Below, piece after piece: positions 1 to 64,000 of a stretch of DNA of 64,000 bases. The DNA lies in the NCBI RefSeq assembly GCF_039621805.1, contig NZ_CP155073.1, forward strand, positions 2,914,001 to 2,978,000, in the 5' to 3' direction. Positions within the stretch are counted from its first letter, which is position 1. Every line of letters starts with the position of its first letter. Made by a program: the position numbers and the translations under genes. The stretch is from Paraburkholderia sp. PREW-6R (lineage in GTDB: Bacteria > Pseudomonadota > Gammaproteobacteria > Burkholderiales > Burkholderiaceae). The notes under the pieces are model-generated. The model searched no databases. It was not told the origin of the DNA and saw only the letters and a program-made list of their open reading frames with translations.

Positions 1-192
1 GCACTGGCGGGGGTCGGCATCCCGTTCGTCGAGGTCCATCTGTCGAACGTGCATCGTCGCGAACCGTTCCGGCATCATTCCTATTTCTCCGACCAGGCCG
101 AAGGCGTGATCTGCGGCCTGGGCTGGAAGGGATACCTGTACGCACTCGAATTCGCGCTGGACCGGCTCGCTGCCGGCTCGTCGCGCGGCTGA
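1..192 (+). CDS. aroQ: 3-dehydroquinate dehydratase, type II (C-terminal 63 residues)
   Basis: The reading frame is open from the first base of the window and stops with TGA at 190-192, so only the C-terminal end is present. The segment has the type II dehydroquinase signature [17 protein letters not shown] (substrate-binding His and Arg), followed by the [16 protein letters not shown] region. The enzyme removes water from 3-dehydroquinate in the shikimate pathway and works as a cytosolic dodecamer. It lies 69 bp upstream of accB in the same direction. The missing N-terminus would hold the catalytic Tyr and Arg. The family call is confident because these motifs are highly conserved. Confidence 0.93.
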
Positions 193-261
193 AATCCAAA
201 ACGTCTAATTTGAGCCGGCCGCGCACGCGCCGGCACTCTTCGCATTGAAAGGGGCAACCTG

Positions 262-732
262 ATGGATCTACGTAAACTGAAAACTCTGATCGACCTTGTC
301 TCGGAGTCCGGTATCTCCGAACTCGAAGTGACCGAGGGCGAAGGCAAGGTCCGCATCGTCAAGAATGCGCCGCCGGTTTACGTGCAACCGTCTGCCTCGT
401 ACGCGCCGCAATACGCGCAGCCGGCTCCGGCGGCTGGCGGCGAAGCGCCTGCCGCTGCTGCCGGCGCGCCGGCCACGCCGGCAGCGGCCGCACCGCAAGG
501 CCACGTTGTGACCTCGCCGATGGTCGGCACGTTCTATCGCGCGCCGTCGCCGGGCGCCGATCCGTTCGTCCAGGTGGGCGACACGGTCAAGGAAGGCCAG
601 ACGATCTGCATCATCGAAGCGATGAAGCTGCTCAACGAGATCGAGTCGGACCAGTCCGGCGTGATCAAGGAAATCCTCGTCGAAAACGGCCAGGCGGTCG
701 AGTATGGCCAACCGCTGTTCGTGGTCGGCTAA
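262..732 (+). CDS. accB: Acetyl-CoA carboxylase biotin carboxyl carrier protein (BCCP)
   Basis: This 156-residue protein has the usual BCCP layout. An N-terminal segment (1-35) is followed by a flexible Ala/Pro-rich linker (about 36-80). The C-terminal biotinyl domain carries the biotin acceptor Lys122 in the motif EAMKLL. The biotin arm carries carboxyl groups between AccC and the AccAD carboxyltransferase in the first committed step of fatty-acid synthesis. The ATG is preceded by an AAGGGG Shine-Dalgarno sequence. accC follows about 130 bp downstream, the classical accBC pairing. Confidence 0.97.
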
Positions 733-861
733 CGCGGCACGCTCTGCGCGTTAATTTGCGCCTGCCGTCCGCGCGCCCGCTGTTTACGGTGCGCGACCGA
801 TCCTCTGAGGCAGCCCGCGTTGCGAGCAACCGGGCGCCTATTGATGAGTCGAAAACCCGCT

Positions 862-2229
862 ATGTTTGAAAAAATCCTCATTGCCAACCGTGGCGAGATC
901 GCGCTTCGTATCCAGCGCGCCTGCCGCGAACTCGGCGTCAAGACAGTCGTCGTCTATTCGGAAGCCGACAAGGAAGCCAAGTACGTAAAGCTCGCCGACG
1001 AGGCGGTCTGCATCGGCCCGGCGCCTTCGAACCTGAGCTATCTGAACATGCCGGCGCTGATCAGCGCGGCCGAAGTCACCGACGCCGAAGCGATCCACCC
1101 CGGCTACGGCTTCCTGTCGGAGAACGCCGACTTCGCCGAACGCGTCGAACAGTCGGGCTTCACCTTCATCGGCCCTCGCCCGGAAACGATCCGGATGATG
1201 GGCGACAAGGTCACGGCCAAGCAGACCATGATCAAGACCGGCGTGCCGTGCGTGCCCGGTTCGGAAGGCGCGTTGCCCGACGATCCGAAAGAGATCGTGA
1301 AAATTGCCCGGCAGGTGGGCTATCCGGTCATCATCAAGGCCGCGGGCGGCGGCGGTGGCCGCGGCATGCGCGTGGTCCACACGGAAGCGGCGCTGGTCAA
1401 CGCGGTCAACATGACGCGCGAGGAAGCCGGTCGTGCGTTCGGTAATCCGCAGGTCTACATGGAAAAATTCCTGGAGAACCCGCGGCACATCGAAATTCAG
1501 GTGCTCGCCGATTCGTTCAGGAACGCGATCTGGCTAGGCGAGCGTGACTGCTCGATGCAGCGCCGTCACCAGAAAGTGATCGAAGAAGCGCCGGCACCGG
1601 GCATCGCGCGCCGCCTGATCGACCGGATCGGCGATCGTTGCGCGGACGCCTGCAAGAAAATGGGTTATCTCGGCGCCGGCACGTTCGAATTCCTGTACGA
1701 AAACGGCGAGTTCTACTTCATCGAAATGAATACGCGCGTGCAGGTCGAGCACCCGGTGACCGAACTGATCACGGGCGTCGACATCGTGCAGGAACAGATC
1801 CGCATTGCGGCCGGCGAAAAGCTGGCTTTCCGTCAGCGCGACATCGCGTTCAAGGGTCACGCGATCGAATGCCGGATCAATGCGGAAGATCCGTTCAAGT
1901 TCATCCCGTCGCCGGGACGCCTTACGTCGTGGCATATGCCGGGCGGGCCGGGCATCCGCGTCGATTCGCATGCATACAATGGCTATTTCGTCCCGCCCAA
2001 CTATGATTCGATGATAGGCAAGCTGATCGCCTACGGCTCGACGCGCGAGCAGGCCATCAAGCGGATGCGCATTGCGCTGTCGGAAATGGTCGTGGAAGGC
2101 ATTCAGACCAATATTCCGCTGCACCGCGAGTTGATGCTCGACGCGAAGTTCGTTGAAGGCGGCACCAGCATTCACTACCTCGAAAACCGGTTGGCAGCGA
2201 AGCAGCAGGCCGCACCGGAAGAAGCGTAA
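862..2229 (+). CDS. accC: Acetyl-CoA carboxylase, biotin carboxylase subunit
   Basis: The 455-residue product uses ATP and bicarbonate to carboxylate the biotin on AccB. It starts with the typical [16 protein letters not shown]. The glycine-rich ATP-grasp loop is at about residues 162-168 (GGGGGRG). The metal and substrate motif [14 protein letters not shown] lies near residue 290. The frame is open further upstream to 820, but those 14 extra residues are not family-like, so the ATG at 862 was chosen. prmA begins 3 bp after the stop, so the two are probably co-transcribed. Confidence 0.96.
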
Positions 2230-2232
2230 CCC

Positions 2233-3135
2233 ATGAGCTACCGGGAACTGATCGCCGAGCTGGCACGCGAGCACGCGGAGGAGTTTTCCGACGCGATGCT
2301 CGAGTTGGGCGCGCTGTCCGTATCGGTTGAAGATGCGGACGCCGACACGCCCGACGAGCAGCCGCTGTTCGGCGAACCCGGTCTCACGCCGGACCGCACG
2401 GCGTGGCAACGCTCGCGCGTGATCGCACTGCTCGCGCCCGAACACGAGCCCGCGGTGTTGCTTACGGCGGCTGCCAACGAGATCGGGCTCGACGCAGCCC
2501 CGTCGTTCACCGTGCGCGACGTCGAAGAACAGGATTGGGTGCGTCTCACGCAATCGCAGTTCGACCCGATCCCGATCGGCGAACGGATCTGGGTGGTGCC
2601 TTCGTGGCACGACGCGCCGGACCCCGAAGCGCTCGTGCTGGAACTGGACCCAGGTCTCGCATTCGGCACCGGCAGTCATCCGACCACGCGCCTGTGCATG
2701 GAATGGCTCGAACAATCGGTGCAGCCCGGTCAGTCGCTGCTCGACTACGGCTGCGGCTCCGGCATCCTCGCGATTCTTGCGAAGAAGTGCGGTGCCGATC
2801 CGGTTTATGGGATCGACATCGATCCGCAAGCGGTCGACTCGGCGCGTCACAACAGCGAGCGCAATCACGCCGACGTGACCTACGGTTTGCCTGACGAATG
2901 CCCGAGCGGCGAGTTCGACATCGTGGTCGCCAATATCCTGTCGAATCCGCTGAAACTGATGGCGTCGATGCTTTCGTCGAAGGTCAAGCCGGGCGGCCGG
3001 ATCGCGTTGTCGGGCATCCTTGCGCGGCAGGCCGACGAAGTCGCGCAGATCTACGCGCGGTGGATCGAGATCGGCGTATGGCGCGAACACGAAGGTTGGG
3101 TATGTCTCACCGGAACGCGCCGCGAAAGCCATTAG
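2233..3135 (+). CDS. prmA: Ribosomal protein L11 methyltransferase
   Basis: This 300-residue SAM-dependent methyltransferase trimethylates ribosomal protein L11. It has the N-terminal substrate-recognition domain, the family motif GTGSHPTT (about 145-152), SAM motif [12 protein letters not shown] (about 170-180) and the VANIL active-site segment (about 233-237). The length matches the family. It follows accC with a 3-bp gap, an arrangement common in proteobacteria. Nothing unusual was seen. Confidence 0.96.
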
Positions 3136-3183
3136 AATAAGGCGTATTGTCCAACCAACGGCCCTAAGGCTTACCGGCTCAAT

Positions 3184-4485
3184 ATGCTCCTGGCGACGCG
3201 TTGCCCCTTCTGCGAAACCGTCTTCCGCCTGCAACCGGCGCAGCTTGCCTTGCGTCGCGGCCTCGTGCGCTGCGGGCATTGCAATCAGGTATTCGACGCT
3301 TCAAACAGTCTCTACGATGTAGCCGACGGCGGAGACTTCTCCACCGCCAGGCCGGTCGCCGCCGCTGCGGCGATCGACGCGATCTCCGGCGTGCGTCCGA
3401 AGGGCCCGGATTTCAGCGCGGAAGCGTGGGACCCCTGGGCCTCCGCACCCGACGCCGCGGTCGACAACCGTCTGCTGCACAATGCGCGCAACGTGCCGCT
3501 GCAACCGGTGTCGACCGGTGCGGGCGTCGCGGTCACGCCGCGTCACGCGGCCGAGCCGGAACTGCCTGCGCATGCGTCCTCCGCGCCCCTTCCTGCGGAC
3601 CACGAACCGATTCTCGCCGACGCGCCGCTCGACCCCTTTGCATACGACGCCGACGTTCCCGCCGAGGAGCCGCCGCGCGTGTGGCACAAGACCGGGCGCA
3701 TCAACGAGCCGCCTATGGAAGAGCCGGTGATGAACGCGTCGGCGGCATTGCGTGGCGCGCCGGATAACGAGCCGCGCTTTAGCCCGGCGGGTGCGGGCGC
3801 GGCGGCGGGTGCAACTGGCGCCGCTGCATTCGGGACGGCAGGCGCCGGTGCTGCGGGTGCTGCGGGTGCTGCGGCAGGAACCGGCGCTGCGGCCGCGCGT
3901 GCGCCTTCGGCTGGCTCGCGAGGAGAACCGTTCTCCGTTCAGCCCGTCCACGAAGACGACGACCCGTTCCCGGTCATGCGCGAAACGCGTCCGGCCGAAC
4001 CGCGCCGCGTCGGCTGGATGGTTGGCGGGATCATTCTGGCGGTGCTGCTCGTCGTCTCGCTGCTCGCGCAGCTCGCGTGGTGGCAGCGCGAAACGGTGCT
4101 GGTCTATCTGCCGAGTTCGCAGGCGCTTTACGCCAAGGTTTGCGAGCAACTCGACTGCCAGATCATGCCGCCGCACGATATCGACGGCTTGCAGGTCGAG
4201 CCGTCCGACCTGCGCCAGATCGACGGCCCGCACAAGCTCGAACTGAAAATGCCGCTGCGCAACCGCTTTAACGTGGCGCTCGCGTATCCGGCCATCGAAC
4301 TCACGCTACTCGACGATCAGAACAATGTCGCGCTGCGTCGCGTGCTGTGGCCGCACGACTATGTGCCGCCCGGCACGCCAATCGCCGCCGGCCTGCCCGC
4401 GCGCTCGACCCAGACCATGATCGTGCACCTCGATACGGGCAATGCGGTCGCATCCAATTTCCGCGTACAGATCTTCTATCCGTAA
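3184..4485 (+). CDS. Zinc-ribbon (MJ0042-type) and DUF3426 membrane protein
   Basis: This 433-residue protein begins with a zinc ribbon (Cys7-x2-Cys10 and Cys30-x2-Cys33). A long low-complexity region follows, with an Ala/Gly-only stretch at about residues 200-245. One transmembrane helix spans about 276-300. The C-terminal domain resembles DUF3426 and would be periplasmic. This layout is known in betaproteobacteria downstream of prmA, but the function is unknown. A membrane-tethered zinc ribbon could sense or bind a cytoplasmic partner; that is inference. The ATG follows the prmA stop by 48 bp. Confidence 0.85.
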
Positions 4486-4495
4486 CGCAACCTTG

Positions 4496-4519
4496 CGCGC
4501 CCGGCAGCGACCGGGCGCG
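4496..4519. other. Perfect 9-bp GC hairpin between the DUF3426 gene and tpx
   Basis: CGCGCCCGG (4496-4504) and CCGGGCGCG (4511-4519) are exact inverted repeats around a 6-nt loop. Only two T residues follow, so it is not a canonical intrinsic terminator. It may slow or stabilise the transcript end upstream of tpx. Confidence 0.4.
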
Positions 4520-4558
4520 TTCACCGTCGTCAACGACGCATTTCCGGAGCACAACAAC

Positions 4559-5059
4559 ATGAGTCAAGTCACGCTGGGTGGCAACCCGATCGACGTAGCC
4601 GGCACGTTCCCGTCCATCGGCCAGAGCGCCCCCGCTTTTTCGCTGGTCGGCAAGGATCTGAAGCCGCTGTCGCTCGCCGATTTCGCTGGCAAGCGCAAAG
4701 TGTTGAACATCGTTCCGAGTCTGGACACGCCGACCTGCGCGACGTCCACGCGCAAGTTCAACGAAGCTGCCGCCAAGCTCGAGAACACTGCCGTTATCGT
4801 GATCTCGGGCGACCTGCCGTTCGCCGCTTCGCGCTTTTGCACCACGGAAGGCATCGAGAATGTCGTGACCGTTTCCACGTTCCGTGGCCATGAATTCGCG
4901 CAGGCCTACGGCGTCGACGTAACGAGCGGCCCGCTGACCGGTCTGACGGCACGCGCCGTCGTCGTGATCGACGAGAACGACAAGGTCGTGCATGCGGAAC
5001 TGGTCAGCGAAATCAAGCAGGAGCCGAACTACGACGCGGCCCTCGCCGCACTGAAGTAA
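4559..5059 (+). CDS. tpx: Thiol peroxidase (atypical 2-Cys peroxiredoxin)
   Basis: The 166-residue protein matches Tpx in length. The peroxidatic Cys60 sits in the motif [10 protein letters not shown] and the resolving Cys94 in SRFCTTEG. It reduces lipid and hydrogen peroxides using thioredoxin. The frame extends upstream to 4442, but the family start MSQVTLGG is at 4559, just after an upstream GGAG. It is transcribed in the same direction as its neighbours but separated by intergenic space, so it may have its own promoter. Confidence 0.95.
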
Positions 5060-5149
5060 AGCCCTCACGGACGCACCCCGGCGCCGCGCCTCGTGCGCGG
5101 CGCTGTCACATCGTCACGCCCTTCACTCCACTTTTACAGGATGCTCGCC

Positions 5150-6088
5150 TTGGCTACGCTGATTTGCGGCTCGCTCGCGTACGACAACATCATGACCTTC
5201 GAAGGCCGGTTCCGGGATCACATCCTGCCGGAGCAGGTCCATATCCTCAACGTGAGTTTTCTCGTGCCGACGATGCGCCGCGAATTCGGCGGCTGCGCGG
5301 GCAACATCGCTTACGCATTGCATCTGCTGGGCGGCGACGCGCGCATCATGGGCACCCTCGGTGAGGTCGACGCGCAACGCTATCTCGACCGGTTCGCGCA
5401 ACTCGGCCTTTCGACAGAACACGTGCTCGTGGTGCCGGAGACGTCCACGGCCCAGGCGATGATCACCACCGATCTGGAAAACAACCAGATCACCGCTTTC
5501 CACCCGGGCGCGATGATGCAGTCCCATCTGAATCGCGCGGACGAGGCGAAGGGCATCACGCTTGGTATCATCGGACCGGACGGCTTCGACGGCATGGTCC
5601 AGCATTCGGAGCATCTGGCCGCTGCGGGCGTGCCGTTCATCTTCGATGTGGGTCAAGGCTTGCCGCTCTTCGACGCCCCGACGCTGCGCCGCATGATTGA
5701 ACTTGCCACTTACGTAGCTGTCAACGATTACGAAGCCAAGCTTGTGAGCAACAAGACGGGCTGGTCGATCGAAGAGATCGCGGGCAAGGTCGAAGCGTTG
5801 ATCGTTACGCTCGGCGAACAGGGTGCGCAGATCCATCATGCCGACGGCGTGGAGAACATTCCCGTGGTCAAGGCACAGCAAGTGCTCGACCCTACAGGGT
5901 GCGGCGACGCGTTCCGCGGCGGCCTTCTGTATGGCATCGAAAACAAACTGGGCTGGGCAACCACCGGGCGTCTCGCGAGCCTGATGGGCGCGCTCAAGAT
6001 CGAACACCAGGGCCCGCAAAACTACGCGCCCACGCGGGCCGAGATCAATGAACGGTTCAAGCAGGCGTTCGGCTACGACCTGCCGTAA
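5150..6088 (+). CDS. PfkB-family carbohydrate/nucleoside kinase (adenosine kinase-like)
   Basis: The product is about 312 residues. It has the ribokinase-fold features FGGCAGNIAYAL (N-terminal substrate-binding Gly-Gly) and DPTGCGDAF at about 247-255 (anion hole and catalytic Asp). The substrate is not evident; related betaproteobacterial proteins are annotated as adenosine or sugar kinases. The TTG at 5150 gives the expected N-terminus (TTG translated as Met, then ATLICGSLAYDN) and has an AGGA sequence at a good distance. An ATG at 5141 in the same frame is the alternative start. Confidence 0.88.
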   Translation: MATLICGSLAYDNIMTFEGRFRDHILPEQVHILNVSFLVPTMRREFGGCAGNIAYALHLLGGDARIMGTLGEVDAQRYLDRFAQLGLSTEHVLVVPETSTAQAMITTDLENNQITAFHPGAMMQSHLNRADEAKGITLGIIGPDGFDGMVQHSEHLAAAGVPFIFDVGQGLPLFDAPTLRRMIELATYVAVNDYEAKLVSNKTGWSIEEIAGKVEALIVTLGEQGAQIHHADGVENIPVVKAQQVLDPTGCGDAFRGGLLYGIENKLGWATTGRLASLMGALKIEHQGPQNYAPTRAEINERFKQAFGYDLP

Positions 6089-6112
6089 CACAGAGAGCTA
6101 TTGGAGTCAGGA

Positions 6113-6589
6113 ATGAAAACAACGAGTCGCCTGGTGGTCGCGGCGCTGATTGCCGGTTCGCTGGCCATGTCGGGCTGCGCCTACAACAGCAGCTCTGCCG
6201 ACGTGTACACCGCGTCGCAGGCACAGCGCGAAGAAACGGTCCGCATGGGGACGGTCGACAGCGTGCGTGCGGTCAAGATCAGTTCCAACAATGGCCAGCC
6301 GAGCGGGCTCGGCGCAATCGGTGGCGGCGCGTTGGGCGCGGTCGCCGGCAGCGCACTGGGCGGCGGGCGCGGCTCGATCGTCACCGGCATCATCGGCGGT
6401 CTCGCGGGCGCGGTGGCCGGCAATGCGGTCGAGAACGGCGCAGCCGTGCGCGATGGCATCGAGATCACCGTGCGGCTCGATAACGGCGACATGCGCGCGA
6501 TCACGCAAAGCGCAACGGGCGAAATCTTTCGTGCCGGCGAACGCGTACGCCTCCTCTCCAGCGGCGGTGTAACGCGCGTCACTCATTAG
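6113..6589 (+). CDS. Glycine-zipper outer-membrane lipoprotein (SlyB/Pcp-like)
   Basis: This 158-residue protein has a lipoprotein signal peptide with the lipobox ending in Cys22 (AMSGC). It then has a glycine-zipper hairpin (about 63-110, repeated GxxxG with Ala) and a C-terminal region typical of the SlyB/Pcp 17-kDa family. Such proteins sit in the outer membrane and are linked to envelope stress. The ATG at 6113 follows GGAGTCAGGA; the in-frame codon at 6101 would spoil the signal peptide. A clear intrinsic terminator follows. Confidence 0.9.
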   Translation: MKTTSRLVVAALIAGSLAMSGCAYNSSSADVYTASQAQREETVRMGTVDSVRAVKISSNNGQPSGLGAIGGGALGAVAGSALGGGRGSIVTGIIGGLAGAVAGNAVENGAAVRDGIEITVRLDNGDMRAITQSATGEIFRAGERVRLLSSGGVTRVTH

Positions 6590-6641
6590 GCTTTTCCCCT
6601 CTCGCGCGGCCCCGCTATACGCGCCGCCGCGTCGACCTCAC

Positions 6642-6674
6642 ACGCATGCCCTCCCCTGTGCATGCGTTTTTTTT
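6642..6674 (+). terminator. Intrinsic terminator after the lipoprotein gene
   Basis: The 7-bp stem ACGCATG/CATGCGT is followed directly by eight T residues, with a 12-nt loop. It lies about 50 bp after the lipoprotein stop codon. Confidence 0.8.
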
Positions 6675-6773
6675 CGCCGGCGATTTTTGACGCAAGCATC
6701 AGCGCGGGTGTGACGATGGGTGAGCGTGCCCAGGCGACCCACCTCGCTCGTGCGCCACACGAATCGCGAAGGC

Positions 6774-6811
6774 AAAAAAAATCCCGCCGCCGAAAAAATC
6801 CGGCAACGGGA
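6774..6811 (-). terminator. Intrinsic terminator of the histone-like gene
   Basis: Read on the minus strand, an 11-bp stem (two G-T pairs) with an 8-nt T-rich loop is followed by eight T residues. It lies about 100 nt beyond the stop of the 6912-7532 gene. Confidence 0.8.
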
Positions 6812-6818
6812 CCCTGAG

Positions 6819-6856
6819 CGAGTAGCGCTCGATCGAACCGGATCAAGCGCTACTCG
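6819..6856. repeat. 11-bp perfect inverted repeat
   Basis: CGAGTAGCGCT at 6819-6829 is the exact reverse complement of 6846-6856, with 16 nt between. No T-tract follows on either strand. Its role is unknown. Confidence 0.6.
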
Positions 6857-6911
6857 ATCATCGGACACATCATGCGATGCGTCGAATTGCTTTTACCGCG
6901 TGCAGCCCAGC

Positions 6912-7532
6912 TTACGGACGGCTGCCCGTCGGGAACGGCCATGCCGCTGCGGGGTTCAGCGCGGTCTTCACCGTCGCCGCCGGTGCGCTCGAGACAGAAG
7001 TCGCAGCGGGTGCAGGCGCAGCCTTCTTGGCGACAGCCTTCTTCGCAGGTGCAGCCTTCTTCGCGGGAGCAGCGGCAGCTTTCTTCGCGGGAGCCTTCTT
7101 GGCAGGCGCAGCCGTTTTAGCGGCAGCCTTTTTCGCGGGCGCAGCCTTTTTAGCAGCGGCCTTTTTAGCAGGCGCAGCCTTTTTCGCAGCAGCCTTCTTA
7201 GCCGGTGCAGCCTTCTTCGCTGCGGCCTTCTTCGCCGGTGCCGCCTTCTTTGCTGCAACCTTCTTCACTGCGGCTTTCTTCGCCGGTGCTGCCTTCTTCG
7301 CCGCGACCTTCTTCACTGCGACTTTCTTGGCTGCAACCTTCTTTGCCGGTGCAGCTTTCTTCGCTGCAACCTTCTTCGCCGGTGCTGCCTTCTTCGCTGC
7401 AACCTTCTTCACTGCCACTTTCTTGGCAGCGACTTTCTTCGCCGGAGCAGCTTTCTTAGCCGGTGCAGCCTTCTTGGCTGCGACCTTCTTCGCTGCGGGT
7501 TTCTTGGCGGCGGCTTTTTTTGCAGTTGCCAT
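6912..7532 (-). CDS. Histone H1-like Ala/Lys/Pro-rich DNA-binding protein (AlgP/HC1 type)
   Basis: The 206-residue product is built almost wholly from short repeats of the type KKAAPAKKAAAKK and KKVAAKK. A non-repetitive tail of about 40 residues follows. This composition matches H1-like proteins of Burkholderia and Pseudomonas AlgP, which bind DNA non-specifically through lysine side chains. The second of two adjacent ATGs (7532) is the better start because AAGGAG lies 6 nt upstream; the first (7535) is only 3 nt away. Near-identical DNA repeats make copy number prone to change by slippage. The regulatory role is not evident from sequence. Confidence 0.88.
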   Translation of the reverse strand: MATAKKAAAKKPAAKKVAAKKAAPAKKAAPAKKVAAKKVAVKKVAAKKAAPAKKVAAKKAAPAKKVAAKKVAVKKVAAKKAAPAKKAAVKKVAAKKAAPAKKAAAKKAAPAKKAAAKKAAPAKKAAAKKAAPAKKAAAKTAAPAKKAPAKKAAAAPAKKAAPAKKAVAKKAAPAPAATSVSSAPAATVKTALNPAAAWPFPTGSRP

Positions 7533-7976
7533 CATTTGCTCCTTCAGGTTTTTGAGATGAGAGTCAGTTCAAACTACACCCTTCGTCAAAACCCGCTTCC
7601 CGCGGACGCTTCTCAGGGCGCGCGCTACGAAGCGGGCTATTCATCGGCATACGCAGGTGCTGCGCGCTTACGCTAATGAATGCGGTAAGGCGCGCCGTGC
7701 CCTTGGGCACCGCGCGCCAGATCTGGTCGGCGCCTGAATGCGGCGCCGGCAATTGCTTGATCGAACCGCCGGCGATCACGCCAGCGGCTTTTTCCGGGGG
7801 GAAGTTTGCCCATCCCACTGAAGGGTTCGCAAAGTGCCAGTCATGTTTGTGGGCCGCGAAGGCACGCGACGCACCAGGCACGCTTTGCATCAGGCGATTC
7901 AGCTCCTAAACATAATTGCCGCGGCGACGGCCTGCGGCATCCCCATCCATAAATGCATCTGCGACACGAACCCGGA
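7533..7976. other. Intergenic region between nrdB and the histone-like gene
   Basis: No confident gene is present. Overlapping open frames exist on both strands (77 aa plus, 108 aa minus) without clear ribosome sites or recognised domains. A strong imperfect hairpin occurs at 7689-7718. The promoter of the histone-like gene should lie near 7540-7620 but was not pinned down. Confidence 0.6.
7689..7718. repeat. Strong hairpin downstream of nrdB
   Basis: GGCGCGC and GTGCCC pair with GGGCAC and GCGCGCC around a TT loop, with one mismatch (13 pairs). No T-tract follows on either strand. It could be a transcript-end or processing structure for nrdB. Confidence 0.55.
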
Positions 7977-9209
7977 TCACTCCCAGGTCAGCGCGCCGCC
8001 AGTCTGATATTCGATCACTCGTGTTTCGAAGAAATTGCGTTCTTTCTTCAGGTCGATCATCTCGCTCATCCACGGGAACGGGTTTTCCTCGTTCGGGTAC
8101 AGCGGATCGAGACCGATCTGCTGGCAACGGCGGTTGCAGATGAAGCGCAGATAGCTCTTGAACATCGACGCGTTGAGGCCGAGCACCCCGCGCGGCATCG
8201 TATCTTCGGCGTAACGATATTCAAGTTCGACCGCTTGCTGGAAAATCTCGCGGATTTCCGCGCGGAACTCAGCCGTCCAGAGTTGCGGGTTTTCGAGTTT
8301 GATCTGGTTGATCAGGTCGATGCCGAAATTGCAGTGCATCGACTCGTCGCGCAGGATGTACTGGTACTGTTCCGCCGCGCCGGTCATCTTGTTCTGGCGA
8401 CCCAGCGCCAGGATTTGCGTAAAGCCGACGTAAAAGAACAGGCCTTCCATCACACACGCGAACACGATCAGCGAGCGCAGCAGCGTCTGGTCTGCTTCGA
8501 GCGTGCCGGTCTTGAAGGCCGGATCGGTCAGCACGTGGATGTACGGAATCAGGAATTCGTCTTTCGCGCGGATCGAGGAGACCTCGTGATACGCGTTAAA
8601 GATTTCGCCTTCGTCGAGCCCCAATGATTCGACGATGTATTGGTAAGCGTGCGTGTGGATCGCCTCTTCGAACGCCTGGCGCAGCAGAAACTGGCGGCAT
8701 TCGGGCGCCGTGATATGGCGGTAGGTGCCCAGCACGATATTGTTGGCGGCGAGGGAGTCGGCCGTCACGAAGAAGCCCAGGTTGCGCTTGACGATGCGGC
8801 GCTCGTCTTCGGTCAGCCCGTTCGGGTCTTTCCAGAGAGCGATGTCGCGCGACATGTTTACTTCTTGCGGCATCCAGTGGTTGGCGCAACCCGCCAGATA
8901 CTTTTCCCACGCCCACTTGTATTTGAACGGCACCAACTGATTGACGTCGGTCTGGCCGTTGATGATGCGCTTGTCGGCGACGTTGACCCGCGCTTCCGAA
9001 ACGGCTGCCGTTTCGTTCGCGAGAGAAGCGGAGGCAACGGGAGCGACAGCGATGTCGTTCGCGAAGACTTCCTGAGCCGAGGGAGCATGAGGAGTGGAAC
9101 GCGTTACGACTTGCGAACCAACAGCCGATCCCGCAGCGTTGCGCAACACATTCTGTTGCGTCGCGCTCGAGGGAGTTACGGCAGTGATCTCGTCATCCCA
9201 GTTGAGCAT
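7977..9209 (-). CDS. nrdB: Ribonucleoside-diphosphate reductase, beta subunit (class Ia)
   Basis: The 410-residue protein holds the diiron-tyrosyl radical cofactor that starts ribonucleotide reduction with NrdA. Visible ligands include Asp151 (TADSLA), Glu182 and His185 (EEAIHTH) and the later Glu/His pair in DESMHCNFG. The radical Tyr is Tyr189 in HAYQY. The first 75 or so residues are a low-complexity extension absent from E. coli NrdB. The ATG at 9209 follows GGTGA; in-frame codons up to 9224 are alternatives. It lies 606 bp downstream of nrdA on the same strand. Confidence 0.95.
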
Positions 9210-9245
9210 AAATGTCACCATCAATTTAGAACGGTTTGTACCATC

Positions 9246-9280
9246 TTTTCACGAGCGATAAAAGAGTTCGCTCATGAAAA
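9246..9280. promoter_or_regulatory. Extended inverted repeat in the nrdB leader
   Basis: TTTTCA-c-GAGCGA pairs with TCGCTC-a-TGAAAA around a 9-nt loop: 12 pairs and one C/A mismatch. It ends 37 nt upstream of the nrdB ATG. It could be an operator or an mRNA structure; no T-tract follows. Confidence 0.5.
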
Positions 9281-9664
9281 ATCCTGTTTTCGATTCGCGC
9301 TGCTACGTTCATACAACACTTTGTTCAACAGAGTGTGCGCATCACCACATGTGACGCGTGTTGATCGTGTGTCGTCGACGTGCTTCACGACCTCGAAGAG
9401 CAACGTGTCGCCATGACATTTCGCTGCTCTATCTAACTGTATTGCGGAGTGCGTTTGCGTTGCTCTTGCGTGGCGTCTGCATGTTCGTCAGCGACGACGA
9501 GGTGAAGGTCAAGGCACTGCCGAGCGATGCATCGACCGGCTGCGTTGATCGGTCTGTCGATCGACGATTGGCTGAGCGCTTCGTGTCGAGCGCCAGGTCT
9601 TTCGATGAGCCGCGCGACGTTCACTTCGACATCGCGTCACGCGCCGCACCGCTCATCTCATTCG

Positions 9665-9704
9665 CTACTGCCTGGCTACTGCCTGGCTTTTGCCTGGCTT
9701 CTGC
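9665..9704. repeat. 11-bp tandem repeat, about 3.6 copies
   Basis: The unit CTACTGCCTGG occurs twice exactly. A variant CTTTTGCCTGG and a partial CTTCTGC follow, all in 11-bp phase. It lies in the non-coding spacer between nrdA and nrdB. Confidence 0.75.
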
Positions 9705-9815
9705 TTCACTACTGCAGCGTCACTGCAACTGCGTCGCTGCTCGCCGCACCCGGGTCATTACCGACCAACGTCAGCAAGCAGCGATCCTGCCTGATATCGC
9801 CTGCAAGCGTGCCGC

Positions 9816-12800
9816 TTACTGGCAGGCCTCGCACTCGTCGAAGCCGGGGTCGCCAGGACGCATCATGCACACCGGACCCTCCGCTTCCGGCGCTGCCGCG
9901 CTGGCCGCCACCGCGACGGCCGAGGCTGCCGCTGCTGCGTGAAGCCCCCCGCCCGAAGCCGCGCCGCCGTTCGCGCCGAAGCTTCCGGACGCGCCCCCGA
10001 TGCCGCCCGAGCTTTCACCGCCACCCGAACTCACCGCGTTCAGCGCGCCGTGCGCCACCGTCGATTTCTCGACGTGCGTCGCCGCCATCGTGCGGAGGTA
10101 GTACGTGGTCTTCAGACCGCGGACCCATGCAAGCTTGTAGATCTCGTCGAGCTTCTTACCCGATGCGCCGGCCATGTAGATGTTCAGCGACTGCGCCTGG
10201 TCGATCCACTTCTGACGGCGCGACGCTGCTTCGACGAGCCACTTCGGATCGACTTCGAACGCGGTTGCGTAGATCGCGCGCAGGTCGGCCGGGATGCGGT
10301 CGATGCGCGAGAGCGTGCCGTCGAAATACTTCAGGTCGGCGACCATCACTTCGTCCCACAGGCCGCGTGCCTTCAGGTCGCGCACCAGGTAGTCGTTGAC
10401 CACCGTGAATTCGCCTGACAGATTCGACTTCACATACAGGTTCTGGAACGTCGGTTCGATACACGCGGACACGCCGATGATGTTCGAGATCGTCGCCGTC
10501 GGCGCAATCGCCACGCAGTTCGAATTGCGCATGCCGTAGGTGGCAATGCGCGAACGCAGTTCGGTCCAGTCCATCGACTCGCTCGAATCGACTTCCACGT
10601 AACCGCCGCGCGCGTCCGCCAGCAGCTTCACCGAGTCTTGCGGGAGGATGCCGCGATCCCACAGCGAGCCGCGATAGCTCGAGTAGCGGCCGCGTTCCTG
10701 CGCCAGTTCCGTCGACGCGTAGTAAGCGTAGTAGCAGACCGCTTCCATCGACGTGTCGGCGAACTTCACCGCTTCGTCCGACGCATACGGCGTGCGCAGC
10801 AGATGCAGGCAGTCCTGGAAGCCCATGATGCCCATGCCGACCGGACGGTGCTTCAGGTTCGAGTTACGCGCCTTGGCGACCGCGTAGTAGTTGATGTCGA
10901 TCACGTTGTCGAGCATGCGCATGGCCACGCTGATGGTGCGCTTGAGCTTGTCGTGGTCGAGCGCGAGCGTGCCGTCGGCCTGCTCTTTCAAATGCGCGAC
11001 GAGGTTCACCGAGCCCAGATTGCAGACGGCGATTTCGGCGTCGCTCGTGTTCAGCGTGATTTCCGTGCACAGGTTCGACGAGTGGACCACGCCGACGTGC
11101 TGTTGCGGCGAGCGCACATTGCACGGGTCCTTGAACGTGATCCACGGGTGGCCGGTTTCGAACAGCATGCCCAGCATCTTGCGCCACAGCTGCGCGGCCG
11201 GAATCTTCTTGAAGAGTTTGATCTCGCCGCGCGCGACCTTTTCTTCGTAAGACGTGTAAGCCGCTTCGAAGTCTGCGCCGAACTTGTCGTGCAGATCCGG
11301 GCAGGTGGACGGCGAGAACAGTGTCCAGTCGCCACCTTCCATCACGCGCTTCATGAACAGATCGGGAATCCAGTTCGCCGTATTCATGTCGTGCGTACGA
11401 CGACGGTCATCGCCGGTGTTCTTGCGCAGCTCCAGGAATTCCTCGATGTCCAGGTGCCACGACTCCAGGTACGCGCACACTGCGCCCTTGCGCTTGCCGC
11501 CCTGGTTCACGGCGACCGCCGTGTCGTTGACGACCTTCAGGAACGGTACGACGCCTTGCGACTTGCCGTTGGTGCCCTTGATGTGCGAACCCAGAGCGCG
11601 CACACGCGTCCAGTCGTTGCCCAGACCGCCGGCGAATTTCGACAGCAGCGCGTTTTCCTTCAGCGCTTCGTAGATGCCGTCGAGGTCGTCGTCCACGGTG
11701 GTCAGGTAGCACGACGACAGTTGCGAGCGGCGCGTGCCGGAGTTGAACAGCGTGGGAGTGGACGACATGAAGTCGAAGCTCGACAGCACGTTGTAAAACT
11801 CGATCGCGCGCGCTTCGCGGTCGATCTCGTTCAGGGACAGGCCCATCGCGACACGCATAAAGAATGCCTGCGGCATTTCGATCCGCACGCCGTCGTGATG
11901 CAGGAAGTAGCGGTCGTACAGCGTTTGCAGGCCGAGGTAGCCGAATTGCAGATCGCGGTTGTTGTCGAGCGCGGCGCCGAGGCGCTTCAGGTCGAACTGC
12001 AGCAGTTTGTCGTCGAGCAGTTCGGCTTGCACGCCGCGCTTGATGAATTGCGGGAAATATTCGGCGTAACGCTCGCCCATTTCCGTTTGCGTGACTTCCT
12101 CTTCGAGGATCTCGCGACGGATCGTGTGCAGCAGGATGCGGGCGGTGACCTGGCTATACGCCGGATCCTTTTCGATCATGGTGCGTGCGGCGAGGATTGC
12201 CGAGTCGTAGACCTGGGTCATCGGCACGCCGTCGTACAGGTTCTTGACCGTTTCCGCGATGATCGGGTCGGCGCTCACCGCGTCGCCCAGATTCGAACAG
12301 GCCAGCTCGATGATGCCGCGCAGCGCAGCCATGTCGAGCGGTCGCGTGACGCCGTTGTCGGTGACGTTCAGACCCGGCGTGTTCGCCACGATCTGGTCGT
12401 CGTGGCCACGAGCCTGCGTGCGCTTTTCGCGATACAGCACGTAGGCGCGCGCGACGTTGTGCTCGCCGCCGCGCATCAGCGCGAGTTCGACCTGATCCTG
12501 GATGTCTTCAATATGGAACGTGCCGCCGTTCGGACGGCTGCGCAGCAGTGCGCGCACGACGCTCTGCGTGAGTTGCTCGACCAGTTCGCGCACGCGCGCC
12601 GACGCCGCGCCCTGACCACCGTTGACGGCCAGAAAGGCCTTCGTCACGGCGATGGCGATTTTCGACGGCTCGAACGACACCACGCTGCCGTTGCGGCGAA
12701 TCACCTTGTAGTCGGCGTACGTCGCTTGCGGCGCGAGCGCCTGGGCGCCTTGTGCCTGGCCAAACGCCTGGCCAGTCGGTGAGCCCTCATACCGGGTCGT

Positions 12801-12821
12801 CACGTTGTCGGTGGTTTGCAT
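9816..12821 (-). CDS. nrdA: Ribonucleoside-diphosphate reductase, alpha subunit (class Ia)
   Basis: The 1001-residue catalytic subunit reduces ribonucleoside diphosphates to deoxy forms. An N-terminal ATP-cone (about residues 30-120, beginning YKVIRRNGSVVSFEPSKIAIAV) gives allosteric activity control. The barrel carries the expected catalytic Cys and Tyr segments. The C-terminal tail ends in the redox pair CEAC. A Gly/Ser-rich linker of about 60 residues precedes the tail. The start at 12821 follows AGGAG at 8 nt; the frame stays open upstream to 12899 without family similarity. Confidence 0.96.
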   Translation of the reverse strand: MQTTDNVTTRYEGSPTGQAFGQAQGAQALAPQATYADYKVIRRNGSVVSFEPSKIAIAVTKAFLAVNGGQGAASARVRELVEQLTQSVVRALLRSRPNGGTFHIEDIQDQVELALMRGGEHNVARAYVLYREKRTQARGHDDQIVANTPGLNVTDNGVTRPLDMAALRGIIELACSNLGDAVSADPIIAETVKNLYDGVPMTQVYDSAILAARTMIEKDPAYSQVTARILLHTIRREILEEEVTQTEMGERYAEYFPQFIKRGVQAELLDDKLLQFDLKRLGAALDNNRDLQFGYLGLQTLYDRYFLHHDGVRIEMPQAFFMRVAMGLSLNEIDREARAIEFYNVLSSFDFMSSTPTLFNSGTRRSQLSSCYLTTVDDDLDGIYEALKENALLSKFAGGLGNDWTRVRALGSHIKGTNGKSQGVVPFLKVVNDTAVAVNQGGKRKGAVCAYLESWHLDIEEFLELRKNTGDDRRRTHDMNTANWIPDLFMKRVMEGGDWTLFSPSTCPDLHDKFGADFEAAYTSYEEKVARGEIKLFKKIPAAQLWRKMLGMLFETGHPWITFKDPCNVRSPQQHVGVVHSSNLCTEITLNTSDAEIAVCNLGSVNLVAHLKEQADGTLALDHDKLKRTISVAMRMLDNVIDINYYAVAKARNSNLKHRPVGMGIMGFQDCLHLLRTPYASDEAVKFADTSMEAVCYYAYYASTELAQERGRYSSYRGSLWDRGILPQDSVKLLADARGGYVEVDSSESMDWTELRSRIATYGMRNSNCVAIAPTATISNIIGVSACIEPTFQNLYVKSNLSGEFTVVNDYLVRDLKARGLWDEVMVADLKYFDGTLSRIDRIPADLRAIYATAFEVDPKWLVEAASRRQKWIDQAQSLNIYMAGASGKKLDEIYKLAWVRGLKTTYYLRTMAATHVEKSTVAHGALNAVSSGGGESSGGIGGASGSFGANGGAASGGGLHAAAAASAVAVAASAAAPEAEGPVCMMRPGDPGFDECEACQ

Positions 12822-12914
12822 GTGCAAAGCTCCTGGTCCTGGAAATGTTGCGGAGAAAAGCCGCGGATTAAAACGAACGCTGCGCCGCCGCGTGCGCAAG
12901 CGATGAGGTGCAGG

Positions 12915-12935
12915 AAAAAGACCGGCGCTGCCGGT
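12915..12935 (-). terminator. Terminator-like hairpin in the nrdA leader
   Basis: On the minus strand, ACCGGC and GCCGGT form a 6-bp stem with a 3-nt loop followed by CTTTTT. It sits about 95 nt before the nrdA ATG, so it could act as an attenuator or be incidental. Confidence 0.4.
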
Positions 12936-13131
12936 TGGCGGGATGCGACTGCGATGAAGCCTGGTTCGAATTGATGACGGTCTTCAACGTGTGTGTCGCG
13001 ATCACTTGCTGTGCCCTTTCCCTGAATGCTTCTGGATGCCGCCGGTGGTCTCTGCCGGCCGCGCTGCAGGAATGCTTTTGCCGCCCTGGAAAGCTTGCGG
13101 CGCCATGCTCGGAGAGCGGGGCGCCGCTAAC

Positions 13132-13176
13132 TTGTTCACTCGGTTATGCACTCAGTTATTCACACGGTTATGCACA
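13132..13176 (+). promoter_or_regulatory. Tandem DnaA-box array in the nrdA leader
   Basis: TTATTCACA (13156-13164) and TTATGCACA (13168-13176) fit the DnaA-box consensus TTATNCACA exactly. TTATGCACT (13144-13152) has one mismatch and TTGTTCACT (13132-13140) two. The four start exactly 12 bp apart and all point the same way. DnaA control of nrdAB is established in E. coli; its operation here is inference. Confidence 0.65.
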
Positions 13177-13181
13177 GCACA

Positions 13182-13197
13182 CCACAAGATGTAGTGC
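13182..13197 (-). promoter_or_regulatory. NrdR box 1 (13 of 16 consensus positions)
   Basis: Minus strand GCACTACATCTTGTGG matches the NrdR consensus ACACWATATMTWGTGT at 13 positions. It lies just downstream of the predicted start of transcription of nrdA. Confidence 0.75.
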
Positions 13198-13212
13198 GAA
13201 ACCGAATTTGTG

Positions 13213-13228
13213 GCACCAAGTATAGTGG
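13213..13228 (-). promoter_or_regulatory. NrdR box 2, overlapping the nrdA -10 element
   Basis: Minus strand CCACTATACTTGGTGC matches the NrdR consensus at about 11 of 16 positions. It is separated by 15 bp from box 1, giving 31-bp centre spacing (three helical turns), the arrangement known for NrdR operators. It covers the predicted -10. Confidence 0.72.
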
Positions 13229-13246
13229 AGATTCGAGACAGGTCAA
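13219..13246 (-). promoter_or_regulatory. Predicted sigma70 promoter of nrdA
   Basis: Minus strand TTGACC (13241-13246), a 16-bp spacer and TATACT (13219-13224). Transcription would start near 13212, giving a leader of about 390 nt. Confidence 0.7.
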
Positions 13247-13365
13247 ATCGATTTATTTGCGGTCCAAGCCTTGACTTTTGCCTCGCGCGGCGCGAAGCCA
13301 ACCACATGGAGAACGAGGCGGCGCCTGGTTCTCCACGCGTCGCGCGAAGTCATCGGAGGGGTGGT

Positions 13366-13962
13366 TTACCGCGCTCTGGGAAACTTGAGATAGGGGAAAT
13401 ACTGATCGGTGAGCGCAGTGTCACGCTGCAGACGTTCCCACTCGAAATGCGGACCAGGATCGGTCTTGCGACCCGGCGCGATGTCCGAGTGACCGGCAAG
13501 CGCCTCGACCGGATAACGCGCCTTCAATGCGCTCACGAGCGCACCGAGCGTGCGGTATTGCGCCGCTTCGAAGGCAGTGGTGTCACTGCCCTCCAGCTCG
13601 ATGCCGATCGAAAAATCATTGCAGCGCTCGCGCCCGAAGAAATTCGAAGGACCGGCGTGCCATGCGCGCGCGTTGCACGACACGAATTGCTCCAGCGCGC
13701 CGTCGCGATGAATCACGAAGTGCGCCGACACGCGCACGCCGCGCAGATGCGAGTCGTAGTACGGATGCGCGTCGCAGTCGAGTGTGTTGAGGAATAGTTC
13801 GGCGATCGCCGTGCCGCCGAACTCGTTCGGCGGCAGGCTGATGTTGTGCACGACGATCAGCGTCGGCGCGGCCCCGTCAGGGCGTGCCTCGAAATTCGGC
13901 GAGGGCAGTTTGCGAGCGGCGGCGACCCAACCGTCAGCATCGACGGTGAACGCGTCGCTCAT
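13366..13962 (-). CDS. ampD: 1,6-anhydro-N-acetylmuramyl-L-alanine amidase
   Basis: This 198-residue cytoplasmic zinc amidase removes the peptide from anhydro-muropeptides during cell-wall recycling. Zinc ligands fit the family: His39 in VVHNIS, then the His and Asp of GHSDIAPGRKTDPG near the C-terminus. In AmpC-bearing bacteria its loss raises beta-lactamase expression, but no ampC or ampR is in this window. Its start overlaps the stop of the upstream PP0621-like gene by 4 bp (ATGA), so the two are translationally coupled. Confidence 0.95.
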   Translation of the reverse strand: MSDAFTVDADGWVAAARKLPSPNFEARPDGAAPTLIVVHNISLPPNEFGGTAIAELFLNTLDCDAHPYYDSHLRGVRVSAHFVIHRDGALEQFVSCNARAWHAGPSNFFGRERCNDFSIGIELEGSDTTAFEAAQYRTLGALVSALKARYPVEALAGHSDIAPGRKTDPGPHFEWERLQRDTALTDQYFPYLKFPRAR

Positions 13963-14264
13963 CGAGCGTCGCGGCCGGTGGGTCGGGCGCTATGACGCTG
14001 CGCATGCGCGGCGCAGCAGAACTCTTCTCCCGCCACGACGACCGAATCGCTCTTCGGCGCATGAACGCCGCATTCGACGCAGCGGATCATCGGCTCGGCA
14101 AGCTGCGGGCGCGCGTGGCTGCCGCCGGGGCCGGAACCGCGCGCGCCCTGCGGATTCGCACCCGCGCCGGTACGCTGCGCATGGTTCGCGTCATGACGAC
14201 GCAGTGCCTTCACCAGCCAGTTGCCGACGATGAACAGCAGGGCCAACAGAAAAATTTGTCGCAT
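13959..14264 (-). CDS. PP0621-family small membrane/zinc-ribbon-like protein
   Basis: The 101-residue protein starts with one hydrophobic helix (MRQIFLLALLFIVGNWLV). A basic, Gly-rich linker and a C-terminal motif CVECGVHAP...CCAAHAQRH follow, with Cys/His spacing suggesting a small zinc site. It resembles the uncharacterised PP0621 family. The start at 14264 was preferred over the longer open frame because the hydrophobic helix then becomes N-terminal. It overlaps ampD by 4 bp and follows the CcsA-like gene by 7 bp, so the three form an operon. Confidence 0.8.
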   Translation of the reverse strand: MRQIFLLALLFIVGNWLVKALRRHDANHAQRTGAGANPQGARGSGPGGSHARPQLAEPMIRCVECGVHAPKSDSVVVAGEEFCCAAHAQRHSARPTGRDAR

Positions 14265-14271
14265 AGGACGC

Positions 14272-15189
14272 TCACACAACTGCACGGTGCAACAGCACCT
14301 CGAAGACGAAACGGCTGCCCACGTACGCCAGCAACAGCGCGACGAACGAAGCCAGTACCCAGCGCAATGCCGCACGGCCGCGCCAGCCGGACACCCTGCG
14401 CGCGGTCAGCAGCGCGCCGAACATCAGCCACGAAAGAATGGCGAAAACGGTTTTGTGATCGAGCCGCAACGCGCGATCCACCAACTGCTCGCTAAACAGA
14501 ATGCCCGATACCAGCGTGAGCGTGAGCAGCACGAAACCCGCGCCGATCAGACGGAACAACAGCTTTTCCAACGTCAGAAGCGGCGGCAACGTGTCGAGCC
14601 AGCTCGACAGCCAGCCGTTCCCCGCCGCCGCGCCGTGCCGCTGCGCGACCCCGCCGCGCATGGCGTGCAGACGCCGCTCCACCAGCAGCATCAAAATGGC
14701 ATGCAGAGCGGCGATCGCGAACAGGCCATACGCGATGTTCGCGATCAGGAAGTGCAGCTTGAACATCGGCGCAGCCGAATACGGCAACACCCGCACGCCG
14801 CCGAACGCGAGCGGCATGAGCGAGGCGATGCAGGCGAGCGGCAGCACCAGCAGGCGCAAGCCGTCGAGCGGGAAGAAAAAGCTCTCGATCCAGTAGATGC
14901 CGGCGCCGAGCCAGAACATGGCCGATAGCGCGAACGCGAATCCAAAGACCATCGCGTTCTGCGGGAAGATAGTGGTATGCAGCAGCACGCCGTGCGCGAG
15001 CAGCGCGACGAACAGCAGCGCGCGGCCCGGTGCGCTCATGCCCGAAGCGGCCGACACGCCCGCGGCGGCCGGCATGGGCGGCACGCTTTCGAGCATGGGA
15101 CGCACGGCCGTTTGCCGGTGCGAGCGCCAGCCGGCCACGGCTAAACCGCCGTAGAGGAGCGCAGTGAGGGCATACAGTACAATATCCAT
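14272..15189 (-). CDS. YpjD/CcsA-like cytochrome c assembly-family membrane protein
   Basis: The 305-residue protein has about eight hydrophobic segments and the general pattern of the CcsA/CcmC-like family (E. coli YpjD). Conserved His residues sit in HGVLLHT, KLHFLIAN and LDHKTVF. It lacks the full tryptophan-rich WWD haem motif of true CcmC/CcmF, so haem handling is uncertain. Divergent placement next to ffh is conserved in many proteobacteria. It leads a minus-strand operon with the PP0621-like gene and ampD. Confidence 0.85.
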   Translation of the reverse strand: MDIVLYALTALLYGGLAVAGWRSHRQTAVRPMLESVPPMPAAAGVSAASGMSAPGRALLFVALLAHGVLLHTTIFPQNAMVFGFAFALSAMFWLGAGIYWIESFFFPLDGLRLLVLPLACIASLMPLAFGGVRVLPYSAAPMFKLHFLIANIAYGLFAIAALHAILMLLVERRLHAMRGGVAQRHGAAAGNGWLSSWLDTLPPLLTLEKLLFRLIGAGFVLLTLTLVSGILFSEQLVDRALRLDHKTVFAILSWLMFGALLTARRVSGWRGRAALRWVLASFVALLLAYVGSRFVFEVLLHRAVV

Positions 15190-15270
15190 ATTCGAAGTTT
15201 ACACTAGGCCCTTGCCCCGCGACGTCTTCCACTTCGCGCGCTGCCCGGGCCGCACCGTTCATCGCTCCCC

Positions 15271-16638
15271 ATGCTCGACAATCTGACACAACGGATGGCG
15301 CGCGTCGTCAAGACGCTGCGCGGCGAAGCCCGGCTCACCGAGGCGAATACCCAGGACATGCTGCGCGAAGTGCGCCTCGCGCTGCTCGAGGCGGACGTGG
15401 CGCTGCCCGTCGTGCGCGAGTTCATCGCCAAGGTGAAGGAAAAGGCGCTCGGCGAGGAAGTCATCAGCAGTCTGTCGCCGGGTCAGGCGCTGGTCGGCGT
15501 GGTGCAGCGCGAACTCACCGCGATCATCGGCGGCGACTATGAAGGCAAGGCAATCGAGCTGAACCTTGCCGTCGCGCCGCCGGCCGTGATCCTGATGGCG
15601 GGTCTGCAAGGCGCGGGTAAGACGACCACGGTCGGCAAGCTCGCCAAGCTCCTGCGCGAAAAGTACAAGAAGAAAGTGCTGACCGTTTCGTGCGACGTCT
15701 ACCGCCCCGCTGCTATCGCGCAGTTGAAGACGGTGACCGAGCAGGTCGGCGCGGACTTCTTCCCGTCCGAACCGGATCAGAAGCCGGTCGACATTGCGCG
15801 CGCCGCGGTGGACTGGGCGCGACGTCACTATCACGACGTGCTGCTCGTCGACACGGCCGGCCGTCTCGGTATCGACGAAGCGATGATGGCCGAAATCACC
15901 GCGCTGCACAGCACGCTGAAGCCCGCGGAAACGCTGTTCGTCGTCGACGCGATGCTGGGCCAGGACGCGGTCAACACCGCGAAAGCCTTCAGCGACGCAC
16001 TGCCGCTCACCGGCGTGGTCCTCACCAAGCTCGACGGCGACTCGCGCGGCGGCGCGGCACTTTCCGTGCGACACGTGACCGGCAAGCCGATCAAATTCGT
16101 GGGCGTCGCGGAAAAGCTCGACGGCCTCGAAGTGTTCTACCCGGATCGCATGGCGAACCGGATTCTCGGCATGGGCGACATTCTTGCGCTCGTCGAAGAA
16201 GCGCAACGCGGCGTAGACGTCCAGGCTGCGCAAAAACTCGCCGACAAGGTCAAGAAAGGCGGCGACTTCGATCTGAACGATTTCCGCGCGCAATTGACGC
16301 AGATGAAGGGCATGGGCGGCCTCTCGTCGCTGATGGACAAGCTGCCTGCGCAGTTCCAGCAGGCGGCCGCCGGCGCCGATATGGGTCAGGCCGAAAAACA
16401 GATGCGCCGCATGGAAGGCATCATCAATTCCATGACGCCGCAGGAACGCGCGAAGCCCGATCTTATCAAGGCCACGCGCAAGCGGCGCATTGCCGCCGGT
16501 GCGGGCGTGCAGGTGCAGGAAGTCAACCGCATGCTGAACCAGTACGATCAGATGCGCACCATGATGAAGAAGCTCAAGGGCGGCAATCTGCAAAAGATGA
16601 TGCGCGGCATGAAGGGCATGTTGCCGGGCATGCGCTAA
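15271..16638 (+). CDS. ffh: Signal recognition particle protein
   Basis: The 455-residue SRP54 homologue binds 4.5S RNA and signal sequences and delivers ribosomes to FtsY. It has the N domain (1-90), the G domain with P-loop GLQGAGKTTT (about 111-120), DTAGRLG and TKLDGDSRGG. The methionine-rich M domain (after about 300) ends in repeated M/G/K motifs. Length and order match the family. It is divergent from the CcsA-like gene across an 81-bp gap that must hold both promoters. Confidence 0.97.
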   Translation: MLDNLTQRMARVVKTLRGEARLTEANTQDMLREVRLALLEADVALPVVREFIAKVKEKALGEEVISSLSPGQALVGVVQRELTAIIGGDYEGKAIELNLAVAPPAVILMAGLQGAGKTTTVGKLAKLLREKYKKKVLTVSCDVYRPAAIAQLKTVTEQVGADFFPSEPDQKPVDIARAAVDWARRHYHDVLLVDTAGRLGIDEAMMAEITALHSTLKPAETLFVVDAMLGQDAVNTAKAFSDALPLTGVVLTKLDGDSRGGAALSVRHVTGKPIKFVGVAEKLDGLEVFYPDRMANRILGMGDILALVEEAQRGVDVQAAQKLADKVKKGGDFDLNDFRAQLTQMKGMGGLSSLMDKLPAQFQQAAAGADMGQAEKQMRRMEGIINSMTPQERAKPDLIKATRKRRIAAGAGVQVQEVNRMLNQYDQMRTMMKKLKGGNLQKMMRGMKGMLPGMR

Positions 16639-16783
16639 GCTTCAGCAAGACGGCGGCGCGTCGCCTGTTCGTGAATCTGCATGAATGGCGCGCGTGACTC
16701 TTCGGGTTGGTGCGGATGTATTCTTTGCTGACCGCCGCCGTTCTCACTCACACTATGTATACAGTCACCGCCCGTCAGACGTC

Positions 16784-17335
16784 ATGAACCGCGAAGAAGC
16801 TCTCCACATTTTCAGCCACTCCGAAGAAATCGTTTCGGCCAACGACGTCAACGCGTCGATCAGCGGCATGGCGGCCGCCATCCGCAAGGAGATGAGCGAG
16901 GACTTCCCGCTCGTGCTGTCGGTGATGGGCGGCGCGGCGGTGTTCACTGGCATGCTGCTGCCGCACCTCGATTTCCCGCTCGAATTCGACTATATCCACC
17001 TCACGCGCTATCGCAACACCACCAAAGGCGGTAACGACATGCAGTGGCGTGTCGCGCCGGCCGAATCGGTGAAGGATCGCGTCGTGCTGGTGCTCGACGA
17101 CATTCTCGACGAAGGCGAGACGATGGCCGCGATCCGCGACCGCATCCTTGCAATGGGCGCGAAGCGCTTTTTGAGCGCGGTGCTGTGCGAGAAGATCATC
17201 CCGAAGGCCAAGCCGCTGCGCCCGGACTACTGCGGGTTCGAAGTGCCGGACCGTTATGTGTTCGGGTGCGGGATGGATGCGAAGGGTTACTGGCGTAATC
17301 TGCCGACTATCCGCGCGCTGACCGACGGCGCGTGA
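16784..17335 (+). CDS. hpt: Hypoxanthine-guanine phosphoribosyltransferase
   Basis: The 183-residue purine salvage enzyme has the PRPP-binding motif VVLVLDDILDEGETM. It also has the FDYIHLTRYRNTT flexible-loop region and a C-terminal GCGMDAKGYWRNLP purine-binding segment. It makes IMP and GMP from free bases. The start at 16784 gives the standard MNREEALHIF N-terminus; upstream codons to 16685 are not family-like. A bidirectional terminator lies about 80 bp downstream. Confidence 0.92.
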   Translation: MNREEALHIFSHSEEIVSANDVNASISGMAAAIRKEMSEDFPLVLSVMGGAAVFTGMLLPHLDFPLEFDYIHLTRYRNTTKGGNDMQWRVAPAESVKDRVVLVLDDILDEGETMAAIRDRILAMGAKRFLSAVLCEKIIPKAKPLRPDYCGFEVPDRYVFGCGMDAKGYWRNLPTIRALTDGA

Positions 17336-17413
17336 TGCCTGTGTGAGCCAGCCGCCGGCGCAGCTCGGGCGTTGCGTGCTTGCTGCCTGCGTGCTGGGTG
17401 CATCGCACTCATA

Positions 17414-17442
17414 TGAAAAAGCGGCCAGTAGGCCGCTTTTTT
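17414..17442. terminator. Bidirectional intrinsic terminator between hpt and marC
   Basis: AAAAAGCGGCC and GGCCGCTTTTTT form an 11-bp stem with a 4-nt loop between the convergent genes. The A and T tracts serve both strands. Confidence 0.9.
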
Positions 17443-17506
17443 AATGCCAGTCAGCGCAGATTTCGCGGCTGTTCAGGTCTTCGCGTCATGCGCCCGCTGT
17501 TGCGCG

Positions 17507-18106
17507 TCACAGTTGATGCACGAAAGACCGGATTCCGCCGAGCATCATCTCCACTGAAATCGCCACCAGCACGAGACCCATCAAGCGTTCGAAAGCCATC
17601 ATGGTGCGCTCGCCGAGCCATGCCTGAATGCGCTCCGCAAGCATCAGCACGATGGCGCACACCACCATCGTGACGGTCAACGCGCCGATCCATTCGAACA
17701 TTTTGCCGGGTGCCTGCGACGTGAGCAGCATGACCGTGGCCAATGCGGACGGACCGGCGAGCGCCGGAATGGCAAGCGGCACGATCAGCGGCTCGCCGCC
17801 GCGCGTGTCACCGCCGAACGGCCCATCCGGATGCGGAAACACCATTCTTAGCGCGATCAGAAACAGCACAATTCCGCCGCCGATGCGCAGCGACTGGTCG
17901 GTCAGACTCATCATGCGCAGGAAGCCGTCGCCGACCACCATGAACACCAGCAGGATCGCAAAAGCGATTGCCACTTCCCGCAGAATGACCACCGTGCGCC
18001 GCTGCGGCGACACCCCGCGAAGACAGCTGATAAAGAGCGGAATGTTGCCCAACGGATCGGTAATCAGAATCAGCAGAATGGTGGCGGACAGGAAGGTGTA
18101 CTCCAC
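17507..18106 (-). CDS. MarC-family integral membrane protein
   Basis: The 199-residue product has six predicted membrane helices and MarC/YhgN hallmarks: TDPLGNIPLF near residue 17, FLIALRM and the PLAIPALAGPSA motif in the central loop. The family was once linked to multiple antibiotic resistance, but that role has been withdrawn; transport is presumed. It ends convergently with hpt and lies 12 bp downstream of proS, so it is probably co-transcribed with it. Confidence 0.88.
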   Translation of the reverse strand: MEYTFLSATILLILITDPLGNIPLFISCLRGVSPQRRTVVILREVAIAFAILLVFMVVGDGFLRMMSLTDQSLRIGGGIVLFLIALRMVFPHPDGPFGGDTRGGEPLIVPLAIPALAGPSALATVMLLTSQAPGKMFEWIGALTVTMVVCAIVLMLAERIQAWLGERTMMAFERLMGLVLVAISVEMMLGGIRSFVHQL

Positions 18107-18118
18107 CGTCCGCTCCGC

Positions 18119-19855
18119 TTAGCGCGCCAGCGCTGCGCGCACTTTGCCGATCACCGTTTGCGCGGCTTCTTCGACCGGCAGCAGTGTGGCTTCCGCGTCG
18201 CGGCGGCCCTGATACTCGAGCTTGCCTTCTTTCAGACCACGGTCGCCAATCACGAGGCGATGCGGCACGCCGATCAGTTCCCAGTCGGCGAACATCACGC
18301 CGGGGCGCTCGCCACGGTCGTCCAGAATCACGTCGATGCCGGCTTCCATCAATTCTGCGTACAGCTTGTCGGCCTGCTCGCGAACGGCGTCGCTGCGGTC
18401 ATAGCCCATCGGGCACAGCACCACTACGAACGGCGCAATCGACTCCGGCCAGATGATGCCCTTGTCGTCGAAATTCTGTTCGATCGCCGCGCCCAGAATG
18501 CGCGTGACGCCGATCCCGTAGCAGCCCATTTCCATCGGACGCGGCTTGCCGGTTTCGTCGAGGCACGTCGCGCCCATTGCTTCCGAATACTTGGTGCCGA
18601 GCTGGAACACGTGGCCCACTTCGATCCCGCGGCAGATGTCGATCTCACCCTTGCCGTCCGGCGAAGGATCGCCCTTCTTCACATTGCGAATGTCGGCGAC
18701 GACCGGTTCCGGCAGATCACGGCCCCAGTTCACGCCCGTGATGTGGTAGTCCACTTCGTTCGCGCCAACCACGAAGTCGCTCATGTTTGCGACCGTGCGG
18801 TCCGCGACGACCTTGACCGGCTTCTTCGTGTTGATCGGACCGAGGTAACCCGGCGGCGTGCCGAAGGTCTCGATGATCTCGGCCTCGGTGGCCATGCGGA
18901 ATTCCGCGAGGCCCGGCAACTTGCTGGCCTTGATCTCGTTCAGATCATGGTCGCCGCGCAGCATCAGCAACCAGATGGTCGGCTCGGCGCCTTCGTTTTC
19001 GGTGGCAAGAATGATGGACTTGATCGTGCGTTCGAGCGGAATGTTCAGCAACTCGGCGACGGCTTCGCACTTGGCCTTGCCGGGCGTAGCGGTTTTTTTC
19101 ATGTCTTCGGCAGGCGCCGCGCGTTGCGCGTAAAGCGGCAACGCTTCGGCGGCTTCGACGTTCGCCGCGAAATCCGACGTCGGCGAATAGGCGATCGCGT
19201 CTTCGCCGGTATCGGCGATCACGTGGAATTCATGCGAGCCGCTGCCGCCGATCGAACCGTTATCCGCCGCCACCGCGCGGAAGTCCAGACCGAGGCGCGT
19301 GAAGATACGCACGTACGCGTCGTACATCTTGCGATACGACTCGCGCATACCTTCGACGTCCTTATCGAACGAGTACGCGTCTTTCATGATGAACTCGCGC
19401 CCGCGCATCACGCCGAAACGCGGCCGGATCTCGTCGCGAAACTTTGTCTGGATCTGATAGAAATTTACCGGCAGTTGCCGGTAGCTCTTGATCTGATTGC
19501 GCGCAATGTCCGTCACCACTTCTTCGTGAGTCGGTCCGATCACGAAATCGGACTGCTTGCGGTCCTTGAAGCGCAACAACTCAGGGCCGTACTTTTCCCA
19601 ACGGCCCGACTCCTGCCACAACTCCGCCGGCTGCACGGCCGGCATCAGCAGTTCGATCGCGCCTGCCCGGTTCATTTCTTCCCGCACGATGGCTTCGACC
19701 TTGCGGATCGAGCGAAGGCCGATTGGCAGGTAGTTATAAATGCCGCCTGCCACGCGACGGATCATGCCGGCGCGGACCATCAGTTTATGGCTGACGATTT
19801 CGGCGTCGGCCGGCGCTTCTTTCAGGGTGCCGATAAAGAAACGGGAAGCTTTCAT
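18119..19855 (-). CDS. proS: Prolyl-tRNA synthetase
   Basis: The 578-residue class II synthetase charges tRNA-Pro. The bacterial architecture is visible: motif 1 and 2 regions within the first 200 residues ([17 protein letters not shown]), an inserted editing domain of about 180 residues that removes mischarged alanine, then motif 3 ([13 protein letters not shown]) and the anticodon-binding domain (about 470-578). A tRNA-Pro gene lies 6 kb away at 26032. The ATG at 19855 gives the usual MKASRFFI N-terminus. Confidence 0.97.
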
Positions 19856-20117
19856 TCAGATTATCCAAAAGCGGCGGCTCCGGAAGGACCGCCCGATAGG
19901 TGACAACGAGAGGGATCGAAACAGGCCCGGCGTCGTGGCGCGCGGGTGCGTCAACGCGCAAAGCCCTTGCTGCAAGGGATCAGGCACGGAAAGACTGACA
20001 GGCTACCGCAAAGCCAGGGCTATTGCGGCCAATCGTTCCAATCTGGTGCGAATCGGTGCGTCGAGCCCGTTATCTGTTTATAATCAAAGCAATTTTAAAG
20101 GATTCGAAGGTGGTTGT

Positions 20118-20786
20118 ATGCTGGATCGTGAAGGCTTTCGCCCGAACGTCGGCATCATCCTCTTGAACGCGCACAACGAGGTGTTTTGGGGCAAACGGCT
20201 CCGTGAACATTCCTGGCAGTTTCCGCAAGGGGGCATCAAGTACGGAGAGACCCCCGTGCAAGCGATGTATCGGGAGTTACACGAAGAAACCGGGCTGCTT
20301 CCTGAGCACGTTAAGGTGATCGGTCGCACACGCGACTGGTTGCGTTACGAGGTGCCTGACAAGTTCATCAAGCGCGAAGTACGCGGTCATTACCGCGGCC
20401 AGAAACAAATCTGGTTTTTGCTACGGATGGTTGGACGCGACTGCGACATCTGCTTGCGCGCCACCGACCACCCGGAGTTCGATGCATGGCGTTGGAACGA
20501 GTACTGGGTGCCGCTCGACTGTGTGATCGAGTTCAAGCGGGATGTGTATCAGTTGGCGCTGACGGAGCTATCCCGTTTCATGCGCCGGGCTGCGCCGCGT
20601 GCGGATAAACCTGGCGGGCATCATGGGCCGCGTTATCCACGGATAGCGTCGTCGATGGAGAGTCCGCCGGATTCTAAGGTAGTGACGGTGACTTCCGTAA
20701 CATCGGTCACGTCCGTGAGCATCGAGACATCGGTTCGCACCACGATCACGTCCGATTGTGGTTCCGACGCCGACTCCAAGGCCTAG
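20118..20786 (+). CDS. rppH: RNA pyrophosphohydrolase (Nudix)
   Basis: This 222-residue protein removes pyrophosphate from the 5' end of mRNA, priming RNase E decay. The Nudix box G-x5-E-x7-REUxEExGU is complete ([22 protein letters not shown]). The N-terminus [13 protein letters not shown] is family-typical, fixing the start at 20118 although the frame is open to 19740. The last 60 or so residues are a Ser/Thr/Val-rich extension beyond the E. coli enzyme, as in other Burkholderia. A TATAAT at 20079-20084 may be its -10. Confidence 0.93.
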
Positions 20787-20951
20787 GCTGAGGCAGGAAC
20801 CCCTTCCGGAGCACGGAGGCGGCCGGCGCATGAAAGCACCGGCACGCCGTTCCGCCCCGGGTGTGCTAACTGATCAACGCTGTACGGCTATTCCCTGCTG
20901 GCTCTGCTGGCGCGGCTTCTGACGCCGCGCCCGTGTTTGAAGGAAATCATA

Positions 20952-21509
20952 TTGAAAGCATTTGCCCTCGTCGTGGCGTGCGTCGCCACCGGCGCCCTGC
21001 TGGCTGGCTGTTCGAGCTCCGGCAAACCCAGCAATAAAGACGACAGCGCATTCACCTACCTGCTGGACCGCAAGAGTAACTGGGTGGAAAACAAGGTGGA
21101 TACATTGCCGCCGCTGCCGCAAGACGCCAATCTGTTGCCCTTCGACGTGTCCGGTAATACGCCGCTGCAATTCTCCATTGACCGGAATTCGCTTAGTGTC
21201 GGCACCGATGGTGTGGTGCGTTACACAGTGGTCGTCACAAGTCCGAGCGGCGCGCGAAACGTCAATTACGAAGGGATTCGCTGCGATACGTATGAATGGC
21301 GTCAGTACGCAGGCCTGAATGCGGATCACGACGGTTGGGATACCACCGTCGCCAACGATTTCACGCGCATTGAAAACGGCGCGCTGAATGCCTACCAAGC
21401 GGCGTTGTACCAGGACTACCTGTGCGCGAACAAAATGCCGACCGGGAGCGCCGCACAGATTCTTGAAAACATTCGCTACAAGCGGACGGCGAGTTCACAG
21501 ATCCATTGA
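20952..21509 (+). CDS. CNP1-like family lipoprotein
   Basis: The 185-residue product has a lipoprotein signal (KAFALVVACVATGALLAGC). A domain resembling the cryptic neisserial protein 1 (CNP1) family follows, with landmarks VRYTVVVTSPSGARNVNYEGIRC. Function is unknown; an outer-membrane location is likely. The TTG at 20952 is preferred because AAGGA lies 8 nt upstream and the signal peptide is then normal; a TTG at 20937 is possible. A strong bidirectional terminator follows. Confidence 0.8.
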   Translation: MKAFALVVACVATGALLAGCSSSGKPSNKDDSAFTYLLDRKSNWVENKVDTLPPLPQDANLLPFDVSGNTPLQFSIDRNSLSVGTDGVVRYTVVVTSPSGARNVNYEGIRCDTYEWRQYAGLNADHDGWDTTVANDFTRIENGALNAYQAALYQDYLCANKMPTGSAAQILENIRYKRTASSQIH

Positions 21510-21550
21510 GGATGTCATGCGCGGCGCTGATGTCGATCGCGCCGTCGGTT

Positions 21551-21593
21551 AAAAAAAGCCGTTTCAGCTCGATCACGCTGAAACGGCTTTTTT
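21551..21593. terminator. Bidirectional terminator between the CNP1-like gene and proB
   Basis: AAAAAAGCCGTTTCAG pairs with CTGAAACGGCTTTTTT, a stem of about 16 bp with A and T tracts on both sides. It lies between convergent genes. Confidence 0.92.
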
Positions 21594-21622
21594 GTCATTT
21601 GCGCTGGCGAACCGCGGGGCGT

Positions 21623-22741
21623 TCACACCAGCACGAGATTGTCGCGATGAATCAGCTCGGGTTCGAGCATGTAGCCCAGCACCGTTTCTATCTCGCCGCT
21701 CGGGCGCCGCTGGATCAGTTTCGTTTCCGCGCTGCTGTAGTTCGTGAGACCGCGCGCGACTTCGCGCCCCGCAGCGCTCAGACAGGCAATCACCTCGCCG
21801 CGCGCAAACGCGCCCTGCACGCCGACAATGCCGATTGGCAGCAAGCTCTTGCCGCCATCGGTAAGTTTCTCGACCGCGCCGTCGTCGATCACTACGTGAC
21901 CGCGCACCTGCAGGTGATCCGCCATCCATTGTTTGCGAGCGGCCATGCGTGCCGTGCGCGCAATCAGTTGCGTGCCGATTGCCTCGCCCGAAGCAAGACG
22001 CGACAGCACGTCCGCTTCACGGCCGCTCGCGATCACCGTGTTCGCACCGCTGTGCGCCGCGCGTTTCGCCGCAAGAATCTTGGTGAGCATGCCGCCCCGG
22101 CCGAGGCTGGAGCCGGCGCCGCCTGCCATGGCCTCGAGCGTCGGGTCACCGGCGTCGGCCTGCTGAACCAGCGTCGCGGTCGGGTCCTTGCGCGGGTCGG
22201 CGGTGAAAAGACCTTGCTGGTCAGTGAGAATGACGAGCGCGTCGCCTTCAATCAAATTTGCGACCAGCGCGCCGAGCGTGTCGTTATCGCCGAACTTGAT
22301 TTCGTCCGTTACGACCGTGTCGTTCTCGTTGATGATCGGCACCACGCCCAGACGCAATAGCGTGAGCAGCGTGGAGCGTGCATTCAGATAGCGTTCGCGG
22401 TCGGCAAGGTCCGCGTGGGTCAGGAGAATCTGCGCGGTCTGGATGGAATGCTCAGCGAAACGGCTTTCGTACACCTGCGCGAGACCCATCTGCCCCACGG
22501 CTGCGGCGGCCTGCAATTCATCGATTTCGCGTGGCCGTTTGGTCCAGCCGAGCCGCTGCATACCTTCGGCAATCGCGCCTGAACTCACCAGCACGACCTC
22601 TTTGCCCTGCGCGCGAAGCGCCGCGATCTGCGCGGCCCAGCGGCCGATCGCAGCATGATCCAGTCCGCGCCCGTCATTCGTGACGAGGCTCGAACCGACT
22701 TTGACTACCAATCGCCGTGAATCCGCGATGACAGAACGCAT
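21623..22741 (-). CDS. proB: Glutamate 5-kinase
   Basis: The 372-residue enzyme phosphorylates glutamate in the first step of proline synthesis. The N-terminal amino-acid kinase domain has [24 protein letters not shown] and INENDTV. The C-terminal PUA domain (about 280-372) includes [13 protein letters not shown] and the RGLTNYSS region. The start at 22741 gives the family N-terminus; the frame remains open to 22918 without similarity. It is 70 bp downstream of obgE in the rplU-rpmA-obgE-proB order common in this lineage. Confidence 0.95.
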
Positions 22742-22811
22742 TGTGCGCAGTCTCCCAAGTGACGCGTGGTGCAAGCCGGCAGCCCGTTCACCGCCGGCGC
22801 TGGAGCCAGGA

Positions 22812-23993
<1,182 letters not shown>

Positions 23994-24081
23994 CTATTTT
24001 GCCGCGCTCGCGGTGCGATGATCAATCAGACGAACGGCATAGGACGTTCGCGCCGGTATTCATCCACATGACGCGCGCTGC

Positions 24082-24118
24082 AATAAAAAAGGCCCCGCTA
24101 ACTTCGCGGGGCCTTTTA
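24082..24118 (-). terminator. Intrinsic terminator between rpmA and obgE
   Basis: GGCCCCGC pairs with GCGGGGCC around a 6-nt loop. On the minus strand the stem is followed by a run of six T. It would end or attenuate the rplU-rpmA transcript before obgE. Confidence 0.85.
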
Positions 24119-24147
24119 CCGGTCCTGAAGCCCGTGCCTGAGTGAAC

Positions 24148-24411
24148 TCAGACTGCTGCCGGGACGACGTTGACCATGTGCTTCTTCGCTGCGCCCTTCG
24201 TCGAGAAATTGACGTGGCCGTCAGTCAGCGCGAACAAGGTGTGATCCTTGCCCATACCGACGTTCGTGCCCGGATGCATGCGCGTGCCGCGTTGGCGAAC
24301 GATGATGCCGCCAGCGCTGATGGCCTGACCGCCGTAAACCTTCACGCCGAGACGCTTCGATTCAGAGTCGCGGCCGTTCCGGGACGATCCGCCTGCCTTT
24401 TTGTGTGCCAT
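24148..24411 (-). CDS. rpmA: 50S ribosomal protein L27
   Basis: The 87-residue protein starts [16 protein letters not shown] and contains the conserved [17 protein letters not shown] core. L27 lies near the peptidyl-transferase centre. It follows rplU by 25 bp in the universal L21-L27 pair and has an AAGGAGC ribosome site. Confidence 0.98.
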
Positions 24412-24436
24412 TTGATTTGCTCCTTAACCGTTGCGC

Positions 24437-24748
24437 TTACGCGTTGATCGCGTCGATGCGCAGTTCGGTATAGTTCTGGCGGTGGCCGCCATGCTTCTGG
24501 TAGTGCTTCCGGCGACGCATCTTGAAGATGGTCACTTTTGCGTGACGACCTTGCGACACGACGGTAGCCTTGACGGAAGCCCCACTGACCAGCGGCGCAC
24601 CGAACTTAATCGATTCGCCTTCGCCCACTGCGAGAACCTGGTCGAGCGTGATTTCAGCGTCAATGTCTGCCGGTATCTGTTCTACTTTAAGTTTTTCGCC
24701 GACGGCAACCTTATACTGCTTGCCACCGGTTTTTATGACCGCGTACAT
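24437..24748 (-). CDS. rplU: 50S ribosomal protein L21
   Basis: The 103-residue protein has the full L21 pattern: [14 protein letters not shown] at the start and [16 protein letters not shown] near the C-terminus (23S rRNA contact). The frame is open upstream to 24970 but family length fixes the ATG at 24748. A near-consensus promoter lies 55 bp upstream. Confidence 0.98.
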
Positions 24749-24802
24749 TGAGAACCTCACTCTGTGTTCATTTTTCCCACGCACCGCGCGCGGAAACCCG
24801 TG

Positions 24803-24831
24803 ATTATACATAGAGTTAGCTCCTCGGTCAA
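24803..24831 (-). promoter_or_regulatory. Promoter of the rplU-rpmA operon
   Basis: Minus strand TTGACC (24826-24831), a 17-bp spacer and a perfect TATAAT (24803-24808). The leader to the rplU start is about 48 nt. Confidence 0.85.
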
Positions 24832-24987
24832 AACTCATTGAGAGACACAGCGGGCTTTGCACGGCGCCCTGTCGCACCATCCCGGCAAGCTTTCCCGTCG
24901 TGGCCCCAATTGCGCCGCGCCGCAGCCTGCGACCCGGAATTGTCGCGATTCGCCTTATAATTCGCGGCACTACCCAACTCAGCCATC

Positions 24988-25980
24988 ATGTCGTCGACCG
25001 CCACCCCCTCCTCCAACGCCGCCAGCCTGCTTGCTCCGATCGCCGAAGACATGCAGCAGGTGAACCGCGTCATTCGGCACCGCCTGGCGTCCGACGTGAT
25101 GCTGATCAATCAGATCTCCGAGTACATCATCAGCGCCGGCGGCAAGCGACTGCGGCCCGCATTGCTGCTGCTGGTGGCGGGCGCGCTGGGCGAGACGACA
25201 GGACATCGGCATGAATTGGCCGCGGTCGTCGAATTCATTCATACGGCTACGCTGCTGCACGACGACGTGGTGGACGAATCCGATCTGCGGCGCGGCCGTC
25301 AGACTGCCAATGCGTTGTTCGGCAACGCCGCAAGCGTGCTGGTGGGCGATTTTCTCTACTCGCGTTCGTTTCAGATGATGGTCGGCGTGGGCAAGATGCG
25401 CGTGATGGAGATTCTGTCCGAGGCCACGAACATCATTTCCGAAGGCGAGGTGCTGCAACTGCTGAATATGCACGACGCGGACGTGGATGAAGCCCGCTAC
25501 ATGCAGGTGATTCGCTACAAAACGGCCAAGCTGTTCGAGGCCGCCGCGCAACTCGGGGCAGTACTGGCCGGTTCGGACGCGAAAACGGAAGCAGCGGCAG
25601 CGGAGTTCGGCCGTCGCATCGGCACCGCGTTCCAGATCATGGATGACTGGCTCGACTACACCGGCACAGCTGAATCCATGGGCAAGAATGCCGGCGACGA
25701 CCTTCGCGAAGGCAAGCCCACCTTACCGCTTATCTATCTGATTGAACGCGGCACGCCTGATCAGGCGGCGCTCGCGCGCGAAGCAATCGAGCAAGGCGGC
25801 ACGGATCGCTTCGACACGATTTTCGAAGCGATCACGCGCTCCGGCGCACTCGACCACACGCTGGAATGTGCGAAGCAGGAAGCGCAGGCCGCTGCAGCCG
25901 CAATTTCTTCGTTTCCCAATTCCATTTTTAAAGAGAGCCTGCTAGAATTATGTTCTTACTCGACGGCAAGACAGTCTTGA
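24988..25980 (+). CDS. ispB: Octaprenyl/polyprenyl diphosphate synthase
   Basis: The 330-residue trans-prenyltransferase makes the side chain of ubiquinone. It has both Asp-rich motifs: HDDVVDES with LLHDDVVD (about 90-97) and MDDWLDYTG (about 218-226). Adjacent conserved segments are GGKRLRPAL and KTAKLFEAA. The gene is divergent from rplU, as in many proteobacteria. A TATAAT at 24956-24961 is a plausible -10. Its 3' end overlaps the likely promoter of tRNA-Pro. Confidence 0.93.
   Translation: MSSTATPSSNAASLLAPIAEDMQQVNRVIRHRLASDVMLINQISEYIISAGGKRLRPALLLLVAGALGETTGHRHELAAVVEFIHTATLLHDDVVDESDLRRGRQTANALFGNAASVLVGDFLYSRSFQMMVGVGKMRVMEILSEATNIISEGEVLQLLNMHDADVDEARYMQVIRYKTAKLFEAAAQLGAVLAGSDAKTEAAAAEFGRRIGTAFQIMDDWLDYTGTAESMGKNAGDDLREGKPTLPLIYLIERGTPDQAALAREAIEQGGTDRFDTIFEAITRSGALDHTLECAKQEAQAAAAAISSFPNSIFKESLLELCSYSTARQS
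25920..25948 (+). promoter_or_regulatory. Possible extended -10 promoter for tRNA-Pro
   Basis: TGCTAGAAT (25940-25948) is an extended -10 inside the end of ispB. The -35 at 25920-25925 is poor. It would give a leader of about 77 nt before the tRNA. Confidence 0.4.
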
Positions 25981-26031
25981 ATGAGACTGAAAGGCCGAGA
26001 TAGTCTGAATCGAGTTCAGCAGTATCCAATT

Positions 26032-26108
26032 CGGGGTGTAGCTTAGCCTGGTAGAGCGCTACGTTCGGGACGTAGAGGCCGGAGGTTCGAATCCTCTCAC
26101 CCCGACCA
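26032..26108 (+). tRNA. tRNA-Pro (anticodon CGG)
   Basis: The 77-nt cloverleaf is complete. The acceptor stem is CGGGGTG/CACCCCG, with discriminator A and an encoded CCA. The anticodon stem CTACG/CGTAG frames the loop TTCGGGA, so the anticodon is CGG. The T-arm is GGAGGTTCGAATCCTCT. Its last 47 nt are repeated exactly at 31135-31181, making this gene the integration target of the adjacent element. The tRNA stays intact at the left junction. Confidence 0.97.
26062..26108 (+). repeat. attL core (47-bp direct repeat, 3' part of tRNA-Pro)
   Basis: Identical over 47 bp to 31135-31181. It runs from the anticodon stem through CCA. The two copies diverge on both sides, so they are the recombination cores flanking the element. 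Confidence 0.93.
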
Positions 26109-26122
26109 AATTTTCTCCTTAC

Positions 26123-26153
26123 AAAAACAGCGGACTAGATGTCCGCTGTTTTT
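26123..26153. terminator. Terminator just inside attL
   Basis: AAAAACAGCGGAC and GTCCGCTGTTTTT form a perfect 13-bp stem with a 5-nt loop, 15 nt after the tRNA CCA. It terminates tRNA-Pro transcription at the element side. Confidence 0.88.
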
Positions 26154-26177
26154 GTTTGTGCGCTCGGCAGTGGCAAT

Positions 26178-26186
26178 TCGGTGGCA
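26178..26186 (+). promoter_or_regulatory. Left candidate recombinase arm site
   Basis: TCGGTGGCA, 70 bp inside attL. The related GTGGCAA lies at 26170-26176. The same 9-mer recurs twice near attR. Confidence 0.45.
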
Positions 26187-26331
26187 GTGGCCGCCTGGTT
26201 CGCCATTGAAAAAAGTTGAGAAAAAGTTGCCCGGCTGTTCTCAGGCACTTTTCGTCAACCACGCCCCCAGCGACAAATCATGCGCGCTTTTTCGACTTAT
26301 ACCGTGCTCCTCAACAAACTGGAGCATGGAC

Positions 26332-27900
26332 ATGGCGTCCATCGAAAACCGCTCGCGCTACGAAGTCACGGTCAGGAACCGGGATGACCTCACCAAGACC
26401 TTTCCCCACACCGCCAAATCGAGGGCCGAAACCTACTGTCAGCTGCTGACAGCTCAACGGCTCAAACCGAAGCTGGGTCGCCTGGATGATTGCTATGTCG
26501 TCCGTGACCGCAGCGTTTCGCGCAAGTCCCAGACGCTCCCTGCTTCCAGCGCCAAAGAGGCCAAGGAAATCCTGGACACGCTCAAAGCCGAACACAAACG
26601 CAGCCTGTTCATCGACTACGCCCAGGGGTTCAAGACAACCTTCGCTGACCTCCTGATTCGCTACCTGCGCGAAGAATCACCTCGTCACAAAAGCTTCGAG
26701 GTCGAGGCCTACAAAATCAACGCGCTCCTTGAGGACGCCGGGCTGGAGCGTCAGGACCTGGCTGAAATTGTCGCCAGGCACCCGAACGTCCATCCGAAGG
26801 TCGCTGCAATGAAGCTCCGGAAACCTACCGGAGCACGGATGGGGCAAACATCCGAGGCCAGCAAGTTCATCCGCAGGAGCTTCGCAGAACTTGTCCCGGA
26901 CGACTTCAAGGACTACATCGACGAACGCTGCCAGGCCGTCGCAGAATCCACGGTCGACCGTGAAATTGATATTTTTTCTGCAGTCTGCCGCATGGCCATC
27001 GACAGCTGGCGCATTCACGTCGAAAAAAATCCGATGGACGGGGTGCGCCGTCCCCGTTATTACAACGAGCGGGACCGCCGACTCAAAGGCGATGAGGAAG
27101 AGCGCCTTCTCCGCGCAGCACGTGAGGAAGACCGCACCCAGTCCATCAACATGCGCCTCGAACAACTGATGGCGGCGGAGCGCCAGGAAGCCAACGATGC
27201 CCGCACGGTGTACCGCCGCAAGCAGGTCATCAAGAGCGCCCGCCAGCTCTACCTGCAGGAAGCCGAGAGCACCTATGAGCAGGTCCCGTTACTCGAGACC
27301 TTCGTGCAATTCCAGTTGATGACGGCCGCGCGGCGCAGCGAGACGCTGACGCTGACCTGGTCGAACGTCGACCTGGAAGCGCAGACGGCGTATCTGCCGG
27401 AAACGAAAAACGGCCGGGCGCGCAAGCTTGCGCTTCGCAGCGCGCTGGTCGAGATGCTGCGGCAACTGCCGCGCACCGGCGAGCTCGTGTTTCCGATTGG
27501 TGTCGACGGCCTGCGCAAGGCCTGGCAGCGGATGTGCCAGCAGGCTGGCCTGACTGACGGCAACGAACTGCGGATTCACGACCTGCGGCATGAAGCGATT
27601 TCGCGCGTCGCAGAAGCCGGCAGCAACACGCCCGGCGGATTTTCGCTGGTCGACCTCCAGCATTTCAGCGGCCATCGCGACGTGCGCATGCTGCTGCGTT
27701 ATGCGCATCTCTGCACGCAGAGCCTGGCCAAGCGACTCGATGCTGCATTCGAATCGCCTTCCGAGTCCATTTCGCATCACGGACGGCGCCGTCTCACGGG
27801 TAAAGCGTCAATCACGCTCGAGGAGATTCTGAACGAAGCGACAGTCACGCCCGAATGCGCCATCGCCGTTCATAGCGACATCCAGCCCACCGCGCGCTGA
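26332..27900 (+). CDS. Tyrosine recombinase / phage-type integrase
   Basis: The 522-residue protein has the tyrosine-recombinase catalytic set. Arg334 is in TAARRSETL, His416 and Arg419 in HDLRHEA, His448 in SGHRDVR, and the nucleophile Tyr457 in LLRYAH. Residues 1-330 hold the arm- and core-binding regions, including an unusually long Lys/Arg/Glu-rich helical insertion just before the catalytic domain. The ATG at 26332 follows GGAG at 7 nt; the frame is open to 26152. It should insert the element into, and excise it from, the tRNA-Pro gene. Confidence 0.92.
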   Translation: MASIENRSRYEVTVRNRDDLTKTFPHTAKSRAETYCQLLTAQRLKPKLGRLDDCYVVRDRSVSRKSQTLPASSAKEAKEILDTLKAEHKRSLFIDYAQGFKTTFADLLIRYLREESPRHKSFEVEAYKINALLEDAGLERQDLAEIVARHPNVHPKVAAMKLRKPTGARMGQTSEASKFIRRSFAELVPDDFKDYIDERCQAVAESTVDREIDIFSAVCRMAIDSWRIHVEKNPMDGVRRPRYYNERDRRLKGDEEERLLRAAREEDRTQSINMRLEQLMAAERQEANDARTVYRRKQVIKSARQLYLQEAESTYEQVPLLETFVQFQLMTAARRSETLTLTWSNVDLEAQTAYLPETKNGRARKLALRSALVEMLRQLPRTGELVFPIGVDGLRKAWQRMCQQAGLTDGNELRIHDLRHEAISRVAEAGSNTPGGFSLVDLQHFSGHRDVRMLLRYAHLCTQSLAKRLDAAFESPSESISHHGRRRLTGKASITLEEILNEATVTPECAIAVHSDIQPTAR

Positions 27901-27937
27901 ACGCAAATCCCTCCAACGGTCAAGGACCCATCACCTT

Positions 27938-28333
27938 ATGTCACATCTCACACTCGTTGCAGCCCATTCGGCGCCGACTAGCAAGACGACGGCTGCCGGC
28001 CGGACGCTGCACAGTGAATTTCTGGCCACAGAACTCGCACCTGGCATATCCATCGAAAAGGCATGCTACCCGTCCGTGGTTCTGTTCGAGATGCGCTGCC
28101 AGCCTACTCCACACGAGCTGGCTCAAGGCCGACTCCTACTTTATGGGGCTGGGCTTCTGTATTTGGAGGAGGACGCCTTCGAGCCGGGATACATCCTGCT
28201 CGAGAAACCGCTCAAGTTCGCCGCGAGATTCCCTGACCTGAAGCATCTCATCCCCCTCCTTTTGCATTCGAAGATACGAGTTCTGTCGAATTCAACCCCT
28301 ATCGCACGCCCAAGCCTTGCCATCGTCCCATAA
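27938..28333 (+). CDS. Hypothetical protein, 131 aa, island cargo
   Basis: I do not recognise this protein. It follows the integrase by 37 bp in the same direction, so it may be co-transcribed. Visible features are a polar N-terminus, a central segment RCQPTPHELAQGRLLLYGAG and the C-terminal region KHLIPLLLHSKIRVL. There is no signal peptide and no clear DNA-binding fold. An excisionase role is possible from position alone but unsupported by motif. The ribosome site AAGGA is 11 nt from the ATG, which is rather far. Confidence 0.6.
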   Translation: MSHLTLVAAHSAPTSKTTAAGRTLHSEFLATELAPGISIEKACYPSVVLFEMRCQPTPHELAQGRLLLYGAGLLYLEEDAFEPGYILLEKPLKFAARFPDLKHLIPLLLHSKIRVLSNSTPIARPSLAIVP

Positions 28334-28351
28334 CGTCCGAACGCTGCGCGA

Positions 28352-28368
28352 GTGTCCTATTAGGACAC
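28352..28368. repeat. Perfect 17-bp palindrome between convergent island genes
   Basis: GTGTCCTA-T-TAGGACAC is a perfect 8-bp dyad with a single central base. It lies 18 bp after the stop of the 131-aa gene and 99 bp beyond the end of the minus-strand operon. A T-run starts only about 9 nt later, so it is not a typical terminator; a protein-binding site is possible. Confidence 0.7.
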
Positions 28369-28467
28369 CGGTGAGCGATTTTTCGAAGACATGGGGGATT
28401 CACAAACCCGATAAGCATCATCTGATACCCACCATGCAGCAATATCACCAGTCGGCCGAATGCCCGG

Positions 28468-29301
28468 CTATTCGGCCAGCACGGGCTGCTGTGGCTCAGC
28501 GGCAAGACTAATGTGCTCCAGCCTCCAGCGCTTCAACTGCTTGAACATCTCGTACGTCAGCACCGACTCCGACATCGGCTCACAAAAGCGGAGTTCGATT
28601 TGCTGCCATTGCTTCGAAGGGGCGAGCAGCTTTTCCTTGAACGCCTTCTCGATGGCATCAGCGGCCGCCCTTGCAGCGCTTTCCGCAGCGACGAAATCAG
28701 GGGCCGCCTGGTGAAGAATAGTAATGTCGAGCACATAGGTGTCATCTGGACCGTTCCGAGTAACTTCCACACCTTCGTCCACGTCGAAGAAGACACCGAT
28801 AATCAGTTCCCCATGCGGCTTGACGGCCTTCGCGATCTTCTCCGCCAGCTTGGTTTCCTTGGTCAGCCGGCGCTCGAATTCATCCGCAAAAGCGGAGCGA
28901 CGGTATCGACTCGCCAGCCACATCTGAAGGACGGCGTAGTCCTCGGAACGGAGGCGGACTTCGGACCGAGGCAAGTATTCATTTAGCCTGAGCTTGTCGA
29001 TACCAACTTTGGCCGTCGCCTCGAACTCCGCCCAGAAGGGAGCCTCGCCTGCAAATTCAACGTGAAGCTTGCGCGCATTTTTGGCGTGGGTGCAGTTGCC
29101 GTCCTTCACGGTCAAACATCCCACGACGACCTCGACGACCGGCTCGAACTGCGGGTCCTGTGCGAGGTCACAGTCGTGAGTTGCAACGACGACTATCGTC
29201 TTGTCGGGACTTGCCGCATGGCGAAGCCCCAACGCATCAATTGCGGCGTCGCTGAGCAGAAATCCTTGGCGCCACGGTGTCTCACGATTCCACTCCACCA
29301 C
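28468..29301 (-). CDS. Uncharacterised THDCDL-motif protein (third gene of island operon)
   Basis: This 277-residue cytosolic protein has no fold that I can name. The N-terminus contains WRQGFLLS and a strand-turn VVVATHDCDLAQD (residues about 37-49). NCTHAKNARKLH (69-80) follows, giving a His42/Cys44/Cys70/His72 set that could bind metal or form an active site. I recall similar HDCD plus KN-R-L patterns in uncharacterised proteins of mobile regions, but cannot cite a family. The middle holds KETKLAEKIAKAVKP. The start is GTG after AAAGGTG, 9 bp beyond the HTH gene stop, so it is tightly coupled. Confidence 0.75.
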   Translation of the reverse strand: MVEWNRETPWRQGFLLSDAAIDALGLRHAASPDKTIVVVATHDCDLAQDPQFEPVVEVVVGCLTVKDGNCTHAKNARKLHVEFAGEAPFWAEFEATAKVGIDKLRLNEYLPRSEVRLRSEDYAVLQMWLASRYRRSAFADEFERRLTKETKLAEKIAKAVKPHGELIIGVFFDVDEGVEVTRNGPDDTYVLDITILHQAAPDFVAAESAARAAADAIEKAFKEKLLAPSKQWQQIELRFCEPMSESVLTYEMFKQLKRWRLEHISLAAEPQQPVLAE

Positions 29302-29310
29302 TTCGCACCT

Positions 29311-29940
29311 TTACGCCTGGTCGTTGGATGAAGGAAGGTCAAAGTCGGCAGTAGCTGACGTCTTCGCGCGGTTCGCAATTCGAGCGTTCATACGCTCACG
29401 TTGTGCGCTCTCGCGCTGGTGAATCTGCGCCAGCACCAACGCTGCGTCGCGCGCAGACTCTCCTGACTGGGCGACTTGCATAAGCGTCCGGCCATTGGCG
29501 AATCTTCGCTTAAGCAATGCCGCGTTTACGGCGACCCCCTTGTGGGCTAGCACATCTGCCGCTTGAGCAAGGTCCGCCAATCTGGCTGCATTTTCCTCTG
29601 CAACCTGCTCGCCATTGAGCCAGTTGTAGACGGACTGACGGGACACACCGAGTGTCGCAGCAAGGTCCGACACGGCCGGACGCAAAACTTCGCGAATCCG
29701 CGCAAGGTCTTCTGCTGGCGTTCGAACATCCTCGACTACCGCTACATCGGCGGTGCTATAGAGCGCCTGCTGAGCACCAGTTTGAAGGCGCTCCAGTGAC
29801 AAGTGGCCGCCCGTACCTATCACCGTCAATGCCGCTCCAGCCGCCGCGACCCACCCTACGAGCCGCACAAGGCTTGAACTGCCGCCAGTCGTCGCCGGGC
29901 GTTCGGTGACCCATCCACCGTAGGACATCTCGCTGCTCAT
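29311..29940 (-). CDS. Membrane-anchored helix-turn-helix protein (second gene of island operon)
   Basis: The 209-residue protein has a single hydrophobic segment (about 24-42, LVRLVGWVAAAGAALTVIG). An HTH at about 86-110 (VSDLAATLGVSRQSVYNWLNGEQ) is typical of Xre-like or plasmid-type DNA binders. A charged Arg/Ala-rich helical tail follows. A membrane helix on an HTH protein is unusual for a simple repressor. Translation start is strong: AAGGAGG 5 nt before the ATG. It is 10 bp after the TIGR04255-like gene. It may autoregulate the operon or sense the membrane; both are inference. Confidence 0.82.
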   Translation of the reverse strand: MSSEMSYGGWVTERPATTGGSSSLVRLVGWVAAAGAALTVIGTGGHLSLERLQTGAQQALYSTADVAVVEDVRTPAEDLARIREVLRPAVSDLAATLGVSRQSVYNWLNGEQVAEENAARLADLAQAADVLAHKGVAVNAALLKRRFANGRTLMQVAQSGESARDAALVLAQIHQRESAQRERMNARIANRAKTSATADFDLPSSNDQA

Positions 29941-29950
29941 AGCGCCTCCT

Positions 29951-30745
29951 TCAGGCCCAAGTGGCCAAGGCGTGGTCTGTTACGATAGCCTTGAAGCACT
30001 TGTCGATTTCGTTGTGAAGGGCTGTCAACCGGGTTTCGATTTTTTCCAAATCGAACACCTCCCGCTGAGTGACGGAGGCATCCGTATCGATTACGGCGTG
30101 CAAGCCTACGTGCTGTGTAAATCGAGGGTCTATATTTGGTGCCAGCGAGGTTAGTTCAACCGGCAGACCAACTTGCCCATGACGAATAATCACGCGCGAG
30201 ACAAGCTGCCCTGCTGGACTGGTCACGAGCGTTTCACTGACCGAATGTTGGTGCTGCGCGTGGTCGCGCAACGAGAGTCCGAGGACCTCAGGTACAAGAA
30301 AGTCTCGCAGCGACTCCTTTTCTCCTGACGGCAACACAGCATCCAGATACCGGAGGCCGATTCTCTCGATAAAATCGAGATGCAGGGCGTCATGCACAGT
30401 GCCAAGACCTGCCAACAATGCATGAGAAAAGGCATCGAACGTTTCGTACTCTGTGGTCTGAAACGACAGTGCGTTCGTCTCCAGAACGAACCTTGTGCTG
30501 CCCGAAATATCGCCAAACTGGTACCTCGACTGAGGTGTGAAAGTCGGCGCCGCAACCTGGCCATGCTCAATAGCTCCGAAAGGAAGCACAAGTCGCTGGA
30601 CCACCTCCTGTTTGAAGTCCGGAAAATGCTTTTCCCGCATTTTGGCCTGGATGGCCGAAATGTATGCGTCCAGATTCAGAACAGGGTTGAACTGGATTTG
30701 GGCGACGGTGTAGTAGACCGGTGCGTTGCTCAGCCTCTTACCCAT
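29951..30745 (-). CDS. TIGR04255-family protein (first gene of island operon)
   Basis: The 264-residue product starts MGKRLSNAPVYYTVAQIQFNP, the pattern of the TIGR04255 family (a Leu-x-Asn-Ala-Pro motif, then a strand, then a FPDF segment at about 41-44). Later features RFVLETNALSFQTTEYE and IERIGLRYLDAV also fit. The family is sporadically distributed and uncharacterised. The ATG at 30745 follows GAGGA at 5 nt; the frame is open to 30970 but those residues are not family-like. It leads a three-gene operon with 10- and 9-bp gaps. Confidence 0.82.
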   Translation of the reverse strand: MGKRLSNAPVYYTVAQIQFNPVLNLDAYISAIQAKMREKHFPDFKQEVVQRLVLPFGAIEHGQVAAPTFTPQSRYQFGDISGSTRFVLETNALSFQTTEYETFDAFSHALLAGLGTVHDALHLDFIERIGLRYLDAVLPSGEKESLRDFLVPEVLGLSLRDHAQHQHSVSETLVTSPAGQLVSRVIIRHGQVGLPVELTSLAPNIDPRFTQHVGLHAVIDTDASVTQREVFDLEKIETRLTALHNEIDKCFKAIVTDHALATWA

Positions 30746-30763
30746 GACTTCCTCGACATTAAC

Positions 30764-30800
30764 TTGACAGGCGGGTTGACACTTTACACTGTACTTGACA
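30764..30800 (-). promoter_or_regulatory. Three TGTCAA motifs at the island operon promoter
   Basis: Minus strand TGTCAA occurs at 30795-30800, 30776-30781 and 30764-30769. Two copies are extended as CTGTCAAGT. The first lies in the promoter spacer and the others just downstream, a position suited to repression by the operon's own HTH protein. Confidence 0.5.
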
Positions 30801-30816
30801 GATTCACCATCGTAAA
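30788..30816 (-). promoter_or_regulatory. Candidate promoter of the island operon
   Basis: Minus strand TTTACG (30811-30816), a 17-bp spacer and TACAGT (30788-30793), each four of six consensus. The leader to the 30745 ATG is about 35 nt. Confidence 0.5.
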
Positions 30817-30960
30817 GTGCTTGCCGTTGTGTAATGTGACGCAGCGCCAAGCCCAGCATCTCGGTCGTACCTCGCCCGTTCGCGGGTGTCTCTCCAGCCT
30901 GTAAGCCTCCAGTCCGGGGCAAACGTTGCGTCCACCGTGTGTTCGCTCTCCGAGGGCAAA

Positions 30961-31040
30961 TCGGTGGCATCTTTGATTCAATGTCGTGCGAAAAAAAACA
31001 GGTGGCAAATAGATGTCAATTTCGCGTGGATTGCCACCGA
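30961..31040. promoter_or_regulatory. Right candidate recombinase arm sites
   Basis: TCGGTGGCA occurs at 30961-30969 (plus) and 31032-31040 (minus), with GGTGGCAA at 31001-31008. GGTGGCAA (31001-31008) and TTGCCACC (31031-31038) also form an 8-bp inverted repeat. All lie 95-175 bp inside attR. Confidence 0.5.
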
Positions 31041-31134
31041 ACAAAAAACATCACCCGACCATCGCGTTATACTAACTCATTGATATATAATGATTCTTCC
31101 CTAGCCCGGGGTACGGATATGTTCGGTAAAAGCG

Positions 31135-31181
31135 CGTTCGGGACGTAGAGGCCGGAGGTTCGAATCCTCTCACCCCGACCA
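31135..31181 (+). repeat. attR core (47-bp copy of tRNA-Pro 3' end)
   Basis: Exact repeat of 26062-26108. It lacks the acceptor 5' strand and D-arm, so it is not a functional tRNA gene. Confidence 0.93.
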
Positions 31182-31207
31182 GATTTACCTTGTTCGTTCA
31201 AGGTTCG

Positions 31208-31239
31208 AAAAACCGCCGCAGCTTGCTGGGCGGTTTTTT
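31208..31239. terminator. Displaced original tRNA-Pro terminator
   Basis: AAAAACCGCC pairs with GGCGGTTTTTT, extended by an inner CAGC/GCTG stem with a bulged G. It lies 27 nt after attR, where the uninterrupted tRNA gene would have ended. Confidence 0.85.
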
Positions 31240-31384
31240 GTTTTCCGGCCGCTTTTCCCAAACTCCCAATTTGCCGCTCGGGCCACATCCCCGGGCGTTC
31301 GCGTTAGCGACGCAGTATGCGCGCCGGCTCGCCGCGCCCCCTCTGCTATATTCTCTCCATCCTTTCCCTCATCCTTCACTACGC

Positions 31385-32683
31385 GTGGAACAACTTCCCT
31401 TATGGGCGCAGATCGGCGCCGTCGCCGTGCTGCTCGTCTGCTCCAGCTTCTTTTCCATTTCTGAGACGGCGATGATGGCGCTCAACCGCCATCGGCTGAA
31501 ACATCTTGCCAATCAGAACGCGCTCGGCGCGAGGACTACACAGGGATTACTGACGCACACCGACCAGCTGTTGAGCGTCGTGCTGATCGGCAACAATCTG
31601 TTCAACACGATCATCCCGGTGCTGACTACGTCGATCGCGCTACATACGTTCGGCCGCAACAACCTGGTGCTCTCGATCGCGACCGGGATTGTCGCGTTCC
31701 TGATTATCGTGTTCGCCGAAATTACGCCGAAGATCGTCGGCGCCACGTTCCCCGAAAAGATCGCGCTGCCGGCCAGTCTGCTGATCGCACCGCTAATGCG
31801 TGTCGCGAAGCCGCTCGTCTGGGTGGTCAACCTGTTTGCGAACGGCATTTTGCGCGTGCTGCATATCAATACGAAAGGCGGCCGCGACCAGCGCCTTTCT
31901 ACGGAAGAGCTGCGCACCATCGTGCTCGAATCCGGCAGCTTCATGCCGACCAAACACCGCAGCATCCTGCTGAATCTGTTCGACCTCGAAAACATTTCTG
32001 TCGACGACGTAATGATCCCGCGCCGCCGCATCGAAGCGCTCGACTTCGACGCGCCGTTCGAGCAGATCCTGCATCAACTCGAAACGTGTTACCACAACAA
32101 GCTGATCGTCTATCAGGGCGACATAGACCGGGTTCTCGGCGTGCTGCACGTTCGCAAGACCCTGGCTGCGCTGCACAATCAGGAACTGGAGCGCGAAACG
32201 TTGCGCGAACTGCTCGCCGAACCCTATTTCGTACCAACCGGCACGCCGGTATTCCAGCAGTTGCAGTACTTCCAGGAAAGCCGTCACCGCACTGCGCTCG
32301 TCGTCAACGAATATGGCGAGCTGCAAGGACTGGTCACGCCGGAAGACATCATCGAGGAGTTGATCGGCGAGTTCACGACTTCCATTCCGCGCGGTGCGAA
32401 TTCGCGCGGCGGGTGGAACGAGAACGGCGAATGCATTGTTGCCGGCAGTATGCCGCTGCGCGAACTGAACCGCTGGTTGCATCTCACTCTGCCCACCGAT
32501 GGCCCAAAAACGCTCAACGGCCTGATCCTCGAAATTCTCGAGGACATTCCCGACGGGGACGTGTGTGTACAGATCGGCGAGGTAAAACTCGAAGTGATGC
32601 GCAGCGACGACCAGGCGATCCGCACGGTCAAGCTGTTCAAACCGCCCGCACGCACAAAAGCCCTCAAAGCATTGCGCGGCTAA
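31385..32683 (+). CDS. CNNM/CorC-type (DUF21 plus CBS) membrane protein
   Basis: The 432-residue protein has an N-terminal DUF21 domain with four hydrophobic helices (about 5-180, including SFFSISETAMMALNRHR and NNLFNTIIP). Tandem CBS domains (about 205-325, DDVMIPRRRIEALD) and a C-terminal CorC/HlyC domain follow. Such proteins are linked to Mg/Co efflux or magnesium homeostasis; the old name haemolysin is misleading. The GTG at 31385 is the best start because the membrane domain begins there. No strong ribosome site is seen. Confidence 0.9.
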   Translation: MEQLPLWAQIGAVAVLLVCSSFFSISETAMMALNRHRLKHLANQNALGARTTQGLLTHTDQLLSVVLIGNNLFNTIIPVLTTSIALHTFGRNNLVLSIATGIVAFLIIVFAEITPKIVGATFPEKIALPASLLIAPLMRVAKPLVWVVNLFANGILRVLHINTKGGRDQRLSTEELRTIVLESGSFMPTKHRSILLNLFDLENISVDDVMIPRRRIEALDFDAPFEQILHQLETCYHNKLIVYQGDIDRVLGVLHVRKTLAALHNQELERETLRELLAEPYFVPTGTPVFQQLQYFQESRHRTALVVNEYGELQGLVTPEDIIEELIGEFTTSIPRGANSRGGWNENGECIVAGSMPLRELNRWLHLTLPTDGPKTLNGLILEILEDIPDGDVCVQIGEVKLEVMRSDDQAIRTVKLFKPPARTKALKALRG

Positions 32684-32812
32684 CTCCTCCACGCAGCAGC
32701 ATTGCACACGGGCACGACGCCCGCCATTAGCCAAACGGCTGAATGGCGGCACCGATCGTGTTCCCGGAAGATGACGCCATTCTGTTCACAGGCGGCTCAT
32801 CACCGGTCTCAC

Positions 32813-34117
32813 ATGCAAGCTTCCCCTCAACGCGCGGCAGCGCCACAGCGAACCATCGCGTTCGACCATGAGCGCGCGTCGAAAGCGAAACACGGCGCGT
32901 TCGCGAGCGAAGCGAGCGCCGGCACCAACGCCATGCCGGCCGATTCCGATAGCGCGCCTGCCGTGCGACTGTTGACCGACACGTTGCAGGAAGCAACCCG
33001 CCGCAACGCGTCCGACCTTCACATCGAACCTGCGGAACATGGCTGGCGCGTGCGTCTGCGAATCGACGGCGTGCTGCACGAAATCCCTGCGCCGCCGGCT
33101 CATCTGCGCGACGCTTTCATCACGCGTGTCAAGGTGCTCGCGCGCATGGATATCGCGGAACGGCGCGTCCCGCAGGACGGGCGGTTGCGAATCGCCACGT
33201 CGCGCGGCCGGGTGGAAGACTATCGCGTCAATTCGCTGCCCACGCTGTTCGGCGAAAAACTGGTGCTGCGCAGGCTGGATGCGTTGCCCACCGATCTCTC
33301 GCTCGACTCGCTCGGTCTCGACATGAATCAGCGCGAAACACTCGACGCCGCGATCCGCGCGCCGCATGGTCTGGTGCTCGTCACTGGACCGACCGGCAGC
33401 GGCAAAACGCTGTCGCTTTACTGTTTCCTGAGTCTGCTCAACAGCGAGGCGCGCAATCTCTGTTCGGTAGAAGATCCGGCGGAAATACAATTGGCGGGCA
33501 TCAATCAGGTCAGCGTCAGAGAAAAGTCGGGCCTCACTTTCGCGGTCGCGCTGCGCGCGTTTCTGCGGCAGGACCCGGACGTCATCATGGTGGGCGAAAT
33601 CCGTGATGAAGAGACTGCGGACGTCGCCGTAAAAGCTGCGCAGACCGGCCACCTCGTTCTCTCGACCTTGCACACGAACGACGCGCCTTCCGCGGTTGCG
33701 CGACTGATCGACATCGGCGTCGAGCCCTACAACCTGGCCGCCGCGCTGCGCATGGTGACTGCGCAAAGGCTCGTGCGCCGCCTGTGCGTCGCGTGCCGCC
33801 AGCCTGCGCCGCATTCAACCGCAGCGCTGCGTGCAGCCGGTTTCGCTGACCATCAGCTCGACGGCTGGCAGCCTTACGCGGCCGTCGGCTGCGCGACGTG
33901 TCACGGCATTGGCTATCGGGGGCGAGTGGGCATCCATCAGGTGATGCCCGTCTCCGACGCCATGCGCGAGTTGATCGTCGCGAGCGCCGGCACGCACGAG
34001 CTTGCGCGGCTTGCGCAAAGCGAGCGCGTCACCACGTTACGCGACGCGGCGCTCTCACGCGTGCGCGATGGCACCACCAGCCTCGCCGAAGCACTCGCCG
34101 CGACGGAGGTCGCATGA
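32813..34117 (+). CDS. pilB: Type IV pilus assembly/GspE-family ATPase (short form)
   Basis: The 434-residue ATPase powers pilus extension or type II-like secretion. Walker A GPTGSGKT is at 192-199, followed by the Asp box, Walker B (DPDVIMVGEIRD) and His box (HLVLSTLHTND). The tetracysteine zinc motif (CVAC...CATC) is intact. Compared with PilB of about 570 residues it lacks the MshEN-type N-terminal domain, beginning almost at the N2 domain. The start is uncertain (ATG 32771 is in frame). Its stop overlaps pilC by 4 bp. Confidence 0.85.
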   Translation: MQASPQRAAAPQRTIAFDHERASKAKHGAFASEASAGTNAMPADSDSAPAVRLLTDTLQEATRRNASDLHIEPAEHGWRVRLRIDGVLHEIPAPPAHLRDAFITRVKVLARMDIAERRVPQDGRLRIATSRGRVEDYRVNSLPTLFGEKLVLRRLDALPTDLSLDSLGLDMNQRETLDAAIRAPHGLVLVTGPTGSGKTLSLYCFLSLLNSEARNLCSVEDPAEIQLAGINQVSVREKSGLTFAVALRAFLRQDPDVIMVGEIRDEETADVAVKAAQTGHLVLSTLHTNDAPSAVARLIDIGVEPYNLAAALRMVTAQRLVRRLCVACRQPAPHSTAALRAAGFADHQLDGWQPYAAVGCATCHGIGYRGRVGIHQVMPVSDAMRELIVASAGTHELARLAQSERVTTLRDAALSRVRDGTTSLAEALAATEVA

Positions 34118-35343
34118 GCACCGTGCTGGTTCATCAGTCGCCGGCCGCCGACCTGCGGTTCAAATGGCGCGGCGTCGATACGGAAGGAACGCAGAAACAC
34201 GGCGCGCTGATCGCACCGGATGCGCAGGCCGCCCGCGCAATGCTCAAGCGCGACCGGATGTTCGTCGTCGAACTTGCTGCGCAAGGGCCGGCACCTCGTC
34301 CCAAGGCGCGCGCGGTCGATGTCACGCTCTTCACGCGGCAGCTGGCCAGCCTGCTGCGCGCCGGCTTGCCGCTCGCACCTGCGCTCGATCTTCTCGCGCA
34401 AGCGCAGCCCTCGCGACGTCACGACTTGCCGCGCATCGCGGCCGCACTGGCTCGCGACATCACCGGCGGGCTGCGTTTCTCGGCGGCTTTGCAGCGGCAT
34501 CCCGCGCAATTCAATGCGCTGTATTGCCAACTGGTCGAAGTCGGCGAGGCGGCGGGCGCGCTGGCTGCGGTGTTAGCGCGCATCGCCGAGGACCGTGAAC
34601 GCGCCGCCGCGCAGCGTGGCAAAGTGCGCGCAGCGCTAACCTATCCCGTGGTGATTCTGCTGCTGGCTCTGGCGATCACAGCGGCGCTGCTGGTGTGGGT
34701 GGTGCCCACTTTCAAACAGATTTTCGACGGGTTCGGCGCCCAGCTGCCGGCCCCCACGCAATTTGTGCTGGCACTGTCGTCCGGCGCGGCGCGCTGGAGC
34801 GTCCCGTTGATCGTGCTAACCGCCGCCGCGAGTTCGGCGATGACCTTTCTGCTGAAACGTTCCGAACCGGCGCGTATCCGTTTTGCACGGCTCGCGCTGA
34901 AAATGCCGGTCGCGGGCCCACTGCTGCGCACGCTATGCGCGGCACGCTGGAGCCGAGCCCTCGGCACGTTGCTGTCAGCCGGCACGCCGCTCGCCGATGC
35001 TTTCGATTCACTCACACACGCCACCGGCAACGCTTTCTTCGACCGCGCCACTGCGCAGATCGCCACCCGCCTCAGGCGCGGCGAGCGGCTCGCCGCCGCC
35101 ATGCACGCCGCGCACTGCTTCGCGCCGGAGGTCGTCCAGCCGGTTGCAATTGCCGAGGAGTCCGGAGCACTCGACACCATGCTGATCGACGTGGCGTCTC
35201 TCGCGGACCGGCAGGTGGATGAACAGATCGCCACGCTTTCGAGCCTGTGCGAGCCGCTCGTTATCGTCGTGCTGGGCGCGCTGGTCGGCGGCCTTGTAAT
35301 CGCGATGTATCTTCCCATTATTCAACTCGGCAACGTGGTGTAG
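34114..35343 (+). CDS. pilC: Type IV pilus/type II secretion inner-membrane platform protein
   Basis: The 409-residue GspF/PilC protein has two T2SSF domains. The first (about 70-195) begins LFTRQLASLLRAGLPL. The second (about 270-395) contains RWSRALGTLLSAGTPL. Membrane helices follow each domain (VVILLLALAITAALLVWVVPTF near 170-195 and the C-terminal VVLGALVGGLVIAMYLPII). It couples pilB movement to pilin insertion. The ATG overlaps the pilB stop (ATGA), so translation is coupled. Confidence 0.93.
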   Translation: MSTVLVHQSPAADLRFKWRGVDTEGTQKHGALIAPDAQAARAMLKRDRMFVVELAAQGPAPRPKARAVDVTLFTRQLASLLRAGLPLAPALDLLAQAQPSRRHDLPRIAAALARDITGGLRFSAALQRHPAQFNALYCQLVEVGEAAGALAAVLARIAEDRERAAAQRGKVRAALTYPVVILLLALAITAALLVWVVPTFKQIFDGFGAQLPAPTQFVLALSSGAARWSVPLIVLTAAASSAMTFLLKRSEPARIRFARLALKMPVAGPLLRTLCAARWSRALGTLLSAGTPLADAFDSLTHATGNAFFDRATAQIATRLRRGERLAAAMHAAHCFAPEVVQPVAIAEESGALDTMLIDVASLADRQVDEQIATLSSLCEPLVIVVLGALVGGLVIAMYLPIIQLGNVV

Positions 35344-35370
35344 GATCGCAGCCGAATCCATCCTTTATCT

Positions 35371-36312
35371 ATGCAGGCAATCTCCCCATTCGTGTCAGAC
35401 ACTTCCACCGGCCTGCTTTCGGGCGTGCTGTCCGGTCACTTTGCGTCCGGTCTGGGCATCGCGTTCCGCAGTTTGCCGGGCGGCGTGCAGTTCACGTTCG
35501 CGATCGTGTTGGGGCTCGTGATCGGCAGCTTTCTGAATGTGGTCGTGCATCGTGTGCCGATCATGCTCGAGCGCGCGTGGCGCGAGGAAGTCAGCGAGGC
35601 AACCGACGAGCCGCTCGAAGACGACGGCCTTCCCGCCCGCTACAACCTGTGGGTGCCAGGCAGCGCGTGTCCGCACTGCGGGCATGCGCTGAGCGCCTGG
35701 GAAAACCTGCCGGTGCTCAGCTACGTGCTGCTGCGCGGGCGCTGCTCGGCATGCAAGGCGCACGTGAGCTTGCGCTATCCGCTAGTGGAACTAGGCAGCG
35801 CTGCGCTTGCGGCCGGGGCGCTCGCCGTGTTCGGCCCGACTGGCGCCGCGCTCGCCGCATTTGGCCTCTGCGCAATGTTGCTCGCCATGAGCGCGATCGA
35901 TGTCAACACGCACCTGTTGCCCGATTCGATGACGTTGCCCTTGCTGTGGGCCGGCATCATCGTCAATCTTGACGGCACGTTCGCGAGTCTGCACGACGCC
36001 GTGCTCGGTGCGATCTTCGGTTATCTCGTGTTGTGGGCGGTGCACTGGCTTTTCCGCCTGGTGCGAGGCGTCGAAGGGATGGGTTATGGCGACTTTAAAC
36101 TGCTGGCGGCGCTCGGCGCGTGGCTCGGCTGGGCGGCGCTGCCGCAGATCGTGCTGATTGCGGCTGTCGCGGGCGCGGTGGTCGGTCTTGCGGCTACGTG
36201 GCGCGGCCGCATGCGTTTCGAGGAGCCGCTGCCGTTTGGGCCTTTTCTCGCAGTGGGCGGCGCTGTTACGCTGTTTCTCGGCACACCGCTCTACATGGCT
36301 CTGGGAGGCTGA
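35371..36312 (+). CDS. pilD: Prepilin peptidase / N-methyltransferase
   Basis: The 313-residue membrane enzyme cleaves and methylates type IV prepilins. It has the two Cys pairs of the cytoplasmic zinc loop (CPHCGHALSAWENLP and CSACKAH). The two catalytic Asp sites are in SAIDVNTHLLPD and GMGYGDFKLLAALG. About eight helices are predicted. It follows pilC by 27 bp and precedes coaE by 3 bp; pilBCD-coaE-zapD-yacG is a conserved order in this group. No pilin gene is in the window. Confidence 0.94.
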   Translation: MQAISPFVSDTSTGLLSGVLSGHFASGLGIAFRSLPGGVQFTFAIVLGLVIGSFLNVVVHRVPIMLERAWREEVSEATDEPLEDDGLPARYNLWVPGSACPHCGHALSAWENLPVLSYVLLRGRCSACKAHVSLRYPLVELGSAALAAGALAVFGPTGAALAAFGLCAMLLAMSAIDVNTHLLPDSMTLPLLWAGIIVNLDGTFASLHDAVLGAIFGYLVLWAVHWLFRLVRGVEGMGYGDFKLLAALGAWLGWAALPQIVLIAAVAGAVVGLAATWRGRMRFEEPLPFGPFLAVGGAVTLFLGTPLYMALGG

Positions 36313-36315
36313 CGC

Positions 36316-36918
36316 ATGTTTGCTGTGGGACTGACAGGCGGCATCGGCAGCGGCAAATCCACCGTCGCCGATCTGTTCGCCGCGCATGGCGTACCGCTCG
36401 TCGACGCTGATCTGATCGCACATCGCGTAACCGCGCCGCACGGCATTGCAATGCCGCAGATCGCCGCGGAATTCGGCGCTGAATTCGTCGCGCCCGACGG
36501 CTCACTGGACCGCGCCCGCATGCGAACCCTCGTCTTCAGCGACGAGACCGCGCGCAAGCGCCTCGAAAGCATCACCCATCCGCTGATTCGGGCGGAGACC
36601 GAGCGCGAGCAACGGGAAGCCCAAGGTCCGTATGTGATCGTCGTGGTACCGTTGCTCGTGGAGTCGGGCAGTTGGAAAAATCGTGTGGACCGCGTCTTGA
36701 CCGTGGATTGCAGCGTCGGGACGCAGGTTGAGCGCGTGATGAAACGCAATGGCTTTAGCCGCGAACAGGTGCTCGCAATCATTGCCCGGCAGGCGACCCG
36801 GGAAGCACGCCTTGCCGCAGCCGACGACGTCATCGAGAACGACGACGCGCCGCTCGACGCACTCAGAGCGCAGGTCGACGCGCAACACAGCGCGTATCTG
36901 GCGCTCGCGGGCGCGTGA
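36316..36918 (+). CDS. coaE: Dephospho-CoA kinase
   Basis: The 200-residue P-loop kinase phosphorylates dephospho-CoA, the last step of CoA synthesis. The P-loop [17 protein letters not shown] is at the N-terminus. The CoA-binding segment DADLIAH and the lid region [15 protein letters not shown] are present. It starts 3 bp after pilD, so it is co-transcribed. Confidence 0.95.
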
Positions 36919-37059
36919 GGGCACGGGAGAGCGCGTCGGCCGTATCGGGAAGCGTCGAGAACGGGTTGAACTTTACGCACGGTTAAGAGCCGAATGCAGC
37001 GAGAAAACCGCCCCAAACACACCAGAAAAGTTGCAAAAGCACGCGGAAAAAGTGTGTGA

Positions 37060-37886
<827 letters not shown>

Positions 37887-37955
37887 CGGGCCGATCGGCG
37901 CGCGTGTGACGTCGGTTGCATTCCGCGTGGCAGCACGAATCGAGGGGCCGCGACT

Positions 37956-37983
37956 TTGAAGCCGCCAAAAACGCCCCTATATT
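37956..37983 (+). promoter_or_regulatory. Predicted promoter of yacG
   Basis: TTGAAG (37956-37961), a 16-bp spacer and TATATT (37978-37983), about 38 bp before the yacG start. Confidence 0.6.
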
Positions 37984-38020
37984 CGTTACTTGTTCTACTT
38001 GCGATTGACCGCCTGACCGT

Positions 38021-38218
38021 ATGCCTACCGTCGTCAAATGCCCTACTTGCGGAAAGGACGTCCGCTGGACTCCGGAAAGCCGCTTCCGCCCTTTTTGCTC
38101 GGATCGCTGCAAGCAGATCGATCTCGGCGCCTGGGCCGCCGAAAAATACAAGATCGGCGGGAACGACCAGGAAGCCTCGTCCGATGAGCGACCGGCCGGC
38201 GAGCACAACCCGCACTGA
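38021..38218 (+). CDS. yacG: DNA gyrase inhibitor YacG (zinc-binding)
   Basis: This 65-residue protein has the YacG zinc pattern C-x2-C-x15-C-x3-C (CPTCGKDV to FCSDRCK), then IDLGAWA. In E. coli YacG binds GyrB and blocks DNA binding. The coaE-zapD-yacG order is conserved in proteobacteria, which supports the call. Confidence 0.94.
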
Positions 38219-38233
38219 GCGCGGCCTCCGCTT

Positions 38234-38656
38234 CTAGTTCTTCTCCGCTGCCAGCCATTCCAGCACGGGAATGGTGGCCGGCAACAACGGCTCGACATCG
38301 GCCGGCAGCTTTTGCCAGACAAACGCCTGACCTTCGCGGCCGTGCGGTTCGCCGATCCACTCTGTCACCTTGCAGAAGAATAACCGCACGTAAGCGTGCG
38401 GATAATCGTGCTCAAGCGTGTGCCACAGGTGGCTCGCCTTGACCTCGATTCCAAGTTCTTCGTGCAGTTCCCGAGCAAGCGCGGCCTCGACCGACTCGCC
38501 CGCTTCCAGCTTGCCGCCCGGAAACTCCCAGTAACCCTCATAGGGCTTTCCAGCCGGACGCTGCGCGAGCAGGTACCGCCCGTCTGGCTGAACCAGCACG
38601 CCGACGGCCACTTGCGTCACCTTGCGACCGGCCGCGTTTGTTTCGACATCGCTCAT
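38234..38656 (-). CDS. MutT-like 8-oxo-dGTP diphosphatase (Nudix)
   Basis: The 140-residue protein has a complete Nudix box (GGKLEAGESVEAALARELHEELG, about 46-68). It also has the MutT-type WEFPGGK and late WQKLPADVEPLLPA region. Sanitisation of oxidised nucleotides is the likely role. The ATG at 38656 overlaps the stop of the upstream DUF815 gene by 4 bp; the open frame to 38749 lacks family similarity. It converges with yacG, ending 15 bp apart. Confidence 0.88.
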   Translation of the reverse strand: MSDVETNAAGRKVTQVAVGVLVQPDGRYLLAQRPAGKPYEGYWEFPGGKLEAGESVEAALARELHEELGIEVKASHLWHTLEHDYPHAYVRLFFCKVTEWIGEPHGREGQAFVWQKLPADVEPLLPATIPVLEWLAAEKN

Positions 38657-39534
38657 GCGGGGGCCGAACTCGAAGTCTTGCGCCCGGACCAGTCGCGAGC
38701 GAATTGCCACGCCACTCGCCCCGAGCGCGAACCGCGTTCGAGTGCCCACACCAGCGCGTCGCCGCGGGCGGCCTCGACTTCCGCGTCGTCGCAGCCGAAG
38801 TGCCGCAGCCAGTGGCCGATAATCGACAGGTAGTCGTCCTGTTTGAACGGGTAGAAGCTAACCCACAGCCCGAACCGCTCGGACAGCGAAATCTTTTCTT
38901 CCACCAGTTCGCCAGGATGAATCTCGCCGTCCGACGTGTGCTTGTACGTCTCGTTGTCGCTCATATACTCGGGCAGCAAATGGCGGCGATTCGACGTGGC
39001 GTAGATCAGCACATTGTCGGACTGCGCGGCAATCGAGCCGTCGAGCGCGACCTTCAGCGCCTTGTAACCCGACTCACCGTCTTCAAAAGACAGGTCGTCG
39101 CAAAACACCACGAAGCGCTCCGGCCGCTGCGCGATCAGGTCGACGATGTCGCCGAGATCGTGCAGATCGTCCTTGTCCACTTCGATCAGGCGCAGGCCGT
39201 CTTTCGCATACGCATTCAGGCAGGCCTTGATGAGCGACGATTTGCCCGTACCGCGTGCACCCGTCAGCAGCACATTGTTGGCCGGCTGTTTGTGCACGAA
39301 TTGACGCGTGTTCTGCTCGATCAGCCCTTTCTGACGATCAATATTCTGCAAATCGTCAAGCGTGATCGTCGAAATGGCCGGTACCGGTTGCAGGTAGCCG
39401 CGGCCCTGACGCTTGCGCCAGCGGAACGCCACTGCGGCCGACCAGTCGATTTCCGGTGCAGCAGGAGGAAGCATGGCCTCCAGGCGAACGAGCACGGCTT
39501 CTGCCCGGGTCAAAAACTGTTCGAGTTTGTCCAT
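38653..39534 (-). CDS. DUF815 AAA-type ATP-binding protein
   Basis: The 293-residue protein has Walker A GARGTGKSSLIKA near residue 92 and a Walker B-like segment FVVFCDDLSFE. Helical flanks typical of DUF815 follow, with the sensor-like IYATSNRRHLLP. Its role is unknown; members are standalone AAA proteins. It overlaps the Nudix gene by 4 bp and follows argJ by 41 bp. The start at 39534 gives MDKLEQFLTRAEAVL. Confidence 0.88.
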   Translation of the reverse strand: MDKLEQFLTRAEAVLVRLEAMLPPAAPEIDWSAAVAFRWRKRQGRGYLQPVPAISTITLDDLQNIDRQKGLIEQNTRQFVHKQPANNVLLTGARGTGKSSLIKACLNAYAKDGLRLIEVDKDDLHDLGDIVDLIAQRPERFVVFCDDLSFEDGESGYKALKVALDGSIAAQSDNVLIYATSNRRHLLPEYMSDNETYKHTSDGEIHPGELVEEKISLSERFGLWVSFYPFKQDDYLSIIGHWLRHFGCDDAEVEAARGDALVWALERGSRSGRVAWQFARDWSGRKTSSSAPA

Positions 39535-39575
39535 GGTTTTAGGTAAGCGGCGCACAGGCCGCGCAATGAACCTGG

Positions 39576-40817
39576 TTACGAACGATAGTCGGCGTTGATG
39601 CTCACGTAATCGTGCGACAGATCGCAAGTCCAGATCGTGGCTTGCTCGTCGCCGCGGCCGAGTACGACGCGAATGCCGATCTCGCTCTTCTTCATGACGC
39701 GCTGGCCGTCTTCTTCACGGTAGGCCGGATTGCGGCCGCCGGCAGTAGCCACCAGCACGTCGTCCAGATATAGATCGATCTTGCCGACGTCGAGATCGTC
39801 CACGCCGGCATAGCCGATGGCCGCCAGGATGCGGCCAAGATTCGGGTCCGATGCGTAGAAAGCCGTTTTGACGAGCGGCGAATGCCCGATCGCATAAGCG
39901 ATCTTGCGGCATTCGGCCACGTTCGCGCCGCCTTCCACTTGCACGGTCATAAATTTGGTCGCGCCTTCGCCGTCGCGCACGATCAGTTGTGCGAGGCTTT
40001 GGGCGACCGCGGTCACCGCGTCGCGCAGCGCTGCATAAGCGGGCGAATCGGTGGACGTAATCGCAGGCAGGCTCGATTTACCCGACGCGATCAGGATGAA
40101 CGAATCGTTGGTCGACGTATCGCCATCGATCGTGATGCAATTGAACGAACGATCCGCCACGTACTTGACCAGCGCGTCGAGCACCGGCTGTGCGACCGCG
40201 GCGTCGAACGCGAGGAAACCGAGCATGGTCGCCATGTTCGGCTTGATCATGCCCGCGCCCTTGCTGATACCGGTAAGCGTGACGGTGTGGCCGTCGATCG
40301 TGACCTCGCGCGAAGCGGCTTTGGGCAAAGTGTCCGTGGTCATGATCGCCTGCGCAGCGTCGTACCAGTTGGCTTCCTTGCGGTTCGCCAGCGCGGCAGG
40401 CAGACCAGCCTTCAGACGGTCGACCGGCAGCGGTTCGAGAATCACGCCGGTGGAAAACGGCAGCACCTGTTCCGGCGCGATGTCCACGAGACGCGCGAGT
40501 TCTGCGCAGGTTTCGCGCGCCGCCACGAGGCCCGGCTCGCCCGTGCCGGCGTTGGCGTTGCCCGTGTTGATCACCAGCGCGCGAACCGGCTTGCCGCCGG
40601 CGCGCACGCGCTCCAGGTTCTCGCGACACACGGTAACCGGCGCCGCACAGAACCGGTTCTGCGTGAATACGCCGCCTACCGTCGCGCTTTCGTCGATGGA
40701 GATGACCAGCACGTCTTTACGGTTCGGCTTGCGGATATTCGCCTCGGCCCAACCGAGCGTGACGCCGGCGACAGGGTGGAGTTGAGCGGGTTCGATCGAA
40801 GGGAAATTGACAGCCAT
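39576..40817 (-). CDS. argJ: Bifunctional ornithine acetyltransferase / N-acetylglutamate synthase
   Basis: The 413-residue protein recycles the acetyl group in arginine synthesis. The self-cleavage site is present in [15 protein letters not shown]: cleavage before the Thr makes the alpha and beta chains, and that Thr becomes the nucleophile. The C-terminus [11 protein letters not shown] is typical. It sits between secA and the DUF815 gene on the same strand. Confidence 0.95.
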
Positions 40818-40966
40818 GGTCGCGACCTGTCGAAGAAATGCCGGCAGATGCCGGCATCGCGGATACGGAAACTGATGGCGTAGGCGTGCTGCCGAACCAC
40901 CGCGAAATCAACAACAATCAGCGCGTAAAACGAAGCGGCGCGCCCATTAGCGCGCCGGCTTCGGCA

Positions 40967-43783
<2,817 letters not shown>

Positions 43784-43900
43784 CGGATCGGTGTCTGCGT
43801 CGCGGCTTCGGCTGGGAAGCGGCGTGCGGTTTCATGCACGTGCGCTCCGGGGGTCGGAAGGGCCTCGGCGGCTTAGTCCAAGAGTGAATTCGAATCGGGC

Positions 43901-43909
43901 ATTTTAGCA
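43901..43909 (-). promoter_or_regulatory. Possible extended -10 of secA
   Basis: Minus strand TGCTAAAAT, about 118 bp before the secA start. No good -35 is seen. Confidence 0.4.
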
Positions 43910-44062
43910 CGCGCCCCCGCGTGCGCCTGTGTCCGCGGTGCGACGACTGCCGGGGGTCCGGAGGCTATTGCGGCGCCACCGAAGGGCGCGCACAGGGGCG
44001 AGTCCGCCTACGTCCCGCGCGGTACAATCGCAACGTGACGCGCATTGGGTGCGCACACGCCT

Positions 44063-44560
44063 ATGCCATCAAACATGAGCCGTTTTCCTTCCTTTTCAAG
44101 GCCGCCGCCCAGACAGTTCACCGCGCGCCGCCCGCAGCCGCTCGCTGAAGTGCTCAGTCGCACCGACGCGTTTGCAGCGCTGCGCGCGGGCGTCGAACAG
44201 ATCGCAGCGCTCGAAAAGGATCTGCGGGAATTGTTGCCGGACTACCTGGGCTCCAGCGTGGAGCCGGGCTTCATCAAGGAAGGCGTGCTGGCGCTATTCG
44301 CCGCTCACAATGCGCTTGCCGCGCGCCTGCGGCATCTCGAACCGCGTTTGCTGTCGGATTTGCAGCAGCGCGGCTGGCCGGTCAACTCGCTGCGGATTCG
44401 CGTGCGGCCGCAACCGGCCAAAGCGCCACCGCCGGTGAAACAGGCGCGCATGTCTGCGGCTGGCGTGAATGCGCTGCACGAGTTGAGCGAGTCGCTCGCG
44501 CCGTCGCCGTTGCAGGAGGCGCTGGCGAAGATGGCGGCACGGCACCGGAAAAATCGCTGA
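44063..44560 (+). CDS. DUF721/DciA-like protein
   Basis: The 165-residue product has a basic N-terminus. The DUF721 core (about 20-105) includes LKEGVLALF-like FIKEGVLALFAAHNALAARL and a strand LRIRVRPQ. DciA is the ancestral loader/operator of the DnaB helicase in bacteria lacking DnaC; this member probably serves that role, but the family is diverse. It is divergent from secA, a conserved betaproteobacterial neighbour. ATG 44063 or 44075 could be the start. Confidence 0.78.
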   Translation: MPSNMSRFPSFSRPPPRQFTARRPQPLAEVLSRTDAFAALRAGVEQIAALEKDLRELLPDYLGSSVEPGFIKEGVLALFAAHNALAARLRHLEPRLLSDLQQRGWPVNSLRIRVRPQPAKAPPPVKQARMSAAGVNALHELSESLAPSPLQEALAKMAARHRKNR

Positions 44561-44566
44561 ACAAAC

Positions 44567-44595
44567 AAAAAGCGGCCCTGAGGGCCGCTTTCGTT
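44567..44595. terminator. Bidirectional terminator between the DciA-like gene and lpxC
   Basis: AAAGCGGCCC pairs with GGGCCGCTTT around TGA. The T-tract is longer on the minus strand, so it best serves lpxC. Confidence 0.85.
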
Positions 44596-44640
44596 ATCTA
44601 CCCACGTTTCTGAAATTTCACACGAAACGTCGGCGGAATC

Positions 44641-45558
44641 TTAAGCAAATGCTGTTTGCGTCTCGAACGCGAAACCGCGTGGCGCTTTTTGCGTGTCGTC
44701 GAACGTGACGATTTCGTACGCATCTTCGTGGGCCAGCAGTTCGCGCAGCAGCGCGTTGTTCAGCCCGTGCCCCGACTTGTACGCCGTGTACGACGCCAGC
44801 AGCGGATGGCCGACTACATACAGATCGCCGATCGCGTCGAGCATTTTGTGTTTCACGAATTCGTCGTCGTAACGCAAACCGTCGTTGTTCAGAATGCGGT
44901 ACTCGTCCAGCACGATCGCGTTGTCCATGCTGCCGCCGCGGGCCAGGCCCAGTTCACGCATCATTTCCACTTCATGCGCGAAGCCGAACGTGCGGGCGCG
45001 TGCGATTTCACGCACGTAGGACGTATTGGCAAAATCCACTTCCAGCGCCTGACCGGTTTTATCGACGGCGGGGTGACGGAAATCAATCGTGAACTTCAGT
45101 TTGAAACCAAAAAACGGGTCAAGACGCGCGTGTTTATCGCCATCGCGAATCTCGACCGGCTTGGTGACCTTGATGAACTTCTTCGCTGCGCCTTGCTCTT
45201 CAATGCCAGCCGACTGGATCAGGAACACGAACGAACCCGCGCTGCCGTCCATGATCGGAATTTCTTCGGCAGTGACATCCACGTACAGGTTGTCGATGCC
45301 CAAGCCCGCGCATGCCGACATCAGATGCTCGATGGTGGACACGCGCGCGCCGTCTTTCTGCAACACCGAAGCGAGCCGCGTATCGCCAATCGCCATCGCC
45401 GTCGCTGTAATATCCACCGGCGTAGGCAGATCCACGCGCGAAAACACGATGCCGGTATCCGGCGCCGCGGGGCGAAGCGTCAAGTTGACCTTGCGACCGG
45501 AATGCAGGCCGATCCCGACGGTCTTGACGATTGATTTGATAGTGCGCTGCTTCAACAT
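44641..45558 (-). CDS. lpxC: UDP-3-O-acyl-N-acetylglucosamine deacetylase
   Basis: This 305-residue zinc enzyme catalyses the first committed step of lipid A synthesis. Zinc ligands fit the family: the His of STIEHLMSA (about residue 79), then the His and Asp of [12 protein letters not shown]. The active-site DGSAGSFV loop is also present. It closes the dcw region as in E. coli, although a peroxiredoxin gene intervenes between it and ftsZ. A TATAAT (minus strand, 45615-45620) is a likely -10. Confidence 0.96.
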
Positions 45559-45614
45559 GGTGGTCTTCTATTCGATTGAAAATCCCAATCGGGACTTTTT
45601 ATTCCATAGCACGA

Positions 45615-45620
45615 ATTATA
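45615..45620 (-). promoter_or_regulatory. Likely -10 of lpxC
   Basis: Minus strand perfect TATAAT, 57 bp before the lpxC ATG. The -35 is weak. It suggests lpxC has its own promoter. Confidence 0.45.
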
Positions 45621-45707
45621 CTCCATCACCCTAAGGAGCGTCGTTGCGCGGAACGTATCAATCTGTTTCGCTGCATTACCCAATGGGCGCCCGTCAGGAA
45701 AGCGTGA

Positions 45708-45749
45708 CGGGCCGACGTCCCGGAACGGAGGCGTTTCCGGTCGTCGGCC
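45708..45749. repeat. Nested hairpin upstream of lpxC
   Basis: GGGCCGACG pairs with CGTCGGCCC, and the inner CCGGAA with TTCCGG: 15 bp in two stems. No T-tract follows. An outer GTGAC/GTCAC pair could extend it. Confidence 0.6.
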
Positions 45750-45846
45750 CGCGTAACGGCCTGTCACAAAAGCGTCTTCTCGACCGTTGCCGACGCACAA
45801 CGCGCGCTGCGCGTTGCCGCTGCGAAGGTCGTGAGACCCGCCGTAA

Positions 45847-46350
45847 CTAGCTCAACGTGGCGAGAATACTTGCTGCATCGCTGACTTCGAATTTGCCGGC
45901 GGCCTCGACGTTCAACGTCTTGACCACGCCGTCGTCGACCACCATCGCGTAACGCTGGGAACGGATTCCCATGCCACGCGCCGACAAATCCTGCTCCAGA
46001 CCAAGCGCTCGCGTGAAAGCCGCACTGCCGTCCGCCATCATGCGCACCTTGCCCGAGGCGTGCTGATCGCGTCCCCACGCGCCCATTACGAACGCGTCGT
46101 TGACGGACACGCACCAGATTTCGTCGACGCCGAGAGCGCGCAACTTCTCGGCATGCTCGACATAGCCCGGTACATGTTTGGCCGAACAGGTCGGCGTGAA
46201 CGCGCCCGGCAATCCAAAAATCACCACGCGCTTGCCCGCCGTCTGCTCGAGCACGCTGAAGCTGTTCGGCCCCAGCGTGCAGCCCGCCCGCTCGTCTTCG
46301 ACAAATTCGAAAATCGTAGCGTCGGGTAGCTTTTCACCTGCCTGAATCAT
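45847..46350 (-). CDS. Peroxiredoxin (Prx5/type II family)
   Basis: The 167-residue protein has the Prx5 pattern: GPNSFSVLEQTAGKRVVIFGLPGAFTPTCS with the peroxidatic Cys in PTCS, then HVPGYVEHAEKL and VNDAFVMGAWG. It probably reduces peroxides with glutaredoxin or glutathione. It sits between ftsZ and lpxC, an insertion relative to the enterobacterial dcw order but usual in Burkholderia. The ATG at 46350 gives MIQAGEKLPDATIF. Confidence 0.93.
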   Translation of the reverse strand: MIQAGEKLPDATIFEFVEDERAGCTLGPNSFSVLEQTAGKRVVIFGLPGAFTPTCSAKHVPGYVEHAEKLRALGVDEIWCVSVNDAFVMGAWGRDQHASGKVRMMADGSAAFTRALGLEQDLSARGMGIRSQRYAMVVDDGVVKTLNVEAAGKFEVSDAASILATLS

Positions 46351-46613
46351 GCTCAGTCCTTTGCATCGATGCGAAGCACGCTCGCACGTCGTCGTGTCGC
46401 AGTGAAATTGGCGCGCCGCCTTGCGTAACTCCTTTCAGGGCGCCGCCAGCCGGCGACAATGGCCCAATCCGCTTCGCGAATCGAAGAGGGCACCTGTCCT
46501 TGTCGCGAATTTTTGACAATACGCGACTTGTTCGCCGTTCACCCACCACGCTCGTGCATTCGTCCGCCAGCGCGTGACAAAACCGCGCGGCAACGAAAGC
46601 CTGCCCCGTGCGC

Positions 46614-47810
46614 TCAGTCCGCCTGCTTGCGCAGGAACGCCGGAATGTCGTACGTATCGACGCCCTTTTCCTGCAGCGCCTGCACGTGCGAAGCCGCCGT
46701 ATCACGCGACGTGCGCCACACAGCCGGTGTATCCAGCGCGCCGTAATCCGCCGTGTTCGCCTGTTGCGGTGCATACGAGCCATGTTGCATCGTGCCGACC
46801 GGCTGGTTGTCCGTGCCGGTGCGCAGCAGCGTCATCGGCGCCGACTGCTGCTTCTTCGCCGCGCGGCCCAGACCCGTTGCCACGACCGTCACGCGCAGCG
46901 CATCGCCCATTGCATCGTCGTACACCGCGCCGAAGATGACCGTTGCGTCTTCTGCAGCGTAGCTCTTGATCGTGTTCATCACTTCGCGCGTTTCCGACAG
47001 ACGCAGCGAACGGCTCGACGTGATGTTCACCAGCACGCCACGCGCGCCCGACAGATCCACACCTTCCAGCAGCGGGCTGGCGACAGCCTGCTCGGCCGCG
47101 AGACGCGCGCGATCGACACCGGCCACCGTCGCCGTGCCCATCATCGCCTTGCCCTGCTCGCCCATGACCGTCTTCACGTCTTCAAAGTCGACGTTCACCA
47201 GACCGTCGACGTTGATGATTTCCGCGATGCCGGCAACTGCGTTGTTCAGAACGTCGTCTGCGCACTGGAAGCACTTGTCCATCTCGGCGTCGTCGCCCAT
47301 CACCTCGAACAGCTTGTCGTTCAGGACGACGATCAGCGAGTCGACGTGATCCTCCAGTTGCTGCGAACCGGCTTCTGCCACGCGCATGCGCTTGCCGCCT
47401 TCGAATTCGAAAGGCTTGCTGACCACGCCAACGGTCAGAATGCCCATTTCCTTGGCGATCTGCGCGACCACGGGTGCTGCGCCCGTGCCCGTGCCGCCGC
47501 CCATGCCGGCGGTGATGAAGACCATGTGCGCGCCGCGCAGTGCGTCGGCGATGCGCTCACGTGCTTCTTCCGCTGCTGCGCGGCCCATTTCCGGCTTGGC
47601 GCCAGCGCCCAAACCCGTGTTGCCCAACTGGATCACCGCCGTGGCGCGCGAACGCGACAGAGCCTGCGCGTCCGTGTTCATCACGATGAAATCGACGCCT
47701 TGCACGCCTTTGTTGATCATGTGCTGCACGGCATTGCCGCCAGCGCCACCTACTCCGACCACCTTGATGATGGTGCCGTTCGTTTCGGTTTCCAGCATCT
47801 GGAATTCCAT
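46614..47810 (-). CDS. ftsZ: Cell division protein FtsZ
   Basis: The 398-residue tubulin homologue forms the division ring. The GTP-binding signature GGGTGTGAAP is near residue 105, and the T7 loop NVDFEDVKTVM contains the catalytic Asp. The C-terminal FtsA/ZipA-binding peptide DTYDIPAFLRKQ is intact. The start at 47810 follows GGAGGCAAC; the frame to 47843 is not family-like. It is 170 bp after ftsA. Confidence 0.97.
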   Translation of the reverse strand: MEFQMLETETNGTIIKVVGVGGAGGNAVQHMINKGVQGVDFIVMNTDAQALSRSRATAVIQLGNTGLGAGAKPEMGRAAAEEARERIADALRGAHMVFITAGMGGGTGTGAAPVVAQIAKEMGILTVGVVSKPFEFEGGKRMRVAEAGSQQLEDHVDSLIVVLNDKLFEVMGDDAEMDKCFQCADDVLNNAVAGIAEIINVDGLVNVDFEDVKTVMGEQGKAMMGTATVAGVDRARLAAEQAVASPLLEGVDLSGARGVLVNITSSRSLRLSETREVMNTIKSYAAEDATVIFGAVYDDAMGDALRVTVVATGLGRAAKKQQSAPMTLLRTGTDNQPVGTMQHGSYAPQQANTADYGALDTPAVWRTSRDTAASHVQALQEKGVDTYDIPAFLRKQAD

Positions 47811-47941
47811 GTTGCCTCCGTCAAGATAAAAAATTACAGCCACTTCGGCCGTTATTCGGCAGGAGATCGGGCAACCTCCCGTCGCGCGCCAGCCGCCGGC
47901 ACCAACGCGTATTTTTCAAACCGTGCTGCAACAGCCAACCG

Positions 47942-47971
47942 CACAAGCAAAAGCAAAAAGCAAAAGCAAAA
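47942..47971. repeat. GCAAAA-type short tandem repeat in the ftsA-ftsZ spacer
   Basis: Four imperfect units (GCAAAA or GCAAAAA) lie just beyond the ftsA stop. On the minus strand it is T-rich but no stem precedes it. Confidence 0.6.
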
Positions 47972-47980
47972 ATGGATGCG

Positions 47981-49213
47981 TCAGAAGTTGCCGAGGAACC
48001 AGTCCTTCATGCGCGTGAACACCTGGCCCATCGAGCCCGACTGCACCGCGACCTTGCGGCCACGCATGCGCTGCGAGCGTCCTTCGACGAGCAGGCCCAT
48101 TGCCGTCGAATAGCGCGGGTTGCGCACGACGTCGGCGAGACCGCCTGCGTACTCGGGCACACCGATACGCACCGGCTTCAGGAAAATGTCCTCGCCCAGC
48201 TCGACCATGCCGAGCATCATCGACGCGCCGCCTGTCAGCACCACGCCGGAACTCAGCAGTTCCTCGTAACCCGACTCGCGCACCACCTGCTGCACGAGTG
48301 AAAACAGCTCTTCGACGCGCGGCTCGACCACCGCCGCCAGCGCCTGGCGCGATAACGTGCGCGGACCGCGTTCGCCGAGACCCGGCACTTCGATCATTTC
48401 GTCCGGATCGGCCAGCGCCTGTTTGGCGATGCCGTAGTCCACCTTGATGTCTTCCGCGTCCGGCGTCGGCGTGCGCAGCGCCATGGCGATGTCGCTCGTG
48501 ATCTGGTCGCCCGCGATCGGAATCACCGCCGTGTGACGAATCGCGCCTTCGCTGAAAATCGCAATATCTGTCGTGCCGCCACCGATATCGACCAGCACCA
48601 CGCCGAGTTCCTTTTCGTCTTCTGTCAATACCGCGAGCGACGACGCGAGCGGCTGCAGAATCAGGTCGTTCACTTCGAGCCCGCAACGGCGCACGCACTT
48701 CACGATGTTCTGCGCCGCGCTCACCGCGCCGGTGACGATATGCACCTTCACTTCCAGCCGGATGCCGCTCATGCCGATCGGCTCGCGCACATCTTCCTGA
48801 CCGTCGATGATGAATTCCTGCGTCAGGATGTGCAGCACCTGCTGATCGGTTGGGATGTTGATCGCCTTCGCCGTTTCGATCACGCGCGCCACGTCCGTTT
48901 GCGTGACCTCTTTCTCCTTGATCGCCACCATGCCGCTCGAATTGAAGCTGCGGATATGGCTGCCGGCGATTCCGGTGAATACATTCGTGATCTTGCAGTC
49001 GGCCATCAACTCGGCTTCTTCGAGCGCGCGCTGAATAGACTGCACGGTGGCCTCGATGTTCACCACGACGCCTTTTTTGAGCCCCTTCGATTCGCTCTGG
49101 CCGAGGCCGATCACCTCGTAGTGACCCTCGCCCTTCAACTCGGCGACAATGGCCACGACCTTCGACGTCCCGATGTCGAGGGCGACCAGCAGATCTTTAT
49201 AGTCTTTACTCAT
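47981..49213 (-). CDS. ftsA: Cell division protein FtsA
   Basis: The 410-residue actin-like protein tethers FtsZ to the membrane. Landmarks are DIGTSKVVAIVAE (phosphate 1), VVLVDIGGGTTDIAIF (phosphate 2), VVLTGGASMMLG (adenosine) and the amphipathic C-terminal helix FTRMKDWFLGNF. It is 27 bp after ftsQ. Confidence 0.97.
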   Translation of the reverse strand: MSKDYKDLLVALDIGTSKVVAIVAELKGEGHYEVIGLGQSESKGLKKGVVVNIEATVQSIQRALEEAELMADCKITNVFTGIAGSHIRSFNSSGMVAIKEKEVTQTDVARVIETAKAINIPTDQQVLHILTQEFIIDGQEDVREPIGMSGIRLEVKVHIVTGAVSAAQNIVKCVRRCGLEVNDLILQPLASSLAVLTEDEKELGVVLVDIGGGTTDIAIFSEGAIRHTAVIPIAGDQITSDIAMALRTPTPDAEDIKVDYGIAKQALADPDEMIEVPGLGERGPRTLSRQALAAVVEPRVEELFSLVQQVVRESGYEELLSSGVVLTGGASMMLGMVELGEDIFLKPVRIGVPEYAGGLADVVRNPRYSTAMGLLVEGRSQRMRGRKVAVQSGSMGQVFTRMKDWFLGNF

Positions 49214-49240
49214 AGCGTGCTCATTGCGTGTGATGTCCGT

Positions 49241-49993
49241 TTACTTCTTGCCTTTGTCGGGTTCGCTGATAAAGCGCATGCCAGCGGCACGAATCGCGAA
49301 ACCGTTCGGATAGCGCAAGTCCGCATACTCGATATCCTTTCCCCAACGTTGCGTCACTGCGCCCCACGCCGCCGTCAGACGTTTGCTGCGATCGAGCAGC
49401 GTGTCCTGATTGCGTTCGCGGCCAAGTTCAACCTGCGTACCATTCGACAGCTTCACCGTCCACGCATAACGCGCCGACAGCGTGACTTCTTCCGGCGTCG
49501 CGCCGAGCGGCGCAAACCACTTCTGGAAATCGTGATAGCGCGCGACGACTTCTTTGGCCGTGCCGTCCGGTCCATCGAACGCGGGCAGTTCCTGATCGAG
49601 CTCGCCCTGATTGGCGGTGAACAGATCGCCGTCCACGCTCACGAGCTGATCACTGCCCCAAGTTCCCAGCGGTTTGTACTCCTCCAGCGTGACAGCCAGC
49701 GCGTTCGGCCAGACTCGCCGCACACTGGCGTGACGCACCCACGGCATCTGCTCGAACGCCTGGCGCGCGACGTCGAGATCCACCGTAAAAAAATTGCCCT
49801 TCAGGCGGCCGACCACACCCGCGCGCACCGTGGGCGAATTGATGTGCTCCGTATCGCCGTCGATCTGGATTTCGCGCAGTGCGAAATTCGGCCGCTGAAT
49901 CAGCCAGTAACCGCCTGCCGCCAGCAGCGCGAGCACCAGCAACGCATGCAGTGCGTTGGCGGCGAAATTGAGCTGGCGAACGTTGTTCCACAT
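49241..49993 (-). CDS. ftsQ: Cell division protein FtsQ
   Basis: The 250-residue bitopic protein has a short cytoplasmic N-terminus and one helix (about 12-33, LHALLVLALLAAGGYWLI). The POTRA domain (about 38-107) begins FALREIQIDGDTEHIN, and the beta domain follows. It links FtsL/B to the early divisome. It lies 24 bp after ddl. Confidence 0.94.
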   Translation of the reverse strand: MWNNVRQLNFAANALHALLVLALLAAGGYWLIQRPNFALREIQIDGDTEHINSPTVRAGVVGRLKGNFFTVDLDVARQAFEQMPWVRHASVRRVWPNALAVTLEEYKPLGTWGSDQLVSVDGDLFTANQGELDQELPAFDGPDGTAKEVVARYHDFQKWFAPLGATPEEVTLSARYAWTVKLSNGTQVELGRERNQDTLLDRSKRLTAAWGAVTQRWGKDIEYADLRYPNGFAIRAAGMRFISEPDKGKK

Positions 49994-50017
49994 GGTGTTG
50001 CTTTCGGGTCGCCCCGG

Positions 50018-50959
50018 TTAGTCCTTCAACGTCAGCGCCAATACGCTGACAACCAGATCCTGATAGCTGATCCCCACCGCACGCGCCGCTTTCGGCGGCA
50101 GCGAGTGATCGGTCATGCCAGGCGCCGTGTTCACTTCGAGAAAATACGCGTTGCCTTGCGCATCGAGCATGAAATCGGCGCGGCCCCAGTCGGTGCAGCC
50201 GAGCACGTCGAATGCGCGACGCGCCAGCGCCTTCAACCGCGTTTCCTCTTCCGGCGCGAGACCGCACGGGATCAGGTACTGCGTGTCGTTGGCGATGTAC
50301 TTCGCGTGGTAGTCGTAGAACTCGCCGGCCGGCACGATGCGGATCACCGGCAGATCGAGATCGCCCGCAATGCACGCCGTGTATTCGCCACCGCCTTCAA
50401 TGCTCTTTTCCACCACGACGATCCTGTCGTATTGGACTGCTTCGATCAGCGCCGCCGGCAACGCGTCGGCGCTCTTGACCTTGATCACCGCGACGCTCGA
50501 CCCTTCGCTTGCCGGCTTCACGAAAAGCGGCAAGCCGAGCTTTGCGACGATCTCTTTCGAGCGCGCTTCATAGTCGTCGCCGCGCATTACAGCCTCGAAC
50601 GGCGGCGTGGGGATACCGAGTTGCTGCCACACGAGCTTGGTGCGGAATTTATCGAGCCCGAGCGCCGAGCCGAGTACGCCGCTGCCGTTGTATCTGATGC
50701 CGTAAAAGTCGAGCGCCCCCTGAATCTGGCCGTTTTCGCCATAGCCGCCATGCAACGCGATAAACGCGCGGTCGAAGCCTTCCGCTTTCAGGTCGGCGAG
50801 CGGACGCTCGGACGGATCGAACGGATGCGCGTCGATACCGGCGTCGCGCAATCCCTGCAGCACCAGGCGGCCGGACGTGAGCGACACCTCGCGCTCAGCG
50901 GACTCGCCGCCGAGCAGTACGGCTACCTTGCCAAATCGTTTCGGGTCGATACTGCTCAT
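50018..50959 (-). CDS. ddl: D-alanine--D-alanine ligase
   Basis: The 313-residue ATP-grasp ligase makes D-Ala-D-Ala for MurF. It has [20 protein letters not shown] at the N-terminus, [15 protein letters not shown] and the C-terminal [15 protein letters not shown]. The ATG at 50959 starts 1 bp after the murC stop; the open frame to 51016 lies inside murC. It is the DdlB-type gene of the dcw cluster. Confidence 0.96.
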
Positions 50960-50960
50960 C

Positions 50961-52364
50961 TCACACCTTGTTTTCCTGCGCGAGACGACCCGGCACGCCG
51001 CCGATCGAACCCGCACCCATCGTAATCACCACATCGCCATCGCGCACGATTGCTGCAAGCGCGTCCGGCACTTCATCCACCGTATCGACGAACACCGGCT
51101 CGACCTTGGCCGCCACGCGCAACGCTCGCGCCATCGCGCGGCCGTCTGCGGCGACGATCGGCGCTTCACCGGCCGAATAGACTTCGGTCAGCACGAGCGC
51201 GTCTACCGTCGACAGTACTTTCACGAAATCTTCGAAGCAATCGCGCGTGCGCGTGAAGCGGTGCGGCTGGAACGCGAGCACGAGACGCCGGCCCGGGAAT
51301 GCGCCGCGCGCCGCCGCAATCGTGGCCGCCATTTCGACCGGGTGATGACCGTAATCGTCGACCAGCGTGTACTCGCCCGCGGCGCGGCCTTCGGAGACGA
51401 CCGGCACTTCGCCGTAGCGTTGGAAGCGTCGGCCGACACCGTTGAAATCCGCCAGCGCTCGCTGGATATCGGCATCTTTCACTTCAAGTTCAGTCGCAAT
51501 CGCAATAGCGGCCAAAGCATTCTGCACATTGTGTTCGCCGGGCAGGTTCAACACGATGTCGAGCGCCGCCGCGTCTTCGCGCATGGCCGTGAAATGCATC
51601 TTGCCGCCATGCGCTTTTACGTTGACCGCGCGCACCTGGGCATCCGGCGCAAAGCCATAGCGAATGATGGGCTTCGACACGAACGGCAGGATCTCCTTCA
51701 CGTTCGGATCATCGACACACAGCACGGCAATGCCATAAAACGGCAGACGGTGCGTGAATTCGATGAACGCCTGCTTGAGTCGCGCGAAATCGTGACCGTA
51801 CGTGTCCATGTGATCCGCGTCGATATTCGTGATGACTTCGATCACCGGAAACAGGTTCAGGAACGACGCATCCGACTCGTCCGCCTCCGCGACGATGAAA
51901 TCGCCCGTGCCGAGCCGCGCATTCGCACCCGCGCTGATCAGCCGGCCGCCGATCACAAAAGTCGGATCGAGTCCGCCCGCGGCGAGCACACTCGCGACCA
52001 GCGAAGTCGTCGTGGTTTTGCCATGCGTGCCGGCAATCGCGATGCCCTGCTTCAGGCGCATCAGTTCCGCGAGCATCACCGCACGCGGCACGATCGGAAT
52101 GCGGCGATGGCGCGCCGCCAGCACTTCCGGGTTGTCGCTGCGCACGGCCGTGGACACCACCACGGCGTTGGCGCCTTCAATGTTTTCCGCCGCGTGACCG
52201 ATCGCGATCCGCGCGCCGAGCGTGGCGAGGCGATCAGTCACCGCGTTGCTCGACAGATCCGAGCCGCTCACCTGATAGCCGAGATTGACCAGCACCTCCG
52301 CGATGCCGCTCATGCCGACACCGCCGATGCCGACAAAGTGAATATGTTTGACGATATGTTTCAT
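50961..52364 (-). CDS. murC: UDP-N-acetylmuramate--L-alanine ligase
   Basis: The 467-residue Mur ligase adds the first amino acid of the stem peptide. The N-terminal Rossmann motif [17 protein letters not shown] loop [11 protein letters not shown], and conserved [10 protein letters not shown] and DDYGHHPVE motifs are present. It overlaps murG by 4 bp. Confidence 0.97.
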
Positions 52365-53491
52365 TGCTTTCCTTCTGGGCTCGCGCCCGAATTCGAACCC
52401 GCCACGCTTGCGCAGATCTGCGCGACCTGCTGCGTGGCGTCGGGTTTCGCGAGCGAGCGCGAACGCTCCGCCATCTCCGCCAGCGTCTCCCGCGTCTGGC
52501 TGCGCAACCAGTCGGCGAGCATGTGCGCCGACAGATCGCGTTGCTGCACGACCAGCGCCGCGCCGTTGTCGGCGAGAAACGCTGCATTGGTTGTCTGGTG
52601 ATCGTCTACGGCATAGGGGAACGGCACGAAAAACGCCGCCACGCCGACCGCCGAAATCTCCGACACCGTCATCGCGCCCGAGCGGCAGATCACCAGGTCG
52701 GCGTTCGCGTAGGCGCTCGTCATGTCGTCGATGAACGGCACGAGTTCCACGCTCGTCTGTTCATGCTCACCCGTTTGCAAACCGGCTGCCGCGTAGTTCT
52801 CGCGCAGCGCGTCGATGTGCTTCGCGCCCGCCTGATGCACGATGCGCGGACGTTCGTTCGGCGCAAGCAGCGCGACTGCGCGCGGCACCACTTCGTTTAA
52901 CGCAGCCGCGCCCAGACTGCCGCCCACCACGAGCACATTCAGTGGACCGCTGCGTTGGGCGTAGCGTGCTTTGGGTGCGATTGCGCGCGCAAGTTCCTCA
53001 CGAATCGGGTTTCCGGTCCATTCGCCGTGCGGCAGTGCATTCGGGAACGCAACGAGCACGCGTTTGGCGAGCTTCGCAAGCACCTTGTTGGCGAGGCCCG
53101 CAATTGAATTCTGTTCATGCAAAACCAGCGGACGGCCGCTCAACGCGGTCATCAGACCAGCCGGGAAAGTGATGTACCCACCCATGCCGAGCACGACGTC
53201 CGGCTTCACGCGACGCAGCACGCTCAGACTTTGCGTGCACGCACGCAGCAGATTGAGCGGCAGCATCAGCTTCGTCGTGATGCCCTTGCCGCGCACGCCG
53301 CCAAAACGCACGTATTCCATCGGGATGCCGTGCTTCGGCACGAGCGTCGCTTCCATGCCGGCGGGATTGCCGAGCCATACGACCTTCCAGCCCCACGCCT
53401 GCATCAGGTGAGCGACCGCGAGCCCCGGGAACACATGCCCCCCGGTGCCACCGGCCATCACCATCAGCGTGCGTTGCGGCAGAACGGTCAT
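52361..53491 (-). CDS. murG: UDP-GlcNAc transferase making lipid II
   Basis: The 376-residue GT-B transferase converts lipid I to lipid II at the inner membrane face. The first glycine loop [15 protein letters not shown], second loop [16 protein letters not shown] and C-terminal [14 protein letters not shown] with VDDHQTTNA are visible. It overlaps both ftsW and murC by 4 bp. Confidence 0.97.
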
Positions 53492-54765
53492 ACTTTCCCT
53501 CCGCGCATCAACACCCTGTTCTCGTAATCCACACGCATCAAAACGGCCACGGCGACGCAGTTCAGCAAAATACCCGAGCCGCCATAGCTGACGAGCGGCA
53601 GTGTCAGCCCCTTGGTCGGCAGCAAACCGAGGTTCACGCCCATGTTGATGAAGGTCTGCGCACCGAACCAGATGCCGACGCCCTTCGCGACGAGACCCGC
53701 AAACGTGCGGTCGAGTGCGAGTGCCTGACGGCCGATCTCGAACGAACGGCGCACGATCCAGTAAAACATCAGGATCACCACGAGCACGCCGACAAAACCG
53801 AGTTCCTCACCGATCACCGCGAGGATGAAGTCGGTGTGCGCTTCCGGCAGATAGTTGAGTTTTTCGACGCTGCCGCCGAGGCCCACACCGAACCACTCGC
53901 CGCGACCGAATGCGATCAGCGAATGGGTCAACTGGTAAGCCTTGCCTTGCGCATAGCGGTCATCCCACGGATCGAGATACGCGAAGATCCGCTCGCGACG
54001 CCACGGCGACGCCCACACCAGCAGGCTGAACGTGCCGACCGCCGTCGCTACCAGGCCGCCGAACAGTTTGCCGTTCACGCCGCCGAGGAACAGCACGCCC
54101 ATCGCGATGGCGGCGATCACCATGAAGGCGCCCATATCCGGCTCGAGCAGCAGCAACGCGCCGACGAGACCCACGGCAACCGCCATGGGCAGAAAGCCCT
54201 TGGCGAAGCTGTGCATGTATTCCTGTTTGCGCACGGTGTAGTTCGCGGCGTAAATCGTCACCGCGAGCTTCATGATTTCCGACGGCTGCATGTTCGTGAT
54301 GCCGAGCGGAATCCAGCGGCGCGCGCCGTTCACGCCCTTGCCGACGTGGGGAATCAGCACGACCACCAGCGCGGCGAGCGCGATCAGGAACAGCTTGGGC
54401 GCATACTTGTCCCACGTCGAAATGGGAATGCGGAACGACACGACGCCGATCACCGCGCCCATCACCACGAAGATGATCTGGCGCAGCAGGAAAGCGTAGT
54501 CGCGATACGACGCGTACTTCGGCGAATCCGGCATCGCAATGGACGCCGAATACACCATCACGACGCCAAGACCCAGCAGCGCGACGACCACCCACAGCAG
54601 CGAGTGATCGTAATCGAGCATCCGCGAACGCAGCGGGCGCACGCCGTTGACGGCGCTCGCCAGCCCGCTGCCGCCGGAGCGGCTGGACCCGCGCGCCGCG
54701 CCGCCCGCACCGGCTGCGTCGCCAGCAGCGGCCTCACGTGAACCGAAACGTTCCGACCAGCTCAT
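53488..54765 (-). CDS. ftsW: Septal SEDS glycosyltransferase
   Basis: The 425-residue polytopic protein polymerises lipid II with FtsI. SEDS landmarks are visible: [14 protein letters not shown], the LLEPDMGAF segment and [25 protein letters not shown] near the C-terminus. About 10 helices are predicted. The N-terminus has a 50-residue Gly/Ala/Ser-rich extension. It overlaps murD and murG by 4 bp each. Confidence 0.96.
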
Positions 54766-56276
54766 ATTATTGTCCCCCGTTCGGCCGCGATCTCTTCCAC
54801 CGTGCCGCGGAACACTTCCGCGCGGTGGGCGTAACCCTTGAACATGTCAAAGCTCGCGCAGGCCGGCGACAGCAGCACGGCGTCGCCCGGTTCGGCGAGC
54901 GCAGTGGCCGCGCGCGTGGCGTCTTCGAGCGTGGTGTGCTCGGTCATCGCAATGCCGGTGTGCTCCAGCGCGGCGCGAATCTGCGGCGCGTCGCGGCCGA
55001 TCAGCATCACCGCGCGGCACCAGCGCGTGACCGGCGCGGCGAGCGGCTCGAATGCCTGGCCCTTGCCATCGCCGCCCGCGATCAGCACGACGCGCTGTGC
55101 GAGACCGTCCAGCGCGGCAACGGTCGCGCCGACGTTGGTGCCCTTGCTGTCGTCCACATAATCGATGCCTTCGATCGACGCGATCAGTTCCACGCGATGC
55201 GGCTCGCCCCGATACTCACGCAAGCCGTGCAGCAGTGGCGCGCCGGGCAGGCCGATCGCACGCGCGAGCGCATACGAGGCCAGCGCGTTCGCGGCGTTGT
55301 GCAATCCGCGAATGCGCAAAGCGTCTGCGGGCATCAGCCGTTTGAGCGCAATGTCCGGCGGCGTCACCGTGTCGTTCTTGCGACGGCGCTTCGGCTTCGG
55401 CTCGTCGTTCGCGTCACGGTCGTGTGCCTCGACCAGCCAGACCATCCCGTTATCGCGCAGCAGACCATAGTCGCCGTCGTTCTTCGGCTCGGTCACGCCG
55501 AACGTGATCATTTCGGCGTCACTCGACTCCGACGGCGCCAGCGCCATCACACGCGAGTCGTCACGATTGAGCACGCGCACGGTCTGCGGTCCGAAGATGC
55601 GGCCCTTCGCGGCGGCGTAAGCGTCGAGGCCGCCATGCCAGTCGAGGTGATCCTGCGTGATGTTCAGCACCGCGGCGGCGTCCGGTTCGAACGTGTGCGC
55701 CGTTTCAAGCTGGAAGCTCGACAGTTCCAGCACCCAGACGTCGGGCAGCGCGGTGGTGTCGATTGCTTCCATGAGTTTGTCGAGCAGCGACGGGCTGATG
55801 TTGCCCGCCACCGCGACCGTCTTGCCGGCGCGCTCGCACAGCAAGCCGGTGAGGCTCGTCGTCGTGGTCTTGCCGTTGGTGCCCGTGATCGCCACGACTT
55901 TCGGCGCGTAGCCGCTTTCGCCCAAAGCGCTCAGCGCTTGAGAAAACAGTTCGAGTTCGCCCCACACCGGAATGCCCTGCTCTCTGGCCGCGGAGATCAG
56001 CGGCAGCAGGTCGGCCGCGAGCGGCGACAGACCCGGGCTGATCGCCACGAGATCTACCCCTTCGAGCAGCACCGGCGAAAACGGGCCGCCGACGAAATCG
56101 GCGTCGACGCGGTGCGCTTGCAGTGCGGACAGGCTCGGCGGCACTTCACGCGTGTCGGCCACACGCAGCCGACAGCCGTGCCGCGCGCACCAGCGCGCCA
56201 TGGCGAGACCGGATTCACCCAGTCCCAGCACGAGCACCATCGGCTTTTGCCGATCCCGAAACTTCTCGCCGAACAT
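54762..56276 (-). CDS. murD: UDP-N-acetylmuramoyl-L-alanine--D-glutamate ligase
   Basis: The 504-residue ligase adds D-Glu. It has [14 protein letters not shown] near the start, the ATP loop GTNGKTTTT (132-140) and [11 protein letters not shown]. It is about 65 residues longer than E. coli MurD. A basic, disordered-looking insert at about 286-310 ([12 protein letters not shown]) lies between the central-domain strands. It overlaps ftsW by 4 bp. Confidence 0.95.
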
Positions 56277-56302
56277 CGCCTGCTTCCTTTAATACCTGTT
56301 GC

Positions 56303-57472
56303 TTAACGCAATTTGAGCGTGGACAAACCAAAGAGACACAGCATCAGCGTGATGATCCAGAAACGCACGACGACCTGCGTCTCTTTCCACCCTGACAATT
56401 CGAAATGGTGATGCAGCGGCGCCATCTTGAAGAGACGCCGGCCTTCGCCGAAACGGCGCTTGGTGAATTTGAACCACGTGACCTGCATCATCACGGAAAG
56501 CGTTTCGGCAACGAAAATGCCGCCCATGATGAACAGCACGATTTCCTGCCGCACGATCACGGCGACCGTGCCGAGCGCGCCGCCGAGCGCAAGCGCGCCG
56601 ACGTCGCCCATGAACATCTGCGCGGGGTGCGTGTTGTACCAGAGGAAGGCGAGCCCGGCGCCGCCCATTGCGGAGCAGAAAATGAGCAGTTCGCCCGCGC
56701 CGGCGATATGCGGAAACAGCAGGTATTTCGAGTAGACCGAGCTGCCCATCACATACGCGAACACGCCGAGCGACGAACCGACCAGCACGACCGGCATGAT
56801 CACGAGACCGTCGAGACCGTCCGTGAGATTGACCGCATTGCTCGCACCGACGATCACCAGATACGTGAGCACGATGAAGCCCCACACGCCGAGCGGATAG
56901 CTGATCGACTTCACGAACGGCAACATCAGGTCGGCGCGTGCGGGCAGGCCCATCGACAGCCCGCTTTTCACCCATGCCATGAACAGATCGAAGACACGCA
57001 CGTTGCTCGCTTCGGACACGCTGAACGCGAGATACACCGCGGCGAAGAGGCCGATTACCGACTGCCAGAAATACTTTTCACGCGACGACATGCCGCGCGG
57101 GTCCTTGTAGACCACCTTGCGGTAATCGTCGACCCAGCCGATCACGCCGAAACCGAACGTGACGAGAATAACGATCCAGATGAAGCGGTTGGTCAGATCG
57201 GCCCACAGCAGCGTGGCCACTGCGATGCCGAGCAGAATCAGCACGCCGCCCATGGTCGGCGTGCCCGACTTCACGAGGTGCGACTGCGGACCGTCTTTAC
57301 GGACGGCCTGGCCGACCTTCATCGCGGTCAGCTTGCGAATCACCGCCGGGCCGCAGACGAGCCCGATCAGCAGTGCGGTGATGGTGGCCATCACCGCACG
57401 GAAAGTCAGATAACTGAACACGCGCAAGAAGCTTGCGTCATTCTGCAGCCATTGCGCCAGCGCCAGTAGCAT
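56303..57472 (-). CDS. mraY: Phospho-MurNAc-pentapeptide translocase
   Basis: The 389-residue, 10-helix enzyme makes lipid I. Family motifs include [12 protein letters not shown], the catalytic DDYRKV region, [12 protein letters not shown], and [14 protein letters not shown] near the C-terminus. It is 26 bp upstream of murD and 17 bp after murF. Confidence 0.97.
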
Positions 57473-57489
57473 GCTTCGGTCCTTCTATT

Positions 57490-58917
57490 TCAATGTGCAG
57501 CGGGCGTCTCGCCCGCTGCGTCGGGTTGTGGACTCGTTACGGCGTCCACCACGCGCTCCATCTGCATGAAGCGCGAGCCTTTCACGAGAAGCGTTGCAGC
57601 CGCGCCGAAACCGCGCTGCTGCAATTGCGCGACCAGCGTGCCGGCGTCGGCCACGTGATGCGCGCCCGCGCCGAACGCAGTGCAGGCGTCGCGCGAGGCG
57701 TCGCCCATTGCGTACAGCGCGTCGATACCGCGTTCCTTGGCGTACGCGCCAATTTCGCGGTGGAATGCCGGACCGTTGTCGCCGACTTCACCCATGTCGC
57801 CCATCACGAGAACGCGTGGCGACGCGCGCGATGCGAGCACGTCGATGGCGGCGCGCATCGAATCGGGATTGGCGTTGTAGGTGTCGTCGATCACGGTCGC
57901 GCCGGCCAGCGTGCCGAGTGCGCCCCGCTTCACCTGAAGACGGCCCTTCACGGCGCCGAACGATTCGAGGCCGCGCCGGATGGCGTCGAGCGGCACGCCT
58001 GCCGCGAGTGCAGCGGCGGTGGCCGCGAGCGCGTTGTGCGCATTGTGGTTGCCGAGCACCTGCAACGTGACGCCGATCTTGCCTTCCGGCGTTTCGATGC
58101 TCAGCACGCTGCCCGAGAAAGTGCCGGTAACGGCGGCTTCCGTAGACCGTTCCGCCGAGTTCAGCGCGAAGTCCATGATGCGGCTGCCGGTGGCCGCCAC
58201 GCGCCAGATGCTCGCGTAGGCGTCGTCCGCGGGGAACACGGCCGTGCCTTCCGGCGACAGCGCGTGAATCACGCTCGCGTGTTCGAGCGCGACGGCTTCG
58301 ACCGTCGCCATGAATTCCTGATGCTCGCGCTGCGCATTGTTCACCACGGCGACCGTCGGCTCGGCGATCTTCGCGAGCAACGCAGTTTCGCCCGGATGAT
58401 TCATGCCAAGTTCGACGACCGCCAGTCGATGCGCGTCGTGCAGGCGGAACAGCGTAAGCGGCAGACCAATGTCGTTGTTGAAATTGCCGGCTGTGGCGAG
58501 GCGTGCGTCGACGCCGACCGCGGCGGCGAAGATCGACGCGATCATTTCCTTGACCGTGGTTTTGCCGTTGCTGCCGGTCACGGCGACAAGCGGCATGCTG
58601 AACTTGCGGCGCCAGCCACGCGCGAGCGCGCCGAGGCCCACGCGCGTGTCCGCAACGTGCAGCGCGGGCACGTTCCAGTCTTGCGGCACGCGCGACACCA
58701 GCACGGCCGTCACGTTGCGCGCGGCGACTTCCGGCAGGAAGTCGTGCGCGTCGAAACGATCGCCTTTGATGGCGATGAAGAGATCGCCGGGGCCCGCGCT
58801 GCGGCTGTCCGTCGACACGCGCTCGATCACCGCGCTTGCGTCGCCGGTCACGGTCGCGCCGGAGATCATCACGGCCGCTTCGTGCAGCGTGAACATGCCC
58901 TTTTCCTGCCGGCTCAT
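57490..58917 (-). CDS. murF: UDP-MurNAc-tripeptide--D-Ala-D-Ala ligase
   Basis: The 475-residue ligase completes the pentapeptide. The ATP loop TGSNGKTTVKEM, LGMNHPGE and IDDTYNANPDSM motifs are present. It overlaps murE by 4 bp. Confidence 0.97.
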   Translation of the reverse strand: MSRQEKGMFTLHEAAVMISGATVTGDASAVIERVSTDSRSAGPGDLFIAIKGDRFDAHDFLPEVAARNVTAVLVSRVPQDWNVPALHVADTRVGLGALARGWRRKFSMPLVAVTGSNGKTTVKEMIASIFAAAVGVDARLATAGNFNNDIGLPLTLFRLHDAHRLAVVELGMNHPGETALLAKIAEPTVAVVNNAQREHQEFMATVEAVALEHASVIHALSPEGTAVFPADDAYASIWRVAATGSRIMDFALNSAERSTEAAVTGTFSGSVLSIETPEGKIGVTLQVLGNHNAHNALAATAAALAAGVPLDAIRRGLESFGAVKGRLQVKRGALGTLAGATVIDDTYNANPDSMRAAIDVLASRASPRVLVMGDMGEVGDNGPAFHREIGAYAKERGIDALYAMGDASRDACTAFGAGAHHVADAGTLVAQLQQRGFGAAATLLVKGSRFMQMERVVDAVTSPQPDAAGETPAAH

Positions 58918-60461
58918 TCGCCACCTCCGCGAGCGTGCGTCGCGCGTGCGGCCAGCGCGAGGCGAGCATGGTCCTGGTCGGAGAAAGCGCGTTTCTTGCC
59001 CATGATTTCCTGTGTTGCTTCGTGCCCTTTGCCGGCCAGCACGATGACGTCTTCCCGCGCGGCGCCGCGGATCGCCTGCAGGATCGCGCTCGCGCGATCC
59101 TCGACGCGGCGCGCTTTCGACGCGTCTTTCATCCCGGCCGCGATCTGGTCGATGATGGTTTGCGGATTCTCGCTGCGAGGGTTGTCGCTGGTCACGACGA
59201 CGCTGTCAGCAAGCTTTTCGGCAATCGCGCCCATCCGCGGACGCTTGGTTGCGTCACGGTCGCCGCCGCAGCCGAACATGCACACGAGTTCGCCACCGCG
59301 CGCGATCGCCATCGGCCGCAGCGCTTCGAGCGTTTTTTCAAGCGCGTCGGGCGTGTGAGCGTAATCGATCACGACGAGCGGCTCGTCGTTCTGCAGGCGG
59401 CCACCGAGGCGCTGCATGCGCCCGTTCACCGATTCGAGCTTCGACAGTTCGGCGAGCGCGACGAAGAACGGCACGCCCGCAGCGAGCAGCGCTCCGAGCA
59501 CACCGAGCAGATTGCTGACGTTGAACGCGCCGAGCGTTTGCACTTCGACTTCGGCGTCGCCCCAGTCCGACGTGTGCAGATGAAATGCGGTGCCGGTTGC
59601 CGTGGCGCGCACGTTCGAAGCCAGCAGCAACGCGTCGGCGGGCGGCGGGTTTTCGAGCGTGTCGTTCAGACCGAAGGCGATCGTGCGCGCGTGGCCCTTC
59701 GTGCTGACCAGCAGACGACGCCCTGCCGCATCGTCGCGATTGATCACGGCTGCGCGCAAACCCGGCCATGCGAAAAGACGCGCTTTCGCTGCCTCGTAGG
59801 CTTCGAACGTGCCGTGATAATCGAGGTGATCTTGCGTAAGGTTCGTGAAGACGGCGATATCGAACGACGTGCCGTTCACGCGCCCCTGATGTAACGCGTG
59901 CGACGACACTTCCATCGCAACGGCCTGCGCGCCCGCGTCGCGCAACTGCGCGAGACTGCGCTGCAGTTGCGGCGCGTCGGGCGTGGTAAAGCCGGTGTGC
60001 ACGAGTTGACCCGGCAAGCCGGTGCCGAGCGTGCCGATAATCGCGCAGCGCGTGCCGAGCGCAGTGAGCGCCGCCGAAATCCACTGGCTGCAGGAGGTCT
60101 TGCCGTTCGTGCCCGTGACACCAACGGCGAGCATGGCGTCGCTCGGGTCCTGATACCAGCCGCTCGCAATCGATCCGGCGAGTTCGTTCAGCGCCGGCAC
60201 GGCCAGCGTGTTGGACGCATCGATCGCGCCGTTAAACCCTTCGGGCTGAACCAGCACTGCCGCCGCACCGCGTTCGAGCGCGCCGGCGATGAACGGGCGA
60301 TTGTCCGCGCCGTCCACCGCGTAAGCGAAGAATGCGTCGCCGGCCGCGAGCGAGCGTGTGTCGGCGTGCAGATGCGCGCCTCGCTGCACGTGAGCCTGCA
60401 GCCAGTCGAGCGCGTCGGCGATCTGCCGCTGCGCGGGGTGGTGCTTGCGCAACGCGCTCAT
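58914..60461 (-). CDS. murE: UDP-MurNAc-L-Ala-D-Glu--meso-diaminopimelate ligase
   Basis: The 515-residue ligase adds the third amino acid. ATP loop GTNGKTSCSQW, MEVSSHAL, and the DNPRSENP motif are present. DNPR is the signature of meso-diaminopimelate rather than lysine use. It overlaps murF and ftsI by 4 bp each. Confidence 0.97.
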   Translation of the reverse strand: MSALRKHHPAQRQIADALDWLQAHVQRGAHLHADTRSLAAGDAFFAYAVDGADNRPFIAGALERGAAAVLVQPEGFNGAIDASNTLAVPALNELAGSIASGWYQDPSDAMLAVGVTGTNGKTSCSQWISAALTALGTRCAIIGTLGTGLPGQLVHTGFTTPDAPQLQRSLAQLRDAGAQAVAMEVSSHALHQGRVNGTSFDIAVFTNLTQDHLDYHGTFEAYEAAKARLFAWPGLRAAVINRDDAAGRRLLVSTKGHARTIAFGLNDTLENPPPADALLLASNVRATATGTAFHLHTSDWGDAEVEVQTLGAFNVSNLLGVLGALLAAGVPFFVALAELSKLESVNGRMQRLGGRLQNDEPLVVIDYAHTPDALEKTLEALRPMAIARGGELVCMFGCGGDRDATKRPRMGAIAEKLADSVVVTSDNPRSENPQTIIDQIAAGMKDASKARRVEDRASAILQAIRGAAREDVIVLAGKGHEATQEIMGKKRAFSDQDHARLALAARATHARGGGE

Positions 60462-62323
60462 CGAACCACTCCGGGATGGCTCTTCGCATTGGCGGAAATC
60501 GTCAACTTCTTCGCACCAGCGGAGGTGGAGAGCTTCTTGACCTGCGCCTGCGTGGCCGGCGCAGCCGGTGCGGCGGGCGCGGAGTCGTCCGACACCACCA
60601 TCTGCTTGACCGGCATGTCCGGCGGCACATTCAGCGAGCGCAGCGTATCACCGACAATGCCGGAGAACACCGGACCCGACACCTGACCGCCGAAGTGACT
60701 ACCGGCCGTCGGTTCGTCGACCGACACGGCCACGACGATGCGCGGATTCGGCATCGGCGCCATGCCGACGAACGACGCGCGGTATTTCGAGTGATCGTAA
60801 CCATGCGCGCCGTGCTTGTATGCCGTACCGCTCTTGCCGCCGACGCGATAGCCCGGCACCGCGGCGTCCGGCGACGTGCCGCCCGGCGCGACCACGGTTT
60901 CGAGCATGGCGCGCACTTCGCGAGCCGTGGTGGGCGAGAAGATCTGCGGGCCGGTTGCCGGCTGGTCGCCTGGCGTGCGGAAAATCGACACCGGCATGAT
61001 TTCGCCGTCGTGCGCGATCGCGGTGTAAGCACGGCCCAGCTGGAATAGCGATACCGAGAGGCCGTAGCCGTACGACATGGTGGCCTGCTCGATCCGGCGC
61101 CAGCTCTTCCACGGACGCAAACGGCCTGCCGCCGCGCCTGGGAATCCGACCTTCGGCGCCTGGCCGAGACCGATGCTGGTGTACATGTTCCACATCTCTT
61201 CCGGCCTGAGCTGCATCGCGATCTTCGTCGCGCCGATGTTGCTCGACTTCTGGATCACGCCGCCTACCGTGAGGACGCCAAAGCCGCTGTCGTCGGTAAT
61301 CGGCGCACCGTCGAGCACGAAGCGGCCGCCGCCTGTATCAACCAGTGTAGTTGGCGTGACGCGATGCAGGTCCAGCGCGAGCGAAACCGTGAACGGCTTC
61401 ATGATGGAGCCGGGCTCGAACGTGTCCGTCAGGATGCGGTTGCGTAGCTGGTCGCCCGTCAGGTGCGAACGGTCGTTCGGGTTATAGGTCGGGTAATTGA
61501 CGAGCGCCAGTACTTCGCCGGTACGCACGTCGATCACCATCGCGGCGCCGGCTTTCGCCTTGAACTTTTCGACCGCTGCCTTCAGGTTCGTGTAGGCGAT
61601 GTACTGGATCTTGCTGTCGATGGAAAGATCGACGTCCTGACCATTGTGCGGCACGACCTGCTCGTCCACGTCTTCGATGATGTGGCCCATGCGGTCTTTA
61701 ATGACGCGGCGGCTGCCCGACATGCCGGCGAGCAATTTCTGATCGCCGAGTTCGACCCCTTCCTGCCCTTCGTCCTCGACGTTGGTAAAGCCGATCAGGT
61801 GAGCGGTAATCTCCCCTTCCGGATAGAAGCGCTTGTACTCATCACGCGCGTAAATGCCGGGGATGTCCAGTTCCTTGACCTTATCGGCGACATCCACCGG
61901 CACCTGGCGTTTCACGTACACGAAGGTCTTGTCTTCCGACAGCTTCGCGCGCAGTTCCTTGGTGGTCATGCCGAGCAGCTTGCCGAGCGACGTCAGCTTG
62001 TCTGCGCCGAGGTCGTCCGGCACCGACTCGGGAATTGCCCAGATGGCGCGCACCGGCAGACTCGTGGCCAGCACGAGACCGTTGCGATCGAGAATCTTGC
62101 CGCGTGTGGCAGGCAGTTCGAGCCGCCGCTGATAGCGGATTTCACCCTGCTTCTGATAGAACGCGTTGCCCGGGCCCTGAATCCAGAATGCGCGACCGGC
62201 CAGCGCGACGAACGCCATGAACAGCAGGAACACGACGAGCTTGGAGCGCCACATCGGCAGACGCACCGACAGAATCGGATTAGCCGAGAACGCGACGCTC
62301 TTGCGAGCGGACGATTTTTTCAT
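60458..62323 (-). CDS. ftsI: Septal peptidoglycan transpeptidase (PBP3)
   Basis: The 621-residue class B PBP has a short cytoplasmic tail and one membrane helix (about 27-50). A pedestal domain and the transpeptidase domain follow. Catalytic Ser306 lies in SIMK (Lys309), then SSN and the KSGT box at 497-500. The C-terminal 45 residues are an Ala/Pro/Lys tail. It overlaps ftsL and murE by 4 bp. Confidence 0.96.
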   Translation of the reverse strand: MKKSSARKSVAFSANPILSVRLPMWRSKLVVFLLFMAFVALAGRAFWIQGPGNAFYQKQGEIRYQRRLELPATRGKILDRNGLVLATSLPVRAIWAIPESVPDDLGADKLTSLGKLLGMTTKELRAKLSEDKTFVYVKRQVPVDVADKVKELDIPGIYARDEYKRFYPEGEITAHLIGFTNVEDEGQEGVELGDQKLLAGMSGSRRVIKDRMGHIIEDVDEQVVPHNGQDVDLSIDSKIQYIAYTNLKAAVEKFKAKAGAAMVIDVRTGEVLALVNYPTYNPNDRSHLTGDQLRNRILTDTFEPGSIMKPFTVSLALDLHRVTPTTLVDTGGGRFVLDGAPITDDSGFGVLTVGGVIQKSSNIGATKIAMQLRPEEMWNMYTSIGLGQAPKVGFPGAAAGRLRPWKSWRRIEQATMSYGYGLSVSLFQLGRAYTAIAHDGEIMPVSIFRTPGDQPATGPQIFSPTTAREVRAMLETVVAPGGTSPDAAVPGYRVGGKSGTAYKHGAHGYDHSKYRASFVGMAPMPNPRIVVAVSVDEPTAGSHFGGQVSGPVFSGIVGDTLRSLNVPPDMPVKQMVVSDDSAPAAPAAPATQAQVKKLSTSAGAKKLTISANAKSHPGVVR

Positions 62324-62670
62324 CGCACACCTCCGCGACGGGTCGCCACCGGCGCGGACGCCGGACCGGAAGTGGGAATCGGCGCGTCCACCGCGCGGGC
62401 GGCGGTGGGGTCGAGCGTCAGATATTGCGTGCGACCCGTGGTGACCGATTGCATCTTCAGAGAATCAGTGGCGATCTGCTCGATGCGCGACGTCTTGGAC
62501 AGCGCACTCTGATGATATTGAAGCTGTGAATAGTCCTGCTGCAGCTGACGCTCCTGAGACTGGGCACGCTGCAACTGGATAAAGATCTGACGCTGCTGAT
62601 TGGTAGCGTTGACGACGGACAAGGCGCAACCCATGACGATGATCAGCAGGAAAATATTGAGGCGATTCAT
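62320..62670 (-). CDS. ftsL: Cell division protein FtsL
   Basis: The 116-residue bitopic protein has an N-terminal helix ([20 protein letters not shown]). A periplasmic coiled coil rich in Gln/Leu (about 27-70) follows, then a Pro/Ala tail. It partners FtsB and FtsQ. Position and overlaps with rsmH and ftsI confirm the call. Confidence 0.93.
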
Positions 62671-63608
62671 GGTGCGATCCGCTCCGCCACACGCATCACG
62701 GCAGAACGGGCGCGCGCGTTCGCGGCGACTTCAGCCTCGCTGGCGAATACACGGCCTATGATCTTGAGTGGAGGGCTCGGCAGGTCGACTGCACGAATCG
62801 GCAGGCGGCGATCCACCTTCGGCGCACTTGCGTGCGTCTGCATGAATCGCTTGACGATCCGGTCCTCGAGCGAATGAAAGCTGATGACCACCAGCCGTCC
62901 CCCTTGCTCCAACAGCGACAACGCTGCTTCTAAAACGACTTGCAGCTCCGCAAGCTCTTGATTTGTGTGAATCCGTATAGCCTGAAAGGTGCGGGTTGCC
63001 GGATCCTTGCCCTTCTCACGGGTTTTGACGACGTGAGCCACGATTTGGGCAAGCTCGCCCGTGGTGACGAGAGGCCCAAGACGGTCGGACTCTGCCCGGC
63101 GAGCAACAAGCGCCTTTGCAATCTGAAAAGCAAACCGTTCTTCCCCATAATCTCTTATCACCTCCGTCAATTCCTGCACCGTGGCCCGCGCCAGCCAGTC
63201 CGCCGCGGACTCGCCGCGCGTCGGGTCCATCCGCATGTCGAGCGGGCCGTCGGCGCGAAAGCTGAAGCCCCGCTCCGGATCGTCGACTTGCGGCGACGAC
63301 ACGCCCAGATCCAGCAACACGCCCGACACCCGCTCAACTCCACGCTCCGCCAAGGCTGAGCGCAGTGAAGCAAAACTCTCATGCACGATGCCAAAGCGCG
63401 GGTCCGCAATCTGCTGCGCCGTGGCAATGGCAAGCGGGTCTTTGTCGAAAGCGATCAGACGCCCCGCCTCTCCCAGCCTCTCCAACACCAGGCGGCTATG
63501 ACCACCGCGCCCGAACGTACCGTCCACATACACGCCGTCGGCGCGCGTGACCAGCGCCGCCACCGCCTCGTCCAGCAGCACCGTGCGATGCTGCAATTCG
63601 TTTCCCAT
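62667..63608 (-). CDS. rsmH: 16S rRNA m4C1402 methyltransferase
   Basis: The 313-residue enzyme (MraW) methylates 16S rRNA C1402. It has [20 protein letters not shown] (SAM site), [12 protein letters not shown] and [10 protein letters not shown]. The start at 63608 ([10 protein letters not shown]) gives the family length; an in-frame ATG at 63620 adds four residues. It overlaps ftsL by 4 bp. Confidence 0.96.
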
Positions 63609-63635
63609 CGCAGGTGCCATATATGTAAGCCGCGA

Positions 63636-64000
63636 TCAGAACGTGAAGTCTTTCAACGCTTCGGGCATGCCCTCAGCCATTGCCGCCTGTTCCTTCGCGG
63701 CGTATGTTGTTGCATCCCATAGCTCGAAGTGGCGCCCCATGCCGAGCAAGGTCACTTCCTTTTCCAGACCGCCGGCCGTGCGCAATTCCGGCGACACGAG
63801 CACGCGCCCTGCGCCGTCCATGTCCACGTCCATTGCGTTGCCGAGAAAAATGCGTTTCCACCAGGTTGCGTTCATGGGGAGCTTGTCGACCTTGTTACGG
63901 AAGACTTCCCACTCCGGGCGCGGAAAGAGCAACAGGCAGCCGTCCGGGTGCTTGGTAATCGTCACCCGTCCCTCTGCCTGTGATTGCAGCGCATCCCGAT
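63636..64000 (-). CDS. mraZ: Transcriptional regulator MraZ (C-terminal 120 or so residues)
   Basis: The frame runs off the window at 64000, so the N-terminal 20 or so residues are missing. Visible motifs [20 protein letters not shown] and [10 protein letters not shown] are the AbrB-like MraZ repeats. MraZ forms a ring that binds repeats upstream of its own gene and represses the dcw operon; that promoter lies outside the window. It is 27 bp before rsmH. Confidence 0.94.

Follow-up and report, generated by a model that had tools for sequence, protein, structure and literature searches.

The three genes at positions 28468–30745 of the 64,000-nucleotide stretch of Paraburkholderia sp. PREW-6R DNA analysed here (the window) are inherited together as one unit, and in other genomes the same unit is carried by integrative elements, plasmids and prophages. 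With some reserve, we favour the view that they constitute a mobile tripartite toxin-antitoxin-like anti-phage module, and the best reading of the related operons is that the effector of this module is exchangeable. The genes are referred to below as A (TIGR04255 protein), B (HTH protein) and C (THDCDL protein).

All three genes lie on the minus strand. Gene A (29951–30745) encodes a 264-aa member of the TIGR04255 family, proposed to be a sensor or complex hub; gene B (29311–29940) encodes a 209-aa HTH protein, proposed to be both autorepressor and antitoxin; and gene C (28468–29301), which has a GTG start, encodes the 277-aa THDCDL protein, proposed to be the toxin effector. The start of A is the ATG at 30745, as fixed by the starts of its homologues, the listed ORF beginning upstream at 30970. 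An earlier note on this DNA had described the genes as lying head to tail with gaps of 10 nt between A and B and 9 nt between B and C, and both arrangement and coordinates were as claimed. The single promoter that it assigned to the operon was not recovered: a sigma-70 scan upstream of A found none, and no consensus promoter. A promoter-like site within C in the sigma-70 scan was at chance level and was rejected. A hairpin with an 8-bp stem and an 8-nt loop, identified by eye and having no T-run, extends across the stop codon of C (28454–28477, minus strand); it was not called by the terminator scan, and possibly marks the end of the transcript.

The operon is carried by a 5.07-kb element located at a tRNA-Pro(CGG) gene (26032–26108, plus strand), its integration target. 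The element is bounded by 52-nt repeats, attL (26062–26113, plus strand), which includes the 3′ end of the tRNA, and attR (31135–31186, plus strand), which is 98% identical to attL, and it encodes a tyrosine integrase (26152–27900, plus strand; PF00589, 71.7 bits). Besides the integrase, only one more ORF was taken as a gene (131 aa; 27938–28333, plus strand; no family match in Pfam, NCBIfam or PADLOC); the earlier note had described A-B-C as nearly the whole cargo. The right flank of the element was found in all 58 genomes of the genus searched, the own genome included, and 10 of the 11 congener loci fetched have an empty site, with an intact tRNA-Pro joined straight to the right flank; in the eleventh (L191) the tRNA-Pro site is interrupted. 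Repeats of the tRNA end on both sides, an integrase and insert-free sites in relatives characterise it as a tRNA-targeted integrative element. In Trinickia symbiotica (L003) A is preceded, at a distance of about 340 nt, by a perfect 47-nt piece of a tRNA-Pro 3′ end, which places A-B-C beside the same type of att site in another genus. In four congeners (G736, G748, G721 and G726) a copy of the initial ~58 nt of the right flank was also found about 23 kb from the remainder, and these displaced copies suggest shared use of the tRNA-Pro site as an integration hotspot.

Homologues of the three proteins co-occur at nearly all assessable loci, and not rarely, the outcome that the earlier note had set against its proposal. 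C was present in 10 of 300 genomes of the order (11 matches) and in 8 of 398 genomes of the phylum; the two samples combined, each with the own genome in it, gave 18 distinct C loci, three of them cut by contig ends. At the 15 assessable loci B is adjacent to C in every case, and A and B stand directly before C in 13; in G059 and G355, B and C were found with no detectable A in about 6 kb upstream. A, B and C are also adjacent in all five named contigs. Eight plasmid records matched and all seven that were opened have A-B-C, in hosts that include Klebsiella, Pseudomonas, Meiothermus and Gloeocapsa; two phage records matched, and the one opened has A-B-C. In viral contigs C is encoded at 44 loci, and A and B are present in order at 41 of the 42 with at least 1.6 kb upstream. 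Identity of C among aligned members goes down to 26%. Since the same order recurs in distant genomes, the arrangement is beyond chance. The distance matrices of A, B and C correlate at 0.94–0.96 over 42 non-redundant loci, a correlation reached in none of 2000 permutations. A natural A-B fusion, encoded by a single ORF without the hydrophobic N-terminal segment of B, was found in Rugamonas sp. A1-17 (L006:6747–7991), which argues that A and B work together.

TIGR04255 was found in 30 of the 398 phylum genomes and in none of 14 controls, and a housekeeping operon is ruled out by this sparse distribution together with that of C. The sole congener listed in the order and phylum samples, G255, has neither C nor TIGR04255.

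Just before the ribosome site of A lies a conserved block of TGTMAA copies, and the sequence further upstream diverges. In the window this candidate operator has the form TGTMAA-N6-TGTMAA-N-TGTMAA-N6-TGTMAA (30764–30800, minus strand), with the copies at −55, −43, −36 and −24 from the A start; they are direct repeats on the sense strand with start spacings of 12, 7 and 12 nt. The motif was derived from the window and its relatives, some of the 25 type-I loci counted here among them: at least two copies, each time with the 12-nt step, were found in 17 of these 25 loci and fewer than two in eight, and pairs were found in none of 33 TIGR04255 loci with other partners. This count left out L091, L094, L102, L107, L113, L130 and L132, which were checked later: the type-I loci L130 and L132 have the 12-nt pair, no such pair was seen in L091, L094, L107 and L102, in the last of which A-B lies at a contig end, and L113 has no upstream DNA. 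As part of the 25 type-I loci had been used to derive the motif, the tests on viral loci and on whole collections weigh more. Among the viral loci with enough upstream DNA, none used for motif derivation and many of them close relatives (20 are in the non-redundant set), 41 of 41 had at least two copies and 40 of 41 had the 12-nt step. A search of the whole viral collection for the exact 37-nt pattern gave two matches, both immediately upstream of A and one of them on the contig that is also L202. In 300 genomes the pattern likewise occurs twice, only upstream of A-B-C (in the own genome and G078), with none for the reversed-pattern control; both loci had been used for derivation, and these matches therefore show rarity rather than independent support. 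In the window the pattern occurs once, and in 0 of 100 shuffles even at three mismatches. Most type-I copies have the iteron block upstream of A in common, and the block is most simply explained as a probable direct-repeat operator for the HTH protein B.

The assignment of A to TIGR04255 was confirmed by NCBIfam, with 147.6 bits against a cut-off of 30 over positions 1–251 of the 252 of the profile. The NCBIfam subfamily name, sporadTIGR04255, conveys no function; the name TIGR04255 was absent from the literature searched, and a combined-term search of titles and abstract openings returned no recognisable description of A-B-C. The predicted fold of A is confident (pLDDT 88.6) and of a pseudo-two-fold alpha/beta kind, and comparison of the model with known folds gave no clear relative. 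SecB was absent among the fold matches listed, which does not exclude a SecB-like fold, and a search against solved structures by sequence gave nothing convincing (best E 0.67). As the fold has no clear match, the sensor role proposed for A rests on genome context.

The description of B as a membrane-anchored HTH protein held in part. Its Pfam match is weak, HTH_3 scoring 21.4 bits, below the cut-off of 23. A hydrophobic stretch does begin at residue 24 (19-residue mean 1.81; 1.78–1.89 in close relatives), but it is not conserved in distant or fused copies: the best stretch of distant B proteins lies between 0.56 and 1.72, and that of the Rugamonas fusion is 1.28. Residues R101 and W107 of B are invariant in 14 aligned rows and at all 42 non-redundant loci.

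Neither Pfam nor NCBIfam has a family that C matches, and no PADLOC match to C falls below E 0.04; for A and B, too, PADLOC gave nothing informative. Residues C44, R77 and W128 of C are kept at 42 of 42 non-redundant loci. The N-domain of C is predicted to have a MazF/CcdB fold (SH3-like barrel), in a model of moderate confidence (pLDDT 75.9) that falls below 50 at the C-terminal tail and in four short segments. A Foldseek search with this model returned no row at E 0.001, and the lower-ranking rows belonged to unrelated folds, the C-terminal domain of MamM among them. By sequence, C as a MazF was rejected: hhalign against 21 PemK/MazF rows gave probabilities of 0.8 for long C, 0.7 for the N-domain and 0.8 for short C, and four pairs run as negatives (MazF with A or B, and A with long or short C) stayed at 0.1–0.3. 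There was likewise no Pfam match of C to PF02452 at E up to 1, no counterpart of the MazF RPxL motif seen by eye, and nothing convincing among solved structures searched by sequence (best E 0.94).

In other TIGR04255 neighbourhoods that were fetched, A again comes first and a different gene takes the last place. Three loci (L041/L117, L042/L118 and L050/L123) have related first and second genes, TIGR04255 and HTH, followed by a kinase toxin of the Zeta_toxin family (PF06414; 39.4, 42.6 and 40.7 bits). The third gene of one further locus is a canonical PemK/MazF (67.9 bits), which could form a separate toxin-antitoxin pair with its small upstream gene. Nine loci, sorted by eye, end in a short QGD...CD protein with a remote likeness to long C (hhalign 71.5, E 3.6e-5), the only suggestive pair. 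A fixed first gene, an exchanged last gene and toxin domains make up the pattern of modular toxin-antitoxin or immune systems. Tentatively, TIGR04255 may be the constant sensor or hub of a large unnamed three-gene immune class in which the middle and last genes are exchanged; its type-I branch would have a 12-7-12 iteron operator of its own, with P2-like prophages, plasmids and small tRNA elements as its vehicles. The exchanged last genes would then include the MazF-like THDCDL protein, Zeta kinase, PemK/MazF and QGD/CD proteins, as well as small effectors recognised by eye, NlpC/P60-like, HEPN-like and of other kinds.

Further arrangements were seen around TIGR04255 genes. A large branch (L086, L096, L100, L109–L112, L115, L121, L124, L125 and relatives) encodes TIGR04255, a middle protein that often has a 'GWDG'-type motif and a protein of about 90–180 aa; the third genes of L096 and L095, the two scanned, had no Pfam match. 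L087, L088, L119 and L122 encode TIGR04255, a short protein and a 214–233-aa protein that is NlpC/P60-like by eye (HVGI ... GLTCATF), and the third gene of L108 and L114 is HEPN-like by eye (SRAYYAAL ... SDYEKP). The NlpC/P60-like and HEPN-like last proteins, that of L108 included, did not score above the cut-off of any Pfam family.

The defence or toxin-type role that had been suggested from the window is still an inference but finds support, its toxin side independently from the predicted fold of C and from the Zeta or PemK/MazF third genes. The homologues are not confined to housekeeping contexts and often stand in mobile or defence settings. The neighbours of nine whole-genome A-B-C loci with long flanks were compared with same-contig controls (a random draw of 74 among the 196 proteins of 18 regions, with two own-genome control regions unused): in PADLOC at 1e-8 the 74 neighbour ORFs matched 224 models and the 74 control ORFs three, a count inflated by overlapping models. 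The comparison left out L126 (contig too short), L128, L130 and L132 (short), together with the window itself and every plasmid or named locus; its ORF calling was crude, and antisense ORFs are among the entries. In two of the nine regions, checks of single proteins recovered the sets that make up known systems, namely AbiEi/AbiEii and viperin in L092 and the RT, ATPase and HNH proteins of a retron I-A in L116; four further neighbour proteins (two in L092, one in L097 and one in L099) had no match at 1e-30. Restriction-modification genes lie near the Meiothermus and Acinetobacter plasmid copies, and the annotation of the remaining opened plasmid contexts had no obvious cluster of this kind.

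Mobile carriage and the toxin-type third genes of related operons would also suit an addiction module, in which A-B-C, as a toxin-antitoxin system, mainly retains its plasmid, prophage or island and any defence effect is incidental. Integrated elements, however, have little need of addiction, and we regard this reading as unlikely. It is further opposed by the position of the operon in P2-like prophages, where it occupies a published antiviral hotspot: the gpA-gpQ interval, which in P2 contains old and tin, is presented as a hotspot of anti-phage systems in the available sections of Rousset 2022 (PMC9122126). A P2-type portal gene adjoins the operon in 26 of the 44 viral contigs, and 17 of those 26 also have the replication gene gpA on the opposite side within the fetched DNA.

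One E. coli copy, annotated as TIGR04255, transcriptional regulator and hypothetical protein, is flanked by a DinI-like gene on one side and the portal on the other. Different cargo was found in six further P2 portal regions that were opened, and the E. coli prophage operon DNA had no match in the phage collection. The P2 hotspot also harbours an unnamed three-gene system, which we take to be Rst_3HP of DefenseFinder. In the available text of PMC9122126 this system is said to have 'no clear predicted domain' and to protect E. coli against P1. The operon had been called undescribed, and to this there is one reservation: the P1-protecting system (Rousset 2022) is possibly identical to it. The same hotspot, the three genes and a window copy with no Pfam match over cut-off would fit such an identity. 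Against it, DNA resembling two prophage variants of A-B-C was found in only 19 of 5426 E. coli genomes versus 1226 with a P2-like portal, although divergent variants could escape this search, and PADLOC-DB 2023, which may not include the published system, has no model for prophage A or C. We consider it quite unlikely that the two are the same; because of the possible overlap, A-B-C is not claimed as categorically new.

Quite unlikely, finally, is a non-toxic superinfection exclusion, in which the module directly blocks one phage step and C is an inhibitor rather than a toxin: prophage copies in the old-tin interval and a C protein with no MazF-like sequence motifs would agree with it, but related operons have a Zeta or PemK/MazF toxin in third place, and a simple exclusion protein would need fewer than three regulated genes.

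If A-B-C is the toxin-antitoxin-like anti-phage module that we favour, B would bind the TGTMAA iterons via its HTH and repress the operon, and together with A would hold C inactive. The intact B and C genes found with no A in G059 and G355 speak for B, and not A, being the direct antitoxin. A, retained while the effectors change, would respond to infection as sensor or hub. C would be the effector, its MazF/CcdB-like domain being freed from the A-B complex and acting via the conserved site around Cys44, Asp45, Glu57 and Arg77, with RNA cleavage as a first guess at its action on the target; the resulting growth stop would precede the formation of phage progeny. Should this be correct, TIGR04255, unnamed in the literature searched, would be the constant part of widespread phage-defence modules with interchangeable effectors, and the 37-nt operator would offer a direct handle for finding and regulating such modules. 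Genes entered separately as 'TIGR04255 family protein', 'transcriptional regulator' and 'hypothetical protein' would merge into one testable unit, of which E. coli prophage copies exist.

Among known systems, type II toxin-antitoxin systems have a DNA-binding antitoxin that autoregulates through an operator, a part that the HTH protein B and the conserved iterons upstream of A may play here. A-B-C is like MazEF and PemIK (PF02452) in the predicted fold of the C N-domain, and one related operon has a canonical PemK in third place; it differs from them in having three genes rather than two and in that no sequence relation to C was found. C, at 277 aa, also differs in a further domain and in a conserved Cys/Asp/Arg set of its own. 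The system of Rousset 2022, as outlined in the available part of PMC9122126, resembles A-B-C in its P2 hotspot, three genes and lack of clear domains, a likeness at the level of description. The closest architecture is that of CmdTAC, which, according to the available part of PMC11618068, is an anti-phage system of three genes with a toxin held by an antitoxin and a third, sensing component; in CmdTAC the third component is a SecB-like chaperone and the toxin an ADP-ribosyltransferase, whereas C is predicted to be MazF/CcdB-like.
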